Assembly (NCBI GenBank): GCA_019637095.1
Contig: JAHBWG010000010.1
Location: forward strand, 62,001 to 126,000
Direction of reading: 5' to 3'
DNA length: 64,000 nt
DNA from: Sandaracinaceae bacterium
GTDB lineage: Bacteria > Myxococcota_A > Polyangia > Polyangiales > Sandaracinaceae
Shown here: piece by piece, positions 1 through 64,000 of the stretch
Layout of the letters: every line of letters starts with the position of its first letter
Numbering within the stretch: position 1 is the stretch's first letter
Made by a program: the position numbers and the translations under genes
The notes under the pieces: model-generated
What the model was told of the DNA's origin: nothing
The model's database searches: none
What the model saw: the letters and a program-made list of their open reading frames with translations, nothing else

Positions 1-475
1 GCTCCACCCCGAGGGCGTCCTCGAGCGCGTCGAGGGCCTCGTCGGCCTCGCGATCGATGACGTCCTCGGTCGTCTCGACCGGCGCCGACACGCCCTCTTC
101 CTCTTCCTCTTCTTCGTCCGCGCCCGCCGGCGTCGCGCTCCCCGGGTCACCGCCGGCCGCGCCGGCGCCGCCGGCCGCCTCGATGGAGTCGGCGCTCTGC
201 TCCGCCGCGACATCCTCGAGCGCGCGCAGGGCGCGGCGGCTGCTCGTCGACATGTACGCGAGCACGGCGGAGAGCACCATGAAGAGCGTCGCCGCGATGG
301 CGGTCAGGCGGGTCAGGAAGTTCCCGGCGCCCGCGCCGCCGAACACCGTGTTGCTCCCGCCCCCGCCGCCGAGGGCGGAGCCCATGCCGCCTCCCTTGCC
401 CTGCTGGAGCAGGACCACCCCGATCAGGAACGCGCAGACGATCACGTACAGGATGGAGACGAGCGTGAACCACAT
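1..475 (-). CDS. secG: SecG, preprotein translocase subunit (3' end outside the window)
   Basis: SecG is a small inner-membrane subunit of the SecYEG channel that assists SecA-driven export. The start is ATG at 475. Two hydrophobic segments (about residues 2-21 and 53-74) flank a cytoplasmic loop with the family hallmark LLQQGKGGGMG followed by a glycine run and NTVFGGAGAGNFL. After the second membrane segment comes a long acidic tail rich in Glu, Asp and Ala, still open at base 1, so the C-terminus is missing here. The tail is longer than in E. coli SecG, as often in delta-proteobacteria-like genomes. It is the last gene of the gap-pgk-tpiA-secG run, 57 bp after tpiA. The tpiA-secG pairing is a common bacterial arrangement. 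Identification is secure. Confidence 0.93.
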   Translation of the reverse strand, partial: MWFTLVSILYVIVCAFLIGVVLLQQGKGGGMGSALGGGGGSNTVFGGAGAGNFLTRLTAIAATLFMVLSAVLAYMSTSSRRALRALEDVAAEQSADSIEAAGGAGAAGGDPGSATPAGADEEEEEEEGVSAPVETTEDVIDREADEALDALEDALGVE

Positions 476-532
476 GGCGAGGCCCGGGACCCTAGCCCAA
501 CCCGAATCCCGTGCAACCGATTCCGGCGAGGG

Positions 533-1291
533 TCATCCGGCGGCCTCCACGATGGCGACGAACGAGGCCGCGTCGAGCGACGCCCCCCCGACGAGCGCGC
601 CGTCGACGTCGGCGCACGCCATGAGCGCCGCCGCGTTGTCCGCCTTCACGCTGCCCCCGTAGAGGACGCGCAGCCCGGCGGCGACGTCCGGCGAGACCCG
701 CGCGCTCACGCGCGCCCGGATCGCGGCGTGCACCGCCTGGGCGTCCGCGGGCTGCGCGGTGCGTCCGGTGCCGATCGCCCACACGGGCTCGTACGCGATG
801 ACGAGCCGCCGCACGCTGCTCGCGTCGAGGCCTTCGAGCGCTGCGTCGAGCTGACCGAGGACCACCGCCTCGGTCGTGCCCGCCTCGCGCTGCTCGAGCG
901 TCTCGCCGACGCAGACGATCGGCGTGAGCCCGTGCGAGAGGCACGCGCCGGCCTTGCGGCGGACCGTCTCGTCCGTCTCGCCGAAGAGCTGGCGCCGCTC
1001 GGAGTGGCCCACGATCACCGCCTCGCAGCCCGCGTCCTTCAGCAGCGCCGGGCTCACCTCGCCCGTGTAGGCGCCCTCGTCGTGGAAGTAGCAGCTCTGG
1101 CCCGCGAGGCCGACGCGCGTGCTCTCGCCGAGCGCGCCGTGCACCGCGTGGATCGCGGTGAAGACCGGCGCGACGAGCACGTCGGCGCGCGTCTCCCGCG
1201 GCAGCCGATGGAGGATCGCCCGCGCGAGCGCGACGGACTCGCCGATCGTCTTGTGGAGCTTCCAGTTGCCGGCGACGAGGGGGCGCCTCAT
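533..1291 (-). CDS. tpiA: Triosephosphate isomerase
   Basis: This enzyme interconverts dihydroxyacetone phosphate and glyceraldehyde 3-phosphate in glycolysis. The 252-residue length is normal. All catalytic residues are visible: K11 in GNWK, H96 in VGHSERR, and the base E168 in [11 protein letters not shown], which runs straight into flexible loop 6. The phosphate-binding GGSV and the C-terminal [10 protein letters not shown] motif are also present. Its ATG overlaps the pgk stop by 4 bp (ATGA), which indicates translational coupling. Nothing is missing or unusual. Confidence 0.98.
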
Positions 1292-2475
1292 GTGCGCAGC
1301 GCCTCGACGCCGGGCAGCTTGCGCCCCTCGAGCAGCTCGAGGGAGGCGCCGCCGCCGGTGGACACGTGGCTGAAGCGATCGGCCATGCCCGCCTGCTGCA
1401 CGGCGGCCACGCTGTCGCCGCCGCCGACCACGGTGAACCCGGAGCTCGCCGCGATCGCCTCGGCGACGCCGAGGGTGCCCGCCGCGAACGCGGGGTTCTC
1501 GAACAGGCCCATGGGCCCGTTCCAGAGGACGGAGCGCGCCTCGCGCAGGACGTCGGCGTAGCGCGCGACGCTCGCCGGGCCGATGTCGAGCGCCACGTCG
1601 TCCGGGCCGACCTCGGTGACCGGGACGGCGCGCCCCGCGGTGGCGCGGAGGGACTCCGCGACGACGAGGTCGACGGGGAGCACCAGCGCCATCCCGCGCT
1701 CTTCCGCGCGCGCGAGGAGGCTCCGCGCGAGGGGGAGCTTGTCGTCTTCGACGAGGCTCTTGCCCATCGCGCGGCCCTGCGCGGCGAGGAACGTGTTGGC
1801 CATCGCGCCGCCGATCACCAGCGCGTCCACCCGCGCCATGAGCGCCTCGATCACGCCGATCTTGTCGGAGACCTTGGCGCCGCCGAGGACGGCGACGTAC
1901 GGCCGCTTGGGGTTGCCGGACGCGAGCTCGCCGAGCGCGGCGAGCTCCGCCTCCATCAAGAGGCCGGCGCCGCGTACGCGCATCAGCCGCGGCAGCGCCT
2001 CGACCGAGGCATGCGCGCGATGGGCCGCCCCGAACGCGTCGTTCACGTAGACCTCGGCGAGCCGCGCGAGCTCCTTCGCGAACGCTTCGTCGTTCTCCTC
2101 TTCGGCGTCGTGGTAGCGGAGGTTCTGCAGGAGCGCGACCTGGCCATCGCGCAGGTCGGAGACGACCTTGCGGGGGCCGTCGCCGATGCAGTCGTCCGCG
2201 AGCAGCACCTCGCAGCCGAGCAGCTCCGCGAGGCGCGCGCCTGCCGGCTCGAGCGAGAGCTCGGGGACCGGCTTGCCCTTCGGGCGCCCGAGGTGGCTCG
2301 CGAGGACCGGGCGGCCGCCGCGCTCCATCACGTGCTGGATCGTCGGGATCGACGCGCGGATGCGCGTGTCGTCGGTGACCACCGAGCCATCGAGCGGGAC
2401 GTTGAAGTCGACCCGCACGAAGACCCGGCGTCCGTCGACGTCGAGGTCGCGGACGGATTGGATGCCCTCGAGCAT
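1288..2475 (-). CDS. pgk: Phosphoglycerate kinase
   Basis: It transfers the acyl phosphate of 1,3-bisphosphoglycerate to ADP, giving ATP and 3-phosphoglycerate. It has 395 residues, the normal bacterial length. Visible signatures are the N-terminal substrate motif RVDFNVPLDG (R21, D23), SHLGRPKG near residues 60-67, the hinge-region WNGPMGLFE, and the nucleotide-binding GGGDS near the C-terminus. It lies 7 bp downstream of gap and its stop overlaps the tpiA start, so the three glycolytic genes form one transcription unit. No degenerate residue was seen. Confidence 0.98.
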   Translation of the reverse strand: MLEGIQSVRDLDVDGRRVFVRVDFNVPLDGSVVTDDTRIRASIPTIQHVMERGGRPVLASHLGRPKGKPVPELSLEPAGARLAELLGCEVLLADDCIGDGPRKVVSDLRDGQVALLQNLRYHDAEEENDEAFAKELARLAEVYVNDAFGAAHRAHASVEALPRLMRVRGAGLLMEAELAALGELASGNPKRPYVAVLGGAKVSDKIGVIEALMARVDALVIGGAMANTFLAAQGRAMGKSLVEDDKLPLARSLLARAEERGMALVLPVDLVVAESLRATAGRAVPVTEVGPDDVALDIGPASVARYADVLREARSVLWNGPMGLFENPAFAAGTLGVAEAIAASSGFTVVGGGDSVAAVQQAGMADRFSHVSTGGGASLELLEGRKLPGVEALRT

Positions 2476-2482
2476 GGCGGCC

Positions 2483-3496
2483 TCAGCCCTTGCTCGCGAC
2501 GATGCGCGCGAGGTCGAGCATGCGGGCGCTGAAGCCCCACTCGTTGTCGTACCAGGCCTGGACCTGCAGCAGGTCCCCGCCCATCACGGCGGTGAGCGCC
2601 GCGTCGACGATGCTGCTCGTGGTCGTGCCGATGAAGTCGCTCGACACGAGCGGGCGCTCCTCGTAGGCGAGGATGCCGCGGAGCGGGCCCTTGCTCGCCG
2701 CCTCGAGCGCCGCGTTCACCGCCTCGGCGGTGGTGCTCTTGGCGAGCTGCGCCGTCAGCACGACGAGCGAGACGTTCGGCGTCGGCACGCGGACGGCCGA
2801 GCCGTCGAGCTTGCCCGCGAGCTCCGGGATGACGAGCCCGATAGCCTTCGCGGCGCCGGTCGTCGTCGGGATCATCGACATCGCCGCGGCGCGCGCGCGG
2901 CGCAGGTCCTTGTGCGGCAGGTCGAGGATGTTCTGGTCGTTCGTGTACGAGTGCACCGTGAGCATCTGGCCCTTCACGATGCCGAACGTCTCGTGGACGA
3001 CCTTCGCGACCGGCGCGAGGCAGTTCGTCGTGCAAGACGCGTTGCTCACGATCCGGTGCTTGGCCGGGTCGAACCCATCCGCGTTGATGCCGACGCAGAA
3101 GGTCGCGTCGATGTCGCTCTTGCCGGGCGCGCTGATGATCACGCGCTTCGCGCCCGCGGCGAGGTGCTTGCCCGCGCCCTTGGCGTCCACGAAGCGGCCG
3201 GTGCACTCGAACACCACGTCGACGCCGAGGTCCTTCCACGGGAGCTCGGCCGGATCCGGCTGTGCGAAGCACGGGATCTTGCGCCCACCGATCGTGATCG
3301 ACTCGTCGTCCGAGGCCACGTCGGCGCCGAAGGTGCGGTGGATCGAGTCGAACTTCAGGAGGTGCGCGAGGGTCGCGTTCGTCGTGAGGTCGTTGATCGC
3401 GACGAGCTCCAGATCCTTCGAGCCCTGCTCGTGCAGGAGGCGCGCGACGCACCGCCCGATCCGTCCGAAGCCGTTGATGGCGATCTTGGTGGCCAT
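2483..3496 (-). CDS. gap: Glyceraldehyde-3-phosphate dehydrogenase, NAD type
   Basis: It oxidises and phosphorylates glyceraldehyde 3-phosphate to 1,3-bisphosphoglycerate with NAD+. The protein has 337 residues. The Rossmann motif NGFGRIGR lies at 8-15, and D36 after the second strand (AINDL) favours NAD over NADP. The active site is C155 in SNASCTTNCLAP, with the partner H182 in TVHSYTNDQ. The end of the catalytic domain has WYDNEWGFS. The start ATG at 3496 is preceded by an AAAGG ribosome site about 9 bases upstream and by the promoter annotated at 3528-3556. It is the first gene of gap-pgk-tpiA-secG. Confidence 0.98.
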   Translation of the reverse strand: MATKIAINGFGRIGRCVARLLHEQGSKDLELVAINDLTTNATLAHLLKFDSIHRTFGADVASDDESITIGGRKIPCFAQPDPAELPWKDLGVDVVFECTGRFVDAKGAGKHLAAGAKRVIISAPGKSDIDATFCVGINADGFDPAKHRIVSNASCTTNCLAPVAKVVHETFGIVKGQMLTVHSYTNDQNILDLPHKDLRRARAAAMSMIPTTTGAAKAIGLVIPELAGKLDGSAVRVPTPNVSLVVLTAQLAKSTTAEAVNAALEAASKGPLRGILAYEERPLVSSDFIGTTTSSIVDAALTAVMGGDLLQVQAWYDNEWGFSARMLDLARIVASKG

Positions 3497-3517
3497 GATC
3501 CGTACCTTTCGCGTGGA

Positions 3518-3530
3518 ATGAGCGGCTCAT
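3518..3530. promoter_or_regulatory. Candidate operator palindrome at the gap promoter
   Basis: The 13-base sequence atgagcggctcat has perfect 6-base arms around a single central base. It overlaps the downstream edge of the proposed -10 box of gap and the expected transcription start. That is a classic place for a repressor site. No regulator can be named from this window, and chance occurrence cannot be excluded. Confidence 0.3.
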
Positions 3531-3556
3531 GTACCCGCCGCAATTGTGAGCGTCAA
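3528..3556 (-). promoter_or_regulatory. Sigma-70-type promoter for the gap-pgk-tpiA-secG operon
   Basis: On the minus strand TTGACG (3556-3551) and TACATG (3533-3528) are separated by exactly 17 bases. This gives a 5/6 match at -35 and a weaker -10. The predicted start of transcription is near 3521, leaving a leader of about 25 bases that contains the AAAGG ribosome site of gap. Confidence 0.5.
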
Positions 3557-3591
3557 GCGCGCGCTTGGAGCGAGCCGGTGACGGACGCGAA

Positions 3592-3624
3592 GAGGGCGCC
3601 CCGAGCTCGGCTCGGCGCGCCCTC
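3592..3624 (-). terminator. Candidate stem-loop terminator after the small ORF
   Basis: Arms GAGGGCGC (3592-3599) and GCGCCCTC (3617-3624) form an 8-bp stem, with a further CCGAG/CTCGG pairing inside the loop. On the minus strand it follows the stop at 3662 and precedes the gap promoter. A short TTC follows but there is no long U tract, so intrinsic termination is only plausible. Confidence 0.4.
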
Positions 3625-3628
3625 GCGC

Positions 3629-3660
3629 GACGTCGTCGCTAGGTGACGTCGTCGCTAGAT
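3629..3660. repeat. 16-bp tandem duplication
   Basis: gacgtcgtcgctaggt (3629-3644) is followed directly by gacgtcgtcgctagat (3645-3660), identical at 15 of 16 positions. It lies 1 bp beyond the stop of the small ORF. It looks like a recent slippage duplication and has no obvious role. Confidence 0.7.
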
Positions 3661-3661
3661 G

Positions 3662-3853
3662 TCAGTCGTCGCTCGGGTCGGTCTCGCCACGAATGTCGGT
3701 GCTCACCAACGACAGCATCTCGGTCGCGAACGCGACGACGTCCGAGCGCGAGTACCCGGTGCTCTTCAGCTCCCGGAACACGGACTTGGCGAGAATGCGC
3801 AGGGCCCGCGGCTCCGCGGCTTGGACGACAGGGTTCGGCATCGGCTCTTGCAT
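3662..3853 (-). CDS. Small hypothetical protein, 63 aa
   Basis: I do not recognise the family. The ATG at 3853 is preceded by a good GGGAG ribosome site about 7 bases upstream; starts further upstream in this frame lack such support. The product is soluble. A helical core reads RALRILAKSVFRELKSTGY, then SDVVAFATEMLSLVSTD, and an acidic tail ends in DPSDD. There are no cysteines or membrane segments. It is monocistronic, between the glycolytic operon and the spermidine-synthase-like pair, and follows a sigma-54-like promoter (3935-3951). Low-complexity bias is absent, so it is more likely a real small gene than a shadow ORF. Confidence 0.65.
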   Translation of the reverse strand: MQEPMPNPVVQAAEPRALRILAKSVFRELKSTGYSRSDVVAFATEMLSLVSTDIRGETDPSDD

Positions 3854-4177
3854 CGTTCTCCCATCCTCCCCAGATGGCGCCCCTCGTTCACTTCCCCGGG
3901 GCGCGTGACTCTCGTGACGTGCTGCCCAAGAGTTCAGCACGGTGTGTGCCACCGAATCCGGTCGGGCGCCCATTTTCGTGTTTTCTCGCGAGGTTTCCGC
4001 GGGTTCCACGATAGCGGCTCGACGGACGGATTTCTCGGCGTCGGGCGATCGCCCACGAAGTGCGTACGCGCCTATGCATCGGTGCGCGCGATCGCTGCGT
4101 AGCGCGCTACGCACTTGCGCCCAGATCGCGCGGTTCGCCGTGTTTCCGCGGGGTTTCGAGCGTCCCCGACCCGGGTC
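3854..4177. other. Gene-free spacer rich in inverted repeats
   Basis: No ORF is supportable in these 324 bases. Besides the sigma-54-like site it holds a perfect 12-bp palindrome gggcgatcgccc (4043-4054) and a long imperfect hairpin. The hairpin arms are aagtgcgta (4058-4066) and tacgcactt (4108-4116), extended by CGCGC/GCGCG after one bulged base. Inside it a perfect 16-bp palindrome gcgtagcgcgctacgc lies at about 4096-4111. The structure lies just beyond the 3' end of the 4178-6313 gene, so it could act as its terminator or as a leader of the small ORF. Confidence 0.5.
3935..3951 (-). promoter_or_regulatory. Sigma-54-type promoter upstream of the small ORF
   Basis: The minus strand reads TGGCAC-ACACC-GTGCT. 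The -24 element TGGCAC is perfect, the -12 element GTGCT differs from TTGCT at one base, and the invariant GG-N10-GC spacing holds (GG at 3950-3949, GC at 3938-3937). The start would be near 3925, leaving about 70 bases to the ATG at 3853. Confidence 0.5.
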
Positions 4178-6313
4178 TCACCCGCGATCCTCGTGCTCGA
4201 GCTTGTCCGACTCGCCCTCGCGATCGGTCGTCGGCGCCTCTCCGTCGGCGGGCTCCGGCGTCTCCTCCGCGTCGTCGTTGACGGGCACGAGCCGCGCCTC
4301 GACGTAGCTCCGCATCGCGCGAAGCGCCTGCGAATAGCCGCCCTGCGCGTCGTGGGCGCGCGCGAGGAAGTAGTAGATCTCCGGGTGCCGCAGCACGTAG
4401 TCGGGCTCGGTGCGGACGAGCTCCTCGAGGTGCTCGATCGAGGCGCGGTACTGCGAGAAGGCGCCGTCGGCCGCCTTGTAGAGGAGGTAGCCGTAGAGGA
4501 AGCGCAGGCCGGGCCCGCTGTGCAGGCGGAGCGGCGCGGGGATGTGCTCCATCGCGATCAGCGCGGCGCCGTAGGCGCGCTCGTCGACCGAGTCGCGCAC
4601 CGCGTCGAACCCCTCCGTGAGCTGACGCGCCGTCGCGCGGTCCATCTCGGGGCCGGGGATCGGCGGCTCGATGCGCACGCTCGGCTCGTTGTCGCTCGTC
4701 AGGAGGTGCGTGAGCACCTCGAGCGCGACGGCGGTCTCCCGCGCGCGCCCGACCCGCTGGCTCTCCTCGATGAAGTCGCCGGCCCAGCCGTAGCGGCCGT
4801 GCGCGATGAGGCTCATCGCGAGCTCCGCGTAGTTGCGCGACGCCTCGTCGCCCGCGCCGAACCCCGCGAGGACGGGCATGGGGTGCCCGTAAGGCCACTC
4901 CTCCGAGTAGATGGTGGCGAGGTAGCCCTCGTAGCGGGCGAAGCCGATCAGATCGCGCGGCGCGTTGAACTCGATGCGCGCGTTGTCGTCCGTGTTGAGG
5001 ATCGCGGGCCGGCGCCGGCACGTCGGCTCCTCGCACTCGCCCGCGTTCGAAGAGCCCGGATCCGGCACCCAGCGCTCGGGCTGCCAGAGGCCGAAGAGGC
5101 GCGTCTCGGTGCCGCGGCGACGCTCCTCGATCTGCGTGTAGCGCATGACCTCGTCGCGGCTCGCGAGGAGCGTCCGCGCGAAGATGTCGAACGCGGAGTA
5201 GACGTTCGCGCGCTCGAGCTCCGCGGCCACCTGGTGCGGGCACGTCGGGTTCGTGACGCGTCCGTCCGGGTCCTCGACGCAGTAGCAGTGACCGCCCGGG
5301 TCGTCGCGCTGACAGTCGACCCGCTCGAAGTACGGGCGGACGCGCGGCAGGTCGAGCGCGATCGGCTGATCGGAGCCCAGCATCACGGTGTCGCTCGAGC
5401 GGTCGTCCGCGCTCAGCACGATGACGTGCTGGAACTGCGACGCGAACGTCCGATAGATGGTCTTGATGTTCTCGGGGCTCAGCTCGTAGAGCTGCACCCA
5501 CTGGCAGTAGATGCCGCCGGGGCGAAGCCGCCGCTGCGTGATCTGCCAGTGATCGACGGTGAACAGATCGCTGACGCCGGTGATCCACGGGTTCGACGGC
5601 TCGGAGATGATCACGTCGTACATCTGCCGCGTCGAGGCGAGGTAGTTGCGCCCGTCGTCGTTGTAGATGGTGAGCCGATCCATCTCGACGTACGGCCAGT
5701 GATCGAGCCGGTAGTCGAGATGGTTCACGTCCTCGAAGAAGCGCGCGGCCTCGGGGATCGAGCGCTCGAGCTCGATCACGTCGACCCGGCCGACGGGGAA
5801 CTGGAGCGTCGTGCCCACCGTGACGCCGGAGCCGAAGCCGATGATGGCGACGTCGAGCCCCTCGGGCCCGTTCGGGTGGACGAGCAGCGGGTAGGCCGCG
5901 ACGTTGATCTGCGTGGGCATGTCGTCGCCGTTGCTGGCGTCGACCTTGCCGTTGTTCTTGAGCGCGTAGTGGCGGCCCCAGCGCTCGACGCTGACCGTGG
6001 TGGTGAGCCCGTCGTTGTAGTAGACGAGGTCGGGCGCGCCCCAGCTCGACGGATCGAGCATCCCCTGCGCGAGCGAGACGCGGAAGACGCCCAGCGTCAT
6101 CTGCGTGCGGTTCCAGCGCAGGAACGAGTCGGGGCTCTTGGTGCCGAGGTAGAGGAGCGCGAGCAGCGCCGGGATCAGGGGCGCGAGCACGTAGATCGTG
6201 ACCGCGTGCCAGAGCGGGAGCTCGGCCTTGGCCGGCGCCTCTCGCTCGTTCGAGGCGCCCTCACCGGGCTCTGTGGCCGGCTTGCGCGGCTTCTTCGCCT
6301 TGAGCTTGGCCAT
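4178..6313 (-). CDS. Spermidine-synthase-like protein, soluble half, with C-terminal helical region
   Basis: A 711-residue protein. A basic N-terminus and one membrane segment (about 33-54) are followed by a Rossmann methyltransferase-fold domain of the spermidine synthase superfamily. The glycine-rich nucleotide loop is IGFGSGVTVG, the acidic strand end is VIELERS, then NDDGRNYL and DVIISEPSNPW. True aminopropyltransferases have a catalytic Asp in the last motif; here the position reads SEPS, so polyamine synthesis is doubtful. The rest (from about 480) is helical and TPR-like. The ATG at 6313 starts 2 bases after the stop of the upstream membrane gene, so the two are translationally coupled and probably form one two-subunit version of the fused membrane/SpeE-like family. 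Substrate unknown. Confidence 0.8.
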   Translation of the reverse strand: MAKLKAKKPRKPATEPGEGASNEREAPAKAELPLWHAVTIYVLAPLIPALLALLYLGTKSPDSFLRWNRTQMTLGVFRVSLAQGMLDPSSWGAPDLVYYNDGLTTTVSVERWGRHYALKNNGKVDASNGDDMPTQINVAAYPLLVHPNGPEGLDVAIIGFGSGVTVGTTLQFPVGRVDVIELERSIPEAARFFEDVNHLDYRLDHWPYVEMDRLTIYNDDGRNYLASTRQMYDVIISEPSNPWITGVSDLFTVDHWQITQRRLRPGGIYCQWVQLYELSPENIKTIYRTFASQFQHVIVLSADDRSSDTVMLGSDQPIALDLPRVRPYFERVDCQRDDPGGHCYCVEDPDGRVTNPTCPHQVAAELERANVYSAFDIFARTLLASRDEVMRYTQIEERRRGTETRLFGLWQPERWVPDPGSSNAGECEEPTCRRRPAILNTDDNARIEFNAPRDLIGFARYEGYLATIYSEEWPYGHPMPVLAGFGAGDEASRNYAELAMSLIAHGRYGWAGDFIEESQRVGRARETAVALEVLTHLLTSDNEPSVRIEPPIPGPEMDRATARQLTEGFDAVRDSVDERAYGAALIAMEHIPAPLRLHSGPGLRFLYGYLLYKAADGAFSQYRASIEHLEELVRTEPDYVLRHPEIYYFLARAHDAQGGYSQALRAMRSYVEARLVPVNDDAEETPEPADGEAPTTDREGESDKLEHEDRG

Positions 6314-6315
6314 CG

Positions 6316-8937
6316 CTACGCCTCCCCCGGGGCGAGCGCGCTCGCGCGGGCGCCGTCCATCCACGCGCGCCAGTTGGTCCACGCGAGCGTGACGCCGACG
6401 ACGAGCAGGAAGCCCTTGAGCGCGAGCACGACGGCGCGCAGCGCCCACTCCGCCGTCTCGCCCGGCGCGCCGAGGTAGAAGACCAGCGCCACCGTCGTGA
6501 CGAGCGGCACCCCGGCGACGGCGGCGGCGACGGCCGGCGTCGTGCGCCCCTCCGCGTCGCAGCGCTTGAGCCACTGCCACTCGACCACCGCGAGCGCGAC
6601 GAACCCGACGGCGGCGCCGCCGCGGACCCACACCTCGGGGTGCCCGAAGCCCGCGGTGAACGCGTCGACGCCCATCACCACCGCGGCGAGCGCCGGCAGC
6701 CCGACCGCGGTCACGCGCCGCCACGTCCACCAGCTCTGGTCCTCGCTCGGATCCGCGGCCCCCGCGATCAAGAGCACGAGCGCGAGGATCATGTTGAGCG
6801 CGATGCCCAGGTGCAGCGTCCGCTCCGCGCCCACGAGCGCGAACAGGATGAAGCCGGGGAGCCACGAGCCGATGATCGAGCCGACCGTGTTGCCCGTGTA
6901 GACCACCGCGACGTCGCGCGCGATCTGATCGCCGCCCGCCGTCCACACGCGCACGGTCAGCGGGAACATCGCTCCCATGCCCAAGGTGGAGGGCAGGGTG
7001 CACAGCACGATCGTCACGAACATGAAGAACTGCACGACGCCGACCCGGTCGGGCAACGCCGAGGTCGGGATGCCGGCGACGAGCTGCGCGAACGCGTACG
7101 GGATCTCGTCTTGCCAGTAGTAGGAGACGACGGTCGCGCCCGCGATGAAGAGCTGGATGACGGCGACGAGCAGCGTCGGGGTGCGCGCGAGGAGCGAGGC
7201 GATGACGAGGAACGCCGCGACCGCCGCGACGACCGACAACAGGATTTGAGGGAGATATCCGGGGAACTTCCACGCGTTGATGACGGCGGCGACGACCGGC
7301 AGGGCCGCGATGCCCACCGTGAGGATCGGCTTCCAGATCGCGAGGTCGTCGCGGAACGCGACCTCGTCGCCGCGCCGCCGGCGCATGCGCACCGTCACCC
7401 ACAGGACGGCGATCGCGATCGGCGCGAGGTAACAGAGGCTCAGGAGGGCGTAGTTCAGCACGCTGCCGTGGGAGCGCTGCTGCACGTTCTGCGGGTTCAC
7501 GATGTCGACGAGCCAGGGGATGTTCGCGAGCAGCACGAGGGCACCGCTCGCGAGGCCGATGCCGACGAACGGGGAGCTCTTGCGGCCCATGAACGCGCTC
7601 ATCGCCGCCGAGCCCGTGGCGATGCCGATGAGGAACGTCTCGAGGATCAGCGAGAACGAGTAGATCGAGCTGCCGATGGTCATCGCGAGCGCGCGCGACC
7701 ACACGACCTCGTAGCCGAGCGCGGCGGCGCCGGACGCCGCGAACGCGAGGAACGCGGCCTTGCGCGCGAGCTCCGGGATGCGCGGCTCCGGCTCCGAGTC
7801 GGCCGCGTCGTCTCCCTCGGGCTCGCCCCAGAGCTCCATCATCTGGAGCACGAGCGCGAGCAGCGCGATCGCGGCGCCGCCGAAGAGCGCGATGCGGACG
7901 AAGAGGACCTCGATGCCGCCTTCGCCGAAGAACGAGACGCCCCCGAGGCCTGCGAGGCCGACGAACGCGGCCGCGCGGATCGCGAGGCCACGCCGCGCCG
8001 CCGGATCGAGCGCCGGCGCGGCGACGCTCGGGTCCTCCTCGACCGGCGGCGGCTTCTTCTGGCGCTTCTTGCGCGGGGCCTCGGGCGGCGCGTCGCCTTC
8101 GGCTTCGTCGGCGGCGCGGAGCGGCGCGTCGCGGTACGCGCCGACCTGCGCGTCCTCGGGGCGCGCGTCGTCGAACGCCTCCCCCGCGGCGCCGTCCTCG
8201 GGACGGGCCGGGGCGGGCGCCTCCTCGCGCGTCGGCCAGAAGCGCAGGGGCTCGCCCGGCTTCCACATCCCCTCGAGGAGCGAGCGGCGGGCGGCGAAGA
8301 TGATGATCGCGAGGCCGAAGTTCATCGAGCACGCGACGATGTTCGTGACGGAGAGGCCGAAGGCGGGCATCAGCACGAACGCGCTCAAGAGGGGCCCCGT
8401 CGCGGCGCCGAAGGTGTTGAGCGCGTAGAGCACGCCGACGCGCGCGCCCGCCGCCTGCGAGCTCTGCGCGGCCGAGACGAAGTGCCGCGTCAAGAGCGGC
8501 AGCGTCGAGCCCATGAGCGTCGTCGGCAGGATCAGGATTGGGGCGACGCAGAGGAAGCGGGCGATCATGAACATGCCCGACTCGGCGCCGAGCTCGGCGC
8601 GCAACAGCTCGTTCACGCTCGCGAGCCAGCCGTCCGAGCGGACGAGGAGCGGGACGACGAGGCCCCAGATCCCGACGCCGATCTCGGCGACCGCGTAGGC
8701 GATGATCGGGTGGCGGATGCGGTTGGCGTACTTGCCGCCGAGCCACGCCCCGAGGCCCAGACCCGCCATGAAGACGGTGAGCACGGTGCTGATCGCCACG
8801 CTCGTCGCGCCGAAGACGTGGTGGAGCATCCGCGTCCAGATCGTCTGGAAGATCAGGCTCGACGCGCCGCTCAAGAAGAAGGCGAGGTACGCGGCGACGG
8901 CGCGGGAGCTGATCGCTCGGGAGGCGGGGCTGGCCAA
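6316..8937 (-). CDS. Polytopic membrane protein, N-terminal half of the fused spermidine-synthase family
   Basis: 873 residues with about 20 hydrophobic segments. The opening AYLAFFLSGASSLIFQ, then WTRMLHHVFG and FMAGLGLGAWLGGKYANR, is the signature of the membrane region fused to spermidine-synthase-like domains in many proteobacteria; the topology is MFS-like. A charged cytoplasmic loop (about 240-300), rich in Pro, Glu, Arg and Lys, separates two membrane bundles. The second bundle again begins with an ALGYEVVWSRAL motif, so the protein looks internally duplicated. The start is TTG at 8937, supported by GGAG six bases upstream; a TATACT -10-like box lies at 8962-8967. It is followed 2 bases later by the soluble half. 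Cargo or function unknown. Confidence 0.8.
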   Translation of the reverse strand: MASPASRAISSRAVAAYLAFFLSGASSLIFQTIWTRMLHHVFGATSVAISTVLTVFMAGLGLGAWLGGKYANRIRHPIIAYAVAEIGVGIWGLVVPLLVRSDGWLASVNELLRAELGAESGMFMIARFLCVAPILILPTTLMGSTLPLLTRHFVSAAQSSQAAGARVGVLYALNTFGAATGPLLSAFVLMPAFGLSVTNIVACSMNFGLAIIIFAARRSLLEGMWKPGEPLRFWPTREEAPAPARPEDGAAGEAFDDARPEDAQVGAYRDAPLRAADEAEGDAPPEAPRKKRQKKPPPVEEDPSVAAPALDPAARRGLAIRAAAFVGLAGLGGVSFFGEGGIEVLFVRIALFGGAAIALLALVLQMMELWGEPEGDDAADSEPEPRIPELARKAAFLAFAASGAAALGYEVVWSRALAMTIGSSIYSFSLILETFLIGIATGSAAMSAFMGRKSSPFVGIGLASGALVLLANIPWLVDIVNPQNVQQRSHGSVLNYALLSLCYLAPIAIAVLWVTVRMRRRRGDEVAFRDDLAIWKPILTVGIAALPVVAAVINAWKFPGYLPQILLSVVAAVAAFLVIASLLARTPTLLVAVIQLFIAGATVVSYYWQDEIPYAFAQLVAGIPTSALPDRVGVVQFFMFVTIVLCTLPSTLGMGAMFPLTVRVWTAGGDQIARDVAVVYTGNTVGSIIGSWLPGFILFALVGAERTLHLGIALNMILALVLLIAGAADPSEDQSWWTWRRVTAVGLPALAAVVMGVDAFTAGFGHPEVWVRGGAAVGFVALAVVEWQWLKRCDAEGRTTPAVAAAVAGVPLVTTVALVFYLGAPGETAEWALRAVVLALKGFLLVVGVTLAWTNWRAWMDGARASALAPGEA

Positions 8938-8961
8938 GGGGTCTCCGGAAAAAGTCGGCGG

Positions 8962-8967
8962 AGTATA
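8962..8967 (-). promoter_or_regulatory. -10-like TATACT box upstream of the membrane/SpeE-like pair
   Basis: TATACT (5/6 to consensus) on the minus strand lies in an AT-richer patch 25 bases before the TTG start. No convincing -35 lies 16-18 bases upstream. The same octamer CTATACTC recurs before the S41 protease gene (16606-16613). Confidence 0.35.
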
Positions 8968-9050
8968 GAGGCGGATCGGCGCGGCGCATCCACCCGTTTC
9001 GCGGCGGGCAGGGGCTGGCGCGCGGGCGGCCGGGACGCGACACTCGGCGA

Positions 9051-9692
9051 GTGGGTGCGACGCTCGCCCGGATCGGCCTCACCGCGCTCCTCTTCGGCGC
9101 GAGCGTGCCTGCGTCGGCCCAGCCCGCGCGGGGCGAGCGAGCCGGCGCGGCGCGCGCGGCGCGGCTGATCTCGCGCGGGGAGGCGTACCTCGCGGCGGGC
9201 GATCGCGGGAGCGCGATCGGGTACTTCCGCGAGGCGATCGACGCGGACCCGCTCGCGGCGCGCGCGTACCTGCGCCTCGGGGAGGCCTACCGCGAGCGCG
9301 GATCGCTCGACGACGCGCGCGCCGTCCTCGAGGCGGGCCTCGAGCGCGCGCCCGACGAGCCGGCGCTCTGGCTCGCGCTCGCCGGCGCGCTCCTGGCGGC
9401 GGGCGATCTCGACGCGGCGGCCGCCGCGGTGCGGGGCCTCCTCGAGCGCCGCCCCGATCACGCCGAGGCGATGCGCCTGCGCGCGGAGCTCGCGCGCGAG
9501 CGCGGCGCGTGGTCGGAGGCGCTCACCGCGTACCGGGCGCGGCTCGCCTCGCCGGCGAGCCCGGAGGAGGCGGCGGAGGCGCTGCGCCACGAGCGCGCGC
9601 TCCGGATCCTGGCGCGCCCGCTCGATCCGGTGTCCGCGCCGCGCGCGTGCGAGGGCTCGGCGGTCCGGCGGGCGCTCGCGCGCTGCCGGTGA
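9051..9692 (+). CDS. Exported TPR protein
   Basis: 213 residues starting at GTG 9051. The N-terminus is a typical signal peptide (hydrophobic run IGLTALLFGASVPASA, likely cut after ASA at about 23). From about residue 37 there are three to four tetratricopeptide units, recognisable by AYLAAGDRGSAIGYFREAI, then AYLRLGEAYRERG and ALWLALAGALLAAGDLDAA. TPR arrays bind protein partners, so it is probably a periplasmic scaffold; no enzyme motif is present. It is a single plus-strand gene divergent from the membrane/SpeE-like pair and convergent with the sigma factor. Partner unknown. Confidence 0.75.
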   Translation: MGATLARIGLTALLFGASVPASAQPARGERAGAARAARLISRGEAYLAAGDRGSAIGYFREAIDADPLAARAYLRLGEAYRERGSLDDARAVLEAGLERAPDEPALWLALAGALLAAGDLDAAAAAVRGLLERRPDHAEAMRLRAELARERGAWSEALTAYRARLASPASPEEAAEALRHERALRILARPLDPVSAPRACEGSAVRRALARCR

Positions 9693-9707
9693 GCGGCGAC
9701 TCGCGCT

Positions 9708-10394
9708 TCAGGTTCCGTCGAGCACGACGCGCAGCTTGCCGAGCGCGCGCGAGCAGATGCGGGAGGCCCACGACTTGGTGATGCCGAGCTCGGCGCCGAT
9801 CTCGTCGAGCTGACGGCCGTCGAGGTAGTAGCCCTCGACGAGCGCTCTCTCCCGGGCCTCGAGGACGTCGAGGGCCGCGCGCACCCGCACGCGCTCCTCG
9901 GCGCGCACCACCTGATCCTCGGGCGTCGCGTCCGCGTCCGCGTCCGGGTCTTGGCCGACCGCGCCGATCACGTACGCCGCGCACGTCTTGCCGAGGATAT
10001 CGTCGAACGCCGCGAGGGTCTCGGCGATCGATGCCCGCGCCTCCGGCGTCGCCGCGCGCGCCATCGCCGCCTCCTCCGCGCTGCGGTCGAGCGTCTCGGC
10101 GGCGCGCCGCATGACGTGGGCGCGGCGCGGGAGGTACGCCATCTGGCGGACCCCATCGAGGATCGCGCCGCGGATGCGGTAGTGGGCGAAGTGCTCGAAG
10201 CGCACCCCGCGCGTCGGGTCGAAGCGCTCCCGCGCCTCGAGCAGCCCGCGCATCCCGTACGCGACGAGATCGTCGAAGTCGACCTTCAGGTCGAGCTGGG
10301 CGCGCAGCCCCTGGGCGAGCGCCCGCACCTGGCCCTCGTGCTCGCGGACGAACGCGTCGTCGGCCGGCGGCTGCGCCATCGGCGCCGAGTCCAC
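9708..10394 (-). CDS. Sigma-70 family factor, FliA/WhiG-like (group 3)
   Basis: 228 residues. Region 2 begins near residue 37 with DFDDLVAYGMRGLLEA, then RFDPTRGVRFEHFAHYRIRG and AILDGVRQ, the pattern of FliA, WhiG and SigB-like sigma factors. Region 4 near the C-terminus has LEARERALVEGYYLDG, then the helix-turn-helix QLDEIGAELGITKSWASRI. Region 3 is degenerate and interrupted by an acidic Asp/Ala stretch (DPDADADATPED). The frame starts at GTG 10394; ATG at 10379 is an alternative. No flagellar genes are nearby, so the regulon cannot be inferred. It is followed by nothing in the same operon and ends convergently with the TPR gene. Confidence 0.88.
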   Translation of the reverse strand: MDSAPMAQPPADDAFVREHEGQVRALAQGLRAQLDLKVDFDDLVAYGMRGLLEARERFDPTRGVRFEHFAHYRIRGAILDGVRQMAYLPRRAHVMRRAAETLDRSAEEAAMARAATPEARASIAETLAAFDDILGKTCAAYVIGAVGQDPDADADATPEDQVVRAEERVRVRAALDVLEARERALVEGYYLDGRQLDEIGAELGITKSWASRICSRALGKLRVVLDGT

Positions 10395-10459
10395 ACCATG
10401 CCCCGCGCGCGGTCAAGCGAGGTTCGCGTCGCTTCGCCGAGCCACCGCGGCGCTCGCGC

Positions 10460-11056
10460 TCACCTCGGCCGCGCGCCGAAGAGCTCCGCGAACGGGGCGA
10501 CCTCGCGGGGCATCGGGTGCCCGGCGCGGTGGCGGCGCCAGAGCGCCTCGGCGATCGCGTCGACGGCGTGCTCGCGCGGGATCGAGCGCGCGTGCTCGGG
10601 GATCGCGGCGCGCGTCCGCAGCGCCTCGAGATCGTCGGCGCGGCCGATCGGCAGCGCCAGCGCGTCCATCGCGCCGGGCGTCCAGCTCACGCGCAGCGCG
10701 TCGACGAACTCGCCGTAGAGGTGCCGCACGACCGCGGCGCCGCCCGCGCGCTCGTCCCCCCACGCGAACGCGAGGTCCTCTCCGTCCGCTGGCCCGCGCG
10801 GGCAGGCGTGGAGCGCCGCGGCGATCGCGCGGGCGATGTCGGGCTCGCGCTCGACGCCCAGGAGCAGCGCGAGCGCGTTCGCGTCGCCCCCCACCTCGGC
10901 GACGAGCTTCTCGCGGGCGGCGCGCGGCATGTCCGCGTACGCGAGGGCGAGCCCCGCGGCCGCCTCGGGATCGCGGCCCGACGCCTCGAGGAGCGCCTCG
11001 AACGGGGTCCTCTGCTCGTCGGCGTCCCACACGAGCTCGAGCCGTCGTTCGCTCAC
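10460..11056 (-). CDS. Hypothetical protein, 198 aa
   Basis: Not recognised. It starts at GTG 11056. The sequence is Ala- and acid-rich and helical, with no signal peptide or membrane segment. The first part resembles degenerate armadillo/HEAT-like helices (EAAAGLALAYADMPRAAREKL, then DANALALLLGVEREPDIA). The end has a histidine/arginine patch ALWRRHRAGHPMPRE. It lies 65 bp upstream of the sigma-factor gene on the same strand, so the two may be co-transcribed; a regulatory link is speculative. Codon use matches its neighbours, supporting a real gene. Confidence 0.6.
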   Translation of the reverse strand: MSERRLELVWDADEQRTPFEALLEASGRDPEAAAGLALAYADMPRAAREKLVAEVGGDANALALLLGVEREPDIARAIAAALHACPRGPADGEDLAFAWGDERAGGAAVVRHLYGEFVDALRVSWTPGAMDALALPIGRADDLEALRTRAAIPEHARSIPREHAVDAIAEALWRRHRAGHPMPREVAPFAELFGARPR

Positions 11057-11110
11057 GCCTGCACCATCGCGACGCCCGTCATAACGCGGCCCGCGCGCGG
11101 CGTCACGCGT

Positions 11111-12469
11111 TCAGGGCTCGCGGGGCGGCGGCAGCGTGCTCGGGCGCCGGCTCTCGAGCTCGTCCGGCGTCGCGGGACGCAGCGCGACGCGGTGCACGCG
11201 GCGGCGGCGCACGTCCTCGACCACCGCCGTCCACGCGCCGAGGCGCAGCGTGTCGCCCGGGTGCGCCAGCCGCCCGAGGCTCGCGAGGATGTAGCCGCTC
11301 ACCGTCTCGGCGCCCTCGAGCGGCGGCACGACGAGCCCCTCGAGCGTCAGCTCGTCCATCGGGAGCGTTCCGTCGACGATCGCGCCGTCGTCGGTGATCC
11401 GCACGCCGGGCCCCTCGACGTGGAGCTCGTCTTGGATGTCGCCGACGAGCTCCTCGACGACGTCCTCGAGGGTCACGAGCCCGCGCGTGCCGCCGTACTC
11501 GTCGACCACGAGCGCGATGGGGATCTTCGTCGACTGGAACGCGTTGAGCACCTCGCCGACGGAGCGCGCCTCGGGCACGAAGAGGATGTCGCGCTTCAGA
11601 TCGCGGATCGCCCCCTGCGCGCTGCGCGCGGCCATCATGAGGTCCTTGACGTAGAGGTAGCCCACCGCCTTGTCGGGGTCGCCGTCCGGGGCGATCGGGT
11701 AGCGGCTGAAGCCGAAGCGGCGGACCATCCGCATGCAGGTCTCGAGGTCCGCGTCGAGCGGCAGCGTGATCATGTCGACCCGCGGCACCATCACCGCGCG
11801 GACCGGGCGCGCCGTCGCGCGCAGGACGCGCTCGAGGAGCTCGCGCTCGGTGCCTTCGAGCCCTCGCTCGCTCAGCGACGCCTTGATCACGAGGCGCAGC
11901 TCCTCCTTGGAGAGCTTGCCCTCCGCGTGCTGCGGCGCGGGGAGCTTGAGCCAAAGGAGCACGAGGTTCGAGCAACCGTTCAGGAGGATCAGCGCCGGGT
12001 AGGAGGCGTAGTAGAACCACTGGAGCGCGCGCGACGAGTAGCGGCTGACGTCCTCCGGGCGCTGGATGGCGAGGCTCTTCGGGACGAGCTCGCCGAGCAC
12101 GATGTGCAGGAACGAGAGGACCGCGAAGGCGACCGTCGTCGCGATGCCGTGGACCCAGATCGACGGATCTCCGTCGGCGCCGGTCGCCGGGACGCCGAGC
12201 GCCTCGATCCCCGACGCGATCATGCTCGCGAGCGCCGGCTCGCCGAGCCAGCCCAGGCCGAGCGAGGCGAGGGTGATGCCGAGCTGCGTCGCCGAGAGGT
12301 ACGCGTCGAGCTGCCGGGTGATCGCGAAGGCGCGCTGCGCGTCGGCGTCGCCCTTCTGCGCGAGCGCCTCGAGCGCGCTCGGGCGGACCTTGGCGAGCGC
12401 GAACTCCGCGGCGACGAAGAACGCGTTCGCGGCGACGCACGCCAGCGCGAGCAGGAGGTAGAGCAGCAC
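11111..12469 (-). CDS. CNNM/CorC-type transmembrane protein with CBS pair
   Basis: 452 residues in the order of the hemolysin-C/CorC/CNNM family. An N-terminal CNNM membrane domain (about 1-190) carries NAFFVAAEFALAKVR and HIVLGELVPKSLAI. A CBS-domain pair (about 205-325) begins with the typical VMVPRVDMITL and ends with VVDEYGGTRGLVTLEDVVEELVG. A C-terminal CorC/HlyC domain (about 345-430) follows. Family members are linked to magnesium or cobalt efflux and to lipid-related stress; the exact substrate cannot be read from sequence. The start GTG 12469 is divergent from the homoserine kinase gene, 52 bp away. Confidence 0.92.
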   Translation of the reverse strand: MLLYLLLALACVAANAFFVAAEFALAKVRPSALEALAQKGDADAQRAFAITRQLDAYLSATQLGITLASLGLGWLGEPALASMIASGIEALGVPATGADGDPSIWVHGIATTVAFAVLSFLHIVLGELVPKSLAIQRPEDVSRYSSRALQWFYYASYPALILLNGCSNLVLLWLKLPAPQHAEGKLSKEELRLVIKASLSERGLEGTERELLERVLRATARPVRAVMVPRVDMITLPLDADLETCMRMVRRFGFSRYPIAPDGDPDKAVGYLYVKDLMMAARSAQGAIRDLKRDILFVPEARSVGEVLNAFQSTKIPIALVVDEYGGTRGLVTLEDVVEELVGDIQDELHVEGPGVRITDDGAIVDGTLPMDELTLEGLVVPPLEGAETVSGYILASLGRLAHPGDTLRLGAWTAVVEDVRRRRVHRVALRPATPDELESRRPSTLPPPREP

Positions 12470-12521
12470 CCGGGGGATCTCGGTGGTAACACCGGCCTCC
12501 GCGGCGTGTAAACCTCGTCCC

Positions 12522-13445
12522 GTGGCGATCTATACGGAGCTCTCGCTCGAGGAGGCGGACCGGATCTCGCGTGCGCACGGGCTCGGCGCGGCGCTCGGCG
12601 TCGAGGGCGTGCCCGCGGGGAGCGTGAACTCGAACTTCTTCGTCGACACCGAGGCGCGCCGCGTCTTCGTGCGGATCTACGAGGAGCAGGAGGCGGACGG
12701 GGTCGAGCACGAGTGGGCGCTGCTCGACCATCTGCGCGGGGCGGGGCTACCCGTGCCCGCGCGCGTGGCCGGTGCGGCGCCGGGCGAGCTCCGCGTCGCG
12801 GGCAAGCCGACGGCGGTGTTCGAGGTGGTCGGGGGGCACGAGGTCTGCCAGCGCATGGTCGGTCCGGCGCGGGCCCGCGCGGTCGGCGCGCTGCTCGCGC
12901 GCGCACACCTCGCGGCCCCCGGCTTCCATCGGCGCCGCGCGGGTCGCTTCACGCGCGCGGACGTCCGGCGCCGGCTCGACGGAGTCGCCGCGCTCGATCG
13001 GCCCGAGCTGCGCGAGGCGGTCGGCGTCCTCTACACGACGCTGGACGAGCTCGACGGGACGTGGCCGGCCGAGCTCCCCGGCGGGGTGGTGCACGGCGAT
13101 CTCTTCCGCGACAACGTGCGCTGGGAGGGCGACGCGATCGCCTGCGTGCTCGACTGGGAGAGCGCGGCGGACGACGCGTTCGTCTACGACCTCGCCGTCA
13201 CGACGCTCGCGTGGTGCTTCGGCGACACGCTCGAGGCGCCGCTCGTCGAGGCGATGTGGGCCGGCTACGAGGCGGTGCGCCCGCTCTCTGACCGAGAGGC
13301 GCGCGCGCGACCGCTCGCGCTCCGCGCCGCCGCGGCGCGCTTCACCGTCACGCGGATCACCGACTATCACCTGCGCTCGGGGGGCGCGCAGGTGACGAAG
13401 GACTGGCGCCGGTTCTACCGGCGCCTCCTCTGCGTGCGCCCGTGA
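12522..13445 (+). CDS. thrB: Homoserine kinase, APH-fold (ThrB type II)
   Basis: It phosphorylates homoserine in threonine synthesis. This is the aminoglycoside-phosphotransferase-fold version, not the GHMP version of E. coli. The GTG start at 12522 gives the family N-terminus (M)AIYTELSLEEADRI followed by G-x-VNSNFFV. The catalytic loop VVHGDLFRDN covers about residues 189-198 (D193, N198) and the metal site is in VLDWE. Length is 307 aa, normal for the family. An aspartate kinase gene for the same pathway lies in this window (26602) but is not linked in an operon. A general small-molecule kinase of the same fold is the main alternative. Confidence 0.85.
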   Translation: MAIYTELSLEEADRISRAHGLGAALGVEGVPAGSVNSNFFVDTEARRVFVRIYEEQEADGVEHEWALLDHLRGAGLPVPARVAGAAPGELRVAGKPTAVFEVVGGHEVCQRMVGPARARAVGALLARAHLAAPGFHRRRAGRFTRADVRRRLDGVAALDRPELREAVGVLYTTLDELDGTWPAELPGGVVHGDLFRDNVRWEGDAIACVLDWESAADDAFVYDLAVTTLAWCFGDTLEAPLVEAMWAGYEAVRPLSDREARARPLALRAAAARFTVTRITDYHLRSGGAQVTKDWRRFYRRLLCVRP

Positions 13446-13458
13446 GGAGCCGCGGGCT

Positions 13459-16400
13459 TCACTCCTCCTCGACGCCCATCTGGAACCACTCCTCGCTGTG
13501 GGTCGGCGTCGTGAGCAGCTCACCGTTCGGGCCGTCGCGGCGCACCACGAACGCCTGCCGCGAGATCGACTGGTCGTTCTCGCGCGCGACGACGACGACG
13601 TAGTTGATCCCCGGCCGCAGCCGGATCGTCGTGTCCATCGACGCCGCGCGCGGATCGTCCGCGTCGCGGTTCGAGCGGTAGTACGCCTTGCGGGCCCCGA
13701 CGTAGACGTACATGTCGCGCACGCGCGTCTCGTCGCGCGCGGTGGCCTGGATGCGCAGGCTGTCGCTGCGCGTCACGAGGTCCGGGGTCGAGACGGTGAG
13801 ATCGGGCGGCCGGCGCGTGAGCGCAGGGACGATCCGCGCCGTGCGCGCGGATCGATCCGCCGCCCCGAGGTCCGACGCGGCGACCCAGCCGGGCTGCCCC
13901 TCGGCGACGAGGATGCGCACGAAGCCGTCGTGCTCGGCCTCCGTGGCGACGGAGACCGCGCCGCCCGTGACGTGCGCGATCGGCGGGCTCGCGGCGCTCG
14001 GCTCGGCGCGGATGGCCGCGCCGTCGTTCACCCCGGCGCGCCCGCGGCGGGCCGCCGGAGCCGGCCCGTCCGGCGCGATCGGGACCTCGAGCCGCTCGGT
14101 CGTGGCCTCGCGCAGGTCGGCGTCGATGACGGAGACCTCGAGGCGCGCGACGTCACGATCGAAGTCGGGGAGCACCTCGAACGTGAACGCGACGGTCCGC
14201 TCCTCGCCGGGCTGGATGTCGTCGATGCGGAAGCGCCCCGCGTGCAGCACGACGCCGCGGCCGCTCATGTTGCGCAAGTTCGCTTGCGTCTCGTAGGTGC
14301 GGCCCGTGCCCGTGTTGCGCAGGTGCATGAAGATCGTCGCGCGCTCGCCGCGCTGCACCCGGCCGTCGCCGTTGCCGCGCACGTTGTCCGCGACCTGGAG
14401 CTGGTAGCTGAAACGCGGCCGGGGGAGGGACCGGACCTGGACCCGGATCTCGGCCGGCTCGGGCGCGTGCCCGTGGGCGTCGTGGAACTCGACGCGGATC
14501 CCGTCGGCGCGGTCGGGCAGGCTGCGCGGCAGCCGGCAGACGCGCCGCTCGTTCTGCGTCTCGCAGCGCCCGAGCGTGGTCGACCACTCGCGCGTCTGGC
14601 CCGGGTCGAGCCGGCCGAACACGAGCTCGCGCCCGCTGAAGAGGGCGTAGTCGCTCTGCGTCTGCGCGCGGAGCTGGTGGAGCGTGCGGTTGCCGCGGTT
14701 GGTCACGCGCACGCGCAGGTCGAACGGCTCGCCCGCGGTGCCCGTCGCGTCCGGCGTGCTCGTCGAGACCTGGACCTCGATCTGGCTCGCGCCCTGATCC
14801 GAGCCCTCCGACCAATCGACGCCGAGCGTGTTGAGCTCGCGGGTGACGTGCGCCATCTCCTCGCGGCGCACGCGGGTCAGCACGGGCTGGGCGTCCGCGA
14901 GCATCTGCCGCCGGCTGGAGTGGCCCGCCTCGCGGGCCGCGCCGAGCAGGAGCCGCGAGAAGCGCAGCAAGAACTCTTGCTCCTGCGCGTTCTCTTCCTG
15001 CTCGTCGGGGCTGCTCTGGCGCAGCGCCTCGCGCACGTCGCGCGGCAGGAAGTAGCTCAGCACCGCCGAGGGCTGATCCGCTTCGCGCGCGTTCGCGTTC
15101 GTGAGGTGCGAGGCGAGGTCCGACTCGCGCACGTACTCCTGGTCGACCGCGAGGTCCATGTCCTCGCGGTCCACCGTCATCGGCTCGATCGCGATGTCCG
15201 GCGTGATGCCGACCCCTTGGATCGAGACGTCGCCGGGCGTCAGGTACTGCGCGATGGTCAGCTTGAGCGCCGAGCCGTCCTCGTAGTCGTAGAGGACCTG
15301 CACGGAGCCCTTGCCGAACGTGCGCTGCCCGACGATGAGCGCGCGATCGTGGTTCTTGAGCGCGCCCGCGACGATCTCCGACGCCGAGGCGCTGCCCCCG
15401 TTGACGAGGACGACCATCGGGTAGTTCGGCTCGGTGCCCTCTTGCCGCGCGAACTTCTCGTCGCGCTGCGACGGATCGTTGCTCGAGGTCGTCACGATCG
15501 TGCCGGACGGTAGGAACGCGTCGGCGACGCGGACCGCCTGCTCGAGGAGGCCGCCGGGGTCGTCGCGCAGGTCGAGCACGAGCCCGCGCATGTTCTGCCG
15601 GTGGAGCTGCGCGAGGGCGCGGCGCATGTCCTCGTGCGTGTTCCCCTGGAAGCTCTTGATGCGGATGTAGCCGACGCCATCGCCGAGCATCCGGCTCTCG
15701 ACCGACTCGATGTGGATCACCGCGCGCGTGAGGTCGAAGCGGCGCGGTCGCGACCAGCCGCCGTCGCCCTCGCGCACGACGAAGATCCCCACCTGCGATC
15801 CGGGCGGCCCACGCAGGCGGTTCACCGCTTCGGAGAGCGGCATGTTGAGCGTGGACTCGTCGTTGATGGTGACGATGCGGTCCATGCGCCGCAGGCCCGC
15901 GCGGCCGGCGGGCGTGCCCTCCATCGGGCGGATGATCGTGAGCTGCCCGTCGCGGATCGAGATGACGATGCCGAGCCCGCCGAACTCGCCGCGGGTGCTC
16001 ATCCTCATCTCTTCGTACACCTCTGGCGTCAGCAGGATCGAGTGCGGGTCGAGCGTCCGCAGCATCCCGTTGATCGCGGCGTACTCGATGTCGCGCAGCT
16101 CCACGTCCTCGCCGCTCAGGTTCTGCTGGATGAACCCGAACACCTCGCGGAAGCGCGCGGAGAGCGTCCACGGGCTGTCCACGTCGTCGACGCGGAAGCG
16201 CGCGCGGCGGTTGTCGACGTGGAGCGTGACGTGGCTCTGACCCTCCTCGTGCTCGACGAGGATCGGGGCGACCTGCCGCTGCACCGCGTTGAGGCCGCCG
16301 AGGAACATGCTGCGCGGGTTGATCCGCTCGGGCTCCACGTAGTGGTTGCGTACGTGCAGGATCACGCGGTTCATCACCCGCAGCTCGGTCAGGTCGTACG

Positions 16401-16578
16401 CGCCTTGGGAGCGGACCTCCTGGGCGTGCGCGGAGCCGTCGATGTTGAAGTCGAGCCCGTTGCGCTCCGGCCAGAAGTGCGTGAGGCCGAAGGCGAGGGC
16501 GACGGCGGCGAGCGCGAGCACGGGCTTCCAATAGGGAGCGCGGCGCGCGGGGCCGGGCGAGGAGGGCTGTTCGTTCAT
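13459..16578 (-). CDS. Carboxyl-terminal processing protease (S41) with long C-terminal extension
   Basis: 1039 residues from ATG 16578, about twice the usual length. A membrane anchor lies at 16-33, an N-terminal helical part follows, then a PDZ domain (about 195-270; GGLGIVISIRDGQL) and the S41 domain. Within S41, GGSASASE places the catalytic serine at S398 and TFGKGS places the lysine at K423, with the 25-residue spacing of Prc/CtpA proteases. After about 560 come Ig-like or CARDB-like beta modules (RVRVTNRGNRTLHQL; ATIFMHLRNTGTGRTYE), a bacterial SH3-like segment (RAEPSAASPPIAHV, near 850-900) and a final beta module. It is probably inner-membrane anchored with a periplasmic catalytic part. 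The extra domains suggest binding to peptidoglycan or envelope proteins, which is inference. Confidence 0.9.
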   Translation of the reverse strand: MNEQPSSPGPARRAPYWKPVLALAAVALAFGLTHFWPERNGLDFNIDGSAHAQEVRSQGAYDLTELRVMNRVILHVRNHYVEPERINPRSMFLGGLNAVQRQVAPILVEHEEGQSHVTLHVDNRRARFRVDDVDSPWTLSARFREVFGFIQQNLSGEDVELRDIEYAAINGMLRTLDPHSILLTPEVYEEMRMSTRGEFGGLGIVISIRDGQLTIIRPMEGTPAGRAGLRRMDRIVTINDESTLNMPLSEAVNRLRGPPGSQVGIFVVREGDGGWSRPRRFDLTRAVIHIESVESRMLGDGVGYIRIKSFQGNTHEDMRRALAQLHRQNMRGLVLDLRDDPGGLLEQAVRVADAFLPSGTIVTTSSNDPSQRDEKFARQEGTEPNYPMVVLVNGGSASASEIVAGALKNHDRALIVGQRTFGKGSVQVLYDYEDGSALKLTIAQYLTPGDVSIQGVGITPDIAIEPMTVDREDMDLAVDQEYVRESDLASHLTNANAREADQPSAVLSYFLPRDVREALRQSSPDEQEENAQEQEFLLRFSRLLLGAAREAGHSSRRQMLADAQPVLTRVRREEMAHVTRELNTLGVDWSEGSDQGASQIEVQVSTSTPDATGTAGEPFDLRVRVTNRGNRTLHQLRAQTQSDYALFSGRELVFGRLDPGQTREWSTTLGRCETQNERRVCRLPRSLPDRADGIRVEFHDAHGHAPEPAEIRVQVRSLPRPRFSYQLQVADNVRGNGDGRVQRGERATIFMHLRNTGTGRTYETQANLRNMSGRGVVLHAGRFRIDDIQPGEERTVAFTFEVLPDFDRDVARLEVSVIDADLREATTERLEVPIAPDGPAPAARRGRAGVNDGAAIRAEPSAASPPIAHVTGGAVSVATEAEHDGFVRILVAEGQPGWVAASDLGAADRSARTARIVPALTRRPPDLTVSTPDLVTRSDSLRIQATARDETRVRDMYVYVGARKAYYRSNRDADDPRAASMDTTIRLRPGINYVVVVARENDQSISRQAFVVRRDGPNGELLTTPTHSEEWFQMGVEEE

Positions 16579-16605
16579 GCGGGGGAAACCACCTTCTCCG
16601 GACGA

Positions 16606-16614
16606 GAGTATAGT
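16606..16614. promoter_or_regulatory. Overlapping divergent -10-like boxes
   Basis: In the 55-bp gap between the S41 protease and the divergent gene, gagtatagt reads TATAGT on the plus strand and TATACT on the minus strand. Both are 5/6 or near matches to a -10 box. No good -35 element is seen on either side. Confidence 0.35.
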
Positions 16615-16633
16615 GCGCTCGCCCCCTGCGACC

Positions 16634-18370
16634 ATGAGCGACGACGCCGACTTGGATGGGCCGCCGCTCCGGCCGAGCGTGCGACCCTGGCTGATCGCCG
16701 GCGCGGTCAACGTCGCGGTCGGCGCCGTGCTGCTCGGCGTGCCCTACTTCCGGGGGCCCTCGCGCGCCGCGGAGGTCCCCGCGCGCTGGGCCGCGTTCGC
16801 GGCGTGCTTCTACCAGGCCGAGGCGCTCCAACCGCCCGGGCTCGGGCTGCCGGCGGGCGCGCGCGGTCGCTACGCGACGCTGGTCCTCACCGGGCCGCCG
16901 GACTGGCCGGCGCGCTGTCGCGCGCCGCTCGCCGCGATCCCGGCCGACGAGTCGATGTTCCTGTTCCCGAACGTCAAGAACGCGGAGGCGCGCGTGCGCG
17001 CCGCCGTCGAGCTCCTCGACGGACAGCTCGCGGCGCTCGCGGAGCGTCGCGCTTCGCCGGACCGCCGGGTGCCCGACCGGCCGGCGCGGGCGGTGGAGCA
17101 GCTCCGCGGGGCGCTCGCCGAGCTCGGGCTCGCGAGCGGCATCGCCGCGCTCGGGGCGAGCCGGGACGCGATCGCGCTCCCCGACGCGCCGTCGCTCCCC
17201 GTCGCCTCGATCGTGCCGCTGCGCGTGTCCGAGGGGCGCGCGTGGACCGTCGCCGTGGAGCGGGGCGCGGTCCTGGCCTCGACCCTCGACGCGCGCGCCG
17301 TGGTGGGGGTCCGGGTCTCGCCCGACGGTGTCGAGCAGCGCGTGACCCGTCGGCCCGGCCTGGTCGGCGCGCTCCTCGGCGCGGGGCCGACGCCGTGGGC
17401 GGTGTTCTCGACGCCCGCGAGCGGCTGCGCCGAGGATCGCTGCGTCCACCGCACGAGCGGCCTCGCCGCGCTCCTCGAGGACCGCCAGACGCTGGAGCCG
17501 ATGGCGTGGCTCCCCGCGCACCCGCTCGGCGCGCCGGGCCGGAGCGTGCACGTCGAGGGGCGCGTCGCCCACGTGCTCGCGCCCCACGGTGACGCGGGCG
17601 CGCGCGTGCTCCGCTTCGCGCTCCCGGAGCCGACCGTGCGCGCGCTCGGCGAGGCGCGCGACGCGCCTCATCTCGACGCGGAGGCCGAGTGGCCCCTCGA
17701 CGCCGCCGAGGCGAGCGCGCTCGTCTGGATCGCCGGGACACCGCTGCGGCTCGCGCACGCGCGCGAGGGCGCCGCCGGCGTCGTGGCGCTCGCGCCCGGC
17801 GAGGCGGAGGTGCGCTTCGCCCCACCGCCGGGGCGGCTCCCGCAGATCGCGGCGTGCGGCGGCTGGATCGCGATGGCGAGCGATCAGGCGGCCAGCGTGC
17901 GCGCGCTCGACGGCGCGTTCGAGCACCGGCTCGCCCTGCGCGTCCGGCCCCCGGTGCCGGAGCGCCTGCGCGTCGTCTGTGAGGGGGACGCGATCGAGGT
18001 CTGGACGCTCGACGAGCGCGCGCTCTCTCGCGCGCGCTGCATGCCCGAAGGCTGCGGCGCCCCGGCGCGGGTCGCGGCGGGCGTCGCCGCGTTCGACGTC
18101 GTCGCGCACGCCGGGGCGATCGTGCTCGCGGAGACCGACGCGACCGACGAAGGCGCCGTCCGGGTCACCTCGTGGGCCGGTGGCGCGGAGCGAACGTTCG
18201 TCGCCTCGCCGTGCTGGAGCGACCCGCCGGACGGGCTCTGCGGCGAGCCACGCCTGGCGACCGACGGGCGCACGCTCGCGCTCGTGACCCGCCAGGGCGA
18301 GGACCTGCGGGTGGTCACGAGCGAGGACGGGCTCACCTTCACGCACCTCGTGGGGCTCGCCCAACGCTGA
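16634..18370 (+). CDS. Membrane-anchored protein of unknown function, 578 aa
   Basis: No family recognised. The ATG at 16634 is chosen over earlier starts because those would run back into the S41 gene's 5' end. After a short acidic cytoplasmic tail one membrane segment (about 17-36, AGAVNVAVGAVLLGVPYF) anchors an extracytoplasmic body. That body has Cys pairs (CFYQAEAL, CRAPL, CAEDRCV, CMPEGCGAP, CWSDPPDGLCG) likely forming disulfides. The second half is made of short beta-rich blocks each with Trp or aromatic residues, compatible with a beta-propeller; no PQQ motif is evident. It is divergent from the S41 protease with a shared control region, so the two may be co-regulated. Confidence 0.6.
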   Translation: MSDDADLDGPPLRPSVRPWLIAGAVNVAVGAVLLGVPYFRGPSRAAEVPARWAAFAACFYQAEALQPPGLGLPAGARGRYATLVLTGPPDWPARCRAPLAAIPADESMFLFPNVKNAEARVRAAVELLDGQLAALAERRASPDRRVPDRPARAVEQLRGALAELGLASGIAALGASRDAIALPDAPSLPVASIVPLRVSEGRAWTVAVERGAVLASTLDARAVVGVRVSPDGVEQRVTRRPGLVGALLGAGPTPWAVFSTPASGCAEDRCVHRTSGLAALLEDRQTLEPMAWLPAHPLGAPGRSVHVEGRVAHVLAPHGDAGARVLRFALPEPTVRALGEARDAPHLDAEAEWPLDAAEASALVWIAGTPLRLAHAREGAAGVVALAPGEAEVRFAPPPGRLPQIAACGGWIAMASDQAASVRALDGAFEHRLALRVRPPVPERLRVVCEGDAIEVWTLDERALSRARCMPEGCGAPARVAAGVAAFDVVAHAGAIVLAETDATDEGAVRVTSWAGGAERTFVASPCWSDPPDGLCGEPRLATDGRTLALVTRQGEDLRVVTSEDGLTFTHLVGLAQR

Positions 18371-18395
18371 CGTCGCGCGCGGGCGCTGGTGTACC

Positions 18396-21056
18396 ATGCG
18401 CGCGATGACCAGCGACGTGCCGCCCCGGCTCCGGCACCCGATCCCGAAGGCCCCGCTCGTCGGCCGCGAGCGCGAGCTCGGCGAGCTCGCGGCCGCGCTC
18501 GCGCGCGCCGTGGCGCAGAAGAGCGCGCAGACGGTCACGATCGTCGGCGGCGCGGGGATCGGCAAGGGCCGCCTCGTCGAGGAGCTCCTCGCGCGGACGG
18601 CCGAGACCGACCGCGGCGTGCGCGCGTTCCGCGGCCTCGCGCACCAGGGCGGCCCGATGCTCGGGCCCGTGCAACGCATCTTGCGCGCGCGCTTCGGCAT
18701 CGCCGACGCGGCGGACCCGGCGAGCGCGCGCGAGCGCCTGCGCGAACAGGTGACCGATCTGCTCGACGACCGCCGCGTCACCGAGTTCCTTCACTTCCTC
18801 GGCGCCTACCTCGACATCCGCTTCCCGGAGTCGCCGTTCACCAAGGCCCTCGAGGGGGACTCCGAGCAGCTCGCCCGCATCTCGCGCGCCGTGCTGCGCA
18901 AGTTCATCGAGATCGACGCCAAGCGCAGCCCGCTGATCCTCACCTTCGAGCACCTCGAGCACGCGCACGACGAGGTGCTCGATCTCGTCACCTACCTCGG
19001 CGCCAGCCTCACGGACGCGCCGGTCGTCCTCGTCGCGAGCGCGCGGCCCGACCTCTACGCGCGCCGCCCGCGGTGGGGCGAGGGGCCACGTCACCGGCGG
19101 GTCGAGCTCACCCCGCTCGGCAGCGAGCACGCGGCCGAGCTCGTGCGAGCGCTGCTCGAGCCGACGGGGACGCCGCCCGACGAGCTCGTCGACGCCGCGG
19201 TCGAGACCGCCGGCGGCTCCCCGTACCTCCTCGAGCAGATGGTGCGGACGTTCCTCGACACCGAGACGCTCCTGCCGCGCGCGGACGGCTCGTGGCAGGT
19301 CGACCTCGAGCGGCTCGAGGACGCGCAGCTCCCGCTCAGCGTCGACGACGCCATCGCCGCGCGCATCTCCTCGATGACCGCGCCGGAGCGCGAGCTGCTC
19401 GAGCGAGCGGCGTCGATGGGGAGCGTGTTCTGGCTCGGCGCGCTCGTCGCGCTCGGGCGGCTCGACGAGGAGGCGCCCAACCTCTGGGGCGGCGCCGAGC
19501 GCGCGGCCGCGCACTACCGCGATCTGTTGCACCAGCTCGAGCAGCGCGACTACGTGATGCGCTTCGAGGACTCCTCGCTCCACGGCGAGGAGGAGTACGC
19601 GTTCAAGCACAACCTCGAGCGCGACGCGCTCCGCCGCCTGATGAACGCGCGCGACGCCGAGCGCTACCACCGCCGCGTCGCGGAGTGGCTCGAGTTCCGG
19701 CTCTACGAGCGCGGCGAGGAGGCCTTCGAGCTGCTCGCGGCGCATTACGAGCAAGGCGGCGCGATGGCGCACGCGGCGAGCTACTACCTGCTCGTCGCCG
19801 ACCGCGCGCGCGAGCGCTACGCGAACGCCAAGGCGGCCGAGCTCTACGCGCACGGCCTCGCGCTGCTCGACGAGCAGGACCTCGTGCGCCGCATCGACGC
19901 GCTGCACGACTATGGCGACGTGCTGCAGCTCATCGGCCGCAACGAGGAGGCGATCGAGGCGTTCCGCGGCATGCTCCGCTACGCGTACCGGCTCGACCTC
20001 AAGAGCAAGGGCGGCGCCGCGCACAACCGCATCGGCCGCGTGTACCGCGCGATCGGAAACCTCGAAGAGGCGATGCGGCACCTCGGCACGGGGCACGCGC
20101 TCTTCGACGCCGCGGGCGACGCGCGCGGCGTCGCGAGCTCGCTCGACGACATCGGCAAGGTCCACTGGATGCGCGGCGCGTACGAGGCGGCCGAGCGCTT
20201 CGCCAAGGGCGGCCTCGAGACGCGCCGCGAGATCGGCGATAGGCGCTCCATCGCGCTCAGCCTCAACAACCTCGGGCTCGTCTACCAGGACAGCGGCCGC
20301 TTCGAGGAGGCGCTCGCCGCGTTCGGCGAGGCGCTCGCGATCCGGCGCGAGATCGGCGACGCGCCGGGGATGGCGCAGACGCTCAACAACCTCGGCACGA
20401 TCCACCAGGACAACGACGACCACGCGCAGGCCGCGGCGCTCTGGGAGGAGGCGCTCGAGTATGCGCGCCGGGTCGGCGACCGCATGCGCGAGGCGGTGAT
20501 CCTCGTGAACCTCGGCGAGTCGAGCTACCGGCAGGGGCGCCCGTCGGACGCGATCGCGATCCTCTCTCGCGCCGAGGCGATCAGCGAGACCCTCGGCGAC
20601 CGAATCCTCGAGGCGGAGATCCTGCGCGGGCTCGCCAAGGCGAACCAGCTCACCGGCGATCACGCCGCCGCGAAGAGCTACATCGAGCGCAGCGTCTCGC
20701 TCTTCGAGGCGGCGCGCGGCAAGCCGTTCCTCGGGGTGGCCCTGCGCACGCTGGCGGAGGTCCACGCCGCCAGCGGCGCCGAGGACGCGTGGCGCGACGC
20801 CGAGCAGGCCTACCGGCACTCGCAGGCGCTCTTCGAGGAGCTCGGCAACGAGATCGAGCTGGCGCGGACCTGCCAGTCCTTCGCGGAGTTCCTCGAGCAG
20901 ACCTGGCGGGGCACCGACCCCGAGCGCGCTCGGCTCGCGCGCGACCTGCGCGACCGCGCGCTCGAGATCCACGGCAAGCAGCTCGCGTCGGAGACCTTCG
21001 CGCTCCCCCGCCTCGACGGGGAGGCGACGAGCCCAGGCACGCGCCTGCCCGAGTGA
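18396..21056 (+). CDS. AAA/STAND-type ATPase-like protein with TPR array
   Basis: 886 residues (ATG 18396; ATG 18405 also possible). The N-terminal part is like the predicted ATPases of AfsR/MalT-type STAND proteins: PLVGRERELGEL at 20-31, then the P-loop GGAGIGKG at 51-58. Here the residue after the Lys is Gly58 where Ser or Thr coordinates magnesium, and the expected Walker B acidic pair reads LTFEHLEHA, so ATP hydrolysis may be impaired. From about 430 there are at least nine kinesin-light-chain-like TPR units (ALSLNNLGLVYQDSGRFEEAL, AQTLNNLGTIHQDN). No DNA-binding, kinase or cyclase domain is attached, unlike many relatives. It probably acts as a signalling scaffold in the cytoplasm. Confidence 0.8.
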   Translation: MRAMTSDVPPRLRHPIPKAPLVGRERELGELAAALARAVAQKSAQTVTIVGGAGIGKGRLVEELLARTAETDRGVRAFRGLAHQGGPMLGPVQRILRARFGIADAADPASARERLREQVTDLLDDRRVTEFLHFLGAYLDIRFPESPFTKALEGDSEQLARISRAVLRKFIEIDAKRSPLILTFEHLEHAHDEVLDLVTYLGASLTDAPVVLVASARPDLYARRPRWGEGPRHRRVELTPLGSEHAAELVRALLEPTGTPPDELVDAAVETAGGSPYLLEQMVRTFLDTETLLPRADGSWQVDLERLEDAQLPLSVDDAIAARISSMTAPERELLERAASMGSVFWLGALVALGRLDEEAPNLWGGAERAAAHYRDLLHQLEQRDYVMRFEDSSLHGEEEYAFKHNLERDALRRLMNARDAERYHRRVAEWLEFRLYERGEEAFELLAAHYEQGGAMAHAASYYLLVADRARERYANAKAAELYAHGLALLDEQDLVRRIDALHDYGDVLQLIGRNEEAIEAFRGMLRYAYRLDLKSKGGAAHNRIGRVYRAIGNLEEAMRHLGTGHALFDAAGDARGVASSLDDIGKVHWMRGAYEAAERFAKGGLETRREIGDRRSIALSLNNLGLVYQDSGRFEEALAAFGEALAIRREIGDAPGMAQTLNNLGTIHQDNDDHAQAAALWEEALEYARRVGDRMREAVILVNLGESSYRQGRPSDAIAILSRAEAISETLGDRILEAEILRGLAKANQLTGDHAAAKSYIERSVSLFEAARGKPFLGVALRTLAEVHAASGAEDAWRDAEQAYRHSQALFEELGNEIELARTCQSFAEFLEQTWRGTDPERARLARDLRDRALEIHGKQLASETFALPRLDGEATSPGTRLPE

Positions 21057-21064
21057 AGGGCCAT

Positions 21065-21085
21065 CACGCCGCGCGCGACGGCGTG
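21065..21085. terminator. Candidate hairpin between convergent genes
   Basis: CACGCCG (21065-21071) and CGGCGTG (21079-21085) form a perfect 7-bp stem with a 7-base loop, lying between the convergent stops at 21056 and 21100. There is no T tract on either side. Confidence 0.3.
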
Positions 21086-21099
21086 CGCACGGGGCGCGT

Positions 21100-21885
21100 T
21101 CAGCAGGCGGTCGGCAGGGTGACCGGCGCGTCCGTCCCGCGCTGGACGGTCACGCCGTTCGGCGCGAAGCGCAGCGTGCGCGACGGCTCGCCCGACCGGT
21201 GCAGCGTGACCTCCCCCGCGCTCGGGTGGCAGAGGTTGCCGGGCGACCACGTCACGCCCACGAGCGTCGCGCGGAAGCGCGCTCCGTCCTCGACGATGAC
21301 GGCCTCGCCGTCGAAGACGACGCCGGCGGCGCGGATCCCCATGCGCACCCCCGTGAGCTCGATCTCCATGATCGTCCCCTCGTCGAGGTAGACGAGGTCC
21401 GCGTCGATGCGGACGTCGGTCCCGCTGAGCGCGAGCGTGATCGTCCCGGTGATGAAGCGATGACCGATCGCGAGATCGAGCAGCTCCACCGTGACCTCAC
21501 CGCCGAGCGCGCCGGCGAGGCGCACCGCGACGCCGCCGTGCAGCATCTCGCCGTTGTCGAGCACGCACTCGTCGAACGTGACGGTGACGCCCGTGATCGC
21601 GCGCGCGTCCCAGTCCACGTCCGTGCAGTCGCTCGCGCCGACGGGGCGCGCCCCGCTCGGTCCCGGCATCGCGTCGCTCCCGCCGCCGATCCCCGGAACG
21701 CCCTCGAGCAGCCCGGAGAGCCCGTAGCCGAGGATGCCCGCGATCTGGATCGCCTCGGTGGCGTCGAGCGAGAGCTGCTGTTCGGCCGTGCCGAGATCGT
21801 CCGTCGACCCGCCGCCCGAGGCGAGCGTCCCCATGCAGCCGCCGAGCGCGAGCGCGGCGGCGAGCCCAAGTGCGTTCGTGCGCAT
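21100..21885 (-). CDS. Lipoprotein of unknown function
   Basis: 261 residues. The ATG at 21885 follows a perfect GGAGGA ribosome site; a longer frame start lacks one. The lipobox is LGGC (Cys at about 17), with a Met/Gly/Ser-rich linker after it. The mature part is beta-rich with regular hydrophobic alternation (VTVTFDECVLDN, TVELLDLAIGHRFI, VRIDADLVYLDE), and three to four cysteines. It resembles the beta-structured surface lipoproteins common in Myxococcota, but no named family was recognised. It stands alone, convergent with the AAA/TPR gene and divergent from the aldo/keto reductase. Confidence 0.7.
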   Translation of the reverse strand: MRTNALGLAAALALGGCMGTLASGGGSTDDLGTAEQQLSLDATEAIQIAGILGYGLSGLLEGVPGIGGGSDAMPGPSGARPVGASDCTDVDWDARAITGVTVTFDECVLDNGEMLHGGVAVRLAGALGGEVTVELLDLAIGHRFITGTITLALSGTDVRIDADLVYLDEGTIMEIELTGVRMGIRAAGVVFDGEAVIVEDGARFRATLVGVTWSPGNLCHPSAGEVTLHRSGEPSRTLRFAPNGVTVQRGTDAPVTLPTAC

Positions 21886-22045
21886 TCGTCCTCCGAGCCG
21901 GCGAGTCAGCACGCCGCGTACCAGGCGGACGCAGGCACCCGCGCAGGCTGCGGTGTCACCTCGCGCGCGCCACCCGCGGCGCCGCCTGGACCTTGGCAGG
22001 CGCCACCGCTTCCCGAGCGTCGCCAGCGAGGACTACCCTCGCGTC

Positions 22046-22891
22046 GTGATCGAACGAACGAGGATCGTGCGCGGCGTCGAGGTGCCGACCTTCATGTACG
22101 GCACCGCGTGGAAAGAGGACGCGACGCGCGCGCTCGTGGAGCGGGCGATCGGGGCGGGCTTTCGAGCGATCGACACCGCCAACCAGCGCAAGCACTACTT
22201 CGAGGCGGCGGTGGGGGAGGGCGTGCGCGCGGCGATCGCCGCGGGGATCGTGACCCGCGACGAGCTCTTCCTCCAGACCAAGTTCACCTTTCGAGGTGGG
22301 CAAGACCATCGGTTGCCTTACGACCCGAGGGCGCCCATCGGCGAGCAGGTGGGGCAGTCGCTCGCGCGCTCGCTCGAGCACCTCGGCGTCGCGCACGTGG
22401 ACTCGCTCGTGCTGCACGGCCCCGTCGGCTCGCGCGGGCTCGCGGGCGAGGACTGGGCGGCGTGGCGCGCGATGGAGGAGGCGCAGGCGCGCGGGGCGAC
22501 GCGCCTCCTCGGCGTCAGCAACGTGAGCGCGGAGCAGCTCGACGAGCTCTGTGGGCTCGCCCGCGTGAGGCCGGCCTTCGTCCAGAACCGCTGCTTCGCG
22601 TCGGCGGGCTGGGACGCGCGCGTGCGCGCCGTCGCGGCGCGGCACGACGTCGTCTACCAAGGTTTCTCGCTCCTGACGGCGAACGGCGGGGCGCTCGGTC
22701 GCGCCGAGGTCCGCGCGATCGCGGCGCGGCTCGGGCGCTCCGTGCCGGAGGTGATCTTCCGCTTCGCGCTCGCGCTGGGGATGATCCCGCTGACCGGCAC
22801 CTCGAGCGACGAGCACATGCGGCGTGATCTCTCGGTCTACGACCTCGCGCTGACGGACGCCGACGTCGCGGCGATCCTCGCCGCGCGTTGA
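22046..22891 (+). CDS. Aldo/keto reductase
   Basis: 281 residues from GTG 22046; the upstream extension of this frame covers the divergent lipoprotein's control region. AKR-fold NAD(P)H-dependent oxidoreductase. The tetrad can be placed as D43 and Y51 in AIDTANQRKHY, K79 in FLQTKF, and H124 in LVLHGP. The D-to-Y distance is 8 instead of the usual 5; several AKR subgroups with the DTANQRKHY motif have this. GVSNVS and the C-terminal IPLTGTSS cofactor-binding segment are intact. The substrate cannot be inferred. It is followed 49 bp later by the CCA-type nucleotidyltransferase on the same strand. Confidence 0.85.
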   Translation: MIERTRIVRGVEVPTFMYGTAWKEDATRALVERAIGAGFRAIDTANQRKHYFEAAVGEGVRAAIAAGIVTRDELFLQTKFTFRGGQDHRLPYDPRAPIGEQVGQSLARSLEHLGVAHVDSLVLHGPVGSRGLAGEDWAAWRAMEEAQARGATRLLGVSNVSAEQLDELCGLARVRPAFVQNRCFASAGWDARVRAVAARHDVVYQGFSLLTANGGALGRAEVRAIAARLGRSVPEVIFRFALALGMIPLTGTSSDEHMRRDLSVYDLALTDADVAAILAAR

Positions 22892-22940
22892 GCCCCGCCG
22901 GCCTTGACTTCCGGCGGAGGGCGCGAAGGATTCGCCGCCC

Positions 22941-24236
22941 GTGAGGATCGATCCGCACCACATCCCCGAGCCGGTGCTCGAGCTCTGCCGCATCCTCTCG
23001 GCGCGAGGGTTTCGGTCGTGGATCGTCGGCGGCTGCATCCGGGACCTCCTGATGGGGCGCGCGGTCAGCGACTGGGACCTCGCGACGAGCGCCTTGCCGC
23101 ACGAGGTCCAGCGCGTCTTCCCGCGCACGTTCCCGACCGGGATCGAGCACGGCACGATCACGGTGCTGCACCGCGGCGAGCGCTACGAGGTGACGACGCT
23201 GCGAGGCGACGGCACGTACAGCGACGGCCGGCGGCCGGACCGCGTCGAGCTCGGCGTCTCGATCGAGGAGGACCTCGCGCGGCGGGACTTCACGGTCAAC
23301 GCGATCGCGTTCGACCCGATCACGGAGGAGGCGGTCGACCCTTGGGGTGGGATCCTCGACCTCGGAGCGCGCCGCATCCGCGCGGTGCGCGATCCGCGCG
23401 AGCGCTTCGCGGAGGACGGCCTGCGCGTCCTGCGGGCGGCCCGCTTCGCGGCCACGCTGGAGTTCGAGCTCGACGAGGCGACGCGGGCGGCGATCCGCGG
23501 ATCGCTCGAGACGTTCCGCAAGGTCGCGCCGGAGCGAGTCCACGAGGAGTGGCGCAAGGCGTTCGAGAAGAGCGCCGAGCCCTCGCGCGCGTTCCGGATC
23601 ATGCGCGAGACGGGGATCCTCGACGTCACGCTGCCCGCCCTCGGCGCGCTCGACGCGGCGCGGTTCGAGGCGACGATGGCGCGGATCGACCGGACGCCGC
23701 GGACGCACGCGCTGCGGCTGGCGGCGCTGCTCCTCGACGTCGTCTCCGTCTCCGGCTGGGACCTCGCCCTCATGCGCGCGGAGGCCCACCTGCGCCCCCT
23801 CGACCTCTGGCTCCGCGACGACATGCGCACCGCCAACCAGGAGCGGCGGCGGATCCTCCACCTCGTCGAGCACACCCGCGTACCGATCGAGGCCCTCGCG
23901 CGAGACCCCGCGCTCCGGCGCTGGCTCGCGCGCGTCGGCGCCGCCGACGTGCACGACGTCTTGACGCTGATGCGGGCGGACGAGCGCGACGTCGGCGCGC
24001 TCGCGGCGCGCGTCGAGCTCGAGCTCGCGCGCGGCACCCCGCTCACCGTCGGGGAGCTGCCGGTCGACGGCGGGGACGTGATGCGGGCGCTCGGGCTCCC
24101 GCCCGGTCGCGCGGTCGGGCTCGTGCTCGAGCGGCTGCTCGCGCGGGTGCACGAGGATCCGTCCGTGGCCGCGCGCGACGCCTTGCTCGCGGCGATGGAC
24201 GCCGCATACCGCGAGGTGATGGGAGCGCCCGCGTGA
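22941..24236 (+). CDS. Class II CCA-adding/poly(A) polymerase-type tRNA nucleotidyltransferase
   Basis: 431 residues from GTG 22941. Motif A has IVGGCIRD at 28-35 followed by DWD (D44, D46), the two carboxylates that bind the catalytic metals. Motif B is RRDFTVNA at 114-121, and the body has RFAEDGLRVLRAARFAATL typical of the family neck. The C-terminal region (about 250-431) is helical without an HD motif. It either repairs or adds the tRNA CCA end or adds poly(A); sequence alone does not separate these reliably. Its stop overlaps the next start by 4 bp (GTGA), so the two genes are coupled. Confidence 0.88.
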   Translation: MRIDPHHIPEPVLELCRILSARGFRSWIVGGCIRDLLMGRAVSDWDLATSALPHEVQRVFPRTFPTGIEHGTITVLHRGERYEVTTLRGDGTYSDGRRPDRVELGVSIEEDLARRDFTVNAIAFDPITEEAVDPWGGILDLGARRIRAVRDPRERFAEDGLRVLRAARFAATLEFELDEATRAAIRGSLETFRKVAPERVHEEWRKAFEKSAEPSRAFRIMRETGILDVTLPALGALDAARFEATMARIDRTPRTHALRLAALLLDVVSVSGWDLALMRAEAHLRPLDLWLRDDMRTANQERRRILHLVEHTRVPIEALARDPALRRWLARVGAADVHDVLTLMRADERDVGALAARVELELARGTPLTVGELPVDGGDVMRALGLPPGRAVGLVLERLLARVHEDPSVAARDALLAAMDAAYREVMGAPA

Positions 24237-24961
24237 GCGACGGTTACGTCGACCTCCACTGCCACTACCTGCCCGGCATCGACGACGGGGTGCGCACCCT
24301 CGACGAGGGGCTCGCGGTCCTGCGCGGCCTCGGCGCGCTCGGCTTCAGCACGGTCGTCGCGACCCCGCACATCCGCACGGCCATGTTCGACAACCGCAAG
24401 GCGGGCCTCGAGCGCGCCTACGGGGAGCTCGTCGCGATCGCGGGCGGCCTGCCCGGCGTCCCGGCGACCGGCCTCGGGGCGGAGCACTACCTCGACGACG
24501 TGTTCTGGGAGCTGTTCCTCGCGGGCGAGGCGGTCCCGTACCCGGGCGGCAAGGCAGCGCTCGTCGAGCTGCACTACGAGGTGTGGCCGCGCCGCATCGA
24601 GGAGCGCTTCTTCGAGATGCAGATCCGCGGCGTGCGCCCGGTGCTCGCGCATCCGGAGCGGTACGCGGCGCTCTTCGGCTCGACCGACCCGCTCGACCCG
24701 GCGCTCGAGGTCGGCGTCTGCGGCCTGCTCGACGTGATGAGCCTGGTCGGCCGCTACGGGCACAAGAGCCAGCGCGCCGCGGAGCGGATGCTCGACGAGG
24801 GCGTGTACTACGCGGCGTGCACGGACGCGCATCGGCCCGGCGACGTGGAGCTCGTCGCGCGGGCGATCGAGCGGCTGCGCGCGCTCGTCGGCGCCGAGGA
24901 GACCGAGGAGCTGCTCGCCGAGAACCCGCGGCGGATCCTCGCCGGTACCGTGGAGTTGTGA
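24233..24961 (+). CDS. PHP-type protein-tyrosine phosphatase (CpsB/YwqE-like)
   Basis: 242 residues from GTG 24233. The PHP metal ligands are all visible: DLHCH at 7-11, H46 in ATPH, E84 and H85 in GAEHYL, H140 in LAHPERY, and D198 with H200 in CTDAH. The motif GIDDG at 15-19 is typical of the CpsB/Wzb-replacing manganese-dependent phosphatases that dephosphorylate BY-kinases of capsule and exopolysaccharide export. No BY-kinase or Wza gene is in the window, so its target lies elsewhere. It is coupled to the nucleotidyltransferase by overlap, an unusual partner. Confidence 0.88.
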   Translation: MSDGYVDLHCHYLPGIDDGVRTLDEGLAVLRGLGALGFSTVVATPHIRTAMFDNRKAGLERAYGELVAIAGGLPGVPATGLGAEHYLDDVFWELFLAGEAVPYPGGKAALVELHYEVWPRRIEERFFEMQIRGVRPVLAHPERYAALFGSTDPLDPALEVGVCGLLDVMSLVGRYGHKSQRAAERMLDEGVYYAACTDAHRPGDVELVARAIERLRALVGAEETEELLAENPRRILAGTVEL

Positions 24962-24994
24962 CAGGGGCGAAACCCGCTACTCTGCGCCGCTTCG

Positions 24995-26053
24995 ATGGGC
25001 GAGACGGCCGACACGGAGGAGACGTCCCTCACGCGGCGGGTGCTCCCGAAGCTGCTGCTCTCGCTCCTGCTCGGCGGGTTGTTCGCGTGGCTGGTGCAAC
25101 AGAGCGGGGTGGACATCATCCCGCAGGCGGCGGCGTTCCGCCACGTGACCTGGTGGACGGTGGCGGCGTACGTCGGCGTCCTCGGGGTCACGCACTTCTT
25201 CCGCGCGAGCCGCTGGCGCTTCCTCATCCGGCCGGTGCGCGACGACATCCCGTTCTGGGACGGCGTCCTGCTGAACTGGATCGGCTTCTTCGCGATCTTC
25301 GCGCTGCCGCTCCGGCTCGGCGAGCTCGCGCGCCCGGCGCTCACGAAGATTCGGCACCAGATCTCGATCTCCGTCGGGCTCGGCACGGTCGCGGTCGAGC
25401 GGGTCATCGACGGCCTGCTCGCGAGCATGTGCGTGGTCTGGGCGCTCGTCGCGCTGCCGCACCGCGGGGACCTCGACGATCCGATCGTGATCGGCCTGCC
25501 GTACTACGGCGCGCTCGCGGTCGGCGTGTTCGTCGCGGCGTTCGCGGGGCTGCTGTTGTTCCTGTGGCAGCGCGAGCTCGCGACGCGCCTCGTGCGCTGG
25601 ACGTTCGGGCTCGTGTCGCGGCGGCTCGCGGATCTCGTCGCGCAGAAGGTCGCCGACGTCGCCGAGGGTGTCCGGTCGGTGGCGAGCCCGAAGCTCGCCG
25701 CGGGGTTCGGCGCCGAGACCTTGATCTACTGGGGCACGAACGCGCTCGGCATGTGGCTCTTGGGCTGGGGGTGCGGCCTCGACATGTCGTTCGGCCACGC
25801 GCTCGCGGTGATGGGGATCCTGGCGATCGGGATCCTGCTGCCGGCGGCGCCCGGCCTCTTCGGCTCGTTCCAGCTCGCCGTCTCGACCGCGCTCAAGCTC
25901 TACTTCGCCGCCGAGATCGTCGGGGAGCAGGGCACCGTGTTCATCTTCCTGATGTTCGTGACGCAGGCGGCGCTGATCACGGTCGCGGGCCTCGTGCCGC
26001 TCTACGCGATGAAGCTGCGGTTCAGCGATCTCTTGCGCACCCGCGGCCCCTGA
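24995..26053 (+). CDS. Flippase-like integral membrane protein (LPG synthase TM / UPF0104 family)
   Basis: 352 residues, eight or so hydrophobic segments. The pattern (RASRWRFLIRP near 70, then LLNWIGFFAIFALPLRLGELARP near 100, and ILLPAAPGLFGSFQLA near 290) is that of the family related to the N-terminal flippase domain of MprF and to AglD. The soluble transferase domain of MprF is absent. It likely moves a lipid-linked molecule across the inner membrane, with unknown cargo. The N-terminus is acidic and Thr-rich. It follows the PHP phosphatase by 33 bp on the same strand. Confidence 0.85.
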   Translation: MGETADTEETSLTRRVLPKLLLSLLLGGLFAWLVQQSGVDIIPQAAAFRHVTWWTVAAYVGVLGVTHFFRASRWRFLIRPVRDDIPFWDGVLLNWIGFFAIFALPLRLGELARPALTKIRHQISISVGLGTVAVERVIDGLLASMCVVWALVALPHRGDLDDPIVIGLPYYGALAVGVFVAAFAGLLLFLWQRELATRLVRWTFGLVSRRLADLVAQKVADVAEGVRSVASPKLAAGFGAETLIYWGTNALGMWLLGWGCGLDMSFGHALAVMGILAIGILLPAAPGLFGSFQLAVSTALKLYFAAEIVGEQGTVFIFLMFVTQAALITVAGLVPLYAMKLRFSDLLRTRGP

Positions 26054-26111
26054 CGGAGGCGGGTCCGCGCCTTTCTTGGTGCCGGGCCCGCGCGCTCCGT
26101 AGATTCGGGCC

Positions 26112-26558
26112 ATGCGCCGACCGCTCGCCCTCGTGCTCCTGGCTGCGCTCCTCGCCGCGCCCGCCTCTGCGAGCGCGCGCGCGACGGGCGACTACACGTA
26201 CACCTACGACCAGCTCTGGCGTGCGGCGGTGCGCCTGGTCGCCGTCGACTTCCGGTTCCCGATCCACGATCGCGACCCCGAGATCGGCTACCTCCTGTTC
26301 AGCTACCGGGACGCGGGCCGCGACCACCAGGGCAGCCTCGAGCTCGTGCGCACCACCGGGCCGGCCGGGACGCCGAGCGTCCGGGTCACGATCCAGGTTC
26401 CGTCGATGCCGACCTACGTCGAGCGCATGATGATCGACCGGCTCGGCCGCAAGCTCATCGAGGACTACGGGCAGCCGCCGGTGGTGCGCCGTCCGGCGCC
26501 GACCCCGCCGACCCCGCCCGCGCCGCCCGCGGACGAGGGCGGCGACGAGCCGTCCTGA
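26112..26558 (+). CDS. Secreted hypothetical protein
   Basis: 148 residues. A clear signal peptide (PLALVLLAALLAAPASASA, cut near residue 23) is followed by a compact domain of about 85 residues. It contains YTYTYDQLWRAAVRLVAVDF, then EIGYLLFSYRDAGRDHQGSLELV and a conserved-looking VTIQVPSMPTYVERMMIDRL. A Pro-rich tail (PTPPTPPAPP) and an acidic end follow. It resembles the small lipid-fold-like DUF proteins seen near envelope genes in Myxococcota but I cannot name the family. Likely periplasmic. Confidence 0.65.
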   Translation: MRRPLALVLLAALLAAPASASARATGDYTYTYDQLWRAAVRLVAVDFRFPIHDRDPEIGYLLFSYRDAGRDHQGSLELVRTTGPAGTPSVRVTIQVPSMPTYVERMMIDRLGRKLIEDYGQPPVVRRPAPTPPTPPAPPADEGGDEPS

Positions 26559-26601
26559 GGCCCATCGACGCCCGCTCGCTTCGCGTTAAGCTGCGCGCCC
26601 C

Positions 26602-27828
<1,227 letters not shown>

Positions 27829-27863
27829 GGAAACGCTCGCCGAGGCCGCTCGATGAGGGGGGC

Positions 27864-28241
27864 GTGACCTCAGCCCCTCGCGCGAGCGCGCCGCTCGCCG
27901 CCTGCGGCGCGCTCCTGGCGGCGCTCGCCGTCCTCGTGCTCGCGCAGCCGCGCCCGACGTCGTCGAGCGCCACCGACCTCGAGAAGCACGCCCGCCCGGC
28001 GCTCGACACGCCGCAGCGCCAGCGGGTGCTCGAGGAGGAGCCGATCGACGTGAACGCGGCCAGCCCGGCCGAGCTCGAGCTGCTGCCTCGCATCGGCCCG
28101 AGCCTCGCGGCGCGCATCGTCGAGGCGCGCGAGCGCGACGGACCGTTCGAGTCCGTCGACGATCTCGGCCGCGTGCGGGGCATCGGACCGCGGACGGTGG
28201 ACCGCCTGCGCGGCCTCGTCACCGCGGGGCCGACTCGGTGA
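27864..28241 (+). CDS. ComEA-like helix-hairpin-helix protein
   Basis: 125 residues from GTG 27864, preceded by the G-rich ribosome site GAGGGGGG. The N-terminus has one membrane segment or signal anchor (about 7-28). The mature part carries the ComEA-type HhH DNA-binding module at about 62-120 (VNAASPAELELLPRIGPSLAARIVEARERDG, then LGRVRGIGPRTVDRLRGLV). ComEA pulls in transforming DNA at the membrane; a short version of this kind is common in Gram-negatives. No other competence genes are present here. The HhH module alone would also fit a DNA-repair accessory. Confidence 0.85.
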   Translation: MTSAPRASAPLAACGALLAALAVLVLAQPRPTSSSATDLEKHARPALDTPQRQRVLEEEPIDVNAASPAELELLPRIGPSLAARIVEARERDGPFESVDDLGRVRGIGPRTVDRLRGLVTAGPTR

Positions 28242-28313
28242 CGGGATGCGGCGCGGCTTGCGCTCGCGCGCGGAGTCGGGCAAATCCTGGTCTCAGCCTT
28301 GGAGTTGCCTCGC

Positions 28314-29534
28314 ATGCGTCTTCGTACCGCGTTCTCGGTCCTGCTCGTCCTCACGTCCGCCACCGCCTGTCGCGATCGCGACGGAAACGACGCGGGGGTC
28401 TCCCCGATGGTCGACGCCGGGGGAGGGGGCTCCGGCGAGAACACGGCGGCGCTCTGCTCCGACGGCGTCGACAACGACATGAACGGCTTCACCGACTGCG
28501 GCGACCGCGGCTGCTGCGGGGTGGTCACGTGCCCGGCCGAGAGCTACTGCGGCATGTTCGACGGCGGCACGTCGATGTGCGCGCCCGGCCCCGAGAACAC
28601 CATGGAGGCCTGCTCCGATCGTTGCGACAACGACGGCAACGGGTTCAGCGACTGCCGTGACTTCGCCTGCGCGGCCTTCTGCGGAGTGGAGAACAGCAAC
28701 CCGCTCTGCACCGACGGGCAGGACAACGACGGCGACGGGTTCATCGACTGCATGGACCGCGACTGCCAGATGCGCGTCGTGTGCGCGGGCGAGGCGTCGA
28801 ACGCGACCTGCTCCGACGGGATGGACAACGACGGCGACGGGCAGACGGACTGCATGGACACCGACTGCCAGGACGAGGCGATCGTGGTCTGCAACGGCTC
28901 GATGGCGACCGGTCTGCCGCAGGCGATGTGGGCGGCCGAGGTGCGCACGCGCTGCACCAACGGCACGGACGACGACGGCGACGGACGCATCGACTGCGGC
29001 GAGTTCTCCTGCCTGTGGAACTACGCGGACTGCGTCGAGCCGCCGCGCGAGAACACGAACGAGCGCTGCTCGAACATGATCGACGACGACCTCGACGGCC
29101 TCGTCGACTGCCTCGACCCGGGCTGCCAGCGCGAGGGCATCGTGGTCTGCGACGGCGAGACGCGCGTCGAGGTGCCCGCCTCCGAGTACGCCGCGCGCAC
29201 TGCCGCGCAGTGCTCGAACGAGATCGACGAGGACGGCAACGGCTTCACGGACTGCATGGACTTCGGTTGCACGCAGAACCCGGACGTCGACATCGCGACG
29301 TGCCCGGGCGAGCGCACGAACGAGACCTGCAGCGACGGCATGGACAACGACGGCAACACCTTCATCGACTGCCGTGACTTCGGCTGCACGCGCAACCCGT
29401 TCGTGACCGTCTGCGCGACCGAGCGCACCTACGCCGAGTGCAGCGACGGCATGGACAACGACGGCAACGGCTTCGTCGATTGCCGCGACAACGGCTGCAT
29501 GAACAGCGTCGCCTGCACCAGCGGGCGCATGTGA
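28314..29534 (+). CDS. Lipoprotein with nine Cys/Asp repeats
   Basis: 406 residues from ATG 28314 (GGAG ribosome site about 10 bases upstream). The lipobox is SATAC, then an acid/Gly/Ser linker. From about residue 45 to the end, nine copies of a unit of about 20 residues occur. Each starts with a Cys followed by S/T-D/N, then D-N-D-G-N/D-G, then DC, two to three residues, and ends with C. Two copies have lost single Asp residues (SDGVDNDMNG; SNMIDDDLDG), so the array has diverged. Spacers of about 20 residues carry a further Cys pair. The DxDxDG core resembles calcium-binding loops of EF-hand or thrombospondin type 3 repeats. Probably surface exposed; function unknown. Confidence 0.75.
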   Translation: MRLRTAFSVLLVLTSATACRDRDGNDAGVSPMVDAGGGGSGENTAALCSDGVDNDMNGFTDCGDRGCCGVVTCPAESYCGMFDGGTSMCAPGPENTMEACSDRCDNDGNGFSDCRDFACAAFCGVENSNPLCTDGQDNDGDGFIDCMDRDCQMRVVCAGEASNATCSDGMDNDGDGQTDCMDTDCQDEAIVVCNGSMATGLPQAMWAAEVRTRCTNGTDDDGDGRIDCGEFSCLWNYADCVEPPRENTNERCSNMIDDDLDGLVDCLDPGCQREGIVVCDGETRVEVPASEYAARTAAQCSNEIDEDGNGFTDCMDFGCTQNPDVDIATCPGERTNETCSDGMDNDGNTFIDCRDFGCTRNPFVTVCATERTYAECSDGMDNDGNGFVDCRDNGCMNSVACTSGRM

Positions 29535-29547
29535 GCGGGCTCGGTAG

Positions 29548-30081
29548 TCAGTAGTCGAACAGCACGCTGAGCCGCGCCTGGAACGTCAGGTAGATCGGGT
29601 CGACGCTCAGGTTCGTCCAGAGGATGTACGGGCGCACGTCGACCCCGATCGTGATCTCGCGGCTCGCGAGGTAGTCGAGCGAGACGCGGAGGTGCGCCGC
29701 GAAGTCCACCGCCCACCGATCGCCCTGGACCGTCGGGAGCAGGTCGACGCCGACGCCGAAGAAGGGGACCACGGCGAGGATGTCCAGGTAGTACAGGACC
29801 TCGACGCCGAAGACGCCCACGTGGAACGTCGGGTCGCTCGCGTTCGCGAACGGCGGGTGCACGGCCCAGCCTAGCTGCACGCCGAGGCCCCACGCGTCGT
29901 CGAGCCCGATCGTGCTCGCCACGCCGAACGACGGGCCATGATTCGGGGCGACCTCGAGCGCCGGGGCGAGCCCCCATCCCGCCACCACGTCGAGGCTGAC
30001 CTGGCGGTCGTAGGCCGCCGCGCTGGCCGGCAGGGCCGCCACGAGCGCGAGCGCGGTGAGGCCACGAGCGAGGCGGCGCAC
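29548..30081 (-). CDS. Outer-membrane beta-barrel-like protein
   Basis: About 177 residues if started at GTG 30081, which places a normal signal peptide (LARGLTALALVAALPASAAA) at the N-terminus; ATG 30129 in the same frame would add 16 residues. The mature part alternates hydrophobic and polar residues in eight or so strands (VSLDVVAGWGLAPALEV, GVQLGWAVHPPF, GVFGVEVLYYLDIL, IGVDVRPYILW) and ends in the aromatic VLFDY expected of an outer-membrane barrel. It is probably a small eight-stranded barrel. It is divergent from the YfgM-like gene. Confidence 0.7.
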   Translation of the reverse strand: MRRLARGLTALALVAALPASAAAYDRQVSLDVVAGWGLAPALEVAPNHGPSFGVASTIGLDDAWGLGVQLGWAVHPPFANASDPTFHVGVFGVEVLYYLDILAVVPFFGVGVDLLPTVQGDRWAVDFAAHLRVSLDYLASREITIGVDVRPYILWTNLSVDPIYLTFQARLSVLFDY

Positions 30082-30132
30082 GTCCGCGGTATGCCACCCG
30101 AACCTCCGGCCGACACACGAAATCGTCATGCG

Positions 30133-30160
30133 TTGACTGGCCGGGGGCCGTTGCTATGGT
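30133..30160 (+). promoter_or_regulatory. Sigma-70-type promoter for the YfgM/BamB-like operon
   Basis: TTGACT (30133-30138) and TATGGT (30155-30160) are 16 bases apart, 5/6 and 4/6 to consensus. It overlaps an ATG at 30156, which argues that this ATG is not the start of the downstream gene and supports GTG 30204. Confidence 0.5.
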
Positions 30161-30203
30161 GCGGCGCCTCGCGGCCCGTGGGGCCGCGCAGCCCGGAGAT
30201 CCC

Positions 30204-31532
30204 GTGCCCACCGACGACCGAGACGACGAAGAGATCGAGCGCGACGACGACGAGGCGACCGATGCCGAGGACGCCGAGGACGAGCGCGACGACGGCGCGG
30301 ACGACGACGGCGCGGACGACGACGGCGCGGACGACGACGGCGCGGACGACGACGGCGCGGACGACGACGGCGCGGACGACGACGGCGCCGACGACGACGG
30401 CGCCGACGACGACGGCGCCGACGACGACGGCGCCGACGACGAGCCAGCCAGCGCGGCGCGCGCTTCCGGCGACGATGGCGACGAGCCCTCGTCCAGCCGC
30501 GCTGGGCGCGCGACCGGGAAGGACGCCAAGAAGGCCGAGCGCCAGAAGAGCGCCGCCACCCGCCTCGCGGCGGCGCGCGCGGCGAAGGCCGCCCGCAAGG
30601 CGGCCAAGCGCGGCAAGGAGCTGAAGGAGGAGAAGGCGCCGCTCGACACGATCGCCGACACGGCCGTCGCGCAGCGCGTCGCGAGCTTCGGAGACTGGGC
30701 GTCGGAGAACCGCCCGACGGTCTACGCGATCGTCGGCGCGATCGTCATCGCGATCGCGGGGACGATCGGCTACCTGCAGTACCGAGATGCGCAGCTCGCG
30801 GCGGCCGGCGCGGCGCTCTCCGCCGCCGTCGAGATCGCCAACGCGCGCATCCGCGACGAAGAGGAGATCCCCGGCGAGAACGATCCGCCGAGCTACACGT
30901 CGGTGACCGCGCGCGCCGAGGCGGCCATCGCCGCCTTCGACGCGGTCGTCGCACAGCACGGCGGCACCCCCGCGGCCGCCTGGGCCCACCTCGGTCGCGG
31001 CCAAGCCTTGATGGCGCTCGAGCGGTACGCCGACGCGCGCGCCGCGTTCCAGGCCGCCATCGACGCCGACGGCTCCGACGGGGCCGTGCTCTGGCGCGCG
31101 CTCGAGGGCAAGGGCTTCACGTTCGAGGCCGAGGAGGACTGGGCGCAGGCGGCCGAGGCCTACACGGAGCTCGGCCGCATCGAGGACGGACGCTTCGACC
31201 CCGTCGCCAAGTACCACCTCGCGCGCTCGTACATCGCCCGTGACCAGCGCGAGCAGGCCACGGACACGCTGCGCACGCTCGTCGAGTCGCTCCGCAACGC
31301 GGCCGACGACGAGAGCGCGCAGGACTTCGCGTACGTGCTCGCCCAGGCCGAGGTGCGGCTGCGCGAGCTCGACCCGTCCGCGGTCCCCGCGCGCCCGACG
31401 CTCGGCGGCGGCCCCGGCGGCGGGCTCGTCGTCGACCCCGGCGCTGGCGGGGACAGCCCGCAGATCACGCCCGAGCAGATCCAAGAGATGCTGCGCCGGA
31501 TGCAGCAGCAGGGCGGCGGCGAGGACGAGTGA
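30204..31532 (+). CDS. YfgM-like membrane-anchored TPR protein with Asp-rich tandem repeat
   Basis: 442 residues from GTG 30204 with GGAG about seven bases upstream. The first 80 residues are extremely acidic and hold ten copies of the pentapeptide DDGAD (see repeat 30288-30437). A Lys/Arg/Ala-rich segment follows, then one membrane segment (about 177-197, PTVYAIVGAIVIAIAG). The periplasmic part is TPR-like with VAKYHLARSYIARDQREQA and ends in an acidic, Gln-rich tail. The order cytoplasmic tail - membrane - TPR matches E. coli YfgM, a Sec-associated periplasmic chaperone partner. The next gene is BamB-like, the same neighbour as in E. coli. The acidic repeat is not part of YfgM and is an addition. 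Confidence 0.8.
   Translation: MPTDDRDDEEIERDDDEATDAEDAEDERDDGADDDGADDDGADDDGADDDGADDDGADDDGADDDGADDDGADDDGADDEPASAARASGDDGDEPSSSRAGRATGKDAKKAERQKSAATRLAAARAAKAARKAAKRGKELKEEKAPLDTIADTAVAQRVASFGDWASENRPTVYAIVGAIVIAIAGTIGYLQYRDAQLAAAGAALSAAVEIANARIRDEEEIPGENDPPSYTSVTARAEAAIAAFDAVVAQHGGTPAAAWAHLGRGQALMALERYADARAAFQAAIDADGSDGAVLWRALEGKGFTFEAEEDWAQAAEAYTELGRIEDGRFDPVAKYHLARSYIARDQREQATDTLRTLVESLRNAADDESAQDFAYVLAQAEVRLRELDPSAVPARPTLGGGPGGGLVVDPGAGGDSPQITPEQIQEMLRRMQQQGGGEDE
30288..30437 (+). repeat. Ten-copy 15-bp tandem repeat coding for DDGAD
   Basis: The unit gacgacggcgcggac repeats exactly ten times in frame. The first six copies end the Ala codon with GCG and the last four with GCC, and copies are otherwise identical. 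This points to recent unequal crossing-over or slippage and predicts length variation between strains. Confidence 0.9.
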
Positions 31533-32764
31533 GGCGCGCAGCGCTCGCGGCCAGCCTCCTCGCCGCGGCGGGGTGCGGCCAGATCGGGACGACGGGCCTC
31601 GGCTGGATCGACGGCCGCGACGCGGTCGACCGCGACCCGAGCACCCGCACGGTGCAGCTCCGCTGGCGGCACCGCCTGGCCGACGTCAGCCGCGAGTCCT
31701 TCGTGCCCGTCGAGCGGGCGCGCGCCGCGCTCGATCCGACGAACGACCGCATCTACGTGGGCTCGAGCGCCGGCCAGCTCCACGCGATGAGCGCGATGGG
31801 CGGCCAGATCTACAGCTACGACGCTGGCGGAGGGATCGCGGCCGAGCCCGCCATCGACGCGTCGCGCGACGAGCTCTACGTCGCGACGGAGGACGGCGTC
31901 GTGCACCGGCTCACCGCCTCGAGCGGCGTGGTGGCGTGGCGCCGGGACGTCGGGGGCGCGGTGAGCCAGACGCCGCTGCTCACGCCCGACGCGATCTACC
32001 TCGTCACCGACAACGACATCGTGATCGCGCTCGACCGCGACGACGGCGAGCCGCTCTGGCGCTACCGCCGCGACGCGCCCGAGGGCTTCTACGTGAGCGA
32101 GCACGCGGGCCTGACGTTGGTCGACGGACACCTGCTCGCCGCGTTCACGGCGGGGGTGGTCGTCTCGCTCGACCCCTCCGACGGGGCCCTGCGCTGGGAG
32201 CGCGACACCGCCGCCGACCTCGAGCCCGGGCCCGACGGGCCCCCGCGGTTCGCGGACGTCGACACGACCCCGGTCGTCGTCGAGGGTGTCGTGTACGTCG
32301 CCTCGTTCGCGGGCGGCCTCTACGCGCTCGAGCTCGAGAGCGGCTCGGTGCTCTGGCGCGACGAAGAGCTCACCGGGGTGATCGGGATCACGCGGGCGAC
32401 GAGCCGGCTCTTGCTGTTGTCGTCGGGCGATCTCGGGATGCTCTGCATCGACCGCACCGATCGTCGCATCCTCTGGCGGCGCCGGCTCCCGCGCGGCGCG
32501 CCGGGGCGCTCCGTCGTCGCGGGCGATCTCGTGCTCTTCGGCGAGAGCCGGGGCGGCTTCGTCACCGTGGACCTCGGGACCGGCGCGGAGCTCGGCCGCT
32601 TCGAGTCGCAGCACGGCTTCAGCGCCACGCCGACGGTCGCCGACGGGCGCGGGTTCGTGCTCGGAAACGGCGGGACGCTCTACGCGTTCGCGCTCCCGGC
32701 GCCGTCCGCGGGCGCGGCCACGGAGTCCCGCGGCGGCTGGCTCACGCCGCGCGAGGCGCGCTGA
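31529..32764 (+). CDS. BamB-like PQQ-repeat beta-propeller lipoprotein
   Basis: 411 residues from GTG 31529, overlapping the upstream stop by 4 bp (GTGA). The lipobox is LAAAGC. The mature part is a run of seven or so PQQ-type blades with the family blade pattern (VYVGSSAGQLHAM, LYVATEDGVVHRL, GSVLWRDEEL, LYALELESGSVLW). BamB is the propeller lipoprotein of the outer-membrane protein assembly complex, and the linkage to a YfgM-like gene mirrors E. coli yfgM-bamB. Other PQQ-propeller lipoproteins exist in the same window (60481), so paralogy with a non-BAM role is possible. Confidence 0.75.
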   Translation: MRRAALAASLLAAAGCGQIGTTGLGWIDGRDAVDRDPSTRTVQLRWRHRLADVSRESFVPVERARAALDPTNDRIYVGSSAGQLHAMSAMGGQIYSYDAGGGIAAEPAIDASRDELYVATEDGVVHRLTASSGVVAWRRDVGGAVSQTPLLTPDAIYLVTDNDIVIALDRDDGEPLWRYRRDAPEGFYVSEHAGLTLVDGHLLAAFTAGVVVSLDPSDGALRWERDTAADLEPGPDGPPRFADVDTTPVVVEGVVYVASFAGGLYALELESGSVLWRDEELTGVIGITRATSRLLLLSSGDLGMLCIDRTDRRILWRRRLPRGAPGRSVVAGDLVLFGESRGGFVTVDLGTGAELGRFESQHGFSATPTVADGRGFVLGNGGTLYAFALPAPSAGAATESRGGWLTPREAR

Positions 32765-32823
32765 TCCGACGAAACTGTCCGTTCGTTGCGCAGTTGGCAT
32801 TGTCACGCGTCCCGCCTTCGCCT

Positions 32824-34545
32824 ATGAACGTTCGTAGGGACGGAGGGCCGTTGGATCCAGACCCTACACCGACGCCGCCACGCCACGCGCAGATCGGCGC
32901 GAAGTACCGCATCCTCGGCGTCGCCGATCGCGGCGCCGGAACGATTCTCTACGAAGCAAAGAACGTTCACACCGATCGGCCGCTCTACGTCGAGCTGCTC
33001 GACGTGCCGGACGACGGCGCGCGCGAGCGCTTCCTCCACGAGGCGGAGATCGCCGCGCAGCTCACACACGGGAACATCGTCACCGTGTACGACATGGGGC
33101 GGACCCGCTCGGGCTCGCTGTACGTGGTGCAGGAGCGGGTCGAGGGGGAGCTCCTGTCCCACTACGTCGAGCGCGCAGGCCGGCTGAAGCTGACGGAAGC
33201 GGCCGAGATCGCGCTCGCGCTGATGGACGCCCTCTCGGTCGCGCACGCGGCCGGCATCGTGCACGGGAGCGTCACGACCGATCACGTCCGCATGGTCCCC
33301 TTGAGCCCGCACCGCCGCGTGCCGAAGCTGCTCGATCTCGGGCTGGCGTGGGAGCTCGGGCGCGAGGGGATCACGCGCCTCACCGTCGGCGTCCGCCCCG
33401 ACGGCCGGCCGCCGCTCGTGGCGCCCGAGGTGCTCGTCCACGATCGCGTCGCGGACCCGCGCGTCGACGTGTGGGGGATGTCGGCGCTTCTGTTCCACTG
33501 CCTGACCGGGCGGCTCCCGTTCGAGGCGCGGAGCCCCCGCACCTTGACCCGCCAGCTGCTTAGGATGCAGGCGCCGCTCGCCTCGTCGTTCCACCCCGGC
33601 ATCCACCCGCGGGTCGACGCGTTCCTCGAGCGCGGCCTCGCGCGCGATCCCGCCGAGCGCTTCGCGGACATGCACGACGCCCGCCTCGAGCTCGCGGCCC
33701 TCGTCCGCGAGGTCGGTGACGCGACCGTGGAGTGGGAGGAGCGACCCACCGACACCTACCGCTCACCGTCGGTGGAGACGAGCGCGGTAGCCGCCTTGCC
33801 GCTGCGGCTCGGCATGCTCGTCCCGACGCAGATCGTCGCTGCCTCGACCGAGGCCGCCGCGGACGCGCTCCGCGCCGCGCTCGGGGAGCGCACCGACGTG
33901 ATCGGCTTCGCGACCTACGCCGGCCTCGTCGAGGCGCTCGCCGAGGGGGAGATCGATCTCGCATGCCTCCCGCCCGTCGCGTACGTGCGGGCGCGCCTCG
34001 CCGCCGAGGTGCAGCTCCTCTTGTCGGTGGAGCGCTCCGGTCGGCTCGGCTACGCCTCGGCGCTCCTCGGGCGCAGAGGCGTCGTCGAGAGCATCGAGGA
34101 CGTGCGCGGCAAGCGCGCGGCGTGGGTCGACAAGTGGTCGGCGGCCGGGTACCTCGCCCCGCGCGCGCTGCTCCGCGAGCGGGGCATCGACGCGGACGCG
34201 GAGCTCGCCTCGCAGGGCTTCCTCGGGAGCTACGACGCGGTGCTCGAGGCGCTCTCGGATGGCAGCGCCCAGGTCGGCGCCGCGTACTGCGCGCTCGGCT
34301 CGCGCGGTCGCCTGAAGCGGACGGCGTGGACCCGCGATCATCCGGTCGTGGTGCTCGGGGTGCGCGGCCCGATCCCGAGCGAGGCGATCTGCGCCCGGCC
34401 CGGGCTCGCGGTCGGAACGGCGATGCGCACGATCCGGGGCCTCACGGATCCGGCGCGCTCCGAGGCGTTCCGCCGGCTCCTCGACGCGTCTCGCTTCGTG
34501 GTGGCCGATCCGAAGGCCTACGACGCGCTCGGCGACGCGTTCTGA
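32824..34545 (+). CDS. Probable Ser/Thr pseudokinase fused to a PhnD-like substrate-binding domain
   Basis: 573 residues from ATG 32824. The N-terminal half (about 25-295) aligns with Hanks-type kinases: AQLTHGNIV, LLDLGLAWE (DLG at 171-173), APEVL at 200-204, DVWGMSALLFHCLTGRLPF. Key catalytic residues are absent: the VAIK lysine position reads E57 (YVELL), and the HRD-x-K-xx-N loop reads VHGSVTTDHV (H147, then Gly and Ser for Arg-Asp; no Lys or Asn). The second half (about 322-573) matches the phosphonate/phosphite-binding PhnD family (PLRLGMLVPT; FATYAGLVEALAEGEIDLACLPPVAYVRA; ESIEDVRGKRAAWVDKWSAAGYLAPRALL). There is no signal peptide or membrane segment, so both halves appear cytoplasmic. 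It follows the BamB-like gene by 59 bp. Confidence 0.8.
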   Translation: MNVRRDGGPLDPDPTPTPPRHAQIGAKYRILGVADRGAGTILYEAKNVHTDRPLYVELLDVPDDGARERFLHEAEIAAQLTHGNIVTVYDMGRTRSGSLYVVQERVEGELLSHYVERAGRLKLTEAAEIALALMDALSVAHAAGIVHGSVTTDHVRMVPLSPHRRVPKLLDLGLAWELGREGITRLTVGVRPDGRPPLVAPEVLVHDRVADPRVDVWGMSALLFHCLTGRLPFEARSPRTLTRQLLRMQAPLASSFHPGIHPRVDAFLERGLARDPAERFADMHDARLELAALVREVGDATVEWEERPTDTYRSPSVETSAVAALPLRLGMLVPTQIVAASTEAAADALRAALGERTDVIGFATYAGLVEALAEGEIDLACLPPVAYVRARLAAEVQLLLSVERSGRLGYASALLGRRGVVESIEDVRGKRAAWVDKWSAAGYLAPRALLRERGIDADAELASQGFLGSYDAVLEALSDGSAQVGAAYCALGSRGRLKRTAWTRDHPVVVLGVRGPIPSEAICARPGLAVGTAMRTIRGLTDPARSEAFRRLLDASRFVVADPKAYDALGDAF

Positions 34546-34559
34546 GCGAGGCGCCGGGG

Positions 34560-34575
34560 GAGGGCGGCAGCCCTC
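34560..34575. terminator. Candidate hairpin between convergent genes
   Basis: GAGGGC (34560-34565) and GCCCTC (34570-34575) form a 6-bp stem with a 4-base loop, between stops at 34545 (plus) and 34596 (minus). No T tract follows. Confidence 0.3.
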
Positions 34576-34595
34576 GAAGAGGCTCGATGAGACCT

Positions 34596-36341
34596 TCAGC
34601 CCCGGCTCTCGCTGCGCGTCTCGGGCTCGTCGTTCGCCCGGGGCGCGATACTGGCGCGCGCGAGCAGCGCACGGCCGCCCTCGGCGCGCGATCCGGAGCG
34701 ACTCCGTCCGCCGGGCATCTCGGGCAGATCGACGAGCACGACGTCGATCTCGCGCGTGTGGGCGGTCTGCGCGAACTCGTGGATGAGCTCGAGCACGTCC
34801 GGGTGGATGCGGCTCGTGAGGCTGCCGTCGAGCACGACGGAGGAGCCGTTCGGGAGCTCGTGCAGGACGCGGCTCACGGAGGCGCGGTTGAGGAAGGAGA
34901 GATCCTCGCTGAGCTGGATCACGATGGTCGGGTGCTCGCGATCACCGGACGACTCCAGCCGGTGCACGAAGTACGCGGTGCTCAGGTTCGCGCGCAGGAT
35001 GAAGAAGAGGGCGACCACCATCCCGACGCCCACCCCCTTGAGCAGATCCAGGAAGAGCACCGCGACGATCGTCGCGAGGAACGGCGCCCAGAGCTCCGCT
35101 CCTTGCTTGAACATCTTCTTGAAGAGCTCGATCCGCGCGAGCTTGTAGCCGACGTGCAGGAGGATCGCGGCGAGCGCCGCGAGCGGCACGAGGTTCATCG
35201 CGAACGCGAGCGCGACGACCGCGACGAGCAGCCACGCGCCGTGGAGGATCGCCGAGGTGCGCGAGCGCGCGCCGGCCTGGATGTTCGCCGAGCCGCGCAC
35301 GATCACGGCGGTGAGCGGCAGCCCGCCGAGCAGCCCGCTCACCATGTTCCCGACCCCCTGCGCCACGAGCTCGCGGTTGGTCGGCGTGCTGCGCTTGTAC
35401 GGATCGAGCTTGTCCATCGCCTCGATGCACAGGAGCGTCTCGATGCTCGCGACGGCCGCCAGGGTCAGCGCCACCGTGAGGACGGCGCCGTCGGTGATCC
35501 GCGAGAAGTCGGGGAAGCTGATCTCGCGCCAGAGCTCGCCGACGCCGCCCTCGGGCAGCCGCACGAGGTGATCGCCGGAGAGCACCCAACCCGGAACGAT
35601 CGAGGCGAAGGCGAGGTTGGCGAGGACGCCGAACGCGACGACGATCAGCGGCCCGGGCAGCCACCGCAGCTTCTTGAGCGCCGGCACCTGCTCCCACACG
35701 ATGAGCAGGACCACTCCGATCAACGCGATCGCGAGCGCGCCCGGGCTCAGGTGCGAGAGGCCGAGCTGGATCTGATCGATGGGCCCGGCCTGGCCCTGAC
35801 GCAGCAGGGTCAGATCACCCTCGAAGTCGCGGTCCCAGCCGAGCGCGTGCGGGATCTGCTTCATGATCAGGATGATCCCGATCGCCGCGAGCATCCCCTT
35901 GATGACGGAGGATGGGAAGTAGTAGGCGAACACGCCGGCGCGCACGAGCCCGAAGACCACCTGGACGGCGCCGGACAGGAACACGGCGAGCAGGAACGCC
36001 TCCCAGCCGATGCTCGCGATGGCCGCGACACAGATGGCGGTCAGGCCGGCCGCCGGGCCGCTGACCGCGGTCGGCGACCCGCTCAGCACGCCGACGAGCA
36101 GGCCGCCGACGATCCCCGCGATCAGCCCGGAGAGCGGCGGCGCGTCCGAGGCGACGGCGATGCCGAGGCAGAGCGGGAGCGCGACGAGGAACACGACGAC
36201 CGACGCGGGCACGTCGAACTTGAGGTTCTTCTTCCAGTCGCCGGTCGGCTCGAGCTCGGCGAGCGCCGGCGGCGGGACCGACGCGCGGACCGTCTTGCGG
36301 TGGGTCGCGCTCTCGGCGCCCGGGTCGTCGTCCTCGTGCAT
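34596..36341 (-). CDS. SulP/SLC26-type anion transporter with C-terminal STAS-like domain
   Basis: 581 residues from ATG 36341, preceded by AGGACGAG. Ten or more membrane segments carry the SulP landmarks: VASDAPPLSGLIAGIVGG, then SGPAAGLTAICVAAI, SSVIKGMLAAIG, and AVASIETLLCIEAMDKLDP followed by RSTPTNRELVAQGVGN. The cytoplasmic end (about 475-560) has STAS-like alternation (VVLDGSLTSRIHPDVLELIHEF). The family exchanges sulfate, bicarbonate or other anions with sodium or protons; the subtype here resembles the putative bicarbonate/sulfate group, but a substrate cannot be assigned. No carbonic anhydrase gene adjoins it. Confidence 0.88.
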   Translation of the reverse strand: MHEDDDPGAESATHRKTVRASVPPPALAELEPTGDWKKNLKFDVPASVVVFLVALPLCLGIAVASDAPPLSGLIAGIVGGLLVGVLSGSPTAVSGPAAGLTAICVAAIASIGWEAFLLAVFLSGAVQVVFGLVRAGVFAYYFPSSVIKGMLAAIGIILIMKQIPHALGWDRDFEGDLTLLRQGQAGPIDQIQLGLSHLSPGALAIALIGVVLLIVWEQVPALKKLRWLPGPLIVVAFGVLANLAFASIVPGWVLSGDHLVRLPEGGVGELWREISFPDFSRITDGAVLTVALTLAAVASIETLLCIEAMDKLDPYKRSTPTNRELVAQGVGNMVSGLLGGLPLTAVIVRGSANIQAGARSRTSAILHGAWLLVAVVALAFAMNLVPLAALAAILLHVGYKLARIELFKKMFKQGAELWAPFLATIVAVLFLDLLKGVGVGMVVALFFILRANLSTAYFVHRLESSGDREHPTIVIQLSEDLSFLNRASVSRVLHELPNGSSVVLDGSLTSRIHPDVLELIHEFAQTAHTREIDVVLVDLPEMPGGRSRSGSRAEGGRALLARASIAPRANDEPETRSESRG

Positions 36342-36484
36342 CCGGACTCGTCCTGTAGGCCGCACGACACGTCGAGTCAACGACGCGCACGCCCCGGACC
36401 CAGGCCACTAGATGCCAGAAGATGGATTATGTAAACTAGTAATCGGGAGGCCGCCGCACCGGGGCGTGGACGGCCCGCGCGGCC

Positions 36485-39400
36485 TCAGCGCGACTCGCCC
36501 GGGTCGTGCGCCTCGCCGTCCTCGGGCGGCGGCGGCAGCGCGACGCCGAGCTCGAGGCCGAGCTCGCGCGCCGTGGCCGCGAGCCGGTTCTGGCTGGCGG
36601 GGACGCCCTCGGCGTGGCGGAGCGCTTCGCGCAGGACCTCGCGCGCCTCGTCGCTCCGCCGGTTCGCGTGCAGCGTCCGCGCGAGGCCCGCCGCGGCGGC
36701 GCTGTGGCCCGGGTACGCGCGGAGCGCGCGGCGGAGCATCAGCGCCGCGCAGCCGCCGTTGCCGCCGCGCAGGCACCGCTCGCCGATCTCGTACGCGGTC
36801 TCCGCCTGCGCCCGGCGCCCGCGCACCGCGAGCGTCCCGAGCCGCCGCGCCGCCTCGCGATCGCCCGCCGCGAACGCGCAGCCCTGCGCGTGGAACGCGA
36901 CCTCGTCCTCGTCCCGCGCGAGCGCGTCGACCTCGGCAGGCGCCTCGCGGAGCGCGCTGCACGGCCCGCGCAGCTCGCGCTCGACGTAGTCGAGGAGCCC
37001 GCGGTCCGACGCGACGCCGGACCGCCGCGCGAGGTCGGCGGCGACCCGGAGCGCGTCGGGCTCGCCGACGGCGAGGCTCGCGCGCAGCAGCGGCGCGACC
37101 TCGGACGGCAGCGTGGCCCGCGCGGCGGCGCGCGACAGCGCGGTGCGCGGCCAGCCCTGGCTCGTGCGCAGCAAGTCCGCGCGCAGCGCGGCGCGGGGCT
37201 CGCGCGAGGCGTCCCACGCGCCGAGCGCGCCGGTCACGTCGCCGCGCGCCTCGGCGAGCGCCCCGTCGACCCACGCACGCGCCGCGGGGTCGAGGCCGAG
37301 CCCGTCGAGCGACGCCGCGAGCCGCGACAGCGCGTGCGGGCGGCTCACCGTCGCGGCGACGCGGCGCACGAGCGCCTCGGCGAGCCCGTTGCCCTCCCAC
37401 GCGCCCTCGCCCGCCCACCACGGGACCTCCCGCAGCGCGTGGTCGAGGTCCGGCGCCGCGACCCGCGCGGACTGCGGCGTCGCCGCGAGCTCGAACTCGA
37501 GCAGCGGCCGGTCGTCGCGGATCGACGGCGCGCCCGCACCGAGCGCGCGGGCCGACGCGGAGTCGAGCTCCATCGTGCGGAGCAGATCGAGCCGAGCGCC
37601 GAGGTGCAGCGGTCGCAGCGTGTCCGAGAGACGCGCGAGGCGCGCGTCGAGGCGCGCGTCGAACCGCACCGGCCGCGAGGAGGCGACGAACACGAGGCTC
37701 GTGCCCTCGGCGATGAAGCCCGACACGTGCGTGAACTCGTCGGTGAGCGTCCGGACGACGGCGCGGATCTGTCGCAGGTGGATGCGGAACAGGTTGATCC
37801 AGACGACCAGCACGCCGCCGTCGGTGAGCGCGTGGCGCGCCTCGGCGAAGAACTCGCGCGTGTAGAGCGCGCTCGAGCCGGCGAGCCACGGATGCGACGG
37901 CTGCGAGACGATCGCGTCGTAGGTGCCTGCGGGGGCCAGCGCGAGCCGGTTGCGCGCGTCGTCGATCGCGAGGCGCGCGCGGGGGTCGTCGAGCGGGAAC
38001 GGGACCCTGCGCGCCTGGTGCATCATGCGCGCGGCGTCCACCACCGCCGCCTCGAGCTCGACGACGTCGACCTGCTCGAAGCCGCCGGCGAGCAACAAGC
38101 GCGTGGTGTGCCCGCCGCCGAGGCCGATCGCCATCGCGCGGCCCGTGCGCTCGGGGAACAGCACCGCGGCGCCGCCGAGCAGCCCGACCTCCGCGCCGAA
38201 GCCGGGATCCGTGGCGCGAAAGCCCGACTCCGGGCGCCCGTCGTTCGAGAGGCCGAGCCCGTTGCCCATCCGCTCCACGGTGACCGTCGAGGCGCGCCCC
38301 TCCCGCAAGAAGACCACCGGCTCCCGCCACGACGGCCCCGGCCCCTCGAGCATGGCGCGCAGGGGGTCGTTCGACACGTGCAGTAAGAAAGGTAGGTTGA
38401 CGGTCGGCCCGGTGAGGAGCAGGCCGACGCCGAGCGCGAGCGGCAGCGTGAGCGCGACGGCGCGCACCGCCGGCGCCTGCGCCAGCATCCCGCGGCGGAG
38501 CGCGAGCCCGGCGACGACGAGGTGCACGAGCGCGACGAGCAAGAGCGACGCGTCCACCCCGAGCCACGGGACGAGCAGGAACCCGGCGCCGAGCGACCCG
38601 ATCAGCGCGCCTACGGTGTTGGCGGCGAGCAGGCGCCCGGTGCCGGACGCGGGCTCGTCGCCTCGCCCTTCGGCCATCGCCCAGACGAGCGGCAGCCCGG
38701 TGCCCGACACGATGGCGAGCGGCAAGAGGAGCAGCGCGGCGACGAGCAGCATCGTAGTCGGCCGGTGCGGCACGAACGACAGCTCGCCCGCGAGCAGGGG
38801 CAAGAGCCGCACGAGGTGGGGCACGGCGAACATCGCGACGACGATGAGCGCCGCCGCGAGCGCCTGGGTCGCGCCGAGCGCGAGCGCCGGGCGCGTGCGG
38901 CGCGCGAGCCAGCGCCCTACGAGGGCGCCGACCGCGATGCCCGTCAGGTAGCAGACGAGCATGCTGGCGAACGCCTGCGTCGTCGCGTGCATCACGGTGC
39001 GCAGGACCCGCGTCCAGAGCACCTCCGCGGCGAGCGCGGCGAGCCCCGTGCCGAGCGCGAGGCTCGCGACGAGCGCAGGATGGACCGGCGCGGCGCCCTC
39101 CTCCTCGGGCTGCGCGGGCGTCGGTGCGGCGGCGGGTGCGTCGTCGGCGCCGACCACCCGTACCCGGCCGTACGCGATCACCGCGAGCGCCGCCGCGACG
39201 AGGCTCGCGATCGCCGCCACGTAGACCGTGCTCGTCGCGCCAGCGCGCGGGATCGCGTAGAGCCCCGCGACGCCCGCCCCCGCCATCGCGCCGAGCGTGT
39301 TGATCGCGTAGAGCCCGGTCACGCCGCGCGCCCACTCGGCGCGGCCTCCCACGAGCAACGCGACGACCGGCAGCGTCGCGCCCATCAAGAGCGTCGGCGG

Positions 39401-39775
39401 CACGAGCAGCGCGAGCGCGAGCGCGAGCCGGACGGCCGACAGCGTCGCGCTCGAGGCGTCCGCCCCCACGGCCGCGTATGCCGCCCCGGTCCACGGCACG
39501 AGCCAGGGCGAGGCCGCGGCGTAGATCGCGATGATCCCCTCGAGCACGGCGTAGACGTAGGCGGGGCGCCGCACGCGGCCGGCGTATCGCGCCGCGGCCC
39601 AGCTCCCGAGGCCGAGCCCGAGGAAGAACGCGGCGAGCACGGTCGCCACCGCGAGATCGCCGACGCCGAACACCCGGTGCAGCATCCGGGTCCAGCTCAT
39701 CTCGTAGACCAGCGCGGCGAAGCCGGAGAGCAGGAGCGCGAGGTGGAGCGCCGCGCGGCGGGACCATTGGATCAC
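36485..39775 (-). CDS. Fused membrane/spermidine-synthase-like protein with C-terminal TPR region
   Basis: About 1096 residues from GTG 39775 (TTG 39814 would add 13). The N-terminal half has many membrane segments with the same landmarks as 6316-8937: LLSGFAALVYEMSWTRMLHRVFG and FFLGLGLGSWAAARYAGR. The middle is the methyltransferase-fold domain: LGGGHTTR (glycine loop), VVELEAAVVD, DDARNRLA, DAIVSQPSHPW. As in the split pair the catalytic Asp motif of true spermidine synthase is replaced, here by SQPS, so aminopropyl transfer is doubtful. The C-terminal 300 residues are helical TPR-like. Everything carried by two genes at 4178-8937 is in one polypeptide here. Confidence 0.8.
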   Translation of the reverse strand: MIQWSRRAALHLALLLSGFAALVYEMSWTRMLHRVFGVGDLAVATVLAAFFLGLGLGSWAAARYAGRVRRPAYVYAVLEGIIAIYAAASPWLVPWTGAAYAAVGADASSATLSAVRLALALALLVPPTLLMGATLPVVALLVGGRAEWARGVTGLYAINTLGAMAGAGVAGLYAIPRAGATSTVYVAAIASLVAAALAVIAYGRVRVVGADDAPAAAPTPAQPEEEGAAPVHPALVASLALGTGLAALAAEVLWTRVLRTVMHATTQAFASMLVCYLTGIAVGALVGRWLARRTRPALALGATQALAAALIVVAMFAVPHLVRLLPLLAGELSFVPHRPTTMLLVAALLLLPLAIVSGTGLPLVWAMAEGRGDEPASGTGRLLAANTVGALIGSLGAGFLLVPWLGVDASLLLVALVHLVVAGLALRRGMLAQAPAVRAVALTLPLALGVGLLLTGPTVNLPFLLHVSNDPLRAMLEGPGPSWREPVVFLREGRASTVTVERMGNGLGLSNDGRPESGFRATDPGFGAEVGLLGGAAVLFPERTGRAMAIGLGGGHTTRLLLAGGFEQVDVVELEAAVVDAARMMHQARRVPFPLDDPRARLAIDDARNRLALAPAGTYDAIVSQPSHPWLAGSSALYTREFFAEARHALTDGGVLVVWINLFRIHLRQIRAVVRTLTDEFTHVSGFIAEGTSLVFVASSRPVRFDARLDARLARLSDTLRPLHLGARLDLLRTMELDSASARALGAGAPSIRDDRPLLEFELAATPQSARVAAPDLDHALREVPWWAGEGAWEGNGLAEALVRRVAATVSRPHALSRLAASLDGLGLDPAARAWVDGALAEARGDVTGALGAWDASREPRAALRADLLRTSQGWPRTALSRAAARATLPSEVAPLLRASLAVGEPDALRVAADLARRSGVASDRGLLDYVERELRGPCSALREAPAEVDALARDEDEVAFHAQGCAFAAGDREAARRLGTLAVRGRRAQAETAYEIGERCLRGGNGGCAALMLRRALRAYPGHSAAAAGLARTLHANRRSDEAREVLREALRHAEGVPASQNRLAATARELGLELGVALPPPPEDGEAHDPGESR

Positions 39776-39836
39776 CGGCGAGCGAGGATGCGCCTCCCCC
39801 CTCGCTCGCGTCAAAGAGATCCGCGGCGAGCTTCAC

Positions 39837-39976
39837 GGTCTGTCGATGAATCTCCCGTCGCCCCGCGGCCGATGCGGGCCGATCCGCGGCGCTGCCGCGG
39901 ATCGCCGTGCTTTCGCACGCTCCTCGCGTCGCCTTGCGGCTCGACCCCGGTGCTCGGTCCGATTCATCGACAGACG
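39837..39976. mobile_element. MITE-like element with 15-bp terminal inverted repeats
   Basis: gtctgtcgatgaatc (39838-39852) and gattcatcgacagac (39961-39975) are exact inverted copies, 108 bp apart. The flanks carry the same pentamer ttcac (39832-39836 and 39977-39981), compatible with a 5-bp target duplication. Between them lies a perfect 10-bp hairpin gatccgcggc/gccgcggatc (39881-39903, loop gct). No ORF fits inside. The right flank covers the stop codon of the regulator gene (39978-39980). It may be a non-autonomous element or a structured RNA. Confidence 0.45.
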
Positions 39977-39977
39977 T

Positions 39978-40535
39978 TCACCCCTCGCGGCCGAGCAGCA
40001 CGCGCGCGAGCGCGCGCGCGTCGACGCGCGCCTCCGACACGAGGCCGTGCAGCAGCCGGTGTCCGAGCCGCGAGAGCTCGAGGAGCTGGAGGAGCCGCTC
40101 GCGCTGGGCGCGTGCGCGGCGCGCCGAGTCGGGGGCGTCTGCGTCGAGCGGCTCGCGGTCGAGCGCCTCGAGCGCGCGCTCGAGGCTCGCGACGACCTCC
40201 TGCACCTCGACCAGCTCGCGCTGGCGGAAGACCCGGGACACCATCTTCCAGAGATCGCCCTCGGCCGTGAAGTGATCGCGGCGCGCGCCCTGGATCCACA
40301 CCTTGCGGACGGTGCCCCACGCCGACAGCTCCTTGAGCGTCATCGAGACGGCGCCAGCCGAGAGCTGCAGGCGCTCGCGCAGGTCGTGCGCGCTGAGCGG
40401 GCGCTCCGCGAGGTAGAGCACGGTCCACACGCGGCCCATGTTCCGCTTGAACCCCCAGAACTCCATGATCCGCCCGATCGCGTCGCTGGCGATGAGCTCG
40501 CTCGTCCAGAGACGCTGTGGGGGCGAGGACGCCAT
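39978..40535 (-). CDS. GbsR/MarR-type transcriptional regulator
   Basis: 185 residues from ATG 40535. A winged helix near the N-terminus shows the GbsR pattern: DAIGRIMEFWGFKRNMGRVWTVLYLAERPLSAHDLRERL, then the recognition helix SAGAVSMTLKELSAWGTVRKVW. A basic segment and a long C-terminal helix (about 100-185, leucine/arginine-rich) likely mediate dimerisation. Members bind DNA near osmolyte genes, but none adjoins it. It is divergent from the metzincin-like protease gene, 69 bp away, which is its most obvious target. Confidence 0.82.
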   Translation of the reverse strand: MASSPPQRLWTSELIASDAIGRIMEFWGFKRNMGRVWTVLYLAERPLSAHDLRERLQLSAGAVSMTLKELSAWGTVRKVWIQGARRDHFTAEGDLWKMVSRVFRQRELVEVQEVVASLERALEALDREPLDADAPDSARRARAQRERLLQLLELSRLGHRLLHGLVSEARVDARALARVLLGREG

Positions 40536-40604
40536 CGACGAACCGTCGCGCCCGTTGCCCGGCGCGGTCAAGCACGTAGCCTTCACGGTGTGGTCTCGAT
40601 CCGC

Positions 40605-41246
40605 ATGCGTCGCACCGCCCTCGCCCTCGCTCTCGCTCCGCTCGCCGCCGCGACGGCGCTCGGCCAGCCGACGCCGCGCCCGACGACCACCCTCCCCCTC
40701 GCCGTGACCACGGCGCTCGAGGGCGACGCCCCCGTCGTGGACGACGCGTGGATCGACGCGCAGCTCGAGCAGGCGAACCTCCTGTTCGCGCCGCACGGCG
40801 TGGCGTTCGTGGTCGTCGAGCGGCACACGATGCCCGAGCGCCACGCGCGGCTCGAGAACCGCCGCGACCGTCACCTGCTCGGTCATCGCCTCCACCGCCA
40901 GCGCGTCGACGCCTTCTTCGTGCGCTCGCTGCGCGACGTCGACGAGCCCGACCGGATGCGGCAGGGCGTCCACTGGCGGCCTCGCGGCGAGGGGTACGAC
41001 CCGCGCGCGCACTACGTCATCGTCAGCTCGATCGCGGGGCCGACCGTGCTCGCACACGAGCTCGGTCACTACTTCGGCAACGGCCACTCGGACGTGCCGG
41101 GCAACGTCATGAGCTACGAGCGCGGCGACCGCCCGCCGTTCTTCGACGCGGCCCAAGGGGCGCGCATCCGCGGCTCGCTCCGGCGGTTCCTCGAGCGCGG
41201 CGAGCTCGTCGCTGCGGACGGAGTCAGTCCCGGACCCGCTCGATGA
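40605..41246 (+). CDS. Small secreted metzincin-like zinc metalloprotease
   Basis: 213 residues from ATG 40605. A signal peptide (ALALALAPLAAATALG) is cut near residue 20. The zinc motif is complete: HELGHYFGNGH at 151-161, that is HExxHxxGxxH, followed by a methionine-turn-like M169 in NVMSYE. This is the metzincin signature. Residues between the signal and the zinc site (about 25-145) are not a recognised propeptide. The extracytoplasmic location suggests a secreted protease. Its 3' end overlaps the convergent lipoprotein gene by 23 bp. Confidence 0.8.
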   Translation: MRRTALALALAPLAAATALGQPTPRPTTTLPLAVTTALEGDAPVVDDAWIDAQLEQANLLFAPHGVAFVVVERHTMPERHARLENRRDRHLLGHRLHRQRVDAFFVRSLRDVDEPDRMRQGVHWRPRGEGYDPRAHYVIVSSIAGPTVLAHELGHYFGNGHSDVPGNVMSYERGDRPPFFDAAQGARIRGSLRRFLERGELVAADGVSPGPAR

Positions 41247-42435
41247 TCACGCCGTCGAACGCCTCGCCGTAGTCCTGATCGCCGGCGGCGAGCACGGTGA
41301 TCTGGAGGTTTCGGAAGCGATACGCGACGAGCCCGATGGGGAGCACGAGCTCGGCCTCCGCCGCGGCGCCACCCCCTCCGTCGGCCGGCCCGCTCGAGCC
41401 CTGCCCGCCCGCGGCGTCGTCGAGGAGACGATCGAAGTCGCTCGCCGGAGCCGACGGATCGGCCGGCGTCGGGCTCGCGGGGGTCGCGCTCGGCGGCGCG
41501 TCCGGCGCCGGCGGCGCTTCGTCGGTGTCGGCAGCCTGCTGATGGACCTGCAGCGGCAGGACCGGGTCGGGGACGGTGTCGATCGACTGCGCGCCCCGCG
41601 CGACCTCGAGGATGATCGGCTGGATGCGCTCGAGCGCCCAGTTGATCGCTTCGAAACGCTGCTGCGGATCCTCGTCGGTCACCACCTGCCCGTGCTCGAG
41701 CTCGAACCAGCGCGAGAAGCCCTTCTCCGGCAGGAGGATCTCCGCCCGCTCGAGGCGCCCCGCCTCCATGGTGAGGCGCAGATACACGTCGATGCGCCGA
41801 TCGATGCGCGTCGCGCCGGGGACCGGGATGTGATAGGTCTGCCCGTAGTGCTTGATGCAGTACTGGTCCTGCACGCACACCGGGTCCGGCGCGCGACCGA
41901 ACGCCTGCGCGAAGTCCGGGTTCGAGCCGGCGATGCGGCGTAGCGAGCTGCCGTAGCCCTGGAGGCCGACCATGGTGCGCGTCCAGTACTGGACCGCGCG
42001 CGTCACCCACAGACGGCGGGCCTCGGCGGCCTCGGCGCGCTGTCGCTCCTGCAGGTCGCGCTCGGCCTGCGCCTGCTGGGCCGCGGTGCCGGCGACGTGC
42101 GCGAGCGCGTCGAGGCGCGGGCGCGCCTGATCGACGTAGCGTCCGTCGGGGTACACCTGGAGGTACCACTCGAGGCCCTCGCGCGTCGCCGCGGAGCGCC
42201 CCCAGAGCTCGTCCTCGCGCTCCGCGCGGAGCTGCTGGACCTCGGCGATCCACGCACCGCTCGGGTGGTGGTGCACGTACTGCTGCGCCGCGAGCAGACG
42301 GTCGCGGTCGTCGTTCGCCATGCGGACGCGGCGATAGGCGCCGTACTCGTCGTGGCTCGCGAAGGCCGCGCACCCCGCGAGGACGCACGCGCTCACCAAG
42401 AGGGCGCCCGAGGTCTGGACCGCGCGTCGCGTCAT
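41224..42435 (-). CDS. Lipoprotein of unknown function
   Basis: 403 residues from ATG 42435, preceded by GGGGAGGG. The lipobox is LAGC (Cys about 22). A helical N-terminal region with TPR-like pieces (LLAAQQYVHHHPSGAWIAEVQQLRAEREDELWG; YLQVYPDGRYVDQARPRLDALAHV) leads into a central beta-rich part (YHIPVPGATRIDRRIDVYLRL). A Pro/Ala/Asp-rich linker is followed by a last beta domain (VLPIGLVAYRFRNLQI). I do not recognise a family. It is the first gene of a three-gene minus-strand run that continues upstream with the Cys-rich protein and the beta-barrel. Confidence 0.7.
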   Translation of the reverse strand: MTRRAVQTSGALLVSACVLAGCAAFASHDEYGAYRRVRMANDDRDRLLAAQQYVHHHPSGAWIAEVQQLRAEREDELWGRSAATREGLEWYLQVYPDGRYVDQARPRLDALAHVAGTAAQQAQAERDLQERQRAEAAEARRLWVTRAVQYWTRTMVGLQGYGSSLRRIAGSNPDFAQAFGRAPDPVCVQDQYCIKHYGQTYHIPVPGATRIDRRIDVYLRLTMEAGRLERAEILLPEKGFSRWFELEHGQVVTDEDPQQRFEAINWALERIQPIILEVARGAQSIDTVPDPVLPLQVHQQAADTDEAPPAPDAPPSATPASPTPADPSAPASDFDRLLDDAAGGQGSSGPADGGGGAAAEAELVLPIGLVAYRFRNLQITVLAAGDQDYGEAFDGVIIERVRD

Positions 42436-42455
42436 GGCCGTCACCCTCCCCGCGT

Positions 42456-42830
42456 TCACCGACACAGGTTGCAGTCCCCGTACATCATGAGCAAATCCGG
42501 CGTGCTGATCGCGACGAAGTCCGAGCGGCTCAGGAGGATCTCGCACTCCGCCGCGCTCGATCGGGTCGGCTCGCAGCCGTCGGGCCAGCGCGCCGCGTCG
42601 CACATCGAGCTGATGCGTCCCAGGCACGCGGTGAACTCGTCCATGGTGATGCGCGAGCCCTCGAGATCGCGCCGGCACTCCCAGAAGCGGCGGTTGATGC
42701 AGTGCTCGCGGGCGTCGGCGATCGGGAGATCGGCACCGCAGCCGCCGACGTTGCCAGGGGCCGGCCCGACGAGCAGCGCGTAGAGGAGCCCGAGGGAGGC
42801 GAGGCTCAGCGCAAAGCGGCGTGCGCGCAT
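42456..42830 (-). CDS. Small Cys-rich exported protein
   Basis: 124 residues from ATG 42830, which overlaps the upstream stop by one base (TGATG). A signal peptide (FALSLASLGLLYALLVGPAPG) precedes a mature domain with nine cysteines (CGAD, EHC, WEC, TAC, SMC, DGC, AEC, DC, LC). Their near-regular spacing suggests several disulfides. Nothing resembles a heme or zinc site. Its tight coupling to the beta-barrel gene 42830-43504 hints at a partner role in the outer membrane. Family not recognised. Confidence 0.65.
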   Translation of the reverse strand: MRARRFALSLASLGLLYALLVGPAPGNVGGCGADLPIADAREHCINRRFWECRRDLEGSRITMDEFTACLGRISSMCDAARWPDGCEPTRSSAAECEILLSRSDFVAISTPDLLMMYGDCNLCR

Positions 42831-43504
42831 CACGGCAGCACCTCGTAGTCGATGAGGAACCCGGCGTCGACGGCGATGATGGGGTGGACGGTGTCCGCGA
42901 TCCCACCGTACACGTCGAGCTGCGCCTCCGCGTACACGCCGAACCCGGCGAGGAACTTGTAGTGGATGGCGGCGGCGAGCTCGACGCCGAGCGTGAAGTC
43001 GACGCGCGCGCGGTCGCCGAGGCCCTGGCCGAAGACGAGCGGGATGCCGAAGCGCAGCTGCACCTGCAGCTCGTCGCGGTCCATTCCGTCGAGCAGGCGC
43101 CAGAGCGGGAGCAAGAGCTGGTAGCTCGGCGTGATCGACCACTGCGACAGCGGCGCCTGCCCGTTGCTCCCGTTGTCGGCCGAGAGGTTCGTGCTGAGGT
43201 AGAGCCCGACGCCGTGGCGGAGCTCGCGACCCGGCAGGTACACCGCCGCGCCGAGGTCGAGGTAGGCCGGCGCGAGGAAGGTGTGATCGAAGAGCGGGTC
43301 GAGGTTCGCGAGCAGTCGGAACCCGAGGCCGCCGCCGAGATACGCCATGATCCGGAGCGGATCGTCCGAGCTCGTGGCGCGGCCGGTGGACCCGCCGCCC
43401 TCTCCCCACGCGTACCCCTCGTCCTGCGCGGCGGCGGAGGACGGAGCGGTCGCGAGGCCGATGGCCAGGACCGCGATGCACGCGAGGCTCGTTCGTCGTT
43501 GCAC
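42830..43504 (-). CDS. Outer-membrane beta-barrel-like protein
   Basis: 224 residues with a signal peptide (ACIAVLAIGLATAPSSAAAQ, cut near 27). The mature part alternates polar and hydrophobic residues in about ten strands (GLGFRLLANLDPLFD, YLDLGAAVYLPGREL, VGLYLSTNLSADNG, VQLRFGIPLVFGQG, IHYKFLAGFGVYAEAQLDVYGG) and ends in FLIDYEVLP. It resembles the barrel at 29548 in style, not closely in sequence. It is the first gene of the run 43504-41224 (beta-barrel, Cys-rich protein, lipoprotein). Confidence 0.72.
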   Translation of the reverse strand: MQRRTSLACIAVLAIGLATAPSSAAAQDEGYAWGEGGGSTGRATSSDDPLRIMAYLGGGLGFRLLANLDPLFDHTFLAPAYLDLGAAVYLPGRELRHGVGLYLSTNLSADNGSNGQAPLSQWSITPSYQLLLPLWRLLDGMDRDELQVQLRFGIPLVFGQGLGDRARVDFTLGVELAAAIHYKFLAGFGVYAEAQLDVYGGIADTVHPIIAVDAGFLIDYEVLP

Positions 43505-43563
43505 GGCGCGCGACGGTAGTGGAGGCGAATGGGGGGGTCAAGGCGTGCTATGAACGAGGCGTC

Positions 43564-44160
43564 GTGTCCCGCTTCTGGGCTGGATTCGCCGTCGCCTCGG
43601 TCCTCTGGGCCGGCGCCGGCGTGGCGCTGTACGTGACCGTCGGGATCGGCGAGCCCGAGCCGGCCCCGCTCGCGGCCGCGCCGGCGCCCGAGCCGGCCGA
43701 GGTGGAGGAGGACACGGACGAGCCGTCCGAGCGGCGGCGAGGCCGCCGGCGCGGGCGCGCGCGCGCCGGCGAGCCGCGCTCCGCGGCGGCGACGCCGACG
43801 GGCAGCGGCGAGCGCGGCGACGATCTCGGCGACGACGAGGCGCGCCGCGTCGACATGAGCGCGAGCGGTGGCGAACAGCAGCTCCGGCCCGCGCAGATCG
43901 ACGCCGGCTTCGGCGCGTCGATGGGCGCGGTGCGCCGCTGCCTCGTTTTGATCCCGGGCGACGCGCAGGTGCGAGGGAGGGTCACCTTCGGCCTGCGCAT
44001 CGCCGGCACGGGCCGCGTCACGCGAGCGCACCTGAGCGGCCCGCGCGCCGTCACGACCGGCGAGTGCGGTGAGTGTCTCGAGCGCGTCGCCCGCGGCATG
44101 CGCTTCGACACGTTCGATGGGCCCGAGATGATCGTCCGCTACCCGCTGGATCTCGAGTGA
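43564..44160 (+). CDS. AgmX/PglI C-terminal-domain protein
   Basis: 198 residues from GTG 43564. One membrane segment (about 3-24) is followed by a Pro/Glu/Arg-rich linker. The C-terminal 90 residues fit the AgmX/PglI C-terminal domain: IDAGFGASMGAVRRCL, then VRGRVTFGLRIAGTGRVTRAHL and CLERVARGMRFDTFDGPEMIVRYPLDLE. It is TonB-like in fold and contains a Cys in the first helix and a pair in GECGECL. In myxobacteria AgmX is associated with gliding-machinery or TonB-like export systems, but such domains also occur in unrelated envelope proteins. A lipoprotein gene follows 4 bp later. Confidence 0.75.
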   Translation: MSRFWAGFAVASVLWAGAGVALYVTVGIGEPEPAPLAAAPAPEPAEVEEDTDEPSERRRGRRRGRARAGEPRSAAATPTGSGERGDDLGDDEARRVDMSASGGEQQLRPAQIDAGFGASMGAVRRCLVLIPGDAQVRGRVTFGLRIAGTGRVTRAHLSGPRAVTTGECGECLERVARGMRFDTFDGPEMIVRYPLDLE

Positions 44161-44164
44161 GCCG

Positions 44165-44668
44165 ATGCGATCCCTCCCTCTCTGCCTCGCGATTCTCTGC
44201 GCCGGTCTCCTCGTCAGCCTCGCGGGCTGCGGTGGAGGGACGCCGGTCACCTCACGCGCCGAGCGCCGCACGCTCGACGAGACGCGCGCGCTCCAGTTGG
44301 TCGAGGAGGTCCTGATCGAGCGCGGCATCCCACGCAACCGCGCGTGGTCGGTGCCGCTCGCCTCGCGGCGAGAGCTCGACGTGGATCTGCGGCTCGCGCA
44401 GTCGCGGTTCGGGATCGAGTGGATCTCGCCCCAGGACCGCGCCGACCTCGGCGACGCCGTGCCCGGGCCGGCCACCGGTGGGAACCTGCGCATCGTGCCC
44501 GGCGCCGGCGACCAAGAGATCCTGCTGCTCGAGCACACGACCTACGAGTACGTCAACGAGCGCGAGCACGTGCAGGCCGGGCTCGCCGGCGCCCGCGAGA
44601 CCGAGGAGCGGCTGCGCCGCGACGTGATCGACTTCCTCCACTACATCGACGGACAGGGCGGGCTCTGA
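44165..44668 (+). CDS. Lipoprotein of unknown function, downstream of AgmX-type protein
   Basis: 167 residues from ATG 44165, 4 bp after the upstream stop. The lipobox is LAGC (Cys about 22), followed by Gly-rich GGG. The mature part is alpha/beta (LDETRALQLVEEVLIERG; DQEILLLEHTTYEYVNERE; LRRDVIDFLHYIDGQGGL). The linkage to the AgmX-domain gene suggests both proteins work in the same envelope process, which is inference. No family was recognised. Confidence 0.7.
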   Translation: MRSLPLCLAILCAGLLVSLAGCGGGTPVTSRAERRTLDETRALQLVEEVLIERGIPRNRAWSVPLASRRELDVDLRLAQSRFGIEWISPQDRADLGDAVPGPATGGNLRIVPGAGDQEILLLEHTTYEYVNEREHVQAGLAGARETEERLRRDVIDFLHYIDGQGGL

Positions 44669-44688
44669 GCCGTCGCCGGCAGGACCGC

Positions 44689-46413
44689 GTGCGGCGCGAG
44701 CGCGCGGCGGCGGCGGCGGCGGCCGCCGCCGAGGCCGTCGCGACCGGAGGGGCTCCCGCCGCCGCCTCGGCCGGTCCCGCGCGCGGGGCCGCCTATGCGG
44801 TGATCGCCATCGCCGCGACGATCGCGTTCGGGCGCGCGGTCCCCTTCGCGCTCCTCGATGGCTGGGACGACGACCGCTTCCTCATCGACGACCCCTTGGT
44901 CCACGAGGTCGGGCTCGACTCGCTCGTCGCGATCTTCGCGCGCCCGCACTTCCAGGCCTATCACCCGCTGCACCTCCTCTCGTACTGGCTCGACGTCCCG
45001 TGGGTCGGCGCGGACGGGCCCGTCATCCACGCGGTCTCGCTCGCCCTCTGGGTCCTCGCGCTCTTCGCGGTCTACGAGGCGGGCCGCGCGCTGCGCCTCG
45101 GCCCGCTCGGCGCGCTCGCCGCGACGCTGTTCGTCGGGCTGCACCCCGTCCAGGTGGAGGCGGTGACGTGGGCGACCGGGCGCAAGGACATCCTCGCCCT
45201 CGGCTTCGCGGCGCTCGCGCTGATCGCGCACCTGCGCGCGGAGCGCCCGTTCGATCGCTACCGCTTGGCGTCGCTCGCCGCCTTCTCCCTCGCGGCGCTC
45301 TCGAAGACGAGCGCCCTGCCTCTGCCGATCGTCCTGTTCACCGCCGAGGTGCTCGTCCGCGGCCGCGACTGGCGCCGCGCCGCGCTCGCCGTGGCGCCGT
45401 CGCTCCTCGTGGCGGTCGGGCTGGGCGCGCTCACGATCGCGATCTGGTCCGACGCCGAGATGACCCGCCCCCTCGAGGTGGTCCCGCGCGCCCGGCTCGT
45501 GCTCGCCACGCTCACCCACCACCTCGAGACGGTGCTCCTCCCCGCGCGCGTCTCGCCGCTCTACCCGATCGCGCGCACCGACGAGCACGCGCTCGGTGCG
45601 CTGCTCCTCGGGCCGCTCGCGCTCGGCGTGCTCGCCGCCCTCGCGTGGCGCACGCGCGATCCGCACCTGCGCTTCGGCGTCATCGCCTTCGTCGCGCTGT
45701 GGCTGCCGGTCTCGAACGTGATCCCGCTCTACTTCCAGTGGCAGGACCGCTACCTCTCGCTCCCGATCTGGCCGCTCGCGATCGCCGCGGGCGCAGGCCT
45801 CGACGCGCTGCGGCGCGTGCCGGGGCCCCGCTGGCCGGCGCCCGCGTGCGCGGCGCTCGTCGCCGGCCTGCTCGCCGCGCGCACCGCGCAGTACGCGGGC
45901 CGATGGCAGGACGCCGAGACGCTGTTCGGCCACGCCGCGGCGACGCATCCCGGCGAATTCTACGCGTGGTTGAACCTCGGCCACGCCCGGGTGCGGCGCG
46001 GCGAGCTCGACGGCGGGCTCCGCGCCTACGAGCGCGCCCTCGAGGCGGCGAACCTCGGGCTCGGACACGACGCGCGGTTTCGCGCCGTGCTGCTCGTCGA
46101 CGAGCGCGACCAGCGCCTCACGCCTTCTCGCGCGGACGCGCTCGTCGCGCGGTTCCAGGGGGCGCGCGCGAGGCCCGAGTCGCTGCGGGACCTCGCCGCG
46201 GAGCTGGCCGAGGCGGGCTACCGGCGCGCGACGATGCTCGCGCTCGACTACGCGTTCGCGCTCTCGCCGCCGACGGACGAGGTCCTCGAGCGCGCCGCCG
46301 CGACTCAGCTCGAGCGGGGGCACACGTGGCTGGCCGACTACTACGTCTCGCGCATGCGCCGGCGTCCGCTGCTCCCCGCGCTCATCCGCCGCGCGCCCGT
46401 CAGCGACCCTTGA
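44689..46413 (+). CDS. TMTC-like GT-C membrane protein with TPR tail
   Basis: 574 residues from GTG 44689. After an Ala-rich cytoplasmic tail there are about nine to eleven membrane segments. The first loop carries the GT-C-like signature DGWDDDRFLIDDPLVHEV, then HFQAYHPLHLLSYWLD and LHPVQVEAVTWATGRKDI, typical of the TMTC/DUF1736 group, which transfers mannose from a lipid carrier in eukaryotes. A short TPR region (about 420-520) follows with AWLNLGHARVRRGELDGGLRAYERAL. The donor and acceptor in bacteria are unknown. It follows the lipoprotein gene by 20 bp. The 3' end overlaps the convergent enoyl-CoA hydratase gene by 14 bp. Confidence 0.78.
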   Translation: MRRERAAAAAAAAAEAVATGGAPAAASAGPARGAAYAVIAIAATIAFGRAVPFALLDGWDDDRFLIDDPLVHEVGLDSLVAIFARPHFQAYHPLHLLSYWLDVPWVGADGPVIHAVSLALWVLALFAVYEAGRALRLGPLGALAATLFVGLHPVQVEAVTWATGRKDILALGFAALALIAHLRAERPFDRYRLASLAAFSLAALSKTSALPLPIVLFTAEVLVRGRDWRRAALAVAPSLLVAVGLGALTIAIWSDAEMTRPLEVVPRARLVLATLTHHLETVLLPARVSPLYPIARTDEHALGALLLGPLALGVLAALAWRTRDPHLRFGVIAFVALWLPVSNVIPLYFQWQDRYLSLPIWPLAIAAGAGLDALRRVPGPRWPAPACAALVAGLLAARTAQYAGRWQDAETLFGHAAATHPGEFYAWLNLGHARVRRGELDGGLRAYERALEAANLGLGHDARFRAVLLVDERDQRLTPSRADALVARFQGARARPESLRDLAAELAEAGYRRATMLALDYAFALSPPTDEVLERAAATQLERGHTWLADYYVSRMRRRPLLPALIRRAPVSDP

Positions 46414-47218
46414 AGCTGGGCGCGCGCTTCTCGGCGAACGCGGCGAGCGCCTCGAGCCGATCCTCGGAGGCCAGCGTGCGCTCGTAGCACCGCGCCTCGA
46501 GCGAGAGCCCGTCGTCGAGCGCGCGGTCGCCCGCGCCGTCGATCGCCTCGAGCGCGGCGGCGATCGCGATCGGCGCGGCCCGGGTCAGCGGCTCGGCCCA
46601 CGCGAGCGCGAAGTCGAGCGCCCGCGTCCCCTCCGGCGCGACGCGGTTCACGATCCCGAGCGCGAGCGCCTCGGCCGCGTCGACGCGCCGGGCGAAGAGC
46701 ACGAGCTCCTTCGCGCGCGCCTCGCCGACGATCCGCGTCAGCCGCTGCGTCCCGCCCGCGCCCGGGATGATCCCGAGGGAGGTCTCGGTGAGGCCGAGCG
46801 TGACGTGCGACGCGGCGACGCGCAGATCGCACGCGAGCGCGAGCTCGAGGCCGCCGCCGAACGCGACGCCGTCGAGCGCGGCGATGACCGGGACGCCGAG
46901 CCGGTCGATCGCGCCGAAGCTCGCGCGATAGAGCGGGAGGAAGTCGCGCACGTCCTCCTCGTCCATCGAGCGGCGCTCCTTGAGGTCCGCACCTGCGCAA
47001 AACGCCTTGTCGCCTGCGCCGGTGAGCACGACGGCGCGCAGCGTGCGGTCGCCCGCCGCTTCGCGCGCGAGCCGCCCGAGCTCGCGGACGGCCGCGCGCG
47101 ACAGCGCGTTCAGGCGCTCGGGGCGATCGATCGTCCAGATCGCGATCGCGCCCCGTCGCTCCGTCCTCACCCCGAGGCCGCCGGCGGCCTCGATCTCCCG
47201 CTTCGCCTGTTCGCCCAT
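46400..47218 (-). CDS. Enoyl-CoA hydratase/isomerase family protein
   Basis: 272 residues from ATG 47218. Crotonase fold: FCAGADLKE at 73-81 gives the first oxyanion-hole amide, GVAFGGGLELALACD at 117-131 the second. Both catalytic glutamates of true hydratases are present: E125 and E145 (TETSLGIIPGAGGTQ). The C-terminal helix (AFAEKRAPSFKGR) is standard. It is therefore likely an active 2,3-enoyl-CoA hydratase of fatty-acid or amino-acid breakdown. No beta-oxidation genes are linked. Upstream starts in this frame overlap the PEGA protein's 3' end and are not favoured. Confidence 0.93.
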   Translation of the reverse strand: MGEQAKREIEAAGGLGVRTERRGAIAIWTIDRPERLNALSRAAVRELGRLAREAAGDRTLRAVVLTGAGDKAFCAGADLKERRSMDEEDVRDFLPLYRASFGAIDRLGVPVIAALDGVAFGGGLELALACDLRVAASHVTLGLTETSLGIIPGAGGTQRLTRIVGEARAKELVLFARRVDAAEALALGIVNRVAPEGTRALDFALAWAEPLTRAAPIAIAAALEAIDGAGDRALDDGLSLEARCYERTLASEDRLEALAAFAEKRAPSFKGR

Positions 47219-47240
47219 GGCGGCCCGGCTTAGCAGACGC

Positions 47241-48005
47241 TCAGGGGAACTCCCAGCCCATCGGGGAGACGCTCCGCGTCGGGATCGAGAAGTCCGCGTC
47301 GCACTGGTTGCCCGGGCCCATCCCACAGAACGACGCGGCCTGGCTCGGCTCGGTGAGCACCACCACCAGGATGATCACCGCGACCGTCACCACGGCGACG
47401 CCGGCGCCGATGAGGATCCACGTCAACGGCTCCTCGAACCACTCGGTCGGCCGCGCCTCGAGCAGCTCGGGCGGCAACAGCTCGAGGTCGACGCTGAGCA
47501 GCTCGGTCTGCCCCGGCCGCGCGGTCACCTCGCGGATCGCCTCGTGATGGCGCGGCGCAGTGACGCGCACGCTGTGCTCGCCCTCGGCGAGCTCGATCTC
47601 GATCGGCGTGCTCCCGCGGAAGGTCCCGTCGACGAAGACGCTCGCCTCCTCCGGCGTCGAGCGCACCGTGAGGACCATCGCGAGCGGCATCATGTCGACC
47701 TCGATGGTCGCGCGCTCGCCCGCTCGGATCTCGACCACGGTGCCGAACTCGGTGTAGCCGCCGCGCCGGACGCGCACGGTGTGGCTTCCGGGGGCGAGCT
47801 GGACCGGCGCCTCGAGCGGCGTGTAGCCGACCGACTCCTCGTCCACGAGGACCTCGGCGCCTTCGATGGTGGCGTCGATGACGAGCGAGCCAGGCGCGGA
47901 CGACGCCGGCGGGCGCGGGCGGCGCTGGGCGCCAGCCTCCGCCGCGCTCGTGAGGACGAGCGCCACGGCGGCGAGCGCGACGAGCCACGAGCGACTCTCC
48001 ACCAC
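47241..48005 (-). CDS. PEGA-domain protein with C-terminal anchor
   Basis: 254 residues from GTG 48005. A signal peptide (LVALAAVALVLTSAAEAGAQ) is followed by two PEGA modules: about 39-106 (VLVDEESVGYTPLEAPVQLAPGSHTVRV) and about 110-176 (VFVDGTFRGSTPIEIELAEGEHSVRV). A single membrane segment (about 194-217) then anchors the C-terminus, leaving a short Cys-containing tail (CGMGPGNQCDADF). PEGA modules are surface or wall-binding beta-folds abundant in myxobacteria. It shares its domain with the kinase 53539-56349 but has no kinase part. Confidence 0.82.
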   Translation of the reverse strand: MVESRSWLVALAAVALVLTSAAEAGAQRRPRPPASSAPGSLVIDATIEGAEVLVDEESVGYTPLEAPVQLAPGSHTVRVRRGGYTEFGTVVEIRAGERATIEVDMMPLAMVLTVRSTPEEASVFVDGTFRGSTPIEIELAEGEHSVRVTAPRHHEAIREVTARPGQTELLSVDLELLPPELLEARPTEWFEEPLTWILIGAGVAVVTVAVIILVVVLTEPSQAASFCGMGPGNQCDADFSIPTRSVSPMGWEFP

Positions 48006-48037
48006 GACACGAGAGTAGAGAGCCGACCCGGTGCGCG

Positions 48038-48916
48038 TCAATCGCGGCCCTCGCGCCGCAGCGCGCGGTAGGCGTCGAGCCGGCGCTGGAAGCGCTCCGG
48101 CCGCCGCGCGACGCGCACCGCCTCGGCGAAGGCCGCCTCCGCCTGATCCTCGCGACCGAGCTCGTGCAGGAGGATCCCTCGCCCGACGTGCGCCGGCGCG
48201 AAGGACGGCTGCGCGCGCACGACGTCGTCGTAGATCGCGAGCGCGGCCTCGAACCGGCCGCTGTTCACGTAGAGCGCTGCGAGGCCCAGGCGCATGCCCG
48301 CGTGGCGCGGGTGACGCGCGATCCCCCGCCGGAACGCCTCCTCCGCGCCGGCGACGTCGCCTGCCGCGTTGCGCGCGAGGGCGAGCCCGTTCCACGTCTC
48401 GGCGTGCGCGGGGTCGAGCTCGATCGAGCGGGCGAGCGAGCCCAGCGCGAGCTCGGCTCGCCCCCAGCGCAGCAGGCGCGTGCCCAACACCCTGTGCGCC
48501 CACGCCGAGCGCGGGGCCGCCTCGACCGCCTGCCGGTAGGCGACGAACGCCTCGTCGTAGCGGCGTTGCAGCTCCCACGCGTGGCCGATGAGCACCCGCG
48601 GGAGCGCCGCGCGCGGGCGCAGGCGCGCGCACGTCGAGAGCGCCTCACGTGCGCGCTCGTAGCGCTCCGCCGCCATCTCCGCGCGCCCGAGCGCGAGCCA
48701 CGCCTCGGCGTCGTCGGGTCGCTCGCGTGTCGCGCTCCCGAACGCGCGCGCGGCGGCCTCGAAGTCACCGCGGACCATCGCGCGCCGCCCGTCGTGCATC
48801 GGCCCGAGGCAGCCCGTGAGCGCGACCACCGCGAGGGCGAGCGCGGCCCACCGCGGGGCTTGACCGCGCGAGGCGCCGCTCGCACGATGCGCGCGATGGA
48901 ACGTGCCCTGCTCCAA
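48038..48916 (-). CDS. TPR lipoprotein
   Basis: 292 residues if started at TTG 48916, the only in-frame start giving a signal peptide directly before the lipobox LTGC (Cys about 36). The mature part is five to six TPR units (AFGSATRERPDDAEAWLALGRAEMA; VEAAPRSAWAHRVLG; ALARNAAGDVAGAEEAFRRGIARHP; AIYDDVVRAQPSFAPAHVGRGIL). Such lipoproteins often assemble outer-membrane or polysaccharide machines. The start is uncertain and overlaps the divergent small gene. It lies 32 bp upstream of the PEGA protein gene on the same strand. Confidence 0.72.
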   Translation of the reverse strand: MEQGTFHRAHRASGASRGQAPRWAALALAVVALTGCLGPMHDGRRAMVRGDFEAAARAFGSATRERPDDAEAWLALGRAEMAAERYERAREALSTCARLRPRAALPRVLIGHAWELQRRYDEAFVAYRQAVEAAPRSAWAHRVLGTRLLRWGRAELALGSLARSIELDPAHAETWNGLALARNAAGDVAGAEEAFRRGIARHPRHAGMRLGLAALYVNSGRFEAALAIYDDVVRAQPSFAPAHVGRGILLHELGREDQAEAAFAEAVRVARRPERFQRRLDAYRALRREGRD

Positions 48917-49174
48917 TCGATCCTCGAAGGCGCCGAAGGCGTCGAGCGCGACGGCGACGGCACCTTCTCGGCCGAGGGCGAGCATCGGGCGACGTTGTAC
49001 CTCGGCGGCGAGGGCGGGACGACCCTCGTGGGCGACCTGGTGAAGATCACGCTCCACGATCAGTACGTCGCGGCCGAGGCGAAGAACCGCACCCTGCACT
49101 GCCTGCTGTACGGGCCGATCTTCGGCGTCGCGATCAAGCGCCCGCGCGCCGAGGGTCCCCGCACGGGCTTCTGA
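48887..49174 (+). CDS. Small conserved-looking protein, 95 aa
   Basis: ATG 48887, with ATG 48896 as alternative. The protein is soluble and compact, beta-rich in the middle: ALLQSILEGAEGVERDGDGTF, then HRATLYLGGEGGTTLVGDLVKITLHDQYVAAEAKNRT and FGVAIKRPRAEGPRTGF. No signal peptide and no metal motif. It sits just before PilR (8 bp), so it may be co-transcribed with it. It is divergent from the TPR lipoprotein and overlaps its likely start. I cannot name the family. Confidence 0.62.
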   Translation: MRAMERALLQSILEGAEGVERDGDGTFSAEGEHRATLYLGGEGGTTLVGDLVKITLHDQYVAAEAKNRTLHCLLYGPIFGVAIKRPRAEGPRTGF

Positions 49175-49182
49175 AGCGCGCC

Positions 49183-50571
49183 ATGGGTGCGCGGATCCTG
49201 GTCTGCGACGACGAAGCGGGGCTCCGCGAGATGCTGAGCGTGCTGCTGCGCCGCGCCGGCCACCGCGTGACCACCGCACAGACCCGCGCGGAGGCGCTCG
49301 AGCGGCTCGCCGAGCAGCGCTTCGACGCGCTCATCACCGACCTGGCCCTCCCCGACGGAACCGGGATGGAGGTGCTCAGCGGCGCCCTCGACCGAGATCC
49401 CTCGATCCAGGTGCTGATGATCACCGCCTACGGCGGCACCGAGGAGGCGGTCGAGGCGATGCGGCGCGGCGCCTACGACTTCGTCACCAAGCCGTTCCGC
49501 AACCACGAGCTGCTCGCGCTGCTCGACAAGGCCCTCGAGAAGCGGCGGATCGTCGACGAGAACCGCGCGCTGCGCGAGACGCTCGGTGCGTCGTTCCGCG
49601 CCGGGTCGCTCATCGGCCGGAGCCCCTCCATGCAGGCGGTCATGGACATGGTCCGCCGGATCGCGAGCGCGCGCACGAGCGTCCTGATCACCGGCGAGAG
49701 CGGGACCGGCAAGGAGATGGTGGCGCGCGCGATCCACGAGCGAGGCGCGCGCGCCGAGGGCCCCTTCGTCGTGGTGAACTGTGGCGCCCTGCCCCCGCAG
49801 CTCATGGAGAGCGAGCTCTTCGGGCACGAGCGGGGGGCGTTCACCGGCGCCACGCAGCGGACGGACGGGCTCGTGCGCGCGGCCGAAGGGGGGACGCTGT
49901 TCCTCGACGAGATCGGAGAGCTGCCTGCCGATCTGCAAGTCAAGTTGCTGCGCGTGCTGCAGGATCGTCGCGTGCGCCCGGTCGGCGGGCAGCGGGAGAT
50001 CGAGGTGGACATCCGGGTGGTCGCGGCGACGAACCGCGACCTCGAGGCCGACGTGGAGGCGGGGCACTTCCGCCGTGATCTCTTTTACCGACTCAACGTG
50101 ATCCGGTTGCACCTGCCTCCGCTGCGCGAGCGGGTGCAGGACATCCCGCTGCTCTGCGCGCACCTCGTCGAGAAGCACTGCGCGCTCGCCGGTCGGCCGC
50201 CGCTCGAGCTGTCGGACGCGGCGCGGCGCTGGCTGCTCGAGCAGCCCTACCCCGGCAACGTGCGCGAGCTCGAGAACGTCGTGGAGCGCGCGGTCACGCT
50301 CGCGAGGACGGACACCATCGAGCTCGAAGACCTCCCGCGCGGCGCCGAGGACCGCGCGCCCGATCCGGGGGCCGTCGCGATCGGCCCCGGCTTCGACATC
50401 GACGCCTACCTCGGGGCGATCGAGAAGCGGATCCTGCTGCGCGCGCTCGACGAGGCGGGCGGCGTCCGCACCGAGGCGGCGAAGCTGCTCGGGACGACCT
50501 TCCGGTCGCTGCGCTACCGCCTCGCGAAGTACGACATCGGCGGCGGAGACGAGCCCGCGTCGGACGACTGA
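49183..50571 (+). CDS. pilR: Sigma-54-dependent response regulator, PilR-like
   Basis: 462 residues. Receiver domain at 1-120 with D9-D10 and phosphorylation site D53 in ITDLALPD, then T/K markers (MITAYGG; FVTKPF). The central AAA+ domain has Walker A GESGTGKE, the sigma-54 contact loop GAFTGA, and Walker B LFLDEIGEL. A Fis-type helix-turn-helix ends the protein (AKLLGTTFRSLRYRLAKY). The next two genes are type IV pilins, each with a GG-N10-GC promoter, so the PilR assignment rests on both domain type and position. The partner PilS kinase is not in the window. Confidence 0.92.
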   Translation: MGARILVCDDEAGLREMLSVLLRRAGHRVTTAQTRAEALERLAEQRFDALITDLALPDGTGMEVLSGALDRDPSIQVLMITAYGGTEEAVEAMRRGAYDFVTKPFRNHELLALLDKALEKRRIVDENRALRETLGASFRAGSLIGRSPSMQAVMDMVRRIASARTSVLITGESGTGKEMVARAIHERGARAEGPFVVVNCGALPPQLMESELFGHERGAFTGATQRTDGLVRAAEGGTLFLDEIGELPADLQVKLLRVLQDRRVRPVGGQREIEVDIRVVAATNRDLEADVEAGHFRRDLFYRLNVIRLHLPPLRERVQDIPLLCAHLVEKHCALAGRPPLELSDAARRWLLEQPYPGNVRELENVVERAVTLARTDTIELEDLPRGAEDRAPDPGAVAIGPGFDIDAYLGAIEKRILLRALDEAGGVRTEAAKLLGTTFRSLRYRLAKYDIGGGDEPASDD

Positions 50572-50612
50572 CGCGATTCGTCGGTCACCGAACGCGCCGC
50601 GGCGCGTTTCGC

Positions 50613-50629
50613 GCGGTACGAGGATTGCG
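50613..50629 (+). promoter_or_regulatory. Sigma-54-type promoter of the first pilin gene
   Basis: CGGTACGAGGATTGCG has GG at 50615-50616, exactly ten bases, then GC at 50627-50628. The -12 half (TTGCG) is close to consensus, the -24 half (CGGTAC) is weaker. The start of transcription is predicted near 50640 and the ATG is at 50655. The upstream PilR-like gene makes this the expected arrangement. Confidence 0.6.
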
Positions 50630-50654
50630 TGATACGCTGCCGGATAGGAGCGTC

Positions 50655-51191
50655 ATGCGCAGCACTCAGGGGTTCACGCTCATCGAGCTCATGATCGTCG
50701 TCGCGATCGTGGGCATCCTCGCCGCGATCTCGATCCCGAGCTTCCAGAGCTACCTGTACCGATCGAAGACCGCCGAGGCCGTCACGTTCCTCGGCGAGAT
50801 CCGCCAGCGACAGGAGGCCTACCGCGCGGAGTTCGGGCAGTACTGCTCCGCGTCCGGCGGCCCGGGCACCGCGATCACCGGCGGCGCGTGGAACCCTGCC
50901 GCCTTGCCCGCGGCGGGTCACCGCGTGGGCTGGGGGACCGACGTGGGCTGGACCCAGCTCGGCGCAGCGCCGGACGGCCCCACCCTCTTCCAGTACCGCA
51001 CGACCGCGGGCCCCCCGGGGACCAACCCGGGCGTGCCGAACTTCGGAGGGACCGACTTCTGGTTCGTCGCGCACGCCCGCGGTGACCTCGACGGCGACGG
51101 GCGCACGGTGATCTTCGAGATCGTGTCCGCCTCCAACCGCATGTTCATCGGCGACGACTCGTTCAATCCGTTGCCGCGCGGGTGGCACTGA
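50655..51191 (+). CDS. Type IV pilin / pilin-like protein
   Basis: 178 residues from ATG 50655 (ribosome site GGATAGGAG). The prepilin leader is short, MRSTQG, and cleavage before F7 leaves [19 protein letters not shown], with the conserved Glu at +5 of the mature chain. The globular part has one visible Cys (CSASGG), an Asn/Gly/Pro-rich middle and a C-terminal Asp-rich loop (GDLDGDGRTVIFEI). It lacks the Cys-bounded D-loop of classical PilA, so it could be a minor pilin or a second major pilin. It is 83 bp downstream of PilR. Confidence 0.88.
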   Translation: MRSTQGFTLIELMIVVAIVGILAAISIPSFQSYLYRSKTAEAVTFLGEIRQRQEAYRAEFGQYCSASGGPGTAITGGAWNPAALPAAGHRVGWGTDVGWTQLGAAPDGPTLFQYRTTAGPPGTNPGVPNFGGTDFWFVAHARGDLDGDGRTVIFEIVSASNRMFIGDDSFNPLPRGWH

Positions 51192-51275
51192 CGTTTTTCG
51201 GCGATCGGGCCGCACGGCGCCGCCGATTTGCGGCACTCCTCGCCCCTTCGGTGGATGAAGCCCGAACGTGGCTCC

Positions 51276-51292
51276 ACGGCACGGCTCTCGCA
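51276..51292 (+). promoter_or_regulatory. Sigma-54-type promoter of the second pilin gene
   Basis: CGGCACGGCTCTCGCA has GG at 51278-51279, ten bases, and GC at 51290-51291. The -24 half CGGCACGG matches TGGCACGR at seven of eight bases, and the -12 half CTCGCA is close to TTTGCA. The expected start is near 51303, 31 bases before the ATG. Confidence 0.65.
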
Positions 51293-51333
51293 CGATGTCA
51301 GGGAGTCCCCCCACCGAACGGAGCGAGATACAC

Positions 51334-51900
51334 ATGCGAAAGCTGCTGAAGCGAGAGAAGGGCTTCACTCTGATCGAGCTGATGATCGTCGTCGCGATCA
51401 TCGGCATCCTGGCGGCCATCGCCATCCCGGCCTTCATCGGCTACCTGACTCGGGCGAAGACCTCCGAGGCCGGCAACAACCTCAAGAACATGTTCACCGC
51501 CGCGGCGGGCTACTACACGAACGAGAACTGGGGCATGCGGACGTTCGACGCGACGCCGGGCGCCGTCGCAGCAACCTCGGCGTGTACGGTCGGCCCGACT
51601 GTCCAGACCCCCGTCGCGCCGAGTCCGGCGAAGGTCAACATCGACTGGAATGACCCAGCCCTCGCACCGTTCGTCGCGATCGGCTTCTCGACGCGCGATC
51701 CGGTCTACTACCAATACCGGCTGGAGAGTGTGGGAGACATGTGCGGCACCATGCTGGGCCTCCCGCTCTACAGCTTCCAGGCGATCGGGGACCTCGACGG
51801 AGACGGAATCACCAGCCTGTACGAGCTGGCCGCGGGGTCGAACGCGCAGAACGAGCTGATGCGCACGCCGGGGATCTACCGCGAGCGCGAGCTCGAGTAG
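51334..51900 (+). CDS. pilA: Major-type type IV pilin
   Basis: 188 residues from ATG 51334 (ribosome site GGAGCGAG). Leader [10 protein letters not shown] with cleavage before F; the mature N-terminus [22 protein letters not shown] is textbook, with Glu at +5. The globular domain has two cysteines (SACTVG; GDMCGTM) that could close a disulfide loop, and the C-terminal loop carries [13 protein letters not shown]. The basic leader and high-consensus promoter make this the better candidate for the main pilus subunit. A strong terminator follows directly. Confidence 0.92.
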
Positions 51901-51921
51901 GGCCACCCCAACGGGGGTATG

Positions 51922-51965
51922 GACCGCTCTCCCCGCGCGCGTCGTGAGGAGAGCGGTCTTGCGTT
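51922..51965 (+). terminator. Rho-independent terminator after pilA
   Basis: gaccgctctcc (51922-51932) and ggagagcggtc (51948-51958) form a perfect 11-bp stem with a 15-base loop, followed by ttgcgtt. It begins 22 bp after the pilA stop and precedes the next plus-strand gene, whose transcription therefore needs another promoter or read-through. Confidence 0.75.
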
Positions 51966-52005
51966 CGGGCCTCGGGCCGCGCTCAGATGTGCGAGGAGCA
52001 GACCG

Positions 52006-52887
52006 TTGAGCCGTGATCGCATCGCCCTCCTCGCCGTCGTGACCTCGCTCGTCGTGCTGCCGCTCGCGCTCGACGCGCTGCGCGCGCGAGCGCACGTCTC
52101 GTGGCGCGAAACCCAGGCCTACGAGGGCGGCTACTACCTCCCGCCCCGCGAGTGGCTCCCCGCGCTCTCGCTGGGTTGGCGCGAGGCGCTCGCCGACCTC
52201 GTGTGGATGCGCGCGCTCATCTACTACGGCGACGAGATGCACCACGGGGGCGACGTCCGCTTCGCGTACGAGTACGCCGAGGCGATCGAGGCGCTCGACC
52301 CCGACTTCGTCGCTGTCTATCGCTGGGTGGGCATGGCCGGGCTCTACCGGCCGACCGCGATCACCGCCGACGACGTCGAGCGCGCGGTGACGATCATGCA
52401 GCGCGGCGCCGAGCGGCATCCGCTCGACGGCCAGCTCGCCTGGGACCTCGGCGCCGTGCTCGTGTTCGAGCTGCCCCCGTTGCTCGAGGACACGGAGGCC
52501 GCCGACGCCGCCCGCGCGCGCGGCGTCCCGTTCCTCGTGCGCGCCTCGCGCCTCGGCGCCGCGCCCGAGTGGGCGTCGCTCTCGAACGCGGCGCTGCTCG
52601 CGCGGATCGGTCGGACCGATCAGGCGGCGCGCCTGCTCGAGGACCTCTACGCGCACACGGACGACCTCGCGACGCGCGAGCGCATCGCCATGCGCATCCG
52701 ACAGATGCGCGACGAGGCCCAGGCGGAGGCCTTCCTCGCCCGGATGGAGGAGCTCGAGCAGGAGCGGCGGCGCGCGTTCCCCTACACACCCGCCGGCCTC
52801 TACCTCCTGATCGGCCCGCGGCCTGCGGCCGATCTCGTCACCCCGATCCGCGACGGATTCCCGCGGGCGTTCGCCGCGGGGCCATGA
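52006..52887 (+). CDS. Membrane-anchored TPR-like protein downstream of pilA
   Basis: 293 residues from TTG 52006, chosen because GAGGAG lies nine bases upstream and upstream starts fall inside the terminator. One membrane segment (about 6-25, IALLAVVTSLVVLPLALDAL) anchors a periplasmic helical domain. That domain shares W-rich helices (LSLGWREALADLVWMRALIYYGDEM; YEYAEAIEALDPDFVAVYRWVG) and TPR-like units (ALLARIGRTDQAARLLEDLYAHTDDLATRERIAMRI). No family name recognised. Position between pilins and a pseudopilin suggests a pilus-related role, which is inference. Confidence 0.68.
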   Translation: MSRDRIALLAVVTSLVVLPLALDALRARAHVSWRETQAYEGGYYLPPREWLPALSLGWREALADLVWMRALIYYGDEMHHGGDVRFAYEYAEAIEALDPDFVAVYRWVGMAGLYRPTAITADDVERAVTIMQRGAERHPLDGQLAWDLGAVLVFELPPLLEDTEAADAARARGVPFLVRASRLGAAPEWASLSNAALLARIGRTDQAARLLEDLYAHTDDLATRERIAMRIRQMRDEAQAEAFLARMEELEQERRRAFPYTPAGLYLLIGPRPAADLVTPIRDGFPRAFAAGP

Positions 52888-52905
52888 GGCCTGGGCGAGG
52901 CTCGT

Positions 52906-53457
52906 TCACTCCGCGCGGTCGCGGATGTAGAGGATGCCCTGCTCGACGAGCGGACCGGTGTCGTCCGCGCGCATGCGCACCTCGAACAGGCTGCGCTCGC
53001 CGTCGCCGTCCAGGTCGCCCTCGGCGCGCAGCGTGAGGAGGTACGTCCCCTCCGGGCTGCGCAGCCCGCAGCCACTCGCGGCGGGCTCGAACGTGTACGC
53101 GTAGCGGAGCGGCGTGCGCGGGCGGAACCCGAGCGCGCGCCACGTCGCGTACCCGGGCGTGTCCGCGTCGTGGAAGTCGAGCTCGCTCGGTTCGGGCGAG
53201 GGCTCGCGCGGGGTCGGCCCCGCGGTCGGCGGCAGACAGCGGCCGAGCTCGGTGCCGCCCTCGCCGGGCACGCGCGCCGCGAAGTACGCGGCGGCGCTCC
53301 GCCGCAAGGACGCGAGCTGCTCCACCGCCTCGTTGGTCTTGCTCGTCCGCAGTTCGCGCACGAACGTCGGGATGAAGACGGCGAGCACGACGCCGACGAT
53401 GCACACGATCAGCGACGCTTCGACCAACGAGAGCCCGCTCGTTCGCCGCCTCGCCAC
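52906..53457 (-). CDS. Orphan pseudopilin-like protein
   Basis: 183 residues from GTG 53457. A short basic leader ARRRTSG is followed by LSLVEASLIVCIVGVVLAVFIP, so a prepilin peptidase site (Gly-Leu) and the Glu at +5 are present. The first mature residue is Leu where pilins prefer Phe or Met. The globular part has a CLPPTAG and a SGCGLR that may pair, and ends with DLDGDGERSLFEV, the same Asp-rich C-terminal loop as the two pilins. No type II secretion genes adjoin it. It is convergent with the TTG-start membrane gene and downstream of the PEGA kinase on the minus strand. Confidence 0.82.
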   Translation of the reverse strand: MARRRTSGLSLVEASLIVCIVGVVLAVFIPTFVRELRTSKTNEAVEQLASLRRSAAAYFAARVPGEGGTELGRCLPPTAGPTPREPSPEPSELDFHDADTPGYATWRALGFRPRTPLRYAYTFEPAASGCGLRSPEGTYLLTLRAEGDLDGDGERSLFEVRMRADDTGPLVEQGILYIRDRAE

Positions 53458-53538
53458 GGCGGCAGTGTGGACCGCCCTCGGTGCCGCGCAACCTGGTCGG
53501 ATCACGCGGCCTGGTCGGAGCACGCGGCGGCGCGACGA

Positions 53539-56349
53539 TCAACCCGGCGTGAGCCGGCGGATCAACGTCTCGACCTGCCCCGCGCGGATCGTGACGGTCA
53601 CCGTCTCGCGGATGTCGAAGTCGGGGTTGACCAGGCGCACCTGGTGGCGCCCCGCGGGGAGCGGGATGTTCATCTGCGGCGTGTTGCCGATCAGGCGCCC
53701 GTCCACGTAGACCTGCGACCACGGCGTCGTCTGCACGCGCAGCGTGCCCGTGCCGCCCGTCGCGCCGCCCCCGGTCGTGCCGCCGCCCGTGTCGCCGCCG
53801 CCGGTCGCCGGCTGCGTGCCGCCAGTCGCGCCGCCGCCGCCGCCGCGACGTCCGCCGCCGGTCGTGGCCACGCGCTGTCGCTCGACGAGCACCGCGTCGA
53901 CGGTGTGGTTCGCCTGCCCGGACGGCGGGCTCAGCGCCTGCGACCAGTCCTCGTAGCCGACGCGCGTCATCTCCACGGTCCACTGCCCGCCGGAGACGTC
54001 GACCGCCTGGGTCACCGGGGTGTCGCCGACGCGGCGCCGCTCGCTGCCGCGGACGAGCGTCACGCGCGCGCCGCTCGGGCTCGACTCGAACCGCACCGAG
54101 ACCTGCCGCAAGGTCAGGACCGCACGCGGGAGCTGCACCACCTGTCCCGCCGACAAGTCGACTTGCCCCGTCCAGGGCGCGTAGTTCTCGAGCTCCGCGC
54201 GCACCGTGACCGTGCCCGGCTCGAGGTCGGTGACGGTGACGGGCGTGCGCTCCGCGAGCTGCCGCTCGCCGACGAAGACGAGCGCGCCGCTCGGGACGGT
54301 GTCGAGGTGGAAGCCGGTGCCGGCCGCGGGCACGGTGCCCCCGGTTCCCACCGGGGTCCCGCCGGTGGTGCCCAGACCGGTCGTCCCGCCGGTGGTCGCG
54401 ACCCCGCCGGTGGCTGCGCCGACGCCACCCTCGGGCACGAGCGTGACGGCCGGCAGCTCCAGCGTCTGCCCGCTCGCGAGGTTCACGCGCGTCGCCCAGG
54501 TCTGGTAGCCGTGCTTGCGCACCTCCACGAGGTGCTCGCCGGGCTCGACGTTGGCGAGGAGGAACGGGCTCGCGGTCGACGAGGTGATCGGCTCGTTGTC
54601 GAGGTAGACGACCGCGTCCGGCGGGTTGGTCGAGAGGTGGATCACGCCGGGCTGCGAGCGGCCGAAGAACCACCAGAGCCCACCGCCCACGACGCCGAGC
54701 CCGAAGACCGCGACGAGCGCGAAGACGGCCAGCATCGCGCCGCCGCCGCCCTTCTTCTTCTGGACCACCGCGGTCGGCTCTCGGCCGTACGCGACGGGCT
54801 CGGGCGGGAGGTCGTCGAACGGCGAGGGCATCCCCGGGACCGCCCCGGGCGAGGACGCGGTCGGGACGAACTGCGGCGTGGCGACCATCGCGGCGGTCGG
54901 CGCGACCGGTCGCGGCGCGGGCGCCGCCGCGACCGGGGCCGGCGCGGGCGTGTCGTCGTTCAGCTCGGGGAGCGACGGGATCAGCCCGTCCTCCGGCTTG
55001 TCGTAGATCTGGGTCGAGAGCTCCTCGTCGTCCCAGTCCATGTCGAGCGCGGCGCCTGGGCTCGACACCGCCCGCGACGTGGCGGCGGCCGAGGGGGGCG
55101 GCGGCGGGTTCGACGAGCGCAGCGGCGGCGGCACCGCCGGCGGCGAGCTCGTCCGGGGCGGCGGCGGCGGCGGCGGCGCGCCCGACGTGCGCGGCGGCGG
55201 TGGCGGCGGGACGCCGACCCCCATCATCGTCCGCTTGGGGCCGCGCGGACGCGGCGGCGGCTGCGCGGCCGAGATGTTCGCCGCCTTCGCCGGCGCGGGC
55301 TCGATGTCCGCGAACGCGTCGAGCCCCGAGCTCTTCGACGTCGGGCGCGCTCCCGCCGCCGGCGCGAGGCCGGCCTCGACCTCCATGCGCCGGTACTCTT
55401 CCTCGCGCTGCGACTCGCGCGCGATCTCCTCGGCGAACGCCTTGCGCATGTACGCGCTCAGGTCCTTGCGCGAGAAGAAGTTGCCGCTCGTGTACATGAA
55501 CGACTGCAAGTCGTCGTGCAGGTCCATCGCGGTCTGGTAGCGATCGTCGACGTCCTTCGCGAGCGCCTTGAGGACGATCTGCTCGAGCTCCTCCGGGATG
55601 CGCCGGTTGTACGTGGACGGCGGCATGATCTCGACGTTGCGGACCTTCTCGAGCGTCGAGAAGTCGCTCTCGCCGACGAAGAGGCGCTCCCCGGTGAGCA
55701 GCTCGTAGAGCACGATGCCGACCGCGAAGATGTCGCTGCGGCGGTCGAGCGGAAGGCCGCGCACCTGCTCCGGCGACATGTAGCCGAACTTGCCCTTGAG
55801 GATCCCCGCCTGCGTCTTGCCGGCCTTGCCCGCCGCCTTGGCGATCCCGAAGTCGATGATCTTCGTCTCGCCGTCGTAGCTGATCAGGATGTTCTGCGGC
55901 GAGACGTCGCGGTGGACGAGGTTGAGCTCGCGGCCGGCGGCGTCCTTCTTGTTGTGCGCGTAGTCGAGGCCCTCGCAGACCTTCATGACCGTGTAGCAGG
56001 CCATGGGCACGGGCACCGTCTCGCCGCGCTTGCGCGCGCGGTCGAAGATCGCGCGGAGGTCCTTGCCGTGGACGAACTCCATCGCGATGAAGAAGGAGTC
56101 CGCGACCTTCCCGAGGTCGAAGATCTGGGCGATGTTCGCGTGCGTCAGCTGCACGGCGATCTTCGCCTCGTCGATGAACATCGTGATGAACTCTTGGTCC
56201 TCCGCGATCGACGGAAGGATGCGCTTCACCGCGACGAGCCGCTCGAAGCCCTCGACGCCGAAGGCCTTCGCCTTGAAGACCTCCGCCATCCCGCCGACGT
56301 TGATTCGCTCGAGCAGGACGTATTTCCCGAAGGGGATCGGCTTCTTCAC
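53539..56349 (-). CDS. Ser/Thr protein kinase with multiple C-terminal PEGA domains
   Basis: 936 residues from GTG 56349 (ribosome site GGAG). The kinase domain at about 1-290 looks active: Gly-rich loop INVGGMAEVF, K42 in LVAVKR, HRD at 146-148 with N153 (HRDVSPQN), DFG at 166-168, GYMSPEQ. A long Pro-rich cytoplasmic linker (about 345-530) follows, then one membrane segment (about 537-560). Outside are four PEGA-like modules (about 565-640, 672-740, 745-815, 870-936), joined by Gly/Thr-rich linkers. PEGA-tailed kinases are typical of Myxococcota and sense the cell surface. It is followed 81 bp later by the pseudopilin gene. Confidence 0.95.
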   Translation of the reverse strand: MKKPIPFGKYVLLERINVGGMAEVFKAKAFGVEGFERLVAVKRILPSIAEDQEFITMFIDEAKIAVQLTHANIAQIFDLGKVADSFFIAMEFVHGKDLRAIFDRARKRGETVPVPMACYTVMKVCEGLDYAHNKKDAAGRELNLVHRDVSPQNILISYDGETKIIDFGIAKAAGKAGKTQAGILKGKFGYMSPEQVRGLPLDRRSDIFAVGIVLYELLTGERLFVGESDFSTLEKVRNVEIMPPSTYNRRIPEELEQIVLKALAKDVDDRYQTAMDLHDDLQSFMYTSGNFFSRKDLSAYMRKAFAEEIARESQREEEYRRMEVEAGLAPAAGARPTSKSSGLDAFADIEPAPAKAANISAAQPPPRPRGPKRTMMGVGVPPPPPPRTSGAPPPPPPPRTSSPPAVPPPLRSSNPPPPPSAAATSRAVSSPGAALDMDWDDEELSTQIYDKPEDGLIPSLPELNDDTPAPAPVAAAPAPRPVAPTAAMVATPQFVPTASSPGAVPGMPSPFDDLPPEPVAYGREPTAVVQKKKGGGGAMLAVFALVAVFGLGVVGGGLWWFFGRSQPGVIHLSTNPPDAVVYLDNEPITSSTASPFLLANVEPGEHLVEVRKHGYQTWATRVNLASGQTLELPAVTLVPEGGVGAATGGVATTGGTTGLGTTGGTPVGTGGTVPAAGTGFHLDTVPSGALVFVGERQLAERTPVTVTDLEPGTVTVRAELENYAPWTGQVDLSAGQVVQLPRAVLTLRQVSVRFESSPSGARVTLVRGSERRRVGDTPVTQAVDVSGGQWTVEMTRVGYEDWSQALSPPSGQANHTVDAVLVERQRVATTGGGRRGGGGGATGGTQPATGGGDTGGGTTGGGATGGTGTLRVQTTPWSQVYVDGRLIGNTPQMNIPLPAGRHQVRLVNPDFDIRETVTVTIRAGQVETLIRRLTPG

Positions 56350-56407
56350 CTCAATCTCCTACCGCCGGGGGCGCCGCCACGCACCCGCCGGAGCCCGGCG
56401 CGCGCGC

Positions 56408-56437
56408 ACTGTACCGGCTGTGCACAGACACGGTCAA
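56408..56437 (-). promoter_or_regulatory. Sigma-70-type promoter of the PEGA kinase gene
   Basis: On the minus strand TTGACC (56437-56432) and TACAGT (56413-56408) are separated by 18 bases. That is 5/6 and 4/6 to consensus and leaves a leader of about 50 bases before the GTG. Confidence 0.45.
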
Positions 56438-56464
56438 TGCCCGATGCTTGGCCACGACGCTCGA

Positions 56465-56482
56465 CGCGGCCCCGGGGCCGCG
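56465..56482. promoter_or_regulatory. Perfect 18-bp palindrome
   Basis: cgcggccccggggccgcg reads the same on both strands. It lies between the 3' end of the glycosidase-like gene (56589) and the kinase promoter. There is no loop or T tract, so a protein-binding site is as likely as a terminator. Chance cannot be excluded in such GC-rich DNA. Confidence 0.3.
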
Positions 56483-56588
56483 CATGACCGGACTCTCCAC
56501 CACGCCGGGATCATGCCGGAATCGTGACGCGTCTGCCAACTCGGCGCCGCGCGCGCCGCGCGGGTGTGAGAGAACACAGAGAGCGCCT

Positions 56589-59309
56589 TCATCGCTCGCC
56601 GGGCGGTCGCACGAAGCGAGGTCCGGTCTCGTCGGTGTCGCGCCGGTAGCGGACGCGCTGGTCTTGCAGGTAGCCCCAGACCCGGTACGGCTGCGGCGCG
56701 TTGTCGGGGAACAGCACCTCGGTGGCGGGCCGCTCCTCGGCGTAGAACGCGAGCGCCGTCCCCGCCTCGACGCGCACCCGCTCGTACCCGTCGACGGCGG
56801 CGTGGTGATCGCCGACCGCGAACGCCAGGCGGCTCTCGGCAGGCAGCGCGTACGCGCGCTCGACGCCGGCGGTGCGCAGGCGCTCGGCGAGCGGCACCGC
56901 GTCGCCTGCGGTCTGCGCGTAGACCAGGAACCCGTCTCGATCGAGCCCGATCGCGGCCTGCGCGCCGGGCAGCTGCTCTAGGCGCGGGCCGGACGCGATC
57001 ACGCGGTCGCCGGGCTGCGGCGCGGCGTCGAGCAGCCTCCACCCGGTGTCGTGCCGGCGCGCCACGATCCCCTCGGGCGCGTCCTGCCGAGCGATCGCGG
57101 CGGCGCCCGCGAGGTACGCCAGGGGGCGCTGGTGCCGCTCCGCGCGCAGCGGCGCGGGGACCGCGCGCGTCGGGTCGATGCGCACGATCCACGTGCGCGC
57201 GTCCTCCGACGCGCCCAGGTGCGCGCGGGCGAACGCGTGCGGCCAGCCCGCGTTCGGCAGACCGGCGGTAGAGAAGACACCCTCGCCCTCGCGCTCACCC
57301 TCGAGGTGCGGTCCTGGCAAGACGGGGCGCAACGTCAGGTAGAAGAAGTCGCGCCCGTCGCGATCCGAGTAGCGCGGGAACGGCATGCCCATCGAGCGCA
57401 CGGCGCGCCGCGCCCGCAGGCGCCAGCCCTCGGTGCGCATGAAGCGGCCGTCGTACTCGCTCTCCGCGTGGCGCCGCCCCGCGAGCGGTGGCGGCGTCTC
57501 GCCGGGCGCGAACGGGCGGAAGAACTCGAACCCGCAGTGCGGGTTGTTCATGTCGAGGTGCAGCGAGCGCACGCAGCGCGTGCGGATCATCGCCTCACCG
57601 AGCGCCTCGGGCCCGACGCCCTGGCTCCAGAAGTACGCGAGGAACCCCTCGCGCGTGAGGCACATCCCGCTGCGCGTGGTGTAGGTCTGCTCCTCGACCT
57701 GGCGCGGCGCGGCCCCCCAGTACCAGCGCTCCCACGGGTTGTAGCGGCCGTCCTCCACGACGCTCGTGAGGTTCTGCCGCATGTCGACCATCCCCTCGGG
57801 GATCTGCCGGTTGGCGAGCCGCTCGTCGTAGAAGCGACCGCGCCAGTCCGGCTCGGGCCACGAGCCCATCCCGACGCGTCCGTCCTCGAACACGGCGACG
57901 GTCGCCGCCCACGGTTTGGGCGGCAGGTACACGCGGCCGGAGGCCATCATGCCGAACTCGCCGTGCAGCGACTGGAACCCGCCGTTGAAGGCGCCGACCA
58001 GGCGGCGCAGGACCTCGGGATCGCGCGGGACCATCCCCGTGCCGCGCTGGCCGGTCGCGCTGATCGGCTCGTACACGCCGGACTGAATGCGCAACTGGAC
58101 TTGTCGAGGATCCCAGATCGTGACGTACACGCGCGTGTAGGCCCGCTCCGGGTCGGCTCGCAAGAACGTCTGGTAGAAGGCCGGCGGCGCGTTCGGGTAG
58201 GCGTTGACGAACGGGTCGTCGACGACCGGGATCCAGCCGCCCTCGCCCGCCACCGCGGGCTGCGTGATCACCGGCTCCAGCGCCGCCGGCGGCCAGCCGA
58301 GCTCCGGGTCGGTCGCGGTGAGCATCGCGATGCGCTCCTCGCTGACCTCCGCGGGCGGCATGACCAGCTCCTCGGCCACCGCCTCCGCGGTGTCGGGCGC
58401 GCCGAAGGCCCCGTGGTAGGCGCGCGTCAACGCGTCCTTCACGCCGAAGACGCGGTTCTCCAACCACTCGATCGGCTCGGGACCGATCCACGAGACGTTG
58501 CGGACGCTGTCGACGAGCCACGGCACGGTCTCGGGCATCCCCTTGGTCTGCTCCTGGAGCTCGACCAGGTCGCCACCCCGGAGGGGCTCGACACGCCCCG
58601 GATCGATCACGAGCCGCTCGTCGTCGAGCGCGATCGCGAAGCGACCGTCGCGCACCGCGAGGGAGAGCGCCTCGGCCGGGCTCGCGAGCTGGTAGCGCAC
58701 CACGCCGAAGCCCGCGGAGCGCCCCGTCTGCTGGAGGTTCGTCAGCGCGGCCTGCCAGCGCGCGCGCGCCGGCCAGCCCTCGACGAGCGCTTCGGGCTCG
58801 CCGCGCAGGTCGATCACCGTCACCGCGTCGAAGCGACCGGAGACCCGCGTGGCGTACGCGACGTGGTCGCCGCTGCGCAGCGGCGCGCCCTCGTCCGCGC
58901 TCGCCGTGCGCGAGAGGTTGCTGAGCCACGCCAGGTCGAGGACCGTCGACGCGCCGCCGCGGCGCACCTCCGCGTAGTAGACGTCGCCGAGGGCCCCCGC
59001 GCCTTCGCGCGCCACGAACAGGACCGGCCGCATCGCGAGCGGACCGGGGTCACCCTCGAGCCAGAGGATCGACGGGGGATCGACCGTGAGGCCCTCGCGC
59101 GCCGCGGCGTCGGCGAGCGCCTCCTCGAGCGTCGCGCCGGTGCCTCCGGTCGCGGCGCCCCGCGCGACGACGAGCGCCAGCGCGGCGAGCGCGAGCCCGG
59201 CCAACAGCCGCCGGCGCCGCCGCACCGCGTCGCGCGCGCGGTCCGCCGCGCGAGGGGGCCGAGGGGTCGCGGGAGCTCTTCCCGACGTCACGCTCGCGGA
59301 GCTCGACAT
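56589..59309 (-). CDS. Membrane-anchored phosphodiester-glycosidase-like protein
   Basis: 906 residues from ATG 59309 (ribosome site GAGGAGG). One membrane segment (about 34-50) anchors a large extracytoplasmic body. The central part resembles the NAGPA/DUF2233 phosphodiester glycosidase fold: LVGAFNGGFQSLHGEFGMMASGRVYLPP near 438-466, then ATVAVFEDGRVGMGSW, and SLHLDMNNPHCGFEF near 578-594 in the place of the usual LDGGGS. That last motif deviates, so activity is uncertain. N- and C-terminal 300-residue portions are unassigned. It is divergent from the HEAT/PQQ operon. Confidence 0.6.
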   Translation of the reverse strand: MSSSASVTSGRAPATPRPPRAADRARDAVRRRRRLLAGLALAALALVVARGAATGGTGATLEEALADAAAREGLTVDPPSILWLEGDPGPLAMRPVLFVAREGAGALGDVYYAEVRRGGASTVLDLAWLSNLSRTASADEGAPLRSGDHVAYATRVSGRFDAVTVIDLRGEPEALVEGWPARARWQAALTNLQQTGRSAGFGVVRYQLASPAEALSLAVRDGRFAIALDDERLVIDPGRVEPLRGGDLVELQEQTKGMPETVPWLVDSVRNVSWIGPEPIEWLENRVFGVKDALTRAYHGAFGAPDTAEAVAEELVMPPAEVSEERIAMLTATDPELGWPPAALEPVITQPAVAGEGGWIPVVDDPFVNAYPNAPPAFYQTFLRADPERAYTRVYVTIWDPRQVQLRIQSGVYEPISATGQRGTGMVPRDPEVLRRLVGAFNGGFQSLHGEFGMMASGRVYLPPKPWAATVAVFEDGRVGMGSWPEPDWRGRFYDERLANRQIPEGMVDMRQNLTSVVEDGRYNPWERWYWGAAPRQVEEQTYTTRSGMCLTREGFLAYFWSQGVGPEALGEAMIRTRCVRSLHLDMNNPHCGFEFFRPFAPGETPPPLAGRRHAESEYDGRFMRTEGWRLRARRAVRSMGMPFPRYSDRDGRDFFYLTLRPVLPGPHLEGEREGEGVFSTAGLPNAGWPHAFARAHLGASEDARTWIVRIDPTRAVPAPLRAERHQRPLAYLAGAAAIARQDAPEGIVARRHDTGWRLLDAAPQPGDRVIASGPRLEQLPGAQAAIGLDRDGFLVYAQTAGDAVPLAERLRTAGVERAYALPAESRLAFAVGDHHAAVDGYERVRVEAGTALAFYAEERPATEVLFPDNAPQPYRVWGYLQDQRVRYRRDTDETGPRFVRPPGER

Positions 59310-59527
59310 CCGTGTCCGGCGCCTCCTCGCGCCACGTCTAGCACGCGCGGCGCGGGCCACACCAAATCCCAGCAGCGAGAGTTCACTCACAGCGCCGTGC
59401 TCGGCCCGTGCCGGGGTCCCTCCTCCGTGGCACGGTTGCGGGGCTCGCGAGCGGGGTCCGTGCTCGCAGCCTATCCTACCGCGGCGAGCGCCCTGCGGCG
59501 CTCCCTCTCGCGTCCTCGGGAACCCTC

Positions 59528-60484
59528 ATGATCGTCTCTCATCCCACGAGCCACCGACCGCGCGCCGCGCGTGTCGTCCTCGCGCTCGTCGCCGCCCTCG
59601 CCTTGCTCGCCGGGCTCGCGCCGAGCGGCGCCGCCGCGCAGCGCGGTCGCCGCCGGCCGACGCCCGCGGCGACCCCGGACGCCGAGGGGCCCACCGGCCC
59701 GCAACCGACCGTGCGCGACATCGACACGATCGCCGCGCGGCTCTCGTCGACGAACGGCGACGAGGTGCGCGAGGCGATCGACCTGCTGAGCGTGATCGAT
59801 CACCCGAGCGTCGTGCCGCACCTGGCGACGCTGCTCCGGAGCGGGCGCTCGGACGAGGTGACCGATCGCGCGCTCCAGGCGCTGCGCGGGCTCGCGCATC
59901 CGTCGGCGATCGAGGTGCTCGGCGAGTTCGCGCACCACCGCCGCCCCCGCGCTCGCCGCCTCGCCTACCAGGCGCTCGCCGCGGTCTCCGACCGCCGCGT
60001 GCCCGCGCTCCTCGAGCAGGGCCTGAGCGACAGCGACCGCAGCGTGCGCGCGCAGTGCGCGCGTTCGCTCGGCGAGATCGGCGCCACCGGCTCCGTCGAG
60101 ACGCTGTTCGTCGCGTTCGACCGCGGCATCGTCGAGGCCGCCATCTCGATCGGGAAGCTCGGCAACCGCGCTTCGATCCCGCGGTTCCACGAGTACCTCG
60201 GGCGCGTGCCCCTGTCGGTGATGCTCTCGGGCTACGCGGAGCTCGTCCGCCGCAACGACATCCCCGACGACGCGAAGATCGAGATCATCGGCCGCCTCGG
60301 CGAGATCTCGGGCGACATGGTGCGCGTGTTCCTGCAGCGCTACCTCGACACGCTCCCGACGGGGCGCACGGCCGAGCGGGACCGAGTGCGGCTCGCGGTG
60401 ATCGAGACCCTGCGGCGGATCCCGGGCCACGCCGGCTCGGCGCGCGGGACGACGGTGAGCACCGGCGCGGAGGGCACGCGATGA
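59528..60484 (+). CDS. Exported HEAT-repeat protein
   Basis: 318 residues from ATG 59528. A signal peptide (VVLALVAALALLAGLAPSGAAA) is followed by an Arg/Pro-rich spacer. From about residue 65 to 230 there are four to five HEAT/PBS-like helix pairs (EVREAIDLLSVIDHPSVVPHLATLLRSG; DRALQALRGLAHPSAIEVL; VRAQCARSLGEIGATGSVETL). It probably is a periplasmic binding scaffold. Its stop overlaps the next ATG by 4 bp (ATGA). The downstream product carries HEAT repeats as well, suggesting that the two proteins interact. Confidence 0.78.
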   Translation: MIVSHPTSHRPRAARVVLALVAALALLAGLAPSGAAAQRGRRRPTPAATPDAEGPTGPQPTVRDIDTIAARLSSTNGDEVREAIDLLSVIDHPSVVPHLATLLRSGRSDEVTDRALQALRGLAHPSAIEVLGEFAHHRRPRARRLAYQALAAVSDRRVPALLEQGLSDSDRSVRAQCARSLGEIGATGSVETLFVAFDRGIVEAAISIGKLGNRASIPRFHEYLGRVPLSVMLSGYAELVRRNDIPDDAKIEIIGRLGEISGDMVRVFLQRYLDTLPTGRTAERDRVRLAVIETLRRIPGHAGSARGTTVSTGAEGTR

Positions 60485-63258
60485 ATGCGCTGAAGACCAA
60501 GGGCGCGCTCGCGGCGCTGGCGCTCGCGCTGGGCGCGTGCGGCAGCCAGTACCGCAGCGCGTTCAGCCACCACTTCCTCGACAACCAGGAGCTGGACCTC
60601 GCCGCCGTGCTCGAGCGCTTGCCCGAGCCGGCGCACGACGACCGCCCCCAGAACGCGCTCGGCGCGCCGATCGCCGTCGCGGCGACGCACGTCGAGGACG
60701 GCGGGGCGCGGCAGGTCGTCGCGTGGCGCCTCGACCGCGGCGAGAGGCTCTGGGCCGTAGAGGTCGACGCCGCGACGCAGCCCGAGATCCTCGGTGACGT
60801 GGTCTTCCTCAGCACGCGCGAGCAGCTGCAGGCGTACGACCTCGCGAGCGGACGACCGCTCTGGCAGTATCGTCTCCCGGACCTCGCCTACGTCGGCGCG
60901 ACGCGCAACGGCGACACGATCTTCTGGTCCGCGACCGTCGGCGCGCTGGGCGGAGCGCGGCGCGTGGGGCACATCGTGGCGGTCGACGCGCGCAGCGGCG
61001 CGGAGCGCTGGCGCCACGAGGTCCAGGGCGTCTTCGGGCAGCCCGCGGCGTCCGGCGGCTACGTGTTCGTCCCCTGGGAGCGCCAGAACATCGCGATCCT
61101 CGACGCCGCGACCGGGGACGAGCTCGCGCGGCTGCGCTCGACGGACGACGTCGTCGCGTGGGCGTTCGATCACCCGACCGGCATCTACTACGGCGGCCGC
61201 AGCATCTACCGGCTCACCCACCGCTCTCACAGCGGCACGCGCGCCGAGAGCACGCACGTGCGCCCCGCGCTCGGCGAGCTGCCGCGCCAGCCCGAGTCCA
61301 TCTGGCCCGACGGGTACGTCCCGCGTCCTGGCGCGCGCTCGGCTCGCGGCCGCATCCGGGTCTACTTCAACCCGGCGCCTGCGCCCGACGCCGACAGCAT
61401 CCACGTCGAGGGCGACACCTACTACTTCGTCTACTTCCGGTACGTGTTCGCGTACTCGCTCGACGGCGTGCTGCGCTGGGCGCGGATCCTCGAGCAGGAC
61501 GTGGCCAACGCCGAGGCGATGCCGCACGGGCTCTTGACCGTCGGCGAGCAGGGGCGCGCGGTCTTGCTCGATCGCGACAGCGGCAACGACCGCTGGACGT
61601 GGGACGCGGGCGTGGCGATCGCGTCGGTCGGCATCGACGCCTCGGGCTTCGACCCGGCGGGCGACGGCGGGCCGGCGCGCCCCCTGCGCCAGCTCCTCAA
61701 CGAGGTCGTGCTCGACCCGGACAACCGCCTCGTGGCTGCGCGCGGCTACGCGATCGCGCGGCTCGCCGAGCTCGAGGAGCCCGAGATCACCCGCGACCTG
61801 CTCGACCTCTACCAGCAACGCGCGATGCCGGGCGCGCTGCGTGAGGCGATCCGCCAGGCGCTCCGTACGCGGCGCAGCGGCCAGCCCTACCTCGTGGAGG
61901 CGCTCGCGCGTCGCTACGACTTCCTGCAGGAGACGGAGTCGCCGCCGCTCGAGGCCATCGTCCCCGCCCTGCTCGCGATGCGGCACACGGAGTCGGTGCC
62001 TCAGCTCGTGAACCACCTGATGAACCACGAGACGCCGGCCGAGGTCTTGCCCGACCTCGTGGACGCCATCGTCCAGCTCGGCGGCGCCGACGCGGTGCCG
62101 GCGCTGCGCCGGTTCCTCGTGCTCTACCGCCAGGACAGCCTCTTTGCGGGCCCGACCGAGGATCGCGCGTCGAGCGAGGGCGGACAGGTCGAGCGCGCCA
62201 ACCCCGGGGCGCGCGCGCTCGCGCTGGCCGCGCGCGGGATCTTCGAGCACGGCGGGCCCGCCGGGCGCGAGCTGCTCGCGTCGCTCTCCGCCGAGCGCGC
62301 GCCCGTCCACCCGCCGCTCCGCGAGCACATCGCGGGGCTCTACGAGGCGGAGCAGGCGGCCGCCGAACGGGCCGAGCGCGAGGAGGAGGCGGCGCGTCAG
62401 GCGGCGCTCGCGGCCGCGAGCGCGCAGGCGGAGGCGGCGCTGCCGCCGCGGCTCTCGCAGGAGCAGGTCAACGCGACGTTCCACGAGAACGCCGACCAGC
62501 TGCGCGAGTGCATCGCGGACGAGCTCGAGCGCAACGAGCGGCTCGCGCAGGTGCGGGTCGTCTTCATCCTCGAGAACGATGGGCGAGCCAGCGAGGTGAC
62601 CGTGGCGCCGCGCAGCGACGAGCTCTCACGCTGCCTCGGCGAGCGCGTGGCGCAGATCCAGTTCCCGCGGTTCCGCCAGCGCCGCATGCGCGCGACGTTC
62701 GTCGTGTCGGTCCGTGGCGGCGCCGACGCGGAGGCGACCGACACGACGCAGCCCGCGCTCGCGTCCCGCGCGCCCGAGGGGGCGCCGTGGTTCTGGTACG
62801 AGCAAGAGCGCGCCCGACTCCGCGGCGTCGCCGACCAGGTCCCCGCGGTCGCGGCGTGGTGGGCGGAGCGCCAGCCGCCCGCGGCGGCGACCGCGACGGC
62901 TGGCAGCGCCGTCGACACGGTCGAGTGCCCGCCTGGGATGCCGGAGCAGGTCTGTCGCCAGCGGCAGGCGGCCGCGGCGAGCGGAGGCGCCGGCGGCACG
63001 GCGAGCGCCGGGACGAGCGGCGGTCCCGCGGGAGCGGGGACGGCCGGGGGTGCGGGCGGCGGGACGAGCGGTACCGCGACGGCGAGCGCGGGCGGCACGG
63101 CGGGCACGGCGGGCAGCGGGACCTCGGGCAGCGGGACCTCGGGCAGCGGGACCTCGGGCAGCGGGACCTCGGGCAGCGGGACCTCGGGCAGCGGGACCTC
63201 GGGCAGCTCGGGCGGTACGCCGTGGTGGGCGACGGCCAGCAGCGATGAGGACGAATAG
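60481..63258 (+). CDS. PQQ-propeller / HEAT / AgmX-type lipoprotein
   Basis: 925 residues from ATG 60481. The lipobox is LGAC (Cys 20). Order: PQQ-like beta-propeller (about 60-400; LQAYDLASGRPLWQYRL, IVAVDARSGAERWRHEV, AVLLDRDSGNDRWTWD), HEAT repeats (about 425-600), a charged coiled-coil segment (about 618-655), then an AgmX/PglI C-terminal-type domain (about 660-745; NADQLRECIADELERN, VRVVFILENDGRASEVTV, FPRFRQRRMRATFVVSV). The tail is low-complexity Gly/Ser/Thr with six GSGTS units (63112-63201) and ends acidic. This arrangement in one chain is unusual. The gene overlaps both neighbours. Confidence 0.78.
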   Translation: MNALKTKGALAALALALGACGSQYRSAFSHHFLDNQELDLAAVLERLPEPAHDDRPQNALGAPIAVAATHVEDGGARQVVAWRLDRGERLWAVEVDAATQPEILGDVVFLSTREQLQAYDLASGRPLWQYRLPDLAYVGATRNGDTIFWSATVGALGGARRVGHIVAVDARSGAERWRHEVQGVFGQPAASGGYVFVPWERQNIAILDAATGDELARLRSTDDVVAWAFDHPTGIYYGGRSIYRLTHRSHSGTRAESTHVRPALGELPRQPESIWPDGYVPRPGARSARGRIRVYFNPAPAPDADSIHVEGDTYYFVYFRYVFAYSLDGVLRWARILEQDVANAEAMPHGLLTVGEQGRAVLLDRDSGNDRWTWDAGVAIASVGIDASGFDPAGDGGPARPLRQLLNEVVLDPDNRLVAARGYAIARLAELEEPEITRDLLDLYQQRAMPGALREAIRQALRTRRSGQPYLVEALARRYDFLQETESPPLEAIVPALLAMRHTESVPQLVNHLMNHETPAEVLPDLVDAIVQLGGADAVPALRRFLVLYRQDSLFAGPTEDRASSEGGQVERANPGARALALAARGIFEHGGPAGRELLASLSAERAPVHPPLREHIAGLYEAEQAAAERAEREEEAARQAALAAASAQAEAALPPRLSQEQVNATFHENADQLRECIADELERNERLAQVRVVFILENDGRASEVTVAPRSDELSRCLGERVAQIQFPRFRQRRMRATFVVSVRGGADAEATDTTQPALASRAPEGAPWFWYEQERARLRGVADQVPAVAAWWAERQPPAAATATAGSAVDTVECPPGMPEQVCRQRQAAAASGGAGGTASAGTSGGPAGAGTAGGAGGGTSGTATASAGGTAGTAGSGTSGSGTSGSGTSGSGTSGSGTSGSGTSGSSGGTPWWATASSDEDE
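63112..63201 (+). repeat. Six-copy 15-bp tandem repeat coding for GSGTS
   Basis: ggcagcgggacctcg repeats six times without a mismatch and in frame near the 3' end of the 60481-63258 gene. Exact identity indicates recent expansion and predicts strain variation in copy number. Confidence 0.9.
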
Positions 63259-63832
63259 CGCGTCCCCCCGTCATCGTTCGGCGCGAGGTTCGGCGGAAGG
63301 TTCGGGGACGTCGCGTGTTGGGCGGGCGGCCGCCTTCGCGGCCACCGTCCTCTACGTCGGCTGCGCGTCACCGCCCGCCACGGCACCCAGGCACGCCATG
63401 CCCGCCCCCGCACCCGCGCCGCGACCTCTGCCTCCCCGCCTCGTCCTCGGCCGGGCCGAGGTCGTGCTCGAGCCGCCGCACGCGCCCGCGGTGACCGTCC
63501 GGGTCGAGGTCGCCGCCACGCCGGCGCTTCACCGCCGCGGCCTCATGTTCCGGCGCGCCCTCGAGCCCGACGCGGGGATGCTCTTCGTCTTCGACGAGCC
63601 GGAGATCCAGTACTTCTGGATGCGCAACACCTACCTCTCGCTCGACATGATCTTCATCGGCGCCGACCGCCGCGTCGTCGGCGTCGTCGAGAACGCCGAG
63701 CCGCTCACCGAAGACGAGCGGGCGGTCGACGCGGAGTCGCAGTATGTACTCGAGGTCACGGGCGGCTTCGCGGCCGCGCATGGCATCGTCGCCGGCACCC
63801 CGGTCCGCTTCGTGGGCCTCTCGGAGGATTGA
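63245..63832 (+). CDS. DUF192 protein, exported
   Basis: 195 residues from ATG 63245, overlapping the upstream gene by 14 bp. A weak signal/lipobox-like end (AATVLYVGCA) is followed by a Pro/Ala linker. The DUF192 domain covers about 80-190: LHRRGLMFRRALEPDAGMLFVFDEP, then YFWMRNTYLSLDMIFIGADRRVVGVVENAEPL. The conserved F-W-M-x-N-T and D-M-I-F motifs are intact. Family function is unknown. It is the third gene of the HEAT/PQQ operon. Confidence 0.85.
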   Translation: MRTNSASPRHRSARGSAEGSGTSRVGRAAAFAATVLYVGCASPPATAPRHAMPAPAPAPRPLPPRLVLGRAEVVLEPPHAPAVTVRVEVAATPALHRRGLMFRRALEPDAGMLFVFDEPEIQYFWMRNTYLSLDMIFIGADRRVVGVVENAEPLTEDERAVDAESQYVLEVTGGFAAAHGIVAGTPVRFVGLSED

Positions 63833-63835
63833 ATC

Positions 63836-64000
63836 GTGAGCACCCCCCTCCTTCGCATCGCCTCGGTCGGTCTCGCGCTCTCGCTCGCGGGTTGCGGCGA
63901 CGCCGAGGTCGCCGTCACGAACGCGGACGGCACCGACGTCGCCCGCGCCGAGCCGCACGTCGCGGTCGCCTCCGACGGGACCGAGATCGTCTTCGCCGGC
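63836..64000 (+). CDS. Lipoprotein, N-terminal part (truncated by the window end)
   Basis: GTG 63836 with a GGAGG ribosome site eight bases upstream. The 55 visible residues begin with a signal peptide (LLRIASVGLALSLAGC) ending in the lipobox LAGC at about 20. The mature start AEVAVTNADGTDVARAEPHVAVASDGTEIVFAG is Ala/Val/Asp-rich and beta-like. The gene continues beyond base 64000. It is 3 bp after the DUF192 gene and so part of the same operon. Confidence 0.7.
   Translation, partial: MSTPLLRIASVGLALSLAGCGDAEVAVTNADGTDVARAEPHVAVASDGTEIVFAG

Follow-up and report, generated by a model that had tools for sequence, protein, structure and literature searches.

A kinase-fold domain joined to a PhnD-like domain in one predicted cytosolic protein

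The window, by which we mean the whole 64,000-nucleotide stretch of DNA analysed here, carries a gene in which a kinase-fold domain is joined to a domain of the PhnD-like binding proteins (Table 1). Its frame is open throughout (573 codons), with a third-position GC content of 92-95%, and the true start may be the TTG at 32851, behind GGACGGAGG, instead of the ATG at 32824, a choice that leaves both domains untouched. A Pfam scan matched Pkinase (PF00069) to residues 37-280 (E = 2.9e-23; 83.1 bits, cut-off 31.7) and Phosphonate-bd (PF12974) to residues 339-566 (E = 1.3e-30; 107 bits against a gathering score of 27), so that the two domain assignments of the first-pass annotation, a kinase fold followed by a PhnD-family half, both stand when searched by HMM. 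The protein had also been called cytoplasmic, and indeed we found neither a signal peptide nor a membrane helix in it (highest Kyte-Doolittle 19-residue mean, 1.6), which places the binding half in the cytosol.

Table 1. Features of the fusion gene, with positions in the window
Feature	Position	Strand	Basis
Fused gene, pseudokinase + PhnD-like (PF12974) domain, 573 aa	32824..34545	+	Translation, Pfam, AlphaFold2 model
Kinase-fold domain, PknA/PknB type, residues 24-300	32893..33723	+	PF00069, PDB PknB, VIA-align PknA 4ow8
E57 codon at the VAIK (beta3) lysine	32992..32994	+	Lys in 25/25 motif-intact fused relatives
HGSVTTDH (147-154) at HRDxKxxN; D153 the sole Asp within	33262..33285	+	Alignment
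DLG (171-173) at DFG, Asp kept	33334..33342	+	Alignment
Flexible low-confidence linker, residues 301-325, without membrane helix	33724..33798	+	pLDDT, hydrophobicity
PhnD/PtxB/AioX-like type II binding-protein domain, residues 326-573, cytosolic	33799..34542	+	PF12974; sequence and fold matches
WSAAGY pocket signature (438-443), at the STS oxyanion motif of PtxB	34135..34152	+	Clade alignment, PMC5700983
Y470 at the pocket His of PtxB/PhnD/AioX	34231..34233	+	Clade alignment

An AlphaFold2 model built on 39 aligned sequences gave two confident domains (mean pLDDT 86.2), and confidence dropped only at the N-terminus, in the linker at 305-322 (pLDDT below 50) and in the activation loop at 175-190; at a pTM of 0.59, the model does not settle how the two halves are placed relative to each other. 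Both folds were recovered by structural comparison. Using VIA-align, the kinase half superposed on PknA (4ow8) with a Z of 32.2 and an rmsd of 1.9 over 265 residues (Z 28-32 against PknA/PknB), and a sequence search of the PDB returned PknB as its nearest solved structure (5.8e-23). For the binding half, Foldseek returned PtxB (4.2e-18), then ArrX and AioX (E 4e-18 to 3e-15 overall), and the nearest solved structures by sequence were PtxB-type phosphite/phosphonate binding proteins. While residues 24-300 thus resemble the PknA/PknB-type Hanks Ser/Thr kinases in fold and sequence, the window protein differs from these in lacking the Lys, the HRD Asp, the Asn, the PASTA domains and the membrane helix.

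Loss of catalytic residues in the kinase half

We read the catalytic positions from an alignment of the kinase half to PknB and 27 related fused kinases (see below). In all 25 fused relatives with intact motifs the four catalytic positions are Lys, Asp, Asn and Asp, and only the last of these, D171 of the DFG motif, is kept in the window protein. E57 stands at the VAIK lysine, as the first-pass annotation had pointed out, and because none of the eight lysines of the protein lies at residues 47-121, a shifted alignment is unable to restore the beta3 lysine. In the catalytic loop, H147-G148-S149 takes the HRD position and H154 that of the Asn, which upholds the earlier description of an altered loop except at T151: several HRD-intact relatives also have Thr or Ser at this 'K' of HRDxK, and we therefore do not count it as a defect. 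Along with D171, the alphaC Glu (E73), P201-E202 of APE, the alphaF Asp (D215) and R279 of subdomain XI are retained, in agreement with the DLG and APE motifs already reported to remain.

Conservation reaches 85% or more in 36 kinase columns across the 25 motif-intact relatives. Of these columns the window protein retains 25, purely structural ones included, and has lost 11 (0 to 8 are lost per motif-intact relative), mostly ATP or catalysis sites (T40, E57, G148, S149, T152, H154 and L172). Bacterial pseudokinases have been defined by the absence of at least one of the beta3 Lys, the HRD Asp and the DFG Asp (PMC12599244), and two of these three are missing here. The GLW pseudokinase family was considered and rejected, as the window protein has HGS, not GLW, at the HRD position. 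These alignments strongly support a loss of catalysis and predict that the kinase half is a pseudokinase.

WNK kinases use a glycine-loop residue to supply the Lys in place of the usual lysine, and an active Ser/Thr kinase relying on alternative residues in this manner would agree with the well-kept fold and with the retained alphaC Glu and DFG Asp. We consider such activity extremely improbable, since T40 rather than Lys occupies the glycine-loop place used by WNK and since the losses extend to the Asp that acts as catalytic base and to the Asn that binds Mg. An unorthodox transferase, for example one transferring AMP as SelO does, with D171 and a displaced D153 as metal or base residues, also strikes us as very unlikely. 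D171 is kept, and D153 of the window HGSVTTDH falls at the Asp place of the SelO HGVMNTDN (PMC12599244, table 1), but this motif likeness is short and may be due to chance, SelO retains the Lys and Asn (WHLK, NTDN) where the window has E57, with no lysine nearby to replace it, and H154, and a profile scan with E values allowed up to 10 gave no hit to SelO.

A recurring fusion family with mostly intact kinases

With the binding half as query, we searched 57 relatives first and next 290 genomes from the class and 379 from the phylum, which led to another 27 kinase-PhnD fusions, spread over 24 genomes of the class. All four catalytic residues (Lys, HRD Asp, Asn, DFG Asp) occur in 25 of the 27. 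Kinase-PhnD fusion is a recurring architecture, mostly with kinases that appear active by their motifs, which makes the window protein a degenerate member of a largely active family; its unusual feature is the dead kinase half, not the fusion itself. No relevant description of a kinase-PhnD fusion was found in the literature searched, in which the cytosolic fusion and its repeated decay (see below) look undescribed.

The closest relatives are soluble fusions (L053, L054, L056, L059, L060, L063 and others) that share domain order, linker and pocket signature with the window protein but have intact kinase motifs. In the kinase tree the window protein lies within a clade of 12 soluble fusions (100/97), on the longest end branch (1.89 compared to a median of 0.6), and in the binding-domain tree it lies within the matching 23-row clade (100/100). 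That both halves fall in matching clades indicates that the fusion was inherited and descends from motif-intact fusions. Nearest to the window's binding half, with 46-51% identity, are those of L024 and L025 (loci that, with extended flanks, are L053 and L054), whose genomes belong to the same family. Subtracting binding-domain from kinase identity gave a mean of -7.8 points in pairs with the window protein versus +2.0 among motif-intact relatives; measured by sequence identity, the binding half evolves more slowly than the kinase half in the window lineage. The faster change of the kinase half in a frame that is still open fits a lost catalytic constraint with the fold kept, and does not by itself exclude decay.

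In six fusions (L079, L080, L081, L082, L084 and L085) a hydrophobic stretch of membrane type separates the kinase from the binding domain, a feature seen in none of the window's clade; these six form a separate clade in the binding-domain tree. Their binding domain should accordingly sit outside the membrane, in the classic style of receptor kinases. At another locus (L057:9576-11659, minus strand) kinase and binding domain lie in overlapping frames, owing to a gene frameshift or an assembly error; the frame had seemed kinase-free, and we did not count it as a kinase loss. A second kinase gene (L053:6665-8593, minus strand) directly adjoins a motif-intact fusion in genome G006. Open frames with a PhnD-like binding domain also occur in several genomes from another family of the same order (L070, L071, L072, L073, L074, L076 and L078), and the ones that were scanned (L070, L072 and L074) have a BPD_transp_1 permease in the same frame, like a one-piece binding protein and permease. 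The search for close relatives in the genome contigs yielded generic kinases only; genome G000 has at least 153 protein kinase matches, the best 30 of which, by profile, all have an intact HRDxKPxN.

Independent kinase decay beside the same type of binding domain

Two proteins from another family of the same order (L095 and L096) likewise join a pseudokinase to a binding domain of the window's clade. In the alignment, both have GFG for DFG, along with Lys to Arg and Asn to His changes in L095 and HRD to HRG in L096, and their kinase halves fall in a different lineage of the kinase tree from the window's. On the binding-domain tree the pseudokinase label needs at least two changes. Since other residues were lost in another kinase lineage, kinase decay beside this binding domain has occurred on at least two occasions. 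The sisters of L095 and L096 in the binding-domain tree, L093 and L094, are without any kinase.

Two further fusions, L065 and L038, have intact key residues, yet have lost 8 and 6 conserved columns, respectively, and show 51% identity in the kinase half versus 80% in the binding half. With fast-changing kinase halves and degenerate glycine or activation loops, they may represent intermediate stages of this kinase decay. Of the two parts of these proteins, the binding domain is the more stable.

The binding pocket departs from that of phosphite and phosphonate binding proteins

Phosphite is held in PtxB by Tyr55, Tyr100, Ser130, Thr131, Ser132 and His160 (PMC5700983), and a HMMER alignment placed Y365, Y410, S439, A440, A441 and Y470 of the window protein at the equivalent positions. 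The two Tyr and the first Ser of the oxyanion site are thus kept, while Ala-Ala replaces Thr-Ser and Tyr470 replaces His. W438, S439 and G442 are invariant in the window's binding-domain clade (22 of 22 rows), and the Y470 site is Tyr in 15 of these 22 rows, compared to His in 47 of 48 other rows. The window's binding half also has two nearly invariant residues altered (W381 to C and D520 to E), and it misses the curated cut-offs of TIGR01098 (82.9 versus 112.05) and of TIGR03431 for PhnD (53.4 versus 261.1). As the pocket signature differs from the STS-H of PtxB and PhnD, phosphonate is not the predicted ligand, and the pocket residues point to another ligand as likely; for the phosphonate-, phosphite- or thiamine-type ligand proposed in the first-pass annotation, we found no specific support. 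The likeness to PhnD/PtxB (PF12974, TIGR01098) therefore extends to the fold and to Y365, Y410 and S439, whereas the window protein is set apart by its cytosolic location, its lack of an ABC partner and its SAA plus Tyr.

The TPR and BamB-like pair is conserved without the fusion gene

The flanking genes with Pfam matches encode TPR, BamB-like, SulP and spermidine-synthase-like proteins. The upstream TPR and BamB-like genes are syntenic in the family, where 9 of 10 genomes gave a BamB-like match, and in genomes G001 and G007 the homologue of window gene 39846 comes right after BamB; one segment, present in the window and missing in these two genomes, comprises the genes for the fusion, the SulP transporter and the spermidine-synthase-like protein. 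On this synteny we rejected a functional link to the YfgM/BamB-like pair behind which the first-pass annotation had placed the gene: the pair is conserved without the fusion gene, and its proximity is positional only and functionally uninformative. Within this lineage-specific segment, the minus-strand gene at 36485-39814 encodes 1109 residues that combine a weakly MFS-like N-terminus with a spermidine-synthase domain and TPR. While the proposed survey of Myxococcota fusions and their neighbours did yield the fusions described above, it revealed no other conserved neighbour among 17 clade loci, where the cross-locus matches were mostly antisense readings of the fusion gene.

Proteins with PF12974 are usually transporter parts, and PADLOC models of PD-T4-6 kinases match the kinase half (best 7.8e-51), so that a part of a phosphonate ABC transporter or a PD-T4-6-like defence kinase might be envisaged. 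Either role is barely credible, as the PADLOC matches cover the kinase domain, which is expected of kinase domains generally, and as no ABC genes were seen adjoining the fusion and the signal peptide is lacking. We rejected a role in phosphonate transport because of location, motif and neighbours.

The absence of the fusion gene from the syntenic place in relatives, common for dispensable genes, bears on whether the gene is decaying, with a dispensable fusion whose kinase half drifts without function or of which only the binding domain is still used. Such decay would also account for the longest end branch in the kinase tree, for W381C and D520E and for the kinase-free binding domains of the same clade in L093 and L094, but we regard it as unlikely, given that the 573 codons are still open with the GC bias noted above, that 25 of the 36 conserved kinase columns persist and that the same pseudokinase state is kept in two genomes of a second lineage.

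Discussion

We think it reasonably probable that the window protein is a non-catalytic, ligand-responsive cytosolic regulator whose ancestor was an active fusion of a PknB-type kinase with a PhnD-like domain. This explanation is favoured because E57, S149 and H154 stand where 25 of 25 relatives have Lys, Asp and Asn, because the confident two-domain model has one half like PknA/PknB and the other like PtxB/ArrX/AioX, and because the L095/L096 lineage reached the same state by other losses; counting against it are the two altered residues of the binding half and the location of the gene in a segment that relatives lack at the corresponding position. The ancestor would have been an active PknB-type kinase joined to a PhnD-like small-molecule-binding domain, whose kinase half then would have lost ATP positioning and phosphotransfer in the window lineage while retaining its fold. 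The binding domain may close on a cytosolic small molecule, and closure could alter how the kinase-fold half docks a partner, candidates being a former substrate or any of the genome's kinases, of which there are at least 153. The kinase-fold half would then act as a scaffold, a decoy or an allosteric partner instead of an enzyme. Thus, of the ligand-sensing pseudokinase that had been hypothesised, the pseudokinase is supported by the alignments, and ligand sensing is plausible as the favoured prediction.

Both elements have precedents, as pseudokinases and PhnD-like sensors are already known separately. AioX and ArrX are PhnD-like proteins that serve as signal inputs (PMC5908839), as the window's binding half may do, but unlike it they are periplasmic, separate polypeptides that act on a histidine kinase, and AioX keeps a Ser, Ser, His pocket. 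EssB/YukC and MviN are bacterial pseudokinases that serve as scaffolds (PMC12599244), using a kinase fold without phosphotransfer, as the sequence suggests for the window protein, but they are membrane proteins of other families with no binding-protein domain. No described case joining a PhnD-like input to a pseudokinase was found in the literature searched. More tentatively, the PhnD-like flytrap domain may gate the pseudokinase, forming a catalysis-free cytosolic switch that arose at least twice from active sensor kinases within one order.

If so, this order would hold a natural series whose steps are the active kinase, the pseudokinase and the binding domain by itself. Little is known of what bacterial pseudokinases do, and few carry an obvious input domain, while the window pseudokinase comes with a binding domain with a conserved pocket, with motif-intact close relatives and with a second lineage that has its own loss of catalysis. 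This combination makes the role of a kinase fold after the loss of catalysis testable by side-by-side biochemistry.

Follow-up and report, generated by a model that had tools for sequence, protein, structure and literature searches.

The interiors of MITEs are usually regarded as passive filler, and ERIC, REP and NEMIS are multicopy palindromic intergenic repeats of a size similar to that of the element described here. MITEs with stable transcript folds are already known, as the accessible part of PMC10969869 describes, and one Coxiella MITE is located at the 3' end of a gene according to the text available for PMC5896051. For the IS1031 subgroup of the IS5 family, the portion of PMC12016507 at hand reports that TNA is the preferred target and that a 3-bp repeat is made, and that some members contain two overlapping ORFs. 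A literature search with partial coverage returned no description of the present MITE family or of MITEs placed on stop codons.

The window, a stretch of 64,000 nucleotides (G000:C2:62001-126000), belongs to a 9.25-Mb draft genome, G000. The element within it is multicopy, ends in terminal inverted repeats and is flanked by duplicated TNA trinucleotides. It is very probably a MITE that is moved by an IS1031-like transposase of the IS5 family, uses stop codons as safe harbours and possesses a conserved rod-like core.

The element and its landing sites

The features of the locus are (positions in the window):
39836-39977, minus strand: whole element between the copies of the target duplication (17 near-full genome copies; model match)
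39838-39852, plus strand: left terminal inverted repeat GTCTGTCGATGAATC (sequence read, exact-repeat check)
39961-39975, minus strand: right terminal inverted repeat GATTCATCGACAGAC, the exact 15-bp partner of GTCTGTCGATGAATC
39833-39835, no strand assigned: presumed left target-duplication copy TCA (TGA on the minus strand), within TTCAC (judged from the boundary TNA of other copies)
39978-39980, minus strand: right target-duplication copy, identical with the TGA stop codon of the regulator gene (ORF 39978-41156, minus strand, ends here; TGA at offset -5)
39853-39960, minus strand: structured core with conserved blocks GGACCGAG, AAGGCG, GAGGAG and GCGACGGGAG (copy alignments)
39880-39904, no strand assigned: 11-bp perfect hairpin with 3-nt loop (39880-39890 / 39894-39904), private to the window copy
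39981-40533, minus strand: regulator-like gene, 184 aa, whose stop codon is the insertion site (ORF list; orthologue matches)
36485-39814, minus strand: protein with spermidine-synthase domain and TPR on the far side of the element (PF01564, E 2.4e-11)

The covariance model of the family matches the window copy at 39838-39975 on the minus strand with 120.7 bits; the minus strand is thus the folded (R) strand of the core and also the strand of the regulator gene, the 184-aa product of which has no Pfam match at E 0.001. The first-pass annotation reported exact inverted repeats of 15 bp, which are present at 39838-39852 and 39961-39975. The perfect internal hairpin that it described is real, but measures 11 bp and is peculiar to the window copy, since the other aligned copies have a different centre at this place. 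The core of the window copy is altered in its central hairpin and lacks ~11 bp, leaving 138 bp between the model ends as opposed to 147-153 bp in most copies. The 17 near-full copies, non-coding and with terminal inverted repeats, span 138-153 bp between these ends.

Searching the whole genome for the element at E up to 10 yielded 60 pieces, of which 17 (L001-L017) are nearly full-length with 83-100% identity; these copies, the window copy included, are dispersed over different contigs, with fragments besides. The 15-bp end, allowing up to two mismatches, occurs at 67 places in G000 (35 forward and 32 reverse) versus none on either strand for a control sequence read backwards, which bears out the earlier view that the repeat is no product of chance. 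Two copies, L006 and L007, are identical over 149 bp in unrelated flanks, a sign of recent movement. For the following counts, a list of 104 copies was used, from which we removed fragments (L018-L020, L023, L025-L028, L030), self matches on the reverse strand, duplicate records of one place (L102, L104, L108) and L080, L082, L215 and L216. It includes L072 and L077, which look like one site in two related genomes and are not independent, and the copies of genome G269, which are close relatives of one another.

A second repeat type of G000 (L046, L057, L059, L163-L168, L033) carries nearly the same terminal repeat, beginning GTCTGTCGATGAATCGAGCGC, at one end only and has a different, GC-rich interior with multiple hairpins. 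In G138, copies L110, L200-L203 and L205-L207 share their outer flanks, and the element may lie within larger repeats there. At L161 (G000:C162:49900-52900), the repeat end runs straight into what reads like mid-protein sequence, presumably of a GxxExxY-type protein judged by likeness, which gives the impression of a gene severed by the repeat.

A TNA is found at both boundaries in 9 of 20 copies from G000 (identical in 8) and in 27 of 82 copies from other genomes (identical in 22; L116 and L211 were dropped from 84), while at each of seven shifted offsets the count is 0 of 20 and 0, respectively. In the window copy, the duplication reads TGA/TGA on the minus strand. The TTCAC flanks that had been taken for a 5-bp target duplication are present on both sides (39832-39836 and 39977-39981), but only their central TCA is the duplicated target: at that offset only the central TNA is common to other copies, so a 5-bp duplication is ruled out, and the matching letters on either side of it are due to chance or belong to the element. 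An intact far-side duplication is missing from many copies. The far-side flank (e.g. of L008, L011, L013, L015 and L017) often reads CTCGAG instead of TTGA/TCAA, a change common to many G000 copies that random decay of the trinucleotide explains only partly.

In 19 of 20 copies from G000, a TGA at the boundary offset closes an ORF on one side, although two of these 19 ORFs, L002 (52 aa) and L010, look non-coding, and L024 was not scored. Among the 20 G000 copies, 19 have flanks of 300 bp or more on both sides; judged by third-position GC, 16 of these 19 abut a best coding frame whose stop lies exactly on the boundary. A rough gene model of the window counts 131 TNA sites that are non-coding or at stops, 47 of them stop codons, and predicts a rate of ~36%, at which 16 or more of 19 have a binomial probability of ~2 in 100,000. 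Outside the window genome, the placement is weaker: under the same flank rule (76 of 84 copies retained), 36 of 76 best frames stop at the boundary, the ~36% rate being that of the window. TGA, TAG and TAA are all used as boundary stops. Eight of the 19 boundary ORFs in G000 have in-frame matches to Pfam domains (Amidohydro_3, Aldedh, WecG, Sigma54/HTH_8, prephenate dehydratase/ACT, LMF1, DUF4234 and FGE-sulfatase; the low-complexity matches of L012 are uncounted). In six of the eight, the domain reaches to within 7-19 aa of the stop, which is why these stops are taken as the native protein ends. In G000, 12 copies lie in sense orientation to their gene and 4 in antisense; elsewhere the numbers are 17 and 21.

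In G005 and G002, the regulator has orthologues (58% and 54% identity) whose TGA stop differs in position by a few codons at most and is not followed by the element. They partly supply the empty sites in relatives that had been called for: the element is absent, but the genomes are of other genera with a different downstream gene. These orthologues also rule out that the insertion reset the end of the gene, as the first-pass annotation had proposed; the right TGA copy does coincide with the stop codon of the regulator, as it had noted, and the gene end is rebuilt by stop-codon duplication, with the protein unchanged. A DDE transposase of the IS1031-like group (IS5 family) would move the element in trans, cutting at TNA and producing the 3-bp duplication. 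TNA includes TGA and TAA, and insertion at a stop codon would thus duplicate the whole codon, which would leave the protein intact. Stop codons may in this way act as safe harbours, where copies accumulate.

The folded core and its changing ends

When 23 copies from eight genomes are aligned, invariant blocks appear inside and the ends are strongly different. The consensus fold comprises 46 pairs, 29 of which are changed on both sides in one sequence or more, and 92.8% of the cells pair. Its covariation score is 0.411, compared with a mean of 0.135 for shuffled alignments (none of 500 reaches 0.411) and at most 0.075 for slid versions. The core is predicted to form a long rod with strand-specific, purine-rich loops. 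In the window copy, the fold z-score is -7.2 on the minus strand and -6.2 on the plus strand, and none of 200 shuffles folds as well. A known structured RNA was rejected, since matches to the 4227 Rfam models in the window stretch are at chance level only, and 20 loci of the element gave none at E up to 1.

Of 183 genomes in the order Polyangiales, 57 contain matches to the covariance model built from the 23-copy alignment (E up to 0.01; at most 17 candidates were scored per genome, which makes the copy numbers lower bounds). In a set of 377 genomes sampled from the phylum Myxococcota, 72 have matches with E values up to 1e-4, most of them ~148-153 bp long. Among 15 other genomes reached via pattern matches, 12 have no match, one Eisenbacteria MAG has 13 (best 8.8e-10), and two have one weak match each (1.6e-4 and 0.0049), which give an idea of the chance level. 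The terminal repeats vary between genomes, and even inside G213, while the core is kept. The core being kept across genera while the ends vary, the lineage appears to retain its core as the ends track different transposases.

Conservation between genomes does not extend to each copy. Across the 17 near-full G000 copies, core stems carry 2.1% substitutions, core loops 4.8% and terminal repeats 6.1%; of the altered pairs, 32 cells are broken, 5 are doubly compensated and 10 still pair after one change. Single copies thus drift as the fold is kept between genomes, which argues for selection on the active lineage and not for host use of each copy. The decay of individual copies without compensation indicates that the fold most likely serves the spread of the element itself and not host genes; this role of the core in propagation is putative.

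A far-reaching extension, which we offer tentatively as one possibility, makes the element a bacterial counterpart of SINEs: a long-established, non-coding parasite that is inherited through its folded core (RNA or single-stranded DNA), which is conserved across Myxococcota and in at least one genome outside, whose ends were repeatedly swapped to suit resident IS5-type transposases and for which stop codons are harmless landing sites. The core might then promote its own mobilization, e.g. by recruiting the transposase or its mRNA.

Strand preference and wobble pairs bear on whether the core acts as RNA. The strand corresponding to the window's minus strand folds better in every sequence of two alignments (23 of 23 and 39 of 39). 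The mean energy difference between strands for the 39 cores is -11.2 kcal/mol versus -2.8 in shuffles, which lean to the same strand less strongly, and 23 of the 39 lie below all 30 shuffles. Such strand-specific folding is equally possible for single-stranded DNA, and the occurrence of both orientations to genes would likewise suit a core that works in this form during replication or transposition. The excess of G-U pairs over A-C mismatches in the core fits RNA best, however: it is 74 to 7 in the first alignment, although smaller, 69 to 27, in the diverse set, and we regard a single-stranded DNA role as unlikely. For the terminal stem, the corresponding figures are 12 to 11 and 34 to 8; as the diverse alignment displays a G-U excess there too, no claim is made that the terminal stem evolves differently.

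Alternatively, the element could have spread as a MITE and now be kept for the host as a 3'-UTR element, i.e. a terminator, an mRNA stabilizer or a protein-binding RNA. The location of copies exactly at gene ends, the very stable fold, the covariation across genomes and the lower substitution in core stems than in loops within the genome all speak for such a use. However, the orientation relative to the gene is not fixed, contrary to what a fixed mRNA role would require, broken pairs outnumber doubly restored ones by 32 to 5, and the position at stop codons is explained more simply by a TNA target that makes insertion harmless. Moreover, no T-run follows the hairpin at either end of the element when the sequence is read by eye, which argues against an intrinsic terminator. 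Retention for the host is therefore rather improbable. The first-pass annotation had held a structured RNA or terminator in reserve in case no further copies and no empty sites existed; copies were found and a T-run was not, but the structured part of that suggestion survives in the conserved, strand-specific fold of the core.

Two further candidates were considered. One was a retron/msDNA-like repeat, in view of the msDNA repeats of Nannocystis. An attC-like site, considered for the position behind stop codons, was rejected: attC sites are defined by end motifs, which are absent here, and the copies are dispersed.

Transposases and autonomous relatives

The element was probably inserted at, and duplicated, the stop codon through an IS5/IS1031-type transposase. 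In G000 itself, the search for the IS5-type transposase domain PF13340 gave no match, the four PF01609 loci have no matching ends, and no pair of ends ~1 kb apart, as expected for an autonomous parent, was noted among the 67 end positions. The mover in G000 was therefore not found and is inferred. PF13340 is likewise absent from 7 of 10 other genomes in one search and from 16 of 24 in another; the two sets overlap, and most of these genomes carry copies.

An autonomous element whose ends match those of the MITE by sequence is present in G269, a complete genome with at least 15 MITE copies. An 889-bp IS5-type element with 16-bp ends GAGCGCCTAACAAAAC / GAGCGCCTAACAATAG and TTA duplications occupies five of six loci examined, and the sixth holds a longer version; its two overlapping ORFs correspond to DUF4096 and DDE_Tnp_1. 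The MITE ends of this genome are GAGCGCCGAACAAAACC and GAGCGCCTCTCAAAACC, i.e. GAGCGCC[GAACAA/TCTCAA]AACC, with TTA or TAA adjoining. At G269 loci L098 and L130, a MITE copy adjoins the 889-bp element with the TTA common at the joint.

Further genomes give a mixed picture. IS elements of G249 with ends GA[A/G]CCTATCCCAGTA resemble the MITE ends GAGCCTATCCCGGTAG of G213 and G307. In G221, two transposase loci adjoin single ends that differ from the MITE end by 2-3 mismatches; no complete pair was found there. The IS loci of G203, G138, G037, G244, G252 and G315 were discarded as movers, no end having matched the MITE end taken for the respective genome, as was the IS of G234, the perfect ends of which, CTAGGGGGTGTCCCTA, are unlike its MITE end. 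Beside an IS5-type transposase at L132 (G203:C11), a long direct-repeat array with a spacing of ~73 bp extends over about 43-1381; it is possibly a CRISPR array.

The MITE shares the TNA target and the 3-bp duplication of the IS1031 subgroup. A resident IS1031-group element sharing the ends of the local MITE was found in G269 and not in G000, which is why the G000 element is said to work like, rather than to be, an IS1031 derivative. The matching transposase that the first-pass annotation had suggested looking for accordingly exists in a relative, but was not detected in the window genome. The lack of a matching transposase in G000 would also agree with a REP/ERIC-like repeat spread there by a transposase outside the IS5 family. 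This reading is given little credence, because both the TNA duplications and the end sequences agree with IS5-type elements of other genomes. The window sequence has many short hairpins, but that the element is an ordinary terminator or a palindrome arisen by chance in GC-rich DNA can practically be dismissed given the many copies versus a control of 0 and the z-score of -7.2. The MITE reading of the first-pass annotation is supported by the multiple copies, the boundary TNA pairs, the identical copies at unrelated sites and the autonomous element with matching ends in a relative.

Comparison with described elements

ERIC, REP and NEMIS differ from the present element in sequence, in target (here TNA, often in a stop codon) and in taxonomic range. 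With the IS1031 subgroup, e.g. ISLrh, the MITE has in common the TNA target, the 3-bp duplication and terminal repeats of ~16-17 bp, as far as the accessible text of PMC12016507 describes them. The autonomous element of G269 resembles ISLrh in its two overlapping ORFs and in length (889 bp as against the 857 bp given in the same portion of PMC12016507). The MITE differs from these elements in having no transposase ORF; only the ends are shared, and its core is unrelated to the IS interior.

MITEAba12 (PMC6382973) and QMITE1/QMITE2 of Coxiella (PMC5896051) are, in the parts of these sources at hand, similarly short and non-coding, with terminal repeats and a target duplication; they are also thought to be mobilized in trans and have a stable predicted transcript fold. 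In contrast to the present element, the core of which spans an order and beyond with compensatory changes, they are described there within a species or family. The present element further differs from them, as those texts portray them, by ends that vary between genomes and by copies that lie on stop codons.

A compensated fold across genera with varying ends makes a functional folded core in a non-coding bacterial transposon testable now. The stop-codon pattern represents a simple route to harmlessness for a transposon with a 3-bp duplication, and annotators should consider that a conserved hairpin directly after a myxobacterial stop codon may represent mobile DNA rather than a terminator. The element is ordinary in kind, but it is unusual in that its structured core extends across an order, its ends change and stop codons serve as its harbour.
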